A DNA stretch of 25,957 nucleotides from the IMG/VR virus record IMGVR_UViG_3300038423_000020, positions 1 to 25,957 of that record; one strand, given 5' to 3'. The notes beneath the pieces are model-generated. The model was not told where the DNA came from and ran no database searches. It saw only the letters and a program-made list of their open reading frames with translations. Both the position numbers and the translations under genes were made by a program. This DNA comes from a virus. Below are positions 1 to 25,957 of this stretch, one piece after another (within the stretch, counting starts at the first letter, position 1; each line of letters opens with the position of its first letter).

Positions 1-1312
1 CTAAAGAAGGATCGTTTGGATTTTTTGCATAAGCCTCAAGCCACTTCTTGAGTTCATTAAGACCCGCAGTCAGTGTATCTTTGTCCATTTGCTTAGCATT
101 AAACAGCCCTTCAAACTTGTGCAAAATTACAGCACCCGTTCTTTGTACGTGAATCTGTGCAATAATACTCTGCAGCAGACCAATGTTCAACCTAAGAGGC
201 TCAAACTCTTCCGCACCCTTACCCAAATTACCGGCCAAAAAGTCCTGAAACCGATTACCAAACAGTTTATCACTAGCTGTTGACAACTGAGACATGATAT
301 CAGGATAACGAGACAAGGCAATTTTAGCTTTTTCAGAGCCAGCCTTGGATTGCTGTGATATCTTAGTAGCTTCCTGCACAGCCATAATAGATGCTTTTAA
401 CTTTTTCTGCTTTTCAATATTTTCATCCGAAGTTTTTGCAGCTATTTGTGCTTCTGTGGTTGCACCAGCCTTTGCTCCCGAAGTAGCCGCACCAATTGCT
501 GTCAAAGTGGGCAAATTTTTGGCCTGTGTGTCTATATCAGCTTGCTTTTTTGCAGCTTCGTCAGCTGCTAACTGTGATGGCGTCTTTGTTGCTTTATACT
601 CCTGCCAAAGTTCAGCTCTTTGCTTTGCAGCTATGGCTCTTTCATTAGGATCAGCTATATCAAGCCCCCCAAGCCATTCTGCTAACTCTTCGGGATTCTT
701 TTTTCCAGCCTCAACTTTCTTTTTCAGGTCTATCTCTTGCTGCCTAAGATTTTCAAGAGAAGCATATCTTTGGTGAAGTGAAAGTAATTTATCTCTGTTT
801 TGATCTATCTTCTGTTGGTTCTGCTCAGCAGTAATGTCTTTATAAGCAGCACCAGTTTGAGCAACAGCTTTTTGAACACCTTGCCTTTGAAGCTCAACAT
901 CAATATCAGAGGCTGTCTTTAGCTGCCCTGTCTGTCTCTGCCAGTTTGCAACAGCATTTTCATAAGGTCTTTGAGCAAGCTGATTACCAACTTCAGGATG
1001 CCCTGCAGCACCAGCAAAGCCACCAGCTATGGCATTTAAAGCACGTCGCCAGCCATGAGCTTGATAATCTTTATATTGTGGAGGTGGTATGCCTTTTTGA
1101 AGGGCTGCTTCTGCAGGCGTTGCTGGCAAAGGAGTAAAACTAGGCTGTGGCATTGCTGTAGCTTGTGGAGAAACAACAGGTTGAGCGGGTGCAGTTGCAC
1201 CAACAACAGGATTGGCAACAAATTGATGCTGTGGTATTACCATTGGCAGAGGAGAGATTGGTCTGCCAAACTGATCAAATTGATTTTGGTCTGGAGGAAT
1301 TATTTGTGCCAT
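1..1312 (-). CDS. Long coiled-coil internal virion protein, 3' end outside window
   Basis: An open reading frame of 437 codons runs from the ATG at 1312 to the left edge without a stop, so the gene continues beyond the window. The product starts MAQIIPPDQNQFDQFGRPIS, has a Pro/Ala/Val-rich segment (~30-75), a short Gly/Ala patch (ALNAIAGGFAGAAGHP), then long Gln/Lys/Glu/Ala-rich helices (LENLRQQEIDLKKKVEAGKK; EIQ-type repeats) typical of coiled coil. A later helical region (LFGNRFQDFLAGNLGKGAEE) follows. No catalytic motif is visible in the part seen. Position fits the gp15/gp16-like ejection proteins of T7-type phages; any transglycosylase domain would lie outside the window. Opposite-strand frames here, such as 345-776, are shadows. 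Confidence 0.65.
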   Translation of the reverse strand, partial: MAQIIPPDQNQFDQFGRPISPLPMVIPQHQFVANPVVGATAPAQPVVSPQATAMPQPSFTPLPATPAEAALQKGIPPPQYKDYQAHGWRRALNAIAGGFAGAAGHPEVGNQLAQRPYENAVANWQRQTGQLKTASDIDVELQRQGVQKAVAQTGAAYKDITAEQNQQKIDQNRDKLLSLHQRYASLENLRQQEIDLKKKVEAGKKNPEELAEWLGGLDIADPNERAIAAKQRAELWQEYKATKTPSQLAADEAAKKQADIDTQAKNLPTLTAIGAATSGAKAGATTEAQIAAKTSDENIEKQKKLKASIMAVQEATKISQQSKAGSEKAKIALSRYPDIMSQLSTASDKLFGNRFQDFLAGNLGKGAEEFEPLRLNIGLLQSIIAQIHVQRTGAVILHKFEGLFNAKQMDKDTLTAGLNELKKWLEAYAKNPNDPSL

Positions 1313-2097
1313 TATCCGCCCCCTAAATCCTTAGCAATACCCATTGTACCTAAGCCTGACATAATACCACCAAATGCACCTCCTAGAGTTCCAATAGTGC
1401 TTACAATCTGACTAAAGACTCCGGGCTGCTCTGCAAGATTAGTAAGAATAGCCATATCTTGATTATTTAACTGCCCAGTCTGTTGGTAGTTTTGCAATAT
1501 CTGTGCAACAGTTGTATTTACTTGCTGTTCATTCATACCGTATATATTGGTATTTCCAGCTAGAGCAGTTAGCTTATTACCTGTCTGAGCTTGCTGTGTT
1601 TGCTGTAAGCCAGCAGCTCCAGCTTCCTCACCCTGCTGTTGAATCTGAGCAATTGATCCACTGACATTTTCAGCAGCCTGGGCAGCAGCTTCAGAACCCT
1701 GCCTCGCAAGATTTCCAGTAATAGAACCTGAGACACCATAGCCTCCAGTTGCAGCTTGAGCACGCTCAGCTGCGGCAGCACCTGTTTGATAAGTAGACTG
1801 AGCTGCCTGAGATGCTTGATCTTCCATTGAAGATACTTGAGTTGGAGAGATTCCTCCTGTCGTAGCTAGATTCGTGTTAGTTGCATTGATAGTACCTAAA
1901 ACAGTTGGGTCATAACCACCAGTTGAGGCAATGTCAGAGTAGCCTCCAGTTATACTAGGCAAAAGTGTATTTGCATTGCCCTCAGCCGTGCTCAGGATAG
2001 GCTGCAGTTGAGAGTTAACAGTGCCTGCATTTGCATTATTCTGCGCTATCTGAGTATTGGCTTGCTTTTCAACACCAGTTTGTTGAGACTTACTCAT
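1312..2097 (-). CDS. Probable internal virion / DNA ejection protein
   Basis: A 261-residue protein very rich in Gln, Ala, Gly, Thr and Asn, with long helical stretches (EDQASQAAQSTYQTGAAAAE; SGSIAQIQQQGEEAGAAGLQ) and a glycine-rich hydrophobic C-terminus (IGTLGGAFGGIMSGLGTMGI). Such composition and the position, after a small GNAT-like gene and before a long coiled-coil gene, fit T7 gp14-type core proteins that leave the capsid to form the trans-envelope channel. The C-terminal Gly-rich segment could insert into membrane. TAATG overlap with the next gene. Function inferred from context and composition only. Confidence 0.6.
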   Translation of the reverse strand: MSKSQQTGVEKQANTQIAQNNANAGTVNSQLQPILSTAEGNANTLLPSITGGYSDIASTGGYDPTVLGTINATNTNLATTGGISPTQVSSMEDQASQAAQSTYQTGAAAAERAQAATGGYGVSGSITGNLARQGSEAAAQAAENVSGSIAQIQQQGEEAGAAGLQQTQQAQTGNKLTALAGNTNIYGMNEQQVNTTVAQILQNYQQTGQLNNQDMAILTNLAEQPGVFSQIVSTIGTLGGAFGGIMSGLGTMGIAKDLGGG

Positions 2098-2354
2098 TTT
2101 CTTTTCTCTCGCAGGCTCACTTGAATGTCTGTAACTGCTTCATGCATGCTTTTTAATTGCTCTTCAATACGAGCAACTTCAATGTCTCGGTTAGCACTGT
2201 TCTTGATAAGACCATCTAACTTGAGAACAACAATTGTCTGGTTATCACTAACAGTTTGCACGGTCTCGGTCTTAGCTCCCAAGTAAAAAGCCATAGTCAC
2301 AATGGCAAAGAGACTTATTCCTGTACTAATGATAAGTGGCTTATGTCCATTCAT
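2094..2354 (-). CDS. Small membrane-anchored coiled-coil protein
   Basis: Eighty-six residues with one transmembrane segment near the N-terminus (LIISTGISLFAIVTMAFYLG) and a helical, charged C-terminal half (IEVARIEEQLKSMHEAVTDI then QVSLREKRK) predicted to form a coiled coil. N-in orientation is likely from the short MNGHK start. The start and stop overlap both neighbours (ATGA). It is in the ejection-protein block, so it could be a lysis (spanin/holin-like) protein or a small membrane-interacting virion protein; I cannot decide. Confidence 0.6.
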   Translation of the reverse strand: MNGHKPLIISTGISLFAIVTMAFYLGAKTETVQTVSDNQTIVVLKLDGLIKNSANRDIEVARIEEQLKSMHEAVTDIQVSLREKRK

Positions 2355-2716
2355 AACTGAATCACCAAAGGTGTCTCTCCTTTTAGATTTGTAAAGCCAT
2401 AGTGCTCAAGAAAGGCAATCATTTTCTGTGGTTTAATAAAAGCGTGACAATCGGCTAAGCCAAGGCGCTTGGCATCAGAGAGTTGAACGTTTAATAGCTC
2501 TTTAATTGCCCTAGCACGTGTAACTAGAGGCTGCTTGTCATCAACTATGACAATAGCCTCACAAGTTAACTTCGCCAGGCCAACAGCTATAAGCTGGCCA
2601 TTGTCTACAGCGGATTTTTGTGTAAAATATAGCTTAGAATCCAACGGTGGAAAAGGAAAAGAATCATTGTGTATTCTCCTTGCTTCTTCCATGTCAACTG
2701 AGTCAAGAATCATCAT
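2351..2716 (-). CDS. GNAT-like protein, T7 gp13-position
   Basis: A 121-residue protein (MMILDSVDMEEARRIHNDSF...). The second half has the outline of a GNAT acetyltransferase: a strand (CEAIVIVDD), a helix after a partial R-A-R-A-I motif (TRARAIKELLNVQLSDAKRL), a strand with C-H-A-F, and the terminal A-F-L-E-H-Y-G-F-x-N. The protein is short for GNAT enzymes and the acetyl-CoA pyrophosphate loop (Q/R-x-x-G-x-G/A) is not clear, so activity is doubtful. From memory, small GNAT-like proteins occupy the gp13 position, between tail hub and ejection proteins, in several T7-like phages. That gives the best guess: a virion assembly protein reusing the fold. Confidence 0.6.
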   Translation of the reverse strand: MMILDSVDMEEARRIHNDSFPFPPLDSKLYFTQKSAVDNGQLIAVGLAKLTCEAIVIVDDKQPLVTRARAIKELLNVQLSDAKRLGLADCHAFIKPQKMIAFLEHYGFTNLKGETPLVIQL

Positions 2717-2949
2717 GTTGGTGGTGTATATGCTGTTACTTGCCCTTGATTGTTTACAGTAATTGAGCCATTTGTGCCTGTTGGCGTAATCTTTGCTAAG
2801 ACTACCGTCCAGCCAGGCACATTTATAGCTGAGCTATCTACCATAGTTCCTAAAGACCGCAAATAGTCATGTACTCTATCAAGAGTATTGAAGAGGTTAA
2901 TAGGTTTTAACCCTTGATATAAACTGGAAAAGGGTTTAAAGTTAATCAT
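2713..2949 (-). CDS. Hypothetical 78-residue protein
   Basis: Begins MINFKPFSSLYQGLKPINLF, a helical/aromatic N-terminal half, followed by a beta-rich C-terminal half (WTVVLAKITPTGTNGSITVN) ending AYTPPT. It overlaps both neighbours by four bases (ATGA) and so belongs to the tail gene run. No family recognised; perhaps a small tail or core component. Confidence 0.6.
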   Translation of the reverse strand: MINFKPFSSLYQGLKPINLFNTLDRVHDYLRSLGTMVDSSAINVPGWTVVLAKITPTGTNGSITVNNQGQVTAYTPPT

Positions 2950-5012
2950 TTTGTCTGTACCAAAGATGGCCTGGTCTTAAACATTAACTTGCCATAAACT
3001 GTTATACTGGATAACTCAAACAGGGTAGAATAGAAATCTGTATATCCAGAAAGCTGGACAGGTGCAACGTCATTTTGCAGTAACACTGACATAGCCTCAG
3101 ACTGGAAGTTTATTCCTCTATACAGCTCCATTCCTGATGTCACTGTTGTGCCAGAAAATAAAGGGTTATATTCAGTGAGGTCAAATCCAGGTACAGTCTG
3201 AGTAATATCTCCTTTTTTACTAACTACCTTAATAGATAGCTTGCCAATCCCAGCAACACTAAAGTCTAGCAGAGTAAAAACATTTATACCCTGACCAAAA
3301 TTAACGTTTGCTATTTGAATAATTTGCTTGATTGAATAAGCTCCTAAATCTCCTGGCAGAGGGGCTTGGTAAGTACTTGGAGGTACGGAAAGCATGTATA
3401 TGTCAGTTGAGATGCCTGAGTACTTTATAGGCCCACAAAATACTAGCTGCCACTGTGTAGTAGATGCGTAAGGCAGCATGTTAACAGCAGCTAACTTTGT
3501 TATTGTGGAAAGAAGTACAAAGCCATCAAAATCCCAGGTAGACCACTTTACAGTTGTTGGACCCAGGCCCTCTGTATAATCACACATCAAGAACTGTACT
3601 GTACCCCCAAGTATAGGAAGCATTACGTAAACACGTTTAAGAATAGGATCGTGAGCTAATTTTACAGTATAAAACCTCGTGGTGTCAAAAGTTCTCCAGA
3701 TACCATCTATTTTATATGAGAGTGGAGGATCTTGATAAGCACCATTAAATATGAGCAACCCACGAGGAGAAACAACAAGACACTGATCCAAAATATCCTG
3801 TGCAGATGCAGAGGATTCAAATATAGACAGACCAGAATCAAATGTACCCAAGCCACTATCAATCACAGTAACCGACCAGGTACTTGGATCTCCGCCATTA
3901 TCTTGTACTGCATAAGTACCAAACGGCTTCATGCAATACAAAACATTTCTGATAATAGCTCCTGTGTTTGTGTTATTTGCTCCATAGTCAACTGGCAGAT
4001 TAACAACTCCGGTTACCATGTTAAAAGTTTCTGGAGCTAGCTGATTGGAAACCAGAACATTATCTGGGTAATTATAGATTGTGCCTCCACTAGGAGGCAT
4101 GTCAGCCACACCATTAGGACCTATAAGAACAAGACGACCATTATACAGCTTTATTGAAGAGCAAGCTGGCAGTTGCCAAGCTATATCAAGCAGATAATCT
4201 GCAGATTCTATTAAAGCAAGATCAGTAACATTTATAGTTGCTGCTGCTGTTGTATTGTCATTGATAGTCCCATTAGGAACAAAAAAGTATTGCTTTTGGT
4301 TAGCCTGAGTCATAAGCAAGACTCTGCCAACTACATTAGGTGCAGAAGAGATTGGTATATCAGTTATATCCAATTGGTGCAATCCATCTGCATCTATAAC
4401 ACCTGGGGCAAATGCAGGCAATGGTGGTGTTAAAAAGCCGGTTTCAGTTAGAAAGCTAACCCCAATGTAATGAACACCGGCAGTTATTTGTGGGGTAGTT
4501 GCGCTTCCCTCTGCCACTGTTACAGGAGTTGTTACAGGAGGGCCACCAGCCAAAATAAATCTATAGCCAGGAGGAGCTGCTATAAGCTGATAGTAGTAGA
4601 TGCTTGTGTTTGGTAGTGCTTTCCCTTGGTACTTAAAAGAGATATAAGCCCGGCCAAAGACATTACAGGCAATGAAGTCATCAGGAAAATAATTTGCGTC
4701 AGTTCCAAATATGCTCCCTGGTGCTATAAGCATTACATTACTTGTTAGATCCCAAAAGCTACCATCAGAATACAGCCCAAGAACAGCAGTTCTTGTAGTG
4801 AGAGCAATTGCTGCAAATGAGATCAAACCGCTCTTGGGAGTTGCTAAGTAAGAAACAACAGATTCCCGAATAGAGACCTGGTTAGGTCCTGGAAAGATAC
4901 AGTTATTGCACTGTTGAAGATGATCTGGAGGACAAGTTTCACCAAGACCCCGATTCCACAAGCCATTAAAGCCTGCAATAGTCTTAGATTGAGTTGTGGA
5001 ATCAGGGCTCAT
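2946..5012 (-). CDS. Large tail hub / tail tubular protein B-like protein
   Basis: A 688-residue, beta-rich protein with no signal peptide. It begins MSPDSTTQSKTIAGFNGLWN, then has C-P-P-D-H-L-x-x-C-N-N-C-I-F-P-G near residues 27-42 and a series of short strands and Gly/Asp turns (TAVLGLYSDGSFWDLTSNV; YNGRLVLIGPNGVADMPPSG) consistent with a beta-propeller. In T7 the equivalent gp12 forms the nozzle below the gp11 ring. Size, order after the adaptors and before the gp13/14/15-like genes, and the beta pattern support this; sequence identity to gp12 is not evident by eye. The ATG has only a weak AGAAG-type ribosome site. The stop overlaps the next start as ATGA. Confidence 0.6.
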   Translation of the reverse strand: MSPDSTTQSKTIAGFNGLWNRGLGETCPPDHLQQCNNCIFPGPNQVSIRESVVSYLATPKSGLISFAAIALTTRTAVLGLYSDGSFWDLTSNVMLIAPGSIFGTDANYFPDDFIACNVFGRAYISFKYQGKALPNTSIYYYQLIAAPPGYRFILAGGPPVTTPVTVAEGSATTPQITAGVHYIGVSFLTETGFLTPPLPAFAPGVIDADGLHQLDITDIPISSAPNVVGRVLLMTQANQKQYFFVPNGTINDNTTAAATINVTDLALIESADYLLDIAWQLPACSSIKLYNGRLVLIGPNGVADMPPSGGTIYNYPDNVLVSNQLAPETFNMVTGVVNLPVDYGANNTNTGAIIRNVLYCMKPFGTYAVQDNGGDPSTWSVTVIDSGLGTFDSGLSIFESSASAQDILDQCLVVSPRGLLIFNGAYQDPPLSYKIDGIWRTFDTTRFYTVKLAHDPILKRVYVMLPILGGTVQFLMCDYTEGLGPTTVKWSTWDFDGFVLLSTITKLAAVNMLPYASTTQWQLVFCGPIKYSGISTDIYMLSVPPSTYQAPLPGDLGAYSIKQIIQIANVNFGQGINVFTLLDFSVAGIGKLSIKVVSKKGDITQTVPGFDLTEYNPLFSGTTVTSGMELYRGINFQSEAMSVLLQNDVAPVQLSGYTDFYSTLFELSSITVYGKLMFKTRPSLVQTK

Positions 5013-5015
5013 GAG

Positions 5016-5294
5016 TTATTTCTTCTCTTCTGGCTTCTTCTCTTCTGGTGTAGTGCAACCCACGTGATCTCCAAGAGCAGCAAGAGTCTGCTTTCGTGGC
5101 TTGCAAACAGAATCGTTCCACATCTTTGTGAAACTGTTTATGGCAGCTTGGTCCTCCTTAAGTCGGTTACCAAGCTGAATGTACTGCTGAAATCGAGCCG
5201 CTTCGTCACGTACAAACTGTACCTCGGCCGGTACTTTCTCTGTATTGTGACAGGCTGGCATGACAGCCAGTGCAAGAATGATTAGTTTTTTCAT
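5016..5294 (-). CDS. Probable small lipoprotein following secreted fibre
   Basis: Ninety-two residues with an N-terminal signal and a lipobox-like V-M-P-A-C at residues 11-15 (MKKLIILALAVMPACHNTEK), imperfect because Pro and Met are unusual there. The rest is helical and charged, with two more cysteines and a repeated acidic/basic tail E-E-K-K-P-E-E-K-K. The start overlaps the fibre stop as ATGA, so production is coupled to the fibre. A lipoprotein partner could hold the exported fibre in the envelope, or act as an outer-membrane spanin; both are inferences. Confidence 0.6.
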   Translation of the reverse strand: MKKLIILALAVMPACHNTEKVPAEVQFVRDEAARFQQYIQLGNRLKEDQAAINSFTKMWNDSVCKPRKQTLAALGDHVGCTTPEEKKPEEKK

Positions 5295-7945
5295 AAGAGC
5301 CGTTCAAGCGTGGCGTATATATTGTAGTTTACAGTTCCTGCAACTGTAGTAGAAATTTGAATGGCAGCCCCATTTGAGTAGATGTTATATGGCTGCCCAG
5401 AAAAGGAATTTGAGCCGTTGGGTAAGTAATTGAAGTTGTAGGAATTGGCTCCTCTGGTGTCTGTCCACATCACGGTTTGATACACTGTCCCAGTTCCGCT
5501 GTTGAGCGTCATATAGACAGTAACCCTGTAAAAACCAACCGGGCAGGTTGTTCCGCCACATTGAAGACTGGTTGCACCAAGGCTGCTTGTTAGCCCGGTT
5601 GCAGTGTAAATGGCATATATTGGGGGCACACCCGCGCCTGCTGTTGCCAGATTATTATAATAGCTAATGTAATATTGAAGGCCAAGTGCTCCATTGTGGT
5701 TAATCCAAAATTCCTCCACGCCACCTGGGTAATTATAGACATTAAACAGGTCTTGTGAGCCACCCTGGTAGCCATAAAGCCCCAAAACACTCTCGTCCTG
5801 GTAAGCAGCTGTTATACTTGTAAAGCGGCCCACAGTTAATTGACCTGTTACACTAACAGTTGATAGTGCATTATTGAATGACACTCCCCCACTGAAAGTG
5901 TTAGCTCCAGCAGCAGTCCAGCCACCAGCAGTAGTCAAGCAACTCGGACAAGAGATTGTGCCAGACGTAGTTATAGTCCCACCTGAAATTGGCCCGCTTG
6001 TCGCAATGCTGTAAACTGTACCACCAGCAGATCCAGAAGCAACACAAATACCAGCAACAAAAGAAGAACAACCAGAAGCTGTTGCACCAGAATAAATAGT
6101 AGATCCAACTTGAATATCAATACCTGGTGTTGTGCTTGCTGTGGCACTAAAGTAAAAAGCACTTGCTGTTGCTCCCGTACCGGCATAAGCTCCAATCAGA
6201 GCATTTGTAGCTGTGGATATTGATACATAACCATTAGAACCTTGCCAGGTGTTAACAGAAGATCCTGAGGTATAAGTGTTAGAGGCGGTTAGAAGGGGTG
6301 TATTAGACAGGCTAGGAACAGATTGCACACTGCAAGCAGTTACAAGCCCTTTGGCATTAAGAGTTACCACTGGATAGTGTGTTGTATCTCCGCAAGCTCC
6401 TGTGTTTGTATTTACAGTTGCAAGTGTAAAATTAGGTTGTGAGAAAGTTAAATCTCCACCAGCAGTAAAACCTCCAAATGCTCCGCCATTGTTATACTGC
6501 AATTGCCCAGAAGATCCACCTGGAGAACCACTTCCAGTTATAGCTACAGCACTCTGAGTTGTTACAAGACCCTTTCCATTAGTAGTTATCTCACAAACAT
6601 GAGTTGCATCTCCACAAGAGCCAGGCCCGGAGTTTACAGTGGCTAAAGTTCCCACACCAGAAGTAGCCAATGTAAAATCACCTGAGACTGTTAAACCAGC
6701 AAAAGATCCAGTTAGATTATATTGAATTTGGCCATTGGTTCCACCTGGGGTAGTACCACCCCCACCAGCAATACCAACAGAAGCCTGTGCTGTGACTAAA
6801 CCTTTTGCATTTGTGGTAATTTGACAGCTGTGGGTAGAATCTCCGCAAGTTCCATAAGTAGTGCTTGCAACAGCCAGGCTTAAAACACCTGTCGAAGTAA
6901 CAAGAGTAGCATCCCCAGACATTGTGAAGCCACCGAAGGAACCTGCATTATTCCACTCAACTTGACCACTTGTGCCCCCTGGTGTTCCAGAGCCACCAGA
7001 TCCACAACCGGAACCAGTACAAGTGCCATTGATAATAACATTATTGAAAGTCTCTGTTCCCCCAACAGTCTGACCTCCAGTTGTTGTCAGACAACTAGGG
7101 CAAGAAAAAGCCCCAGCAGTGTCAACGATAGGGCTGGCTCCAGAGATGGCTGCAAGTACTCGAGCAGTTGTGTGATATAAATTTGTAACTCCTTCTGGAA
7201 CTGCATCAGAATTCAAAGTCTGCCAGGTTTTATCTCCTCTGTAGTATTGAGCACTTGTGCCAGCAGCAACAGCTAATTCTACAGGAGGTATGCTGAATAC
7301 TCCAGTAGTTGCATTATAAACAAGTTGGCCAGATGCTGAGAATGTAGCCAAGGCTCTGGAAGACGTAAAGTACAGATTAGATCCTTCAGGTATAATACTT
7401 GTATTTAAAGTCTGCCAGCTTTCATCCCCACGGAAATACTGAGAGGTTGTGCCGGCTGTAATCAAAGGCTGATAACTTGGTATGCCAGTGATATGACCAC
7501 CACCCCAAGTTAAATACAGCCAAGAAGGATCTGTATAAACTACACCAGAAACTAAGCAGGTTGTGCAGGAAATAGCACCATTACTGCCTACGTAAATTGG
7601 TGTTACACCAGAAAACTGGGCAATTGCTCGTGCAGGAGTAAAATATAAGTTTCCATTCTCAGGTACGACAGAGGTATCAAGAGTTACAAAAGTCTTATCA
7701 CCCCTGTAATACTGATAGATTGTTCCTGCACTAATTGGGGGCTGATAACTAGGGCAGCTAGCGGTAGTTGTATTACCATTAGCATCAGTGCAAATTTCAA
7801 GTCCAGCTGTGTTGGTAATAGAGCCAGCCAATTGAAACCGAGTGCTGTTGCCTTGCTTAGCCGACGACTGAACATTATTAACTGTAATCTGCTGTGTTTG
7901 TGCAGTTGCACAAACAAGAAGAAAGAAGAGAAATGCCTTTTTCAT
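5291..7945 (-). CDS. Large secreted repeat-rich fibre protein
   Basis: An 884-residue protein with a Sec signal (MKKAFLFFLLVCATAQ). The TTG one codon earlier is less likely because GGGAGG is better spaced to the ATG at 7945. Three repeats near residues 79-115, 170-205 and 235-270 follow Y-(Y/F)-R-G-D-x-(S/T)-(W/F)-x-T-L...P-E-G...N-L-Y-x-T...R-(A/V). Three more near 323-393, 402-470 and 477-545 follow G-G-(T/S)-(S/N)-G-Q-x-x-x-N...G-(S/A)-F-(G/A)-G-(F/L)-T, then C-G-D-(S/A/T)-T-H and N-x-K-G-L-V-T. Several C-x-x-C pairs (SCPSC) could form disulphides after export. The C-terminal ~200 residues form a glycine/asparagine/tyrosine-rich region without repeats, a candidate receptor-binding tip. A signal peptide on such a fibre is unusual. 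Confidence 0.75.
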   Translation of the reverse strand: MKKAFLFFLLVCATAQTQQITVNNVQSSAKQGNSTRFQLAGSITNTAGLEICTDANGNTTTASCPSYQPPISAGTIYQYYRGDKTFVTLDTSVVPENGNLYFTPARAIAQFSGVTPIYVGSNGAISCTTCLVSGVVYTDPSWLYLTWGGGHITGIPSYQPLITAGTTSQYFRGDESWQTLNTSIIPEGSNLYFTSSRALATFSASGQLVYNATTGVFSIPPVELAVAAGTSAQYYRGDKTWQTLNSDAVPEGVTNLYHTTARVLAAISGASPIVDTAGAFSCPSCLTTTGGQTVGGTETFNNVIINGTCTGSGCGSGGSGTPGGTSGQVEWNNAGSFGGFTMSGDATLVTSTGVLSLAVASTTYGTCGDSTHSCQITTNAKGLVTAQASVGIAGGGGTTPGGTNGQIQYNLTGSFAGLTVSGDFTLATSGVGTLATVNSGPGSCGDATHVCEITTNGKGLVTTQSAVAITGSGSPGGSSGQLQYNNGGAFGGFTAGGDLTFSQPNFTLATVNTNTGACGDTTHYPVVTLNAKGLVTACSVQSVPSLSNTPLLTASNTYTSGSSVNTWQGSNGYVSISTATNALIGAYAGTGATASAFYFSATASTTPGIDIQVGSTIYSGATASGCSSFVAGICVASGSAGGTVYSIATSGPISGGTITTSGTISCPSCLTTAGGWTAAGANTFSGGVSFNNALSTVSVTGQLTVGRFTSITAAYQDESVLGLYGYQGGSQDLFNVYNYPGGVEEFWINHNGALGLQYYISYYNNLATAGAGVPPIYAIYTATGLTSSLGATSLQCGGTTCPVGFYRVTVYMTLNSGTGTVYQTVMWTDTRGANSYNFNYLPNGSNSFSGQPYNIYSNGAAIQISTTVAGTVNYNIYATLERLL

Positions 7946-9084
7946 CAAACTGCCTCCCTAATGTCATCTTGTGGGCCTGGAGTCAGAACATTGCCACCAC
8001 CATCTATAAAAGAGATTAGTGTATCTGTGACAAGAGACTGATTGTAGCCAACACCAAGAAATTGGTTTACACCATTCCAAATGATGTACTGAGGAACAAA
8101 AGAGAATACAAATAGGCTATTAACACCATCTATAGGTGTTATAGGTGCAACTTGATGAGCACCAATAACACCTAAAAGGGTATCACCTGAACCAGGTGTA
8201 AGAGTATTGCCAAGAACGTCAACAAGAGTTATTAGTGTGTTACCATTAAAAGCTATAGTTTTATAACCTACATTGACATACTGATTTATGCCATTCCAAG
8301 AGATCCAACGGGGTACGTAAGAGAAAGCAAAAATAGTGATTATACCATCTGGTGGTGTAACTGTAGGCACCCAACGGCTAACTACACCTGCAACTGGCAC
8401 GCCTGGCACGCCGTACACAGGAACTGATGCACTGCTTGAAGTTCCTGTCCCAGACTTTGGTGACCTGTATCCCCGACGCCTTGTTGGGCGCTGGTCATTA
8501 GTAACTTGACTCTGAACTAGCTTATAGAGATTCTTTTCTGCAAGATCCAAAATGCTTTTGTTATCTTTACCTATTGCAGTAAAAGCAAGTGCAACAATTC
8601 TAGGTCCAATATAGTTTTCAGCAAATATGCAACCTAGCTGGTCTGTTAGCTTTTGAGGCACTATTAAAGCACCATCATAGCGTAGTATAACTGCTCTATC
8701 AATTGTTGCACCTAGAAGAGTTATAGTCTGACCAATCCAGGCCCAGTACGTAAGCTCTGTGTCTTGATCTATAAAAGGTATAAATGTGGTCTTTATCATG
8801 TCCTCGAAGTTGTCAGGATCATCACCAACTTGCCCTTCCATCATGCTAATAGGGTTTATAATGTTATCTGGCTGACTTGCACCAAGAGTTGTGGCACCTG
8901 CAGGCACAATGATTATAGGTGATTGAACCTTCATTACTCCAGTACGATTCAGCTCAAGCCGCTGAACCAATTCACTATGGGCAATCTGTAAAAAAGACAT
9001 TAGTACAGGATCTGTCCAGGTCGTCCCATTTATATCATTCAGATACGCCCTGGCAAACTTGATTGCTTGCAAAGCTTGCGCCAT
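7945..9084 (-). CDS. Adaptor paralogue 2 fused to two tandem beta domains
   Basis: A 379-residue protein; I start at the ATG at 9084 (TAATG overlap, GGGAG eight bases upstream) rather than a TTG five codons earlier. Residues ~1-200 repeat the architecture of the other adaptor (ARAYLNDINGTTWTDPVLMS; TYWAWIGQTITLLGATIDRA; ILDLAEKNLYKLVQ). A basic linker (RPTRRRGYRSPK) and a Ser/Val/Pro spacer lead to two copies of a ~62-residue beta domain at ~242-303 and ~314-375. Both copies carry P-x-D-G, F-x-F-S-x-V-P-x-x-I-x-W-N-G-x-N-Q, V-G-Y and N-x-L-T-P-G. So an adaptor has gained a carbohydrate-binding- or fibre-like tail. The stop overlaps the next start as TGATG. Confidence 0.7.
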   Translation of the reverse strand: MAQALQAIKFARAYLNDINGTTWTDPVLMSFLQIAHSELVQRLELNRTGVMKVQSPIIIVPAGATTLGASQPDNIINPISMMEGQVGDDPDNFEDMIKTTFIPFIDQDTELTYWAWIGQTITLLGATIDRAVILRYDGALIVPQKLTDQLGCIFAENYIGPRIVALAFTAIGKDNKSILDLAEKNLYKLVQSQVTNDQRPTRRRGYRSPKSGTGTSSSASVPVYGVPGVPVAGVVSRWVPTVTPPDGIITIFAFSYVPRWISWNGINQYVNVGYKTIAFNGNTLITLVDVLGNTLTPGSGDTLLGVIGAHQVAPITPIDGVNSLFVFSFVPQYIIWNGVNQFLGVGYNQSLVTDTLISFIDGGGNVLTPGPQDDIREAV

Positions 9085-9434
9085 TACACAAACTCCCAAG
9101 CAACATTAGTATTGTCTTTCATGCCAAGCAAGGCCCAAACCTTCTCACCAAGATCAATACCAGCATCATTCGTTCCTTGGCCAGAAATACTCTGACCCTG
9201 TTCAGCCAGTGGTCTTTGACTCCCATAGACATAGGCGTCATCGTGGGTGTTGAATGGACCAACATCCATTACTTGAGCACAGCACATCTTGCCATTTAAC
9301 GGGTTTGTGATCTTCACCCAAGTCCCCAATGCCCTGTGGGAAGGCAGAGCGACAAACGGATAAACAGCATCTATCTTCCAGCCAAGAGCTGTTGTCTGTC
9401 CGACCAAGCCTTCCCTAGTTGCTTTAACAAGCAT
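9084..9434 (-). CDS. RlpA-like double-psi beta-barrel protein
   Basis: A 116-residue protein. Residues ~38-60 (TWVKITNPLNGKMCCAQVMD then VGPFN) match the signature of RlpA-type double-psi barrels, in which the Asp of V-x-D-x-G-P-F is essential in lytic transglycosylases; here D57 and the G-P-F are present. A C-terminal stretch (NDAGIDLGEKVWALLGM) corresponds to the later helix that carries D-L-(S/G) in the family. No signal peptide is present. A peptidoglycan-active role at the tail tip during entry, or in lysis, is plausible. The gene sits between the two adaptor paralogues, an unusual place, and its stop overlaps the next start as TAATG. The catalytic assignment is inferred. Confidence 0.6.
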   Translation of the reverse strand: MLVKATREGLVGQTTALGWKIDAVYPFVALPSHRALGTWVKITNPLNGKMCCAQVMDVGPFNTHDDAYVYGSQRPLAEQGQSISGQGTNDAGIDLGEKVWALLGMKDNTNVAWEFV

Positions 9435-9443
9435 AAACGCTCC

Positions 9444-10067
9444 CTATGGTTTAATCAAAGGCTTCTGCTGCCCACGGTTGGCAGAAATAACCTTGCCTAT
9501 GTTCTCTTTAGCCAGTGCAGTGGCAACATCAAGAATGTCTTTATTACCAACTGCACCGGCAGTCATAGCAGCAGCGCGTGCAGCAAGATAGCTTTCACCA
9601 AACAGAATTCCAATAAGATCAGTTGCCAGGACTGGTATTGGAATTAAGCGTCGATACTGCATGACAACAGCTCGGTTCTGCGTTGCCCCTGGGATGACAA
9701 TTTGCTCTTGCTGCCAGGCCCACCAACTTAGTGTGGCTGCGACTACAGTGCCTAGAGGAATGTAAAAGGCCTCTGTCATTGGTGCCCAACCTGCAGAAGC
9801 TAGGTTCGACCCCGCAGCATTTTCAAACATAGCTGTGGGGCAAAGAAAGTCACCGGGTGTTGCTGGAAAAGCTGTGCCTGGGGATGTGTAGTTTAAGAGA
9901 ACTTGTCCTCTAACAAGAGGACTGCCAACTACCCACAGTTCTTCTTGCAGCTCTCTGTGAGCTTCCTGAATCTTCGGGATAATCACTTGATCCGGAAACT
10001 GTGTTGCAGCATCATCATTGAGATACGTCCTGGCAGTTGTCAGGACCTGACTCATTGGAACGCTCAT
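9444..10067 (-). CDS. Head-tail adaptor / tail tubular protein A-like (paralogue 1)
   Basis: A 207-residue protein beginning MSVPMSQVLTTARTYLNDD. The N-terminal helical pattern (ARTYLNDDAATQFPDQVIIP, then KIQEAHRELQEEL) is that of gp11-type adaptor proteins, which form the ring between portal and tail. A central beta segment (LSWWAWQQEQIVIPGATQNR) and C-terminal helices (LIGILFGESYLAARAAA; ILDVATALAKENIGKV) follow. The same layout appears in the gene at 7945-9084, so the two are paralogues separated by one gene. GGGAGA precedes the ATG. Confidence 0.7.
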   Translation of the reverse strand: MSVPMSQVLTTARTYLNDDAATQFPDQVIIPKIQEAHRELQEELWVVGSPLVRGQVLLNYTSPGTAFPATPGDFLCPTAMFENAAGSNLASAGWAPMTEAFYIPLGTVVAATLSWWAWQQEQIVIPGATQNRAVVMQYRRLIPIPVLATDLIGILFGESYLAARAAAMTAGAVGNKDILDVATALAKENIGKVISANRGQQKPLIKP

Positions 10068-10079
10068 ATTTGTTCTCCC

Positions 10080-10400
10080 TTAAATGTGCTTAGGAAAGAT
10101 TGCATAGAACAGTACTGTGTCCTGTGTAATTGTTGCTGAGTAAGCACCAGCAGCAAGCTCTGCACCAGTGTCAGGTGTGATAATCTTGACCTTGCCCGAC
10201 AAGATAAAGGTATACTTGTACTTAGACTGACCCAAAGCCTCTGCCCAATTGGGAGGGCTGGCTGACTTAATCAAAGGCAAATTTGACACCGTTACAGTGT
10301 CACCACCTGTTGCATAACTGCCACTAAAGACTAGAGTACCAATTACATGTACCCTTTTGCCATCTTCCCAATGATCTGTGACTGTTGCTGTGACTGCCAT
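10080..10400 (-). CDS. Small beta-rich virion-type protein
   Basis: A 106-residue protein (MAVTATVTDHWEDGKRVHVI...) with alternating hydrophobic/polar strands and few helices (GTLVFSGSYATGGDTVTVSN; YKYTFILSGKVKIITPDTGA). From memory, short proteins starting with a DHWEDGKR.HV.GT-like strand are common in head-tail regions of tailed phages. GGAG lies just before the ATG. Likely a minor structural or decoration protein; exact role unknown. Confidence 0.65.
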   Translation of the reverse strand: MAVTATVTDHWEDGKRVHVIGTLVFSGSYATGGDTVTVSNLPLIKSASPPNWAEALGQSKYKYTFILSGKVKIITPDTGAELAAGAYSATITQDTVLFYAIFPKHI

Positions 10401-10410
10401 TTTTTCTCCT

Positions 10411-11064
10411 TTACTTTTGAACCAGCTTCATAATCTGATCAAACCTTGCTTGATTAATGGGGATCTTCATTCCACCTGTAATACAGTTGGAACACCAAGC
10501 ATTTGAGGGATCATTGACTGTGCCACAAGCAGGGCATTTAGTTGGCTTTGTGCCCATTGTATCCACAGTCATCCACTCAGGAATCTCCATTTCCAAAGCC
10601 TTAACTGCAAAGCGAGCAACATCAGACACAACACGGCTGTTATGATACTTATTCCAATCATCTTGTGTCTTCTTTACAACAAGCACAAACCAACGACGTT
10701 GAAAGGCTTGCATTTCTGCAAGCTTTTCCTTGTGCTTTGTCTTGAACTCTGCAAGTGAAATCTCGCCCTGTATCCAGCAAACGCCTGGGTGTTCTTCAGG
10801 GCTGGCAAAGAACTGGCCATCTAAAAAGTCCTGAACAATTGAGCGCGCAACTTCATAGGAAGGAGTTATTACTCTAATTGACTCCTTCCGACCAGCTACA
10901 GCAATAAGATGCTCAGACGTCCCAACAACGAGCCTTTGAGGCTCAGAGTCATCCAAGCATCCACAAATTGTAAAACCCCCAGGATACAACCCAGGTTTAA
11001 ACTCACTCATCCCAAACGGGTGAATTGAGAACACAGTGCTTTTGTCGTTAGGAAACTGGTTCAT
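10411..11064 (-). CDS. Hypothetical protein with C-terminal zinc ribbon
   Basis: A 217-residue protein beginning MNQFPNDKSTVFSIHPFG at the ATG at 11064 (AAGGA eight bases upstream, ATGA overlap with previous stop), rather than the longer in-frame option at 11082. A compact N-terminal alpha/beta region is followed by a charged helix (AEFKTKHKEKLAEMQAFQRR) and, near the C-terminus, C-P-A-C-(x)12-C-S-N-C, a classic zinc ribbon. A short hydrophobic/basic tail ends the protein. A zinc ribbon also occurs in the portal. Function unknown; the ribbon could mediate protein or nucleic acid contact during head completion. Confidence 0.7.
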   Translation of the reverse strand: MNQFPNDKSTVFSIHPFGMSEFKPGLYPGGFTICGCLDDSEPQRLVVGTSEHLIAVAGRKESIRVITPSYEVARSIVQDFLDGQFFASPEEHPGVCWIQGEISLAEFKTKHKEKLAEMQAFQRRWFVLVVKKTQDDWNKYHNSRVVSDVARFAVKALEMEIPEWMTVDTMGTKPTKCPACGTVNDPSNAWCSNCITGGMKIPINQARFDQIMKLVQK

Positions 11065-11609
11065 TGTTTCTTTCCTTCCCATGCATTAAGTATAGCAGTG
11101 CCGTCATGCAGTTGGCTGACTAATGGACCCTCATCATTAAGAAGATCCCAGTCTTGTTGACTTGCCAAGTGCTCTTTTGCTTCTTGCATAGCCTTTGAAA
11201 CTGATTCTCTTGCTGCCGCGCTGCGCTGTGGTTTAAGAGCCATCTGAACTATATATTGTACTGGCAACAAAGCTAACGGCAAAGGTTCTCCGTTTTTGTC
11301 GAAAACAAAGATTGGCTCGTAAGAACCACAAAATGAATCAGGCAACTCATCGTTCTGAGTAACTTCAGGAGAAAACCATTGCTCCAATACCCAACGCTCT
11401 TTAATCCAACTGTACTTAGGTACTAGCTTAGTCTCCTGGGTCTCCCTTATAAAAACGCTTCCAAAGTAGACACGATAGGTACCAGTGCGAAGCTCACGGG
11501 CATCATCAGACCAAACAAGTTTAAATAATGGGTCATCTCTTAAAGGCACCCTTGCCTGCTTATCCAGCCAACCCTGAATAACAGCAGCTTGTATTGTGTC
11601 TTTTGTCAT
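11061..11609 (-). CDS. Hypothetical protein, first gene after terminator
   Basis: A 182-residue protein. The best start is the ATG at 11609 (GGGA six bases upstream); a longer frame reaches a TTG at 11645 inside the terminator hairpin and is unlikely. Sequence is MTKDTIQAAVIQGWLDKQAR followed by mixed alpha/beta with many aromatic residues (YSWIKERWVLEQWF) and a C-terminal helix (AAARESVSKAMQEAKEHLAS). The stop overlaps the next start as ATGA. No family recognised; likely a head completion or tail assembly factor from position. Confidence 0.65.
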   Translation of the reverse strand: MTKDTIQAAVIQGWLDKQARVPLRDDPLFKLVWSDDARELRTGTYRVYFGSVFIRETQETKLVPKYSWIKERWVLEQWFSPEVTQNDELPDSFCGSYEPIFVFDKNGEPLPLALLPVQYIVQMALKPQRSAAARESVSKAMQEAKEHLASQQDWDLLNDEGPLVSQLHDGTAILNAWEGKKQ

Positions 11610-11619
11610 CTTAAATCCC

Positions 11620-11657
11620 AAAAACTGGGGGCTGCTATCTCCCAAAAACAGCCCCCA
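11620..11657 (-). terminator. Intrinsic terminator after major capsid gene
   Basis: On the minus strand a perfect 9-bp stem, TGGGGGCTG (11657-11649) with CAGCCCCCA (11634-11626), 14-nt loop, followed by G and five T (11624-11620). It lies 14 bases after the capsid stop at 11671 and before the next gene's ATG at 11609. A single terminator just after the capsid gene in an otherwise gapless operon parallels T7's T-phi after gene 10, which lowers expression of downstream tail genes. Confidence 0.85.
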
Positions 11658-11670
11658 CTCACAAGGAGGC

Positions 11671-12954
11671 TTAGTACCCCGAAGGCACAGTCAAGCCATC
11701 AATGTAGCTAATACCTGCTGGGTTGTTAGCATAGAGATTCCAAGCACAGGTAACGTAGCAAAGATTGCTAGTTGCAACACCACCGGACGCGCCCCGCATG
11801 ATAAAGTACTTGAGACCATTTTCGTCTTTGTACCAACCGACAGGGTAGAATTCCGCGCGACCCCACAGCTCATAGTCCACAAAGTCAATACGCGTTTTAT
11901 CCCACGAGTAATGCACATTAACAGGAGCACCTGCCATACGCATATTGTCGTTAAAGTACAGATCAAGACCCTGCTCCTTTGCATCTTTATTGATAATAGA
12001 TGCTTCAAAGCCAAGCTCTTCATACTGCTGCTGCTGACAAGGATGCATCCAGGCTGCCAGTTTCTTGCGTTTCTCAATACCTAAGCGATCACCAATCTTG
12101 TTAATCGCCAGGCGAGGCATGGGCAGAGAAAGAGATCCGCCAGCCTGAACACGGTTGGCACGAATTTCAGGCGTGGTTGCCCGGTTAAACCCAAGCCATG
12201 TACCAGTACTTGAGTTATTGGCGTGGTACGGCACGCCAAACAAGGAACTAGGCGGGGCTGACCAGTTGCCAGAGAAAACAATCAAGTCTCCATTCTGAAC
12301 ATTACCAGGAGAATTGGTTGCCTGAATAGTCTTGTTAGGACCATCGTAATACGAGACCTTAAGCTCATTAGCCAGGCCAGATGCATTACGCATTACGGTA
12401 AGCGTTGGGTCCCAAACTGAGAAGGGTTGCTTCATCCTTAGAAGGCGAACGCCAAAGCCATCAGTTGTGCAGGTGTAAGTGTCAGTTCCTCCAGCACCGC
12501 CAGTGTTAGTCACTGTTGTGATTGTAGCCAAAACACCATTACCTGCTGTCAGACAGAGGCTATCCAAGCCTCTGCGCATTTCTTTCATGCTTGACGCAAG
12601 ATCACGTCGGAAAGTGTTAAGCACAGCCTTGCGAGCAGAGTCCGTCGCGTACTTACGACGGCTAGTCCACTGCATAGCTAGCTTAATTTCAATTGTGTTT
12701 ATCTCAGCCTTGTCATAATCAGGCATGTCACCAAGACCAAGATCACCACCATCAGAAGAGAATTGACCCAAAACTGCGCTTGGGTGAATTTCCAGAGGAA
12801 CGCGCATCGAGATTTCTGAGACAATTTCCCCAGGTCGTTTCTCAATGTGAGAGTAAAAAGTATCGTCTCGTTCAAAAACGATTGGAATTTTTGGTTCCAC
12901 TCGTTCCATTTCGGCAGCAATTACGCCGTCCGAATGACCACCAGCTGCAGGCAT
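11671..12954 (-). CDS. Major capsid protein
   Basis: A 427-residue protein immediately after the scaffold gene, with GGAG five bases before its ATG and a strong terminator after its stop, as expected for the most abundant virion protein. An extended N-terminus leads to RPGEIVSEISMRVPLEIHPS; a long helix region follows (MQWTSRRKYATDSARKAVLN, then MKEMRRGLDSL), consistent with the spine helix of an HK97-type fold. The middle is Gly/Thr/Asn-rich beta (TNTGGAGGTDTYTCTTDGFG); the C-terminal part (LAAWMHPCQQQQYEELGFEA; VGWYKDENGLKYFIMRGASG) resembles the A-domain end of this class. HK97 fold is inferred, not computed. Confidence 0.85.
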   Translation of the reverse strand: MPAAGGHSDGVIAAEMERVEPKIPIVFERDDTFYSHIEKRPGEIVSEISMRVPLEIHPSAVLGQFSSDGGDLGLGDMPDYDKAEINTIEIKLAMQWTSRRKYATDSARKAVLNTFRRDLASSMKEMRRGLDSLCLTAGNGVLATITTVTNTGGAGGTDTYTCTTDGFGVRLLRMKQPFSVWDPTLTVMRNASGLANELKVSYYDGPNKTIQATNSPGNVQNGDLIVFSGNWSAPPSSLFGVPYHANNSSTGTWLGFNRATTPEIRANRVQAGGSLSLPMPRLAINKIGDRLGIEKRKKLAAWMHPCQQQQYEELGFEASIINKDAKEQGLDLYFNDNMRMAGAPVNVHYSWDKTRIDFVDYELWGRAEFYPVGWYKDENGLKYFIMRGASGGVATSNLCYVTCAWNLYANNPAGISYIDGLTVPSGY

Positions 12955-12963
12955 AAAGTCTCC

Positions 12964-14196
12964 TTAACTTCCTAGAATGTCAATGTCAGACATTTTACTG
13001 TAGTCTACTTTGTCAGCGGAAGTTCGTCCGCTGCCGTTACTACCCCCTGTCCGACCTGAGTTATTTTCCTTGGGTGCAGAGCGAGTCTGCTCCCGCTTGT
13101 TATCCGCTGCTTTGATCTTAGTTCCAAGCATTGCAGCACTTACCTTAGAACAAGCATCAGGAATCAACGACTTTGCACGTGCAAGGTACGTGGAGATTAT
13201 CTTGCTTTCATCATCGCTGGTGTATCCATTAGCTCTTGCTCGCTTCCAACGAGCAGCCATCACACCCATGTGTCCTTTATCGCTTTCAAGTTGCTTCATG
13301 ATGCGTTTTATAACTTCTTGAGCACCTTGCTTGCGAAGAAAGGGACTAAAAACTCGATTAGGGTCAAAATTTGTGTCCTTGAACACAAGAGTTTCAAGAT
13401 TCTTAGTAACAGAATCTTGAACTTTTCCTGCACTGGCCCGAAAGTTTGTTGCAGAAGTCTGATCTTTCTGATCCTTTAATCTTTTCTGTTCTGCACTAAG
13501 TTCAACAACCTTAGCTACAGACTTTTGATTCTTAGCTACAGCCTCACCATCAGAGCCAAATAAGTATTCAGCTAGAACAAGGCCAGCATTTCTTGTGTTC
13601 TCATCTTTGTCTGCAAAGAGAGTACGGACAAGGTTTTGAAAAATTGGATTTACTGCTTGCACATATAAATCCTGGCTCTTCTTATATAGAGTCGGCAGGA
13701 AAGAAAGCGATAACAACTCAAGAGCTTTTGTGTCAGCTTTCTCAACACTGTCAAGCAAAGGGGCTGGATCACCAGCCAGCGTGCTTTCTGAAAGCACATT
13801 AAAAGCCTCATTGTCTTCAAAAGCTTCTTTAGCATCCTCAACAGTAGGAAAGAGTTTTGTAAACTCAAGTTCTCTAAAGTAAGCCTCTTTGAGTGTTGGA
13901 AAGTCTTTAAAGAGATCAGGATACTTAGCTTTGAGCTCCTTTACAGTTGGACGGTCAAAAGGAATTTGCGCAGCAGCTTCGGGTTCCTCCTCTGAAGGCT
14001 CTTCCTCTTCATCAGTCCCTTCCTTATCTTCTTTAACAGGAAGAGTTACTTTGATCTCTTCATCAGTTTCCTCTACAATAGGCTCATCAACTTGGCCTTC
14101 CTCAAGAAGAGTAACATCTTCATTGTATTTTGGACCATCTGCAGTTGCAGCAGGGCTGGGAACAACGGAACTAGAAACAGTTGCACTGTCAGGCAT
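12964..14196 (-). CDS. Scaffolding protein
   Basis: A 410-residue, highly charged protein just before the major capsid gene. The N-terminal ~75 residues are acidic (EEGQVDEPIVEETDEEIKV, then TDEEEEPSEEEPEAAA), the middle is helical, and a Lys/Gln-rich coiled coil (VELSAEQKRLKDQKDQ) leads to a basic C-terminal third (MAARWKRARANGY, DNKREQTRSAPK) with a Gly/Ser/Asn linker (GRTGGSNGSGRT) and a small C-terminal peptide (YSKMSDIDILGS). Acidic head plus basic capsid-binding tail is the usual architecture of scaffolds that fill the prohead and exit before packaging. The ATG has GGAG ten bases upstream. Confidence 0.8.
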   Translation of the reverse strand: MPDSATVSSSVVPSPAATADGPKYNEDVTLLEEGQVDEPIVEETDEEIKVTLPVKEDKEGTDEEEEPSEEEPEAAAQIPFDRPTVKELKAKYPDLFKDFPTLKEAYFRELEFTKLFPTVEDAKEAFEDNEAFNVLSESTLAGDPAPLLDSVEKADTKALELLSLSFLPTLYKKSQDLYVQAVNPIFQNLVRTLFADKDENTRNAGLVLAEYLFGSDGEAVAKNQKSVAKVVELSAEQKRLKDQKDQTSATNFRASAGKVQDSVTKNLETLVFKDTNFDPNRVFSPFLRKQGAQEVIKRIMKQLESDKGHMGVMAARWKRARANGYTSDDESKIISTYLARAKSLIPDACSKVSAAMLGTKIKAADNKREQTRSAPKENNSGRTGGSNGSGRTSADKVDYSKMSDIDILGS

Positions 14197-15454
14197 ACTT
14201 AAGCGTCTCCTTGATCATTTTAGGTAAAACTTCCGCTAGGTCTGTTCTATACTGCTTGTCAGGAACTTGCAACTTCTCAAGAATCTTATAAGGCTCTTCC
14301 AGACACTCCTCTGGAGTGTCACCAAGACCCATTGCGCAGGCTATAACTCCAGTTCCTCCAGAGTGCACAAGCGTACCATCTTGTGAACAAACCTCAAAGA
14401 AATACAAAGACTCAGAGTGCTTTTCATAGTTCTGAATAGGAACACCTTTATTGGGTGAAAACTTTTCTGAGTCTTGGTTGGGCTGGGGTTCAGCAGGATA
14501 AGGTGGTATAGTTATTCTAATTCCACCAGCGTCCTTTTTGAAAAATTCAGCCTCAGTTAACTGTCCAGATGCCAATCCATGAAAAAACTCACCAAAATCA
14601 CTGCTGAGTAAGGTCAGCAATGTAGGTGTTGCATCATAGCCAAATCTAGGTGTCCACTCTAAGCCATAAACACCAGACTCATTAACTACTGCATTGAGAT
14701 CAATTTGGCCAGCATAATTCTCACTAGCACAAAGAAACTTAATCTTTGCAACTCCTGCGTCAACTATTTTACTAGACTCCTCACAGGTCCAAGTTATATT
14801 CCCCGAACAGCCTGTGCTTGGCCCTAGGTCATCATTCATTGACTTCTTGACCTCAACAGTGTGATTTGGAGGCCACATAAATCCGTTACCATTACAGAAA
14901 AACTCAGAGGAAACTACGCAGCCTTCTATAAAGTCCTGCAGTATAAAGGACTCAATTTCCTTGTTAAAATGCTGCTCAACAAAGCTTAAATACGCAAGTA
15001 GCTCCTCTGAGTCTTTTGATACGTAGGTTAGCTTACAGGGCATAGTCCCTGACGGTTTAAAGACCAAGCGTTTGTTCGACTTCCGAACATACTCCATGCC
15101 TGCTTTAAAGTCTGTGAACCCTTTAAAACCTGGAATTTTAATGCCTGCTTTTTGCATAGCATCAAAACCAAACTGTCTGTCATGCTCAAGTTTATCTGCA
15201 AACTCAGAGGCACCGTAAACAAGCAAACCTTGCCGCTTATACATATCAGCAATCTTACCATTGCCTGACATATCAAAGATTATAACCGTGTCTTTATCTA
15301 CAAAGCTATCTGGTTCAACCTTAGGCAGTAGACCGTCAAAGACAGTAGAGTATAATTTATCTTTAATAAACAGTCCTACTTCATTTCCCTCAAGCTCAAT
15401 TCTTTTAAGAATCTGAGCTCCTTCTCCGCACTGTGAAAAAAGTAAAAACTTCAT
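14189..15454 (-). CDS. ATP-grasp ligase, PurD-like, inside the head operon
   Basis: A 421-residue enzyme of the ATP-grasp fold that would couple a carboxylate to an amine through an acyl-phosphate. The N-terminal Rossmann-like domain starts MKFLLFSQCGEGAQILKRI, as in phosphoribosylamine-glycine ligase. The ATP-grasp core shows Lys133 (RLVFKPSG), Glu177 (ILQDFIEGC), Asp252 (GQIDLNAVV) and Glu266 with Arg270 (GLEWTPRFGYDA). True PurD normally has E-F-N at the last site; here it is E-W-T, so the third metal ligand Asn is replaced and the substrate may differ. No other purine genes are nearby; the gene ends 8 bases inside the scaffold start, so it is coupled to head assembly. The ATG lacks a strong ribosome site close by. 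Peptide tagging, virion modification or nucleotide synthesis are all possible roles. Confidence 0.8.
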   Translation of the reverse strand: MKFLLFSQCGEGAQILKRIELEGNEVGLFIKDKLYSTVFDGLLPKVEPDSFVDKDTVIIFDMSGNGKIADMYKRQGLLVYGASEFADKLEHDRQFGFDAMQKAGIKIPGFKGFTDFKAGMEYVRKSNKRLVFKPSGTMPCKLTYVSKDSEELLAYLSFVEQHFNKEIESFILQDFIEGCVVSSEFFCNGNGFMWPPNHTVEVKKSMNDDLGPSTGCSGNITWTCEESSKIVDAGVAKIKFLCASENYAGQIDLNAVVNESGVYGLEWTPRFGYDATPTLLTLLSSDFGEFFHGLASGQLTEAEFFKKDAGGIRITIPPYPAEPQPNQDSEKFSPNKGVPIQNYEKHSESLYFFEVCSQDGTLVHSGGTGVIACAMGLGDTPEECLEEPYKILEKLQVPDKQYRTDLAEVLPKMIKETLKYA

Positions 15455-15458
15455 TTTA

Positions 15459-15722
15459 TCACACTACACCCTTCCCTGTGCGCCCGAAGACGCTGGCGAC
15501 GCTGCCACAGGCCACCCAACCCCGAACGCCGCCAGTGGTGGATGTGAGACAAGAGCCGGTCAGGTTGGGATTTCCCAAGCTTGGTTCCTTGTTGAAATTG
15601 AGCCATAGAAAATTCGCGTTTATCAACGAGCGGACGATCGGAAAGGTCGTATCCGGGATCGTCTGCACCTGTCCCCACGCCGAAGCGCAGGAGAGCAGAG
15701 CAAGGATGATAAGGTGTTTCAT
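15459..15722 (-). pseudogene. Truncated secreted fibre gene (N-terminal part only)
   Basis: Eighty-seven residues beginning with a signal peptide (MKHLIILALLSCASAWGQ). I choose the ATG at 15722 because it overlaps the previous stop (ATGA) and starts the signal; a longer frame upstream is a shadow. The mature part (TIPDTTFPIVRSLINANFLW, then LNFNKEPSLGNPNLTGSCLT) leads to V-A-S-V-F-G-R-T-G, a motif that in many phage fibres is followed by a long beta-repeat region (SVFGRTGAVV...DYT). Here it runs straight into K-G-V-V and stop. So it looks like the head of a long fibre whose body has been lost at the junction with the ATP-grasp gene. It may still make a short secreted peptide. Confidence 0.6.
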
Positions 15723-16108
15723 TTCTTTTGCGCTGCCCGCTGTTCCGCATCGGCCAGCGATTGGAAGCACGCGCCGAACATCTTCTGACTCGCTACAATG
15801 TTGGCCTGCATAGCTGCGATCTGCTGGTCTTTCTGAGCCACGGCCTGCTGGAGTTGTGTCACCTGATCCTTCAGCATTCCAGCGCACGCCACTGGGTCTC
15901 CTGTGATGCTCAAAGTACCATCTGGCTTGATGGTGCAAGCTGGCGGGGGATCTTTCACCACTAAGGACGCGTCTACTTTCTGTATATCATCCCCATGCGC
16001 GCCACTTGACAGATCGACCTTCTTGACCGGCTCTTGCGCAGACAACCCAATCCAAGCAACCGTGGCGCAAAAGATGAGACCGATAATTCTGAGTGCGATG
16101 GTTTTCAT
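15719..16108 (-). CDS. Membrane-anchored periplasmic coiled-coil protein
   Basis: A 129-residue protein with an N-terminal hydrophobic segment (MKTIALRIIGLIFCATVAWI, then GLSAQ), which may be a signal anchor or a cleavable signal. A loop with two cysteines follows, then a coiled coil from about residue 78 (LKDQVTQLQQAVAQKDQQIA) to the end (ADAEQRAAQKK). The layout, one membrane segment plus a periplasmic coiled coil, is like phage inner-membrane spanins, but no outer-membrane spanin is nested in it, so this is only one possibility. The stop overlaps the next start as ATGA. Confidence 0.6.
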   Translation of the reverse strand: MKTIALRIIGLIFCATVAWIGLSAQEPVKKVDLSSGAHGDDIQKVDASLVVKDPPPACTIKPDGTLSITGDPVACAGMLKDQVTQLQQAVAQKDQQIAAMQANIVASQKMFGACFQSLADAEQRAAQKK

Positions 16109-16111
16109 GGC

Positions 16112-16549
16112 CTATTGCACCTGCTTTTTGATCGGCAGTGGTCCTATGTGAATCACAGCCGGATCTACTTGAGCATCTGGCGCAGGCGCAGAGTTCAGCA
16201 CAGCTTGCTTAACTGCTGTTACTTGCGCTGCTTGTGCCGTGATAACCTGCTGCACGCTGTCGGGCGGAAAGTTTGCAACCGCTCCCACAAAAAACAGGTA
16301 GATGTTCTGGAAGATCGCATCCCCAATTCCTGCATACTTAGGAGTCTGCAAAGTTGTACCATCCGTGTTCGTTGTGGACACCTGATTCGCTGGTGCCGCA
16401 ACGTAATTCGAGATGGCCGTCTGCACGTCCGCTGATACTGGAATGCAGATCTGCTGGTCGGGTTGTGTGCTGTCGGGCTGGTAGCAGAGTTGTCCGTCTG
16501 CCCATGCGCTGATGCTGAGAATCAATGAGAGAAGAATTGTCTTTTTCAT
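16112..16549 (-). CDS. Secreted hypothetical protein
   Basis: A 145-residue protein with a clear Sec signal (MKKTILLSLILSISAWADG, likely cleaved after AWA). The mature part begins QLCYQPDSTQPDQQICIPVS with a Cys pair that could form a disulphide in the periplasm, continues with an alanine/glutamine-rich helical region (VQQVITAQAAQVTAVKQAVL) containing a hydrophobic stretch (GDAIFQNIYLFFVGAVANF) that may sit in or on a membrane, and ends with a short Pro-containing tail. AAGGAA lies eight bases before the ATG. No family recognised; it sits between the secreted fibre and the anchored coiled-coil protein and probably works with them. Confidence 0.6.
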   Translation of the reverse strand: MKKTILLSLILSISAWADGQLCYQPDSTQPDQQICIPVSADVQTAISNYVAAPANQVSTTNTDGTTLQTPKYAGIGDAIFQNIYLFFVGAVANFPPDSVQQVITAQAAQVTAVKQAVLNSAPAPDAQVDPAVIHIGPLPIKKQVQ

Positions 16550-16561
16550 GGCTGTGTTTCC

Positions 16562-18340
16562 TTAAATTCCGTCTACTATGTAAGTCCCCGTGGTCAAGCT
16601 GCAATGCACAAGTGCGAACACTGCACCGCCACCTGTCAACGCTACCCCGATAGCTGGCGCTACCGCATCACTCACTGCTGCTCTCCATGCTGTTCCTGTG
16701 GTGGCTGTGCAGGTTTTCAGATTGGTAGTAAGCACAGGAGTTTGCGCCGTGGCTGTCATTATCATTGATCCAGCTTTGCTCCCTTGCGCTCCCGTTCCTA
16801 CGTCTATGACGCCTGCGGAGTCCCGAGAGAAGGCGGTATCTTGTGGAGCGCCGGAAGGGGTCGTAGACGAAGACCAACCAATTGCCCATAGCGACCCTGT
16901 ATATACCCCAGCATTTCCCTGAGATATTGCAAGCCTTGCTACTTGCGTGCCTCCTCCGCTGTTTGTTGCAAGGTCTAGTTCTGTGTTGGTTGTTCCAAAA
17001 TACCCTCCGATTACGTTTCCACCAACATCTACCCCAAACTGTTTCACTCCCGCTATCTGCCAATTCGCAAAATCCGCCGTACTCCCCGCTGCTGCATTGA
17101 TCCCCAAGTGCGTACCAGCGGCTGCACCTTGGAAGTAGCCAGACGTTGCTCCATCCCACGGTCCTGACCCTATGGAGAGGGTGGCGTAGTTGGGGGTGGC
17201 GGTGGGGGCAACGCCGATGTGGAGCTTGGATACCGGTCCCGTCGTCCCGATGCCGACGTTGCCGTTTGTTGAATTTACCGTTAGTGCCGTTAAAGGTGTC
17301 CCTTGTGCCACATCCAAATTAAAATTATGATTTGTAGCATCCTGTCTAATTGCCCAATACCCGCCGTTTGACGCATATGCGACAGGCTGCACACCAGCAC
17401 TTCCGGCAAAAATTGTATTTGAATCAGGAGTCTTGTTTTGGATACTCCCATTTCCATCTATAGAAAGACGCGAATTACTAAATCCATTTGTGTAAAAATT
17501 TAAGGGTTGTGCTTGGTTTGTCCCAATATTCATTGACCCGTCATTGTTGGCTTCGAAAGAAAAGGCAATGTTTGTTTTACTATATGTATCGTTATAAATT
17601 GCCAAGGCGTTCGGATTTGCGTTGGCCTGATGAATTGAAATGACATTGCTGTTATTGGCAACACTACTCGGAGCATAAATTTCCAAAATCCCATCTGGAC
17701 TCGTCGTCCCGATGCCGACGTTGCCGTTTGGTAGCATCGACAACCCCAACACATCCCCTCCACTCGGAGGATGGTAGAACAGCCCATAGTACGAAGAGCC
17801 TGTGGTGGTACCCTGCACGGGGACAACACAGGAACGGAAGCCTACAGGGGTCGAAAGCCCCGTCCCTGTGGCCCAGCCTTGGCCGATCTGCTCGAAACAG
17901 GGCGACCACTGCTGCGCTCCGTTGGCTGCTGGCGTGGTGTTGGTGAGAGTTAGGCCATCGGTGGGTGTGGTGCCGAGGGTGGGATAGGAAAGAGTAGCAG
18001 GCACGGCCAGCGTCGGGCTTGGGTACGTCCCTGCGAGTGATCCTCCAGCCGCACCAGTGGGAGGCCCACCCGATCCCGGTCCAACCAGCGTCCAGTCTCC
18101 TGCTACTGAACACGCTCCCGTCGTATGGCAAAGATACTGCGAAGTCCCGGTAACGCAGACCTGGCCTGCCGTGCCTGCCGTGGGGGGATTGGTGGCGCAA
18201 GCAGCTGGTATAGAGGAGTTTGGAATACAGCTCTTTTGTCCATTCCCAATAGGTCCTAGGTGACCGTTAGGTCCGCACTGCGCGCACAGATTCAGTGCGC
18301 CAAACGAACAAAGAGCAAGAAAAAATAGTGCTTTACGCAT
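16562..18340 (-). CDS. Secreted fibre-like or tailspike-like protein
   Basis: A 592-residue protein with a Sec signal (MRKALFFLALCSFGALNLCA, cleavage before QCG likely). A Gly/Pro-rich segment (ATNPPTAGTAGQVCVTG, then PGSGGPPTGAAGGSLAGTYP) resembles the neck of phage fibres, and two copies of a beta-turn motif, NGNVGIGTTSP and NGNVGIGTTGP (residues ~205-215 and ~358-368), are typical of trimeric beta-structured spike stems. The C-terminal ~70 residues form a separate Thr/Ala/Val-rich beta domain (TGTAWRAAVSDAVAPAIGVA). The ATG at 18340 has GGGAAAG upstream. A phage virion fibre would normally lack an export signal, so the protein may be sent to the envelope. It could be a receptor-binding protein, a surface-exclusion factor or a lysogenic conversion protein. 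Confidence 0.7.
   Translation of the reverse strand: MRKALFFLALCSFGALNLCAQCGPNGHLGPIGNGQKSCIPNSSIPAACATNPPTAGTAGQVCVTGTSQYLCHTTGACSVAGDWTLVGPGSGGPPTGAAGGSLAGTYPSPTLAVPATLSYPTLGTTPTDGLTLTNTTPAANGAQQWSPCFEQIGQGWATGTGLSTPVGFRSCVVPVQGTTTGSSYYGLFYHPPSGGDVLGLSMLPNGNVGIGTTSPDGILEIYAPSSVANNSNVISIHQANANPNALAIYNDTYSKTNIAFSFEANNDGSMNIGTNQAQPLNFYTNGFSNSRLSIDGNGSIQNKTPDSNTIFAGSAGVQPVAYASNGGYWAIRQDATNHNFNLDVAQGTPLTALTVNSTNGNVGIGTTGPVSKLHIGVAPTATPNYATLSIGSGPWDGATSGYFQGAAAGTHLGINAAAGSTADFANWQIAGVKQFGVDVGGNVIGGYFGTTNTELDLATNSGGGTQVARLAISQGNAGVYTGSLWAIGWSSSTTPSGAPQDTAFSRDSAGVIDVGTGAQGSKAGSMIMTATAQTPVLTTNLKTCTATTGTAWRAAVSDAVAPAIGVALTGGGAVFALVHCSLTTGTYIVDGI
17240..17730. repeat. 29-bp exact direct repeat (17240-17268 and 17702-17730)
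   Basis: An identical 29-base segment containing CGTCGTCCCGATGCCGACG occurs twice, 462 bases apart, inside the fibre gene; it encodes the two N-G-N-V-G-I-G-T-T turns. Exact identity at DNA level, not just protein level, suggests recent duplication or gene conversion, and could recombine to delete or expand the intervening stem. Confidence 0.8.
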
Positions 18341-18578
18341 ATATTAAACTTTCCCGATTAGCCCATGTCTTATCGTAGTTAGTATTGCCACCAGCCCAAA
18401 GCTCTTGCACAAGATTGGTGCCGGAGAAAACATTCTTTTTGATAGCCCAAACAGTCTCTGTAATCAAAGCGCCCGGATGTGCCCAACCCTCGTAAATCAT
18501 GTTGTTGTTAACATCATAATCGTAGGCTTTTTGAATTGCCTGAAGAGGTGGTTCTGAACTAATCTTGACAACCGCCAT
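18333..18578 (-). CDS. Hypothetical 81-residue protein after portal
   Basis: Starts MAVVKISSEPPLQAIQKAYD at the ATG at 18578, with GGAGG six bases upstream and one base after the portal stop (TAGTATG). Upstream in-frame start codons exist inside the portal gene but lack a ribosome site. The product is mixed alpha/beta with many aromatic residues (YEGWAHPGALITETVWAIKK) and no recognised motif. Its gene overlaps the next start by 8 bases. Coupling to the portal gene suggests a portal- or head-associated small protein. Confidence 0.65.
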   Translation of the reverse strand: MAVVKISSEPPLQAIQKAYDYDVNNNMIYEGWAHPGALITETVWAIKKNVFSGTNLVQELWAGGNTNYDKTWANRESLIYA

Positions 18579-18579
18579 A

Positions 18580-20913
18580 CTATTCCTCCACTCCTGCTTG
18601 AGCTGTTGGCGGTGGAACACCAGGTGGCGTTGGGCCAGCAGCCATTGTTTTCATTGCTAAAGCCTGCTGATGCATCCTAAGATGCGCTGTTAAATCAGCG
18701 TAAATTGCCGGCTGTTCTCTTAAAAGATCAAGGCCGGGAAGATCAACCATGAATGATATAAGCGTTGTAATGTGAACTGCATGATCGTCTACGTTAGAGT
18801 CTATAGGAACTGTAGAGACCATGTTCTCCTGGCCATCAGGAGCAATCTCTCCTGTAGGAATTGGTCCCTGCTGATTTTCTTGGCCTGGCGCTGCATTTGC
18901 GCCACTGCCATTCTTAATCATCTCACCAATCTCAATAACCTGTTTTATACGCTGCTCTTCACCTGGGAGTTTAAGCTCAGTTAAACCCATCGTATCCTGA
19001 AGAATCTTAGCATTATCAGGCTTGTACAAAGCATCATTGATAAATGGGTTATTAAGCTCCATTAACTTCATGTACAAGTCTTTCTTCTGAGCTATGCTAA
19101 TTGGAAAACCCTCAGCAGCTTCCGGTTCACAACCACCAATCTTACCAGTCAACTGAGAACGCTTAATCCACACGTTCATATAGTTGCCGTCTTTGAACTG
19201 TGTGTACTTTTCATCCTCAACAACAGTTTCAACAAACATATCTACACAGCCCTTTATAGTTCTAACCCACCAATCAACTATAAAGGCCCATGTGATAGTC
19301 TGGCGTCTTAGAGCCATCTGGCCACTCATTGCATACTCAGCAAAAGTGCGTGACTTTCCTTGAGACGGACCACCATAGTTTGATGGATAAGAACCAACAG
19401 AGAACTGTGCATCTTCATCAAGCTGCTTTAAAAAGACAGCAACTTCACGTGCCAAAGTTGCACGAGTAGAGGTATAGAATGAATTACCAATAGGCTCTCC
19501 AGGTCGGCTAGATTTAGTCTGGTAAATATAACCAGGAACAGCCTCAAAACGTCCATAAGTGTCAAAGTTTACAACTTCAGGATCAGCAAACTCACTAGGA
19601 ATACCATGACTAATAGTTTCCATGATGAGATTAACAAGCTGATTCCTCATCTCTTGAATCTGTATAAGAGAGCGCAGGATTGCATCGGAATGAATGTATG
19701 TACTAAGACCAGCCTGCCCAATTTCCCAGCGGTCATCAAGCTTCTCCTTTTCGACGGCAGCAAAGATTTTTTTCTTTCCTATTAAGGTAACTTTACAGCC
19801 ATCAGGAAACTTCTTTTGAAGCTGCTCACGCTTGGTTTTGTTAGTCTCTCTATTAAAAATGGCCGGTCGAAGCCACCACCGGCCAACAGAAACCATGTGC
19901 TTAACATCAACCTCTTGCTCGGCGGGGTATGTCCAATCCGCCCTAGCAAACCGATCCATGTTTTCCAAATACTCAGCCTGAATGTCATCGTACAAATCAG
20001 GGTACAAATCACAAACAGTATCTTTACCCTGATCCATAAACAAGCCAAGGTAATTGCACTCTTTTTGGTTTCTTGCGTAATAGGAAACTTTAAAGTGCAA
20101 GGCACCAAAAATATCAAGTCGAACTCGAGTCTTTGGTCTGTCTTCAATACCAGTTTGAACTGGTGCTGTAGATTTTACCTTCTCTTTCTTAGGCTTTCCT
20201 GGTTCATTGCACTGGGGGCAAGGCTGGTCAGACTCTCCCATAACCACAGGGCTTGCTGAAGCTCCAGCATTTCCTTGGTCAGATCCATCTGTCCAATCCA
20301 CATCAGATTCATAACCACACTCCTTGCAGACAAACTTCTCAGCCTCAACCTCTTGAGCATCATAGCTTGGAACCTTATAAGAGCCATAAGAAAAGTCAGA
20401 ATCCTTATAGCGATAGGAAGCTACAACGCCATGATTGCTTAAGTAGAAAAGCGCCCTGAGAAATAAAAGCTTTACTTTGTTATGCCTGGATATAAGTTCA
20501 GCAATCTTACTGTATGTCCGAGCGGTGATAACATCTTGCGTCTCGTCAGCATCATCCGGCAGAAAACGAACAGCCGGGATCTGAGCTGCAAGAGCCGAAA
20601 TCAAGCTTTCTCCATGAGCTTTGTAGATGTCAACTACCTTATCAGAGAAGCTGCCCATCTGATCTTCGTCATCTTCAGAGAGTTCTACGTTAAAACCCTC
20701 TCTCATGGGAGATCCCCAAGCCTCAGTGGAAGAATCCCAGAAAAGATATTGCACGCCTCTCCAGAACTCTTCCGCCTTCCTCCACTGACGCACCATGCAC
20801 TTGTGTATCTGTTCGTCCTCTTTCTCACAAGATTTTACAATCTCCTTCAGAGAGTTCTGTAGGTCGTCAGATATCTTAACAGGTTCAGGCGCGTCAGTGG
20901 AGGGCTTAGGCAA
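18580..20913 (-). CDS. Portal protein with zinc-ribbon insertion
   Basis: A 777-residue protein forming the dodecameric ring at the capsid vertex through which DNA enters and leaves, and to which the terminase and tail adaptors bind. The N-terminal ~110 residues are charged and helical (KAEEFWRGVQYLFWDSSTEA), as in large portal proteins of phages with separate scaffold genes. Residues ~196-235 hold a zinc ribbon, C-K-E-C ... C-P-Q-C, with a Gly/Ser-rich loop between. The core (e.g. GIPSEFADPEVVNFDTYGRF, then SYPSNYGGPSQGKSRTFAEY) matches the stem/wing region of this group. The C-terminus is Pro/Gly-rich, low complexity. The start is TTG at 20913 with AAGGAG ten bases upstream; the nearby ATG is out of frame and stops at once. 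Confidence 0.85.
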   Translation of the reverse strand: MPKPSTDAPEPVKISDDLQNSLKEIVKSCEKEDEQIHKCMVRQWRKAEEFWRGVQYLFWDSSTEAWGSPMREGFNVELSEDDEDQMGSFSDKVVDIYKAHGESLISALAAQIPAVRFLPDDADETQDVITARTYSKIAELISRHNKVKLLFLRALFYLSNHGVVASYRYKDSDFSYGSYKVPSYDAQEVEAEKFVCKECGYESDVDWTDGSDQGNAGASASPVVMGESDQPCPQCNEPGKPKKEKVKSTAPVQTGIEDRPKTRVRLDIFGALHFKVSYYARNQKECNYLGLFMDQGKDTVCDLYPDLYDDIQAEYLENMDRFARADWTYPAEQEVDVKHMVSVGRWWLRPAIFNRETNKTKREQLQKKFPDGCKVTLIGKKKIFAAVEKEKLDDRWEIGQAGLSTYIHSDAILRSLIQIQEMRNQLVNLIMETISHGIPSEFADPEVVNFDTYGRFEAVPGYIYQTKSSRPGEPIGNSFYTSTRATLAREVAVFLKQLDEDAQFSVGSYPSNYGGPSQGKSRTFAEYAMSGQMALRRQTITWAFIVDWWVRTIKGCVDMFVETVVEDEKYTQFKDGNYMNVWIKRSQLTGKIGGCEPEAAEGFPISIAQKKDLYMKLMELNNPFINDALYKPDNAKILQDTMGLTELKLPGEEQRIKQVIEIGEMIKNGSGANAAPGQENQQGPIPTGEIAPDGQENMVSTVPIDSNVDDHAVHITTLISFMVDLPGLDLLREQPAIYADLTAHLRMHQQALAMKTMAAGPTPPGVPPPTAQAGVEE

Positions 20914-20967
20914 AGTGGATCATCTCCTTTCTCTTTGACCTAATGCGTCAAAGTGAGTGCAGCACAC

Positions 20968-21036
20968 TCAATTACCAGTCAGCTTAACTGTGTCACCTAC
21001 ATTGATTGCTACGCCATTAGCATCAAGAAGGGCCAT
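20968..21036 (-). CDS. 22-codon mini-ORF, truncated copy of the preceding gene's core
   Basis: The ATG overlaps the stop of the previous gene (TAATG), and GGAGG/AGG sequences lie just upstream, so it should be translated by coupling. The peptide is MALLDANGVAINVGDTVKLT followed by GN and a TGA stop. Compared with residues ~28-48 of the preceding protein (LTDIFGTTIAVGSMVKLVGK) the pattern D-x-x-G-x-x-I-x-V-G-x-x-V-K-L-x-G is shared, so it looks like the first half of a duplicated domain. The stop is followed by a small hairpin, TGAGTG-TGCTG-CACTCA (20954-20970). It may be a remnant or a genuinely tiny gene. Confidence 0.4.
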   Translation of the reverse strand: MALLDANGVAINVGDTVKLTGN

Positions 21037-21353
21037 TATAGTGAGCCTCCCTCCACTATCAGCTGCAGTGGATGGAACCTGTAGGTCTTAACAGGAACAG
21101 TCTGTGGAAATTGACCTGCTTCGGGCTCAACTAAATTGGACTGAGGATACGAAGGAGCAACTTCGATGTCGTGAAAGTGATGGCTAAGATTGTCAACGGA
21201 AATTACCTTGCCAACTAGCTTCACCATGCTGCCAACAGCAATAGTTGTGCCAAAGATATCCGTTAGACTGTTGCCAACAAGGGCCGGGTTAACATACCCT
21301 GAGGGAAGCCACCAGCCTGATAGCCACATGCTTGCATAGATTGGCAAGAGCAT
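21036..21353 (-). CDS. Hypothetical protein with small beta-domain
   Basis: A 105-residue protein starting MLLPIYASMWLSGWW at an ATG with AAGGAG eight bases upstream. The central part (DIFGTTIAVGSMVKLVGKVI) has the look of a short beta-barrel in which an I-x-V-G-x-x-V-K-L-x-G core repeats in the following mini-ORF. A histidine-rich stretch (LSHHFHDIEV) follows. The stop TAA overlaps the start of the mini-ORF as TAATG. Function unknown; probably a small structural component given its neighbours. Confidence 0.6.
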   Translation of the reverse strand: MLLPIYASMWLSGWWLPSGYVNPALVGNSLTDIFGTTIAVGSMVKLVGKVISVDNLSHHFHDIEVAPSYPQSNLVEPEAGQFPQTVPVKTYRFHPLQLIVEGGSL

Positions 21354-21365
21354 TAAATTGTCTCC

Positions 21366-21827
21366 TTAGTTGGCTACGTAGCCAGTCAGCGAAACAGACT
21401 CAAAGGAAGCCGCAACACCAGCCGCAGAAAACTCAAGGGTCATAGCAGTTGCAGCAGACCCATAAATATGCAGGTTGGTTAGATCAATGTTAATCATTGT
21501 TGTGGTTCCACAAGAGAAAGTCTTTGACCACAGGATAGTTCCTGCTCCCGTTGCACCATCACGCAAGTTCAGCTGCACCGCTGCGGCTTGCGCGGTACCT
21601 ACAGTACAAAGAGATGCTGAAATCCCTGTGCACACATTACGTACACCAGCCCCGCCAGCTGCCTGCGAGATAGTTGCTTGTGTTGCAGCTGCCGGAGTGT
21701 GTACAAGTTGAAAGTTATTGGCTGGCAGGCCCGAGCCGACACCAACCATCGTTTTTTCTCGTCCGATAGCAGTAGTGAAAGTATCCACTGTCTGCCCGGA
21801 ACCGTTTAGAGGTAATTCTACCGCCAT
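21366..21827 (-). CDS. Beta-rich probable virion protein
   Basis: A 153-residue protein rich in Thr, Ala and Gly, beginning MAVELPLNGSGQTVDTF. The middle (ATISQAAGGAGVRNVCTGIS) and following strands (VQLNLRDGATGAGTILWSKTF) resemble small beta-sandwich proteins encoded in head regions of many tailed phages, possibly decoration or head-fibre subunits. This resemblance is from memory of sequence style, not a search. The start has GGAG upstream (AATAGGAGAAAGACA then ATG). It lies well before the portal gene rather than next to the capsid gene. Confidence 0.6.
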   Translation of the reverse strand: MAVELPLNGSGQTVDTFTTAIGREKTMVGVGSGLPANNFQLVHTPAAATQATISQAAGGAGVRNVCTGISASLCTVGTAQAAAVQLNLRDGATGAGTILWSKTFSCGTTTMINIDLTNLHIYGSAATAMTLEFSAAGVAASFESVSLTGYVAN

Positions 21828-21859
21828 TGTCTTTCTCCTATTTCTGGGGCTGCCAGAAC

Positions 21860-22042
21860 TTATTTTGTTGCTTCGTCCTTACTGGGTGGGTTGGTGACAC
21901 CTGTCACATTGAAATCCTTACTCAAAGTGCCTAAAGCAGCAACGGCAGCAGAAAGCAGGATTGTTTTGACAGAGACACCATTCTGGCTAAGGTTGAGAAA
22001 ACCAACAACAAAGCCAGCCAACGTAGTTTTCCATGATCTCAT
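21860..22042 (-). CDS. Small membrane protein, possible holin-like
   Basis: Sixty residues starting MRSWKTTLAGFVVGFLNL, with two weakly hydrophobic segments (TLAGFVVGFLNL and VKTILLSAAVAALGTL) separated by a polar turn, and a charged tail ending KDEATK. Positive N-terminus, short length and coupling in a run of small genes resemble phage holin-like peptides that permeabilise the inner membrane. From memory, the pattern MKSWKTTL.GF..A...G.S.K recurs in phages, with the function usually unassigned. No endolysin gene is adjacent, which weakens the lysis assignment. Confidence 0.45.
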   Translation of the reverse strand: MRSWKTTLAGFVVGFLNLSQNGVSVKTILLSAAVAALGTLSKDFNVTGVTNPPSKDEATK

Positions 22043-22221
22043 TTTGGTACGTCCTCCAAGGTTATCACCAACCTCTTCTTGCCCTGCAAGACAGCTTCAA
22101 TGCAGGGCAAGAAAGCCACAAAAGGGGCTAAGAGGTCAGTTAGGTCTTTCGCTGCTAGAGGCACAGTGACAGTTGTAAGTTCGTCTATTGCCTGCTTGCC
22201 AGCTGAGTCCCCTATTGCCAT
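22039..22221 (-). CDS. Hypothetical 60-residue protein
   Basis: A short gene between the helical protein upstream and the possible holin-like peptide downstream; its stop overlaps the next start as ATGA. The product starts MAIGDSAGKQAIDEL and has a mostly hydrophobic middle (LLAPFVAFLPCIEAVL) followed by a basic KK(R) and a short beta-like end (RLVITLEDVPK). No recognised motif. The tight coupling on both sides and lack of stops support that it is translated. Confidence 0.5.
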   Translation of the reverse strand: MAIGDSAGKQAIDELTTVTVPLAAKDLTDLLAPFVAFLPCIEAVLQGKKRLVITLEDVPK

Positions 22222-22222
22222 T

Positions 22223-22579
22223 TCAACTCTGCGTCTTGTTAGCTGTTACTGCCAGATTAACTGCAGTTGTTAGCACATTAGCTGCCACAGTTTGGTGATT
22301 CTTCTGCAGCACTGTGACTGCTAGTGCCTCAAGGGCCTGGCCAATGCTCTGAGAACCAGAAAGAACTAACTGTGCAGTAGGCACAGCGTACTTCTCGTAG
22401 GCTGCAATTACCTTAGCAGCTGCCCCGGGTGCAGTCGTGTTGGGCACGAATCCAGCAATTGCCTGGACAAGAGGAAGAGCCTCCACAACGAGAGTCTCAA
22501 TTTCCTTCACAACAGCTTTTGCTTTTGCGGACTCAAACAGGCTCTTCAAGTCCTGAAACAAATTAGAAAACCAACTCAT
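22223..22579 (-). CDS. Hypothetical helical phage protein
   Basis: A 118-residue, alanine- and valine-rich protein beginning MSWFSNLFQDLKSLFESAKA. The first ~20 residues form an amphipathic helix; several moderately hydrophobic helices follow (VVEALPLVQAIAGFV, ALEALAVTVL, VLTTAVNLAVTA) but none is long or greasy enough to call a sure transmembrane segment. The ATG has AAAGGA six bases upstream. The stop is one base before the next ATG, so translation is probably coupled. Similar short proteins sit beside holin-like peptides in other phages, so a role at the membrane in lysis is possible but not shown. Confidence 0.6.
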   Translation of the reverse strand: MSWFSNLFQDLKSLFESAKAKAVVKEIETLVVEALPLVQAIAGFVPNTTAPGAAAKVIAAYEKYAVPTAQLVLSGSQSIGQALEALAVTVLQKNHQTVAANVLTTAVNLAVTANKTQS

Positions 22580-22593
22580 AAGCCGTCCTTTCG

Positions 22594-22819
22594 TCAGTTT
22601 GGGACTGGGACCTTAGCAGCTAAGGCTGCAGCACTAAGGCCATCCAGGGAAGTGTTAAATGCAGCCGCATCCGTTGCCAACTGGGCCTGTGCAGGAGCCA
22701 GTGGGGTAGTTGCAGTCGCAATAGAGGTTTGGATGGTGGCAACATTTGTCACATCCAAGTTGTAGGTTGCTTCAGCAGCTGCAGCTGCCTGCAAAGCAGT
22801 GTCAAGTGGGGGTGTTCAT
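22594..22819 (-). CDS. Alanine-rich small protein with apparent frameshift near its start
   Basis: The frame carrying most of the protein (QAAAAAEATYNLDVTNV..., ending AALAAKVPVPN) has only a TTG at 22794 as an in-frame start, with no evident ribosome site. A proper ATG exists at 22819, with AAGGAG about 12 bases upstream, but its frame stops after five codons (M-N-T-P-T). The two frames meet at a run of five C on the coding strand (22808-22812). Dropping one C gives a continuous 74-residue product beginning MNTPLDTALQAAAAAEA. I therefore regard the gene as real, with either a sequencing or assembly indel, a natural frameshift, or +1 slippage on CCC. Function unknown; the alanine-rich, helical character is common among small lysis or head accessory proteins. 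Confidence 0.55.
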
Positions 22820-22828
22820 GATGCTATC

Positions 22829-23005
22829 TTACTCCTTTTTCTTTCTCTTACTTACAAGAGCCTTTGCAAACTTGTGTCTCTTCTTGGCTGGCGTAGCATC
22901 TATAAACTCTCTTGCTACAGCCTTGCTAGGCCCAGCCCCTCCAGTTATAGAGCTGTGAGCAATTCCCTGCATGAGACCATATTGTGCCCTGCTTTTTACA
23001 GGCAT
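22829..23005 (-). CDS. Small basic phage protein (58 residues)
   Basis: A 58-codon gene with an ideal ribosome site, GGAGG followed by AACT and ATG. Its start overlaps the stop of the homing endonuclease by 10 bases. The product begins MPVKSRAQYGLMQGIAHSS and has a conserved-looking segment GGAGPSKAVAREFIDATP, ending in a strongly basic tail (KALVSKRKKKE). From memory, short proteins of the pattern MPVKS..QYR.MQ...G...GPS..VA.EFI..TP occur widely in tailed phages, usually annotated as hypothetical. The basic tail suggests nucleic acid contact, which is inference only. It was probably directly adjacent to the gene at 23519-23851 before the endonuclease arrived. Confidence 0.75.
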   Translation of the reverse strand: MPVKSRAQYGLMQGIAHSSITGGAGPSKAVAREFIDATPAKKRHKFAKALVSKRKKKE

Positions 23006-23538
23006 AGTTCCTCCGCAATTAGATTCTCTGTAATGTAAGAGCGTTGCTCGTCACACAACAATTGCATCAAAGTGGGACTAAATCTTGTCCCTTTTAAAGA
23101 GCAAATCTTACATCTTATCCTAGTGTGACCTTGATAAATAAAGCTTTTTATGTTACTGCCTATAATATGATGGCCACGTCTACATACATCTCCCTCTCCA
23201 TGCCAACCCTTTCCAGGAATGTGAGACTTCCACAAATTTACTATAAATTTAATTCTTTCCTTCCTACGCTCCCCCATCAATGTGTAAATAGTAAGCATCC
23301 ACTCAATAGCCAACCTTCCCCATATACGTGTAATATAGAAAGGTTGCTTATTGTTCATGACCTCACTAACCATATACTTACCATTAGACATAAGCAAGGC
23401 AGCTCTTTCAACTATATCTTTATCTTTCATTCCCAGCTTTATTCCTGGGGCTGACCCATTAGCAATAACACTAAAAGATCCTTCACCATCTAACAAACCT
23501 GCCAACCACGCAATGTCTCTAGCTGACTTGGCTGGCAT
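22996..23538 (-). CDS. Free-standing LAGLIDADG homing endonuclease with C-terminal zinc-binding motif
   Basis: A 180-residue protein with a single LAGLIDADG-type motif at residues 11-22 (WLAGLLDGEGSF), carrying the acidic residue that ligates metal at the active site. A helix-rich segment follows (WGRLAIEWMLTIYTLMG, then ERRKERI), typical of the second half of such a domain. One motif implies action as a homodimer. The C-terminal part has C-R-R-G-H...R-C-K-I-C, a likely zinc knuckle for DNA contact. Such enzymes cut an allele lacking the gene so that repair copies it in; free-standing versions are common beside phage terminase genes. The gene overlaps its neighbours by 20 bases upstream and 10 downstream, so it is translationally embedded in the operon. 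No intron ends are apparent in terL. Confidence 0.85.
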   Translation of the reverse strand: MPAKSARDIAWLAGLLDGEGSFSVIANGSAPGIKLGMKDKDIVERAALLMSNGKYMVSEVMNNKQPFYITRIWGRLAIEWMLTIYTLMGERRKERIKFIVNLWKSHIPGKGWHGEGDVCRRGHHIIGSNIKSFIYQGHTRIRCKICSLKGTRFSPTLMQLLCDEQRSYITENLIAEELCL

Positions 23539-23851
23539 CTTCTTCTCCTTGCTCTGCTGCTGTTAAACCCTCTGTTGTGTAAGGGAGATCCAAAAGACCA
23601 GAATGCTCAGGAATTCCAGTAAGTTCAGAAACTTTTGGTTTGTGTATACGCTCAAGCCTGGCTTTCCTTTGATACCAAGGCATCCTCCCAAGCGGCTGCA
23701 TCTTAGAAGGAATAGTAACTACAGAGACCTCTTCACGAGGCATAAGATGGCCAGCCTGAAGGAGAAGTTCAGTCAAAGCTGCATTCTCCGCCCTGAGAGA
23801 ATCAATGATCTCTAGTAATCGAGCTGTCAAATTAAACTCAGTAGTTGGCAT
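23519..23851 (-). CDS. Hypothetical small coiled-coil phage protein
   Basis: About 110 residues of unknown function, overlapping the end of terL. I place the start at the ATG at 23851, which has GGAGG ten bases upstream; a GTG at 23857 with four-base spacing is the alternative and would add two residues. The N-terminal third (LLEIIDSLRAENAALTELLL) has heptad-like leucine and isoleucine spacing and probably forms a short coiled coil. A basic stretch follows (WYQRKARLERIHK), then an acidic tail (EQGEEDAS). The position after terL and the composition suggest a packaging or head accessory protein, but I do not recognise the family. The stop codon overlaps the start of the downstream homing endonuclease by 20 bases. 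Confidence 0.6.
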   Translation of the reverse strand: MPTTEFNLTARLLEIIDSLRAENAALTELLLQAGHLMPREEVSVVTIPSKMQPLGRMPWYQRKARLERIHKPKVSELTGIPEHSGLLDLPYTTEGLTAAEQGEEDASQVS

Positions 23852-25499
23852 AAACACCAGGCCTCCGATGAAATCTGCGATGGCCGTGCTGAGTCTTTAC
23901 AGCACGAGCATCAAGGCTATTCATACGCATATAGAACTGATTTATATTTCCAGTTCGTTCGTATGTCGAACAAACCTCAGCAACTTCCGCTGCTGACTTC
24001 GCCTCAGACATGCCTCCATCAAGATAGTTTTGGCACGCAGAGACTCCATACCTTGTTTCATCATAAGGGTCATCTCCATCAAACTCTGCCACGTCTTCCG
24101 GTCTATCTTTATCGTATACGCACAGAGGAAGGGTCTCTCTAGTCTTTTCGCAGCACTCAAAAATCTGAAATTGAGGCAGAAGCGTTTCTTCTGGTTCAGG
24201 CTGGAAGAGTTTGCAGTATTCTTCATAAGCATCTGGCCCATTCATTCGGCGAATCTTATTAGCCAGCTCCGCGTCAAATCCGGTAAGTGGTGTATAACGA
24301 GCAGGCCTGGATCGCCAACGGAGAAGTTCTTGTAAGAGCAACTTTCCACCAACCCTGTCATTATAGGCTTTTCTGGGGTGCTTTCCAAAAACCTTGGCAA
24401 ACTGCTCTGCAATAGAGGAAGGATCGCCACGGTCTTGCCAGGCTGAAGGGTCCATTACAAGGTCTGTGTAAACTTCATTTCCACACAGCCTTCGGATGTC
24501 ACTGGCCCAAGTTGAGATTTTGGTTTTCTTGCAGGTGTACTCACGGTATTTGTAGATTTTGGCGGGGTATTGGGCGGAGGGGACTGGATTGATAGCATAC
24601 CAGCCACATACCGTCATAGCTGCATATCCCCAGTCTATAGACATCAACTTAGGCCAGTAACTTGGAATTGTGAACTCTTTAATGACATGCCTTGCACAAG
24701 AAGGCTCATCTGGAAATGGCTGTTCTCTCCAATCCTCAAAAACCTGGCCAGAGAAAGACCACCAGTCTCCGTCAGCCTTAGCAGCGCGTTCGGCTAAAGG
24801 CAAGCGGTTCAGACGATTAATGTAGTCTGGGTCATTTGCCATCAGATAAGTGTTATCTGTGGCTTTGGAGGGAATGTAAATGCGGAAAGAAGCTTTTCCG
24901 CGGCGGGTTTCGCGCAATACTACATTGCCTAATCTATTAGGCTGGACAAATCTTGTTCTAAAGTAGGAGTGACCAATGTTACCAGGATTTGTGCCTGCCC
25001 TAACAATTGCAGGAAGGTCGGGACTGGAGGATCGACAACGGGAGAAGGTGACATATTCATACTGGAAGGGGTCAAAGCTGGTGGCTTCGTCAAAGGCAAT
25101 GACGTTGTACTCTGAGGTGTCATACTTCCTTACGTCCTCTACGTGTTCACAGTGCCCGAACTGGACAATAGCACCAGACTTGTTTGTCCATCGCTTTTTC
25201 TGTTCTTGATAGGGGAGGAAATCAAAGGATTCATAGGGTGGTAAATTCCCAGTGCCTTTTGTCCTCGGCACAACCTCTCCATCGAGCTCCGGGAAAGTTC
25301 GACGAAGAAAGAGCATTTTAAATCTGGGATTTGTATAAAGAGGCTTGCCATTCTTGTCCTTCTTTACAAATGGTATAGAGAGAAGAGCGTCAGTCTTGCC
25401 ACCGCCAGCCGCTCCCCCATACAGAGCTTCAAAAATCTCGTCGGGAAGGCTTAGAAAGTCAGCTTGGCGTTGTGTGGGTGACCAAGATTGTACTGGCAT
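23838..25499 (-). CDS. terL: Terminase large subunit (DNA packaging ATPase and nuclease)
   Basis: A 553-residue packaging motor that translocates phage DNA into the prohead and cuts it. The N-terminal ATPase domain shows a Walker A loop at residues 28-36 (GGAAGGGKT), a Walker B strand at 133-139 (VIAFDEA, with catalytic Glu138) and a coupling motif near 167-173 (RAGTNPG). The C-terminal RNase H-like nuclease of the Terminase_6 type shows an acidic strand at 287-291 (SIDWG, Asp289), a second Asp at 350 (LVMDPSAW) and late acidic residues around 477-480 (DDPYDETRYG). All core motifs are present and the length is usual for the family, so the protein looks intact. The ATG at 25499 has only a weak AGG-type ribosome site and lies nine bases after a stem-loop. 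The 3' end overlaps the next gene by about 14 bases. Confidence 0.95.
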   Translation of the reverse strand: MPVQSWSPTQRQADFLSLPDEIFEALYGGAAGGGKTDALLSIPFVKKDKNGKPLYTNPRFKMLFLRRTFPELDGEVVPRTKGTGNLPPYESFDFLPYQEQKKRWTNKSGAIVQFGHCEHVEDVRKYDTSEYNVIAFDEATSFDPFQYEYVTFSRCRSSSPDLPAIVRAGTNPGNIGHSYFRTRFVQPNRLGNVVLRETRRGKASFRIYIPSKATDNTYLMANDPDYINRLNRLPLAERAAKADGDWWSFSGQVFEDWREQPFPDEPSCARHVIKEFTIPSYWPKLMSIDWGYAAMTVCGWYAINPVPSAQYPAKIYKYREYTCKKTKISTWASDIRRLCGNEVYTDLVMDPSAWQDRGDPSSIAEQFAKVFGKHPRKAYNDRVGGKLLLQELLRWRSRPARYTPLTGFDAELANKIRRMNGPDAYEEYCKLFQPEPEETLLPQFQIFECCEKTRETLPLCVYDKDRPEDVAEFDGDDPYDETRYGVSACQNYLDGGMSEAKSAAEVAEVCSTYERTGNINQFYMRMNSLDARAVKTQHGHRRFHRRPGVYANY

Positions 25500-25627
25500 T
25501 GTTTAGCCTGTCATCACGACAGTCTTTGTTTTGGTGGGCACTCAACTGCTTAGTCTCTCGACAATCAGTGTCTTGTGCCCACCTTGCACTCTGACGGACG
25601 CCGTTAACGCAGATCAGAGGCAAACTC
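25500..25627 (-). other. Structured spacer before large terminase: three consecutive stem-loops
   Basis: This is the longest non-coding gap between well-supported genes. Reading the minus strand it contains: stem 1, CTCTGA/TCAGAG (25614-25619 with 25589-25594, 19-nt loop with CGTTAACG inside); stem 2, a perfect 9-bp GGTGGGCAC/GTGCCCACC (25575-25583 with 25533-25541, 33-nt loop containing a GTC-GAGA-GAC mini-hairpin); stem 3, CTGTC/GACAG (25518-25522 with 25508-25512, 5-nt loop), ending nine bases before the terL ATG. No U-tract follows any stem, so they are not intrinsic terminators. Being between the two terminase genes, it could be a packaging (cos/pac) site or a translational control element of terL. 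The function is inferred; the pairing is seen. Confidence 0.5.
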
Positions 25628-25957
25628 CTAAACATCCTGGATGGAAAAAGCATCCATCCTACGAGGCCCAGGTGCATATACAAGAAACTGCACCCGATTG
25701 TCATTCATTTCTTTGGGAGCTGTCTTGTCTAAGACTCTAGACAGATTAGCTGTGTTTGTAGACAACTCTTTGAGACTTGCAGAAGCAAGCATATCTGGGG
25801 TCATCAAGCCCAGTGTAATGAGAAGTCGGTCAAGCGCCAGCTCTCTCACACGGGCAAGACTTGCACTTACCTTGCTTTCGTCTGCTGCACGAACATCACG
25901 AGGTGTGATATTAAATTCCTTACATACAGTAACTTCAGGCACTCCCTGCCGAACAAG
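25628..25957 (-). CDS. Probable terminase small subunit (HTH protein), 5' end outside window
   Basis: The reading frame is open to the right edge, so only the C-terminal 109 residues are visible. A GTG at 25942 could be read as a start, but the frame continues upstream (L-V-R-Q-G) and a GGGA directly abuts the GTG, too close for a ribosome site, so I treat the gene as partial. The visible N-terminal part (GVPEVTVCKEFNITPRDVRA) has the spacing of a helix-turn-helix, followed by a helical region and a short polar tail ending RRMDAFSIQDV. Small terminases bind the packaging site through an N-terminal HTH and hand DNA to the large subunit. Position immediately before the large terminase gene supports this. 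It could instead be another small DNA-binding regulator. Confidence 0.45.
   Translation of the reverse strand, partial: LVRQGVPEVTVCKEFNITPRDVRAADESKVSASLARVRELALDRLLITLGLMTPDMLASASLKELSTNTANLSRVLDKTAPKEMNDNRVQFLVYAPGPRRMDAFSIQDV

Follow-up and report, generated by a model that had tools for sequence, protein, structure and literature searches.

The DNA analysed here, referred to as the window, makes up an entire IMG/VR record (25,957 bases) and is probably a fragment of a phage genome. Among its genes is one for a PurD-like ATP-grasp ligase that starts with ATG and runs into the presumed scaffold gene (Table 1). An earlier reading made from the letters alone (the sequence-only reading) had placed this gene correctly and left its strand unstated; it lies on the minus strand, and the plus-strand frame of the same interval is full of stops. 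The observation that the ligase stop falls inside the scaffold start was also accurate, the stop codon (14191-14189) being located 8 nt within the scaffold ORF.

Table 1. Positions of the genes and ORFs discussed, in the window and in two contigs that carry P125.
Record	Feature	Position	Strand	Basis
Window	PurD-like ATP-grasp ligase (E-x-T family), 421 aa	14189-15454	minus	profiles, model, tree, conservation
Window	Presumed scaffold, 410 aa	12964-14196	minus	position and make-up
Window	Presumed major capsid protein, 427 aa	11671-12954	minus	position only
Window	Presumed portal, 777 aa	18580-20913	minus	position after terminase
Window	Terminase large subunit	23838-25499	minus	phrog_979, E 2.8e-30
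Window	592-aa fibre-like protein, signal-peptide-like N-terminus	16562-18340	minus	by eye; variable portal-ligase interval
Window	145-aa ORF, signal-peptide-like start	16112-16549	minus	variable interval
Window	129-aa ORF	15719-16108	minus	variable interval
Window	Short ORF (MKHLIILALLSCASAWGQ...), directly upstream of ligase	15459-15722	minus	start by eye within ORF 15459-15938
Window	LAGLIDADG homing-endonuclease-like ORF	22996-23538	minus	
Window	Possible GNAT acetyltransferase	2351-2716	minus	
Window	ORF with signal-peptide-like start	5291-7948	minus	by eye
Window	ORF with signal-peptide-like start	5016-5294	minus	by eye
L131	P125	9283-9738	minus	alignment A8
L276	P125	11283-11663		alignment A8

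For the presumed portal and major capsid protein, searches with PHROG, Pfam and PDB profiles gave neither confirmation nor contradiction, and the predicted structure of the latter (pLDDT 37) is unusable for identification. The presumed capsid gene is the best conserved head gene among the sister phages (81-84%), and the presumed portal family has an invariant CxxC...CxxC insertion resembling a zinc ribbon (window residues about 196-235). The presumed scaffold has an acidic N-terminus and a basic C-terminus, its gene lies directly upstream of the capsid gene, and it has no match in Pfam, PHROG or PDB profile searches. In a search for a host, 297 genomes from the phylum of an acidobacterial genome (G009) yielded one weak partial match to the capsid family.

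Some further features of these phages are recorded here as side observations. Starts resembling Sec signal peptides, which are unusual for phage fibres, were seen by eye on tail-fibre-like and other virion-module proteins, both in the window (Table 1) and in relatives (L423 10646-12094, a tail fibre by PHROGs, and L126 9317-13683). A LAGLIDADG homing-endonuclease-like ORF is present downstream of the terminase gene. A possible GNAT acetyltransferase follows the gp10-like gene in the window, where it has no Pfam match, and in L002 (3900-4346); its equivalent in the metagenomic phage ct2os315 matches a PHROG acetyltransferase, and some phages of clade B (see below) have a cupin-like ORF at the same position.

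The AlphaFold model of the ligase (pLDDT 92.4) shows the full N-A-B-C domain fold of PurD, the GAR synthetase (EC 6.3.4.13). In a VIA-align comparison with the PDB, GAR synthetases took the first 13 places, with Z from 36.8 to 30.8, led by 2yw2 (Z 36.8, 394 residues aligned) and followed by PurT and PurK at about 26, with RimK absent from the top 50 structure matches listed. The sequence-nearest solved structures were likewise all GAR synthetases, with about 20% identity in structural alignments. By profile the protein scored 42.6 bits with GARS_A (cut-off 27), 27.1 bits with GARS_C (cut-off 34.8) and 102.4 bits with TIGR00877 purD (E 2.4e-29), where the equivalog cut-off is 288. Membership of the ATP-grasp superfamily is indicated by the GARS_A score, the model fold and the conservation of K133, D252 and E266. 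The core lysine and acidic ligands noticed earlier are indeed there as Lys133 and Glu266, with Asp252 as an additional acidic residue where PurD has Tyr, and the usual Asn of the last metal site is replaced, the site reading E-W-T at residues 266-268.

What the ligase shares with PurD is the whole fold, the ATP-grasp lysines, the Glu of the last metal site, the TG loop and the R-x-D of the C domain; the signature residues of PurD are not shared. In place of the PS00184 signature, R-[LF]-G-D-P-E-x-[EQIM], the window ligase has RFGYDATP, and in place of the GGREHA loop (G-x-G-G-R-E-H in 9/9 PurD rows) it has CGEGAQ. These departures extend to the family, where the PurD Asp at position 273 is missing throughout, the last metal site is E-x-T in all 191 rows, as against E-x-N in all nine PurD rows, and Asp252 replaces the PurD Tyr in 190 of the 191. 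Relatives score 74-123 bits with TIGR00877, also under the cut-off. The sequence-only reading had taken the change from Asn to Thr as a pointer to a role in head assembly. However, the change is common to 69/69 cellular members tested, and because it runs through the whole family it is an old family trait and no sign of tagging. PurK has E-x-A, so active ATP-grasp enzymes can carry a residue other than Asn at this site. The ligase also differs from PurD in its company, since no purine gene was seen among the subset of window ORFs scanned, in agreement with what had been noted before. The PS00184 definition used here was taken from a 2011 study in which two extra PurD-like proteins of haloarchaea without the signature were judged not to be GAR synthetases (PMC3261824). 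These proteins, Haloarcula rrnAC0307 and Halorubrum Hlac_1553, resemble the ligase in being PurD-like while lacking GARS_N and the aspartate of R-[LF]-G-D-P-E, a likeness drawn from their description in that study rather than from alignment, but they are cellular and have no phage link.

Members of the E-x-T family occur in phage contigs by the hundreds and in bacteria and archaea in at least 565 stretches, the cellular relatives being 30-34% identical among the best 80 of these stretches. As a single query the window enzyme had no match among viral contigs, and alignment queries were required to reach its relatives in IMG/VR; an alignment of the window's own clade gave 70 loci and alignment A1 gave 251 relatives. 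In GenBank phages, a clear relative of the virion type is present only in ct2os315 (MW202796), as an unannotated gene with 26% identity over the whole length, which has 49 close relatives in IMG/VR. No close relative was found in PHROGs, PADLOC or BFVD. GenBank phage genes annotated as purD were set aside, as they look like mislabelled bacterial contigs in which purH adjoins purD. In the IQ-TREE phylogeny, PurD was split from the E-x-T family with 100/100 support and the family formed three groups, namely A with the window, its sisters, L123 and L126 (a phage-like contig binned in a Sulfuriferula MAG), B with the ct2os315-like phages, and C with the cellular members; all three were retained by FastTree with more rows. 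A true PurD above the cut-off is also present in 8 of 12 genomes that hold the cellular paralogue. With signature, cut-off and tree all against PurD, the earlier suggestion that the ligase is not a purine enzyme is very probably right.

The cellular paralogue adjoins GNAT genes in several unrelated genomes (L130, L150, L154, L158, L159), and other genomes (L189 and L198; L139) have it beside a gene for a PGM1-type peptide ligase or one resembling L-amino-acid ligase. Neighbours of these kinds come from few genomes, too few for a pathway assignment.

Conservation within the family is high at the presumed active site, with K133, E201, K203, E266, T268, R270, R403 and D405 found in 191/191 rows and D252 in all but one. 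The second catalytic lysine stands one position further on in the window's sublineage (K141 for K140), and not all clade-A phages conserve it. The median dN/dS in close pairs was 0.043 for clade A and 0.089 for clade B. Because the catalytic residues are near-invariant and the gene is under purifying selection, the product looks like an active enzyme other than GAR synthetase.

The ligase gene has a virion-module context in all phage lineages. In 13/13 contigs of the window's sublineage its ORF overlaps that of the scaffold by 8-16 nt, while the distance from the portal gene varies from 317 to 7340 bp. The strictness of the overlap against this variation indicates that the adjacency to the scaffold, which might have been accidental, is not. 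Between portal and scaffold the cargo varies, and fibre-like proteins whose starts resemble signal peptides are also encoded there; in the carrier L293 an extra HAD-like ORF lies between ligase and scaffold. L123 has the ligase between terminase and portal, its portal, scaffold and capsid being confirmed by PHROGs; a GIY-YIG homing-endonuclease-like ORF, recognised by eye, lies just upstream of the ligase in this contig (9300-10013). Elsewhere in clade A, and also in clade B, large putative ejection proteins are followed by the ligase and then by fibre genes. Recurrence of homologues beside scaffolds in related phages, which the sequence-only reading had proposed to check, is seen in the window's sublineage but not in most relatives, where the gene lies between ejection and fibre genes. 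Since the phages with the gene beside the scaffold branch from within clade A, the tree suggests that the ejection/fibre position is likely the older one. No neighbouring structural protein common to all lineages was found.

Phages with the same capsid family offer a comparison of heads with and without the enzyme. The family scan gave 313 contigs, of which the best 80 were examined; a scaffold gene is present in 80/80, and the ligase in 19, always between portal and scaffold. No ligase occupies this site in 56 of the best 80, each with at least 4.5 kb of upstream sequence. Searching the non-carrier records from end to end located none elsewhere, either with a protein query (0/30) or with a profile query (0/23, with 3/3 positive controls found), and 14/14 carriers have one copy. 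On the capsid tree the ligase occurs in two subclades with patchy absence, for example in L284 and L351. Because the enzyme is missing from phages whose capsid, scaffold and portal are homologous, it is, as far as gene content tells, dispensable for head assembly. The role in head assembly proposed by the sequence-only reading loses its ground on this account, and also because the place beside the scaffold is a derived one in this family.

Comparing 11 carrier with 10 non-carrier phages, we found a carrier-linked protein family of about 125 aa, here termed P125, in seven of the carriers and none of the non-carriers (Fisher p 0.004, kinship ignored). P125 adjoins the ligase in many clade-A phages, lies just upstream of it in the clade-B phage L102, and stands beside the cellular ligase gene in a Micrarchaeota contig (L131). 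A scan for P125 only, blind to the ligase, reached at least 331 viral contigs; some archaeal genomes hold the family too. Where the P125 ORF was called, an ATP-grasp gene was present at 57 of 71 loci and was the next gene at 42, often with overlapping ORFs, as against 0/61 control loci, which belong to another phage family and span 6 kb instead of 10 kb. P125 had no Pfam match above cut-off, weak PHROG matches, none in GenBank phages and nothing notable in the PDB, and it was not found in the window, itself a fragment record. Its invariant residues are RYxTxGD, HExxE, FD, PG, PY and H. The HExxE...H pattern may bind a metal, and from this one could guess at hydrolysis and at a ligase-hydrolase pair.

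Many of the P125-linked ATP-grasp genes fall into another group of phage genes, divergent from the first, so that the P125 link spans two ATP-grasp groups. The second group has Asp for Glu266 and Ser for Asp252, and given these changes its chemistry may differ. Its loci include L425, L438, L458, L484, L502 and others, and a protein of 750-850 aa, possibly a portal, is often encoded upstream of the gene; two members tested gave no useful sequence match in the PDB.

The reading we favour, with moderate confidence, is that the product is a carboxylate-amine (amide) ligase, catalytically competent and from a family of PurD paralogues, which does not make GAR and whose gene is carried as late accessory cargo. 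By analogy with PurD-fold enzymes, the N, A and C domains would enclose a carboxylate in the cleft between them, ATP would phosphorylate it, and attack of an amine on the acyl-phosphate would give an amide, a chemistry that we infer because fold and conservation argue for it. The substrates would most likely be small molecules or a small peptide, for which the PurD architecture argues, and the context in the virion operon argues that the enzyme would be expressed late with this operon, as accessory cargo. In many phages, P125 not being seen within the window, the ligase would work together with P125. As to the target, which is a guess, the fibre and ejection neighbours and the absence from same-capsid phages make capsid assembly a less likely site of action for the product than the host surface, a metabolite or some accessory part of the virion. 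We also consider, as a tentative extension, a widespread two-gene phage system in virion operons, consisting of an ATP-grasp ligase (PurD-like or of the second group) and P125, that might modify a component of the virion or the host surface by adding, and perhaps trimming, a small amine, amino acid or peptide.

The strict scaffold overlap is a point against the favoured reading, as it fits tight co-expression with head proteins. It would speak instead for the ligation of an amino acid or amine onto capsid, scaffold or another virion protein during assembly, and so would the L123 gene among confirmed head genes and the position of other relatives within the ejection-protein/fibre block. Protein-modifying ATP-grasp enzymes are known, so the substrate may be a protein, of the virion or of the host. 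Such tagging is nevertheless unlikely, considering that most phages with homologous head proteins do without the ligase, that its place beside the scaffold is derived, that its fold is that of small-molecule ligases, and that no structural neighbour common to the lineages was found. We likewise regard as rather improbable an enzyme that is packaged or ejected, or that acts late on the host envelope or metabolites, e.g., as a block to superinfection or in altering a surface polymer. In most relatives the gene follows large putative ejection proteins directly and has tail fibres after it, as this would predict, and for amidoligase and amidotransferase genes of other phages a modification of the cell wall against superinfection has been suggested (PMC10580990); however, the other phages hold such genes in the early module (PMC3890496), and the ligase has no PADLOC match.

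The two remaining readings carry little weight beside the favoured amide ligase. An auxiliary role in purine synthesis, with the ligase as a true GAR synthetase, would explain the full-length PurD fold and the E-value of the PurD profile, but is very improbable, as the ligase fails at the equivalog cut-off, PS00184, GGREHA and E-x-N alike, is set apart from PurD in the tree, has a cellular paralogue coexisting with true PurD in most of the cellular genomes compared, and has no purine gene nearby among the ORFs scanned. Least credible of all is a non-catalytic structural relic, which the position among structural genes might suggest, but which near-invariant catalytic residues over 191 rows and strong purifying selection speak against. 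DNA base modification was considered and rejected, as no neighbour gene of that kind is present.

Among known phage enzymes, the ATP-grasp, amidoligase and amidotransferase genes of the LUZ24-like and the OM43 phages are comparable as phage-borne formers of amide bonds. The UFV-P2 ATP-grasp protein differs in having 291 aa and in being encoded alongside Amidoligase_2 and GATase as part of the early module, whereas the window ligase has 421 aa, the PurD fold and a place in the virion module; neither Amidoligase_2 nor GATase was found among the subset of ORFs scanned in this partial record. The R2K-type ligases of jumbo phages are similar in that peptide modification by a phage ATP-grasp enzyme is predicted for them (PMC7824862), but belong to a separate ATP-grasp subfamily. 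We found no description of the E-x-T family or of P125 in the open-access texts searched, although an earlier mention in the 2009 amidoligase survey (Iyer et al.) is possible. The ligase represents a common phage class that is missing as a named family from PHROGs, GenBank phage annotation and BFVD, and the cellular sister family of bacteria and archaea can easily be mistaken for PurD. The pairing with P125, together with the occurrence of carrier and non-carrier phages within one capsid family, offers a direct route to the target of ligation.

Follow-up and report, generated by a model that had tools for sequence, protein, structure and literature searches.

The window, by which we mean the whole 25,957-base stretch analysed here, is a virus record that represents a fragment of a genome and carries its genes on the minus strand. 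The terminase large subunit gene, terL (23838..25499, minus strand), was assigned by its match to PHROG 979 (E 2.8e-30), and a Pfam search of the window's TerL gave no match. It is separated from a terS-like ORF by a 128-base gap at 25500-25627. This ORF lies on the same strand, is present with its 3' part (25628..25957) and extends past the end of the window. It aligns with the ORFs that precede terL in four relatives (terS-like ORFs are alignable across the window, G001, G004, G005 and G006), and the name terS is inferred from its position together with an HTH-like stretch judged by eye. The mRNA of the gap region corresponds to the minus strand. No clear Shine-Dalgarno (SD) sequence precedes terL of the window, though many other genes of the window have one.

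The sequence-only reading had described the gene run as otherwise gapless. This is nearly the case, except for a second interval of 122 bases (20914-21035), which contains a short ORF and whose fold is unexceptional (z -1.36). A free-standing LAGLIDADG-type ORF (22996-23538, minus strand), two ORFs further down from terL, matches PF14528 barely above the cut-off. The gene run also includes an ATP-grasp protein like phosphoribosylglycinamide synthetase (14189-15454, minus strand), which has relatives in G001, G005, G008 and G013.

The three inverted repeats (6, 9 and 5 bp) previously noticed in the gap were recovered, those of 6 and 9 bp by a repeat search and the one of 5 bp in the folds. Hairpin 1 (25584..25623, minus strand), with 6 bp at 25589-25594/25614-25619, is stable in the fold and lacks the motif described below. 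Hairpin 2 (25533..25583, minus strand) is built on a 9-bp stem (25533-25541/25575-25583) that is perfect, as had been claimed, and its apex, GUC-GAGA-GAC at 25553-25562, matches the core of the motif as a weaker copy. Hairpin 3 (25503..25527, minus strand) is the conserved element, delimited by folding, alignment and covariation. It comprises a 5-bp stem (25508-25512/25518-25522) capped by the loop GUGAU (25513-25517), an unpaired A at 25523 opposite 25507, and two more pairs below. The distance from its stem to the terL ATG is eight bases, not the nine first counted. A closing 7-bp stem (25500-25506/25628-25634, spanning 25500..25634 on the minus strand), found in the predicted fold and by an inverted-repeat search and overlooked at first, encloses all three hairpins as a junction; the stop codon of terS lies in its 5' strand, and its 3' strand ends at the base before the terL ATG. 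The gap has no U-tract on the minus strand, in agreement with the earlier description, so the U-run that follows the hairpin of an intrinsic terminator is missing.

Folding of positions 25490-25640 as the minus strand gave -56.9 kcal/mol with a z of -4.27, and none of 200 shuffles was as good. The gap is thus more stable than shuffled sequence, the comparison that had been proposed for it. The same region folded as the plus strand is weaker than the coding strand (z -3.20). Folded one by one, hairpins 3, 2 and 1 have z values of -2.41, -5.05 and -3.12, respectively.

Searches of IMG/VR with TerL returned 24, 80 and 66 loci in overlapping sets. The nearest TerL in the phage record collection is approximately 31% identical, so no close cultured relative is present there. 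The terS fragment, used as a query, brought up no relatives, and scans with two clade-B TerL proteins and of the genome collection gave no further close relative having sequence upstream of terL. Tetraloop counts over all 94 loci did not make the motif visible because distant phages dominate them. A structured scan for C-G-closed GNRA-type loops, 4 or 5 nt long and on stems of five pairs or more, located no more than 400 nt upstream of terL, covered 86 loci and the window. It yielded 12 matches, nine of them with the core GUC-G(U/C)GA(U)-GAY (three of the nine are one site in the overlapping or near-identical records L029, L030 and L031); the others are GCC-GAAA-GGC, twice, and UUC-GGGAU-GAA, once.

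In the 300 nt upstream of terL of nine soil relatives, the window included, the core occurs 12 times in the sense and never in the antisense orientation, as counted with a sequence-only pattern that was defined after viewing the sequences. Over 1000 shuffles of these nine zones, the mean was 0.105 core matches and the maximum 2. Seven of the nine zones contain the core, five of them in two copies, and it is absent from the 300-nt zones of G006 and G007. The pattern matches 20 times in the 449 kb of strand of the nine records, so about eight matches fall outside the terL-upstream zones. The distance to terL is 127-278 nt for the copies of G001 and G011 and for one copy of G013.

The alignment of 13 clade copies reveals that the U-A and C-G pairs of the core are invariant, whereas the third pair is either G-C or G-U, with G-U in seven of the 13 at one position. 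The outermost pair forms in 13/13 copies and occurs as four types, and the fourth pair forms in 9/13. Some of these rows were found with a stem requirement, and in those rows the outer pairs are therefore not independent; rows added by core sequence alone also form the outermost pair. The covariation that had been proposed as a check is thus seen, as compensatory changes in copies of hairpin 3; it does not bear on hairpin 1 or on the closing 7-bp stem.

Three features of individual relatives were noted in passing. The terL frame of G007 (L135, 7942-10734) has 931 codons with an internal LAGLIDADG domain and looks like an intein. In L007, the terL start lies within the loop of another 7-bp hairpin that uses coding sequence (2960-3020). 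L005 has a motif copy at 347-372, some 19 nt before an ORF (377-781) that lies directly upstream of terS; the ORF is GIY-YIG-like by eye, and PHROGs returns unknown families only.

The motif is found well beyond these relatives. An exact scan of IMG/VR with the window's 16-mer returned 114 stretches with 117 sites, and a related terL (tblastn, 1e-4) is present in one of these stretches only, the record of G001. An ATG or GTG start lies within 24 nt at 62 of the 117 sites, 42 of them with an SD. After removal of identical contexts, 95 distinct sites remained. At 31 of them an SD-led ORF of 60 aa or longer begins 8-16 nt downstream, versus 0/95 on the opposite strand and 93/4750 (2%) at random positions. 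The other 64 exact sites do not pass this SD-and-start test.

The ORFs behind the sites form 31 clusters, and 24 of these were scanned against PHROGs. Six matched major head proteins (top PHROGs 334, 617, 10, 267, 1328 and 371, of which 617 and 10 overlap), six matched tail proteins, one weakly matched a portal protein, five fell into families of unknown function and six were unmatched. Head, packaging or tail functions therefore account for 13 of the 24 clusters, and unknown or unmatched ORFs for 11. Among 20 control ORFs scanned from 23 drawn at the same loci, seven are of known class and six of these are head or connector proteins, which indicates that these loci are rich in virion genes regardless of the motif. 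Major head proteins make up 6/24 downstream clusters versus 1/20 controls, a difference that is not decisive.

A covariance model, R1, was built from 26 chosen copies, with none from the terL clade. The motif has a 5-bp stem, NN-GUC/GAY-NN, preceded on its 5' side by an unpaired A and closed by a GNRA-type loop of 4 or 5 nt. An A stands directly 5' of the stem in 45 of 47 distinct copies that have an SD and a start. The lower stem is short and in other phages extends into the SD region; it forms 2.11 bp with its own downstream strand versus 1.26 bp with shuffled partners, a value reached in 0/2000 shuffles. The outer pairs form in 26/26 of the chosen copies and covary (CG 18, AU 4 and UA 4 at one, UA 18 and CG 8 at the other), and below the A mismatch a pair, of five types in all, is present in 25/26.

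A search of 282 kb of clade records with R1 produced 13 matches at E up to 10, the top 11 of which are all motif copies, with the two lowest elsewhere. Nine of the 11 are upstream of terL (in the window, G001, G005, G011 and G013, and twice each in G004 and G008), one precedes another ORF of G005 and one is hairpin 2 of the window. The first three have E values no higher than 0.00014, and the rest of the top matches range from 0.036 to 2.9. Within the window, hairpin 3 scores 32.2 bits and hairpin 2 scores 11.2 bits (E 2.9). All R1 source records were found through the window's 16-mer, and the top score of the window is consequently partly built in; the scores of the relatives are less so. One copy in G011 and another in G013 escape the model.

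The 487 kb of 12 larger carrier records contain 34 R1 matches at E up to 1, four of which are training rows while others match training copies; an ORF start is close behind 31 of them, and 23 have an SD. The clustering of these matches is better evidence of placement than the virion-class counts. The 114-kb record of G053 has six matches within 24 kb, if its ends are assumed to join, and the 95-kb record of G036 has four within approximately 9 kb. A weak copy (E 0.11) precedes an ORF of G024 read by eye as terS, and the GCC/GGC core variant is also present in carrier records. Tandem copies are frequent in the terL clade and amount to 2/26 elsewhere by a strict test, so the tandem layout is not a general property. 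No element was found upstream of cultured homologues of the carriers' capsid genes (nine regions, one of them ended by the record end), no GUC-core copy in three further cultured regions and no match in E. coli genomes; plasmids gave one 18-base match, at chance level.

Taken together, the data suggest, with a probability of about 55%, that hairpin 3 and probably also hairpin 2 are copies of an RNA element which recurs among phages and works in cis on the initiation of translation of the downstream gene. Its anatomy matches that of a translational operator, with a specific apex, a weak lower stem that runs into the SD and a start codon shortly after. The hairpin lies at the ribosome-binding site, both at the 31 of 95 sites described above and in the window, 8 nt before the ATG, and its structure is conserved through compensatory changes. 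The window differs in that hairpin 3 itself occupies the expected position of the SD and no SD stands behind the copy. In the best reading the element would control mostly virion genes. The sequence-only reading had proposed an RNA switch for terminase synthesis; RNA control of terL is supported by the motif in seven of nine records, its sense orientation and the compensatory changes, whereas a scope restricted to the terminase is too narrow, because outside the clade the motif precedes capsid, tail, portal and other ORFs. A protein would recognise the unpaired A, the GUC/GAY stem and the loop, and, when bound, would keep the ribosome-binding site closed, so that virion proteins, TerL included, might be made at the right time or in the right amount. 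No protein family common to the carriers outside the clade was found among records many of which are fragments, which leaves as candidates a host factor, a gene missed in partial records or no binder at all.

The last of these options is a possible, if doubtful, explanation in its own right: a stable RNA cap that raises the output of virion proteins by keeping the ribosome-binding site unstructured, by protecting a processed 5' end or by marking a processing site. Besides the missing common phage regulator, the stable folding of the short stem and loop and the six major head proteins among 24 clusters agree with it, but a need for stability would not by itself fix the A and the GUC/GAY core or make the lower stem pair into the SD. 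A binder might instead be borrowed from the host. The motif resembles a 23S rRNA stem-loop, which we take to be helix 93, and it is quite unlikely, though worth noting, that the phage copies mimic this helix and are recognised by a protein of the host that binds it, RluB or RluF for instance, which are pseudouridine synthases with an S4 domain. E. coli 23S rRNA contains GTCGTGAGAC from position 2592, and R1 gives this site 14.3 bits (E 0.12 in 122 kb). RluB and RluF bind the isolated stem-loop 2587-2607 with the S4 domain at the loop end, and A2590-U2596 are contacts common to both (PMC3919597). The target uridine (the position of U2604 or U2605) is not conserved in the phage alignments, the loops of the phage copies vary, and most of these copies carry the unpaired A 5' of the apex, where rRNA has it on the 3' side (A2602); moreover, so short a match can arise by chance. 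We regard the 23S likeness as a lead and not as a test. It is very unlikely that the apex is simply stable in general and serves in terminators, tRNA clusters and leaders alike, with no single function. Such reuse would account for the copies of L219, L247 and L283, whose long lower stems are followed by U-runs, for one G004 copy that ends in GGGTCTTTTT and for Vibrio phage copies in tRNA clusters, but not for the association with SD and start, the spacing or the clustering upstream of terL.

The remaining alternatives concern the window's own layout. The closing 7-bp stem, flanked by the terS stop and the terL start, could bring the two together for the passage of ribosomes, a reinitiation bridge that would suit a terL with no clear SD; other ORFs stand between terS and terL in G005, G008, G011 and G013, and we consider this scarcely plausible. 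The location of the gap between terS and terL had also suggested a DNA packaging site (pac or cos). This suggestion finds no support here and is now highly improbable, since the same element precedes other virion genes, occurs on the sense strand only and contains G-U pairs, which fit an RNA structure rather than a palindrome in DNA. A target for a LAGLIDADG homing endonuclease was considered because the window encodes the LAGLIDADG ORF mentioned above and because the I-CreI site contains the same 10-mer (PMC6035192). PF14528 was found in 2/17 records, the window and G007, the latter without the motif, and six motif records lack it; strand bias and G-U pairs again argue for RNA. This candidate, to which we assign next to no probability, was rejected, as the cognate gene is absent from most motif-carrying genomes.

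Coat operators of ssRNA phages are translational operator hairpins. The element proposed here as a cis-acting initiation signal is similar to phage translational operators: each is a small hairpin that lies close to or across the ribosome-binding site and has particular bases in its loop and stem. It differs from them in its loop and stem, in its occurrence before many genes in many phage lineages and in having no known repressor. The operator of T4/RB69 gene 43 is described as a hairpin plus a sequence overlapping the ribosome-binding site (PMC3014915). Lambdoid boxB shares the 5-bp stem and the GNRA-like pentaloop, and GACAA of P22, in which one base is looped out, is comparable to GUCGA here; phage N peptides bind GNRA-like pentaloops with one looped-out base, which was counted in favour of a hairpin read by a protein (PMC12550061). 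Unlike the boxB of nut sites, which lies in early leaders, the element is found at start codons, and a boxA-like string occurs within 40 nt of 2/26 copies. Helix 93, as the RluB/RluF substrate, shares the GUC-GUGA-GAC core, and differs in the strand that usually carries the unpaired A and in the target uridines, which the phage copies lack. The mobE gene of phage Aeh1 reportedly has an RBS-sequestering hairpin; judged by title only, both are hairpins over a phage ribosome-binding site, and the recurrence seen here is not so described there. The CUUCGG intercistronic hairpins of T4 are repeated stable hairpins between the genes of one phage. They are alike in this respect, while the GNRA-type loop, the unpaired A, the SD-linked spacing and the many lineages set the present element apart. 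Rfam 15 gave no family match in the window at gathering score, nor did six carrier loci match any family at E values up to 0.5, and the element was not described among the matches listed in literature searches by sequence and topic. The hairpin therefore looks like an undescribed switch for the synthesis of virus particle proteins.

A broader version, which we hold to be rather unlikely, is an RNA regulon across phages. The hairpin would stand ahead of the genes for capsid, tail, portal, TerS and TerL in different lineages, and a single RNA-binding factor encoded by the host would read all of these copies and so coordinate virion protein synthesis. This factor might be an S4-domain pseudouridine synthase whose normal target is helix 93 of 23S rRNA. 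Control of late phage genes has mostly been described at the level of transcription. If the proposed role is correct, a shared factor, perhaps one of the host, would adjust virion protein synthesis at the level of the ribosome, and the element would help to recognise such genes by sequence in phages that have not been cultivated.

A few copies lie in other settings. In Klebsiella phage phiKp_21 (L329, 19999-20023) a match of 39 bits falls within 2 kb that carry no annotated genes, and no ORF of at least 60 aa was found around the site. The copies in L219, L247 and L283 have lower stems of 7-9 bp followed by the U-runs, as in apex-capped terminators. Those in the tRNA clusters of Vibrio phages are at L330 3003-3027 (loop GCGAU), L331 2503-2527 (GUGAU) and L332 2503-2526 (GUGA).
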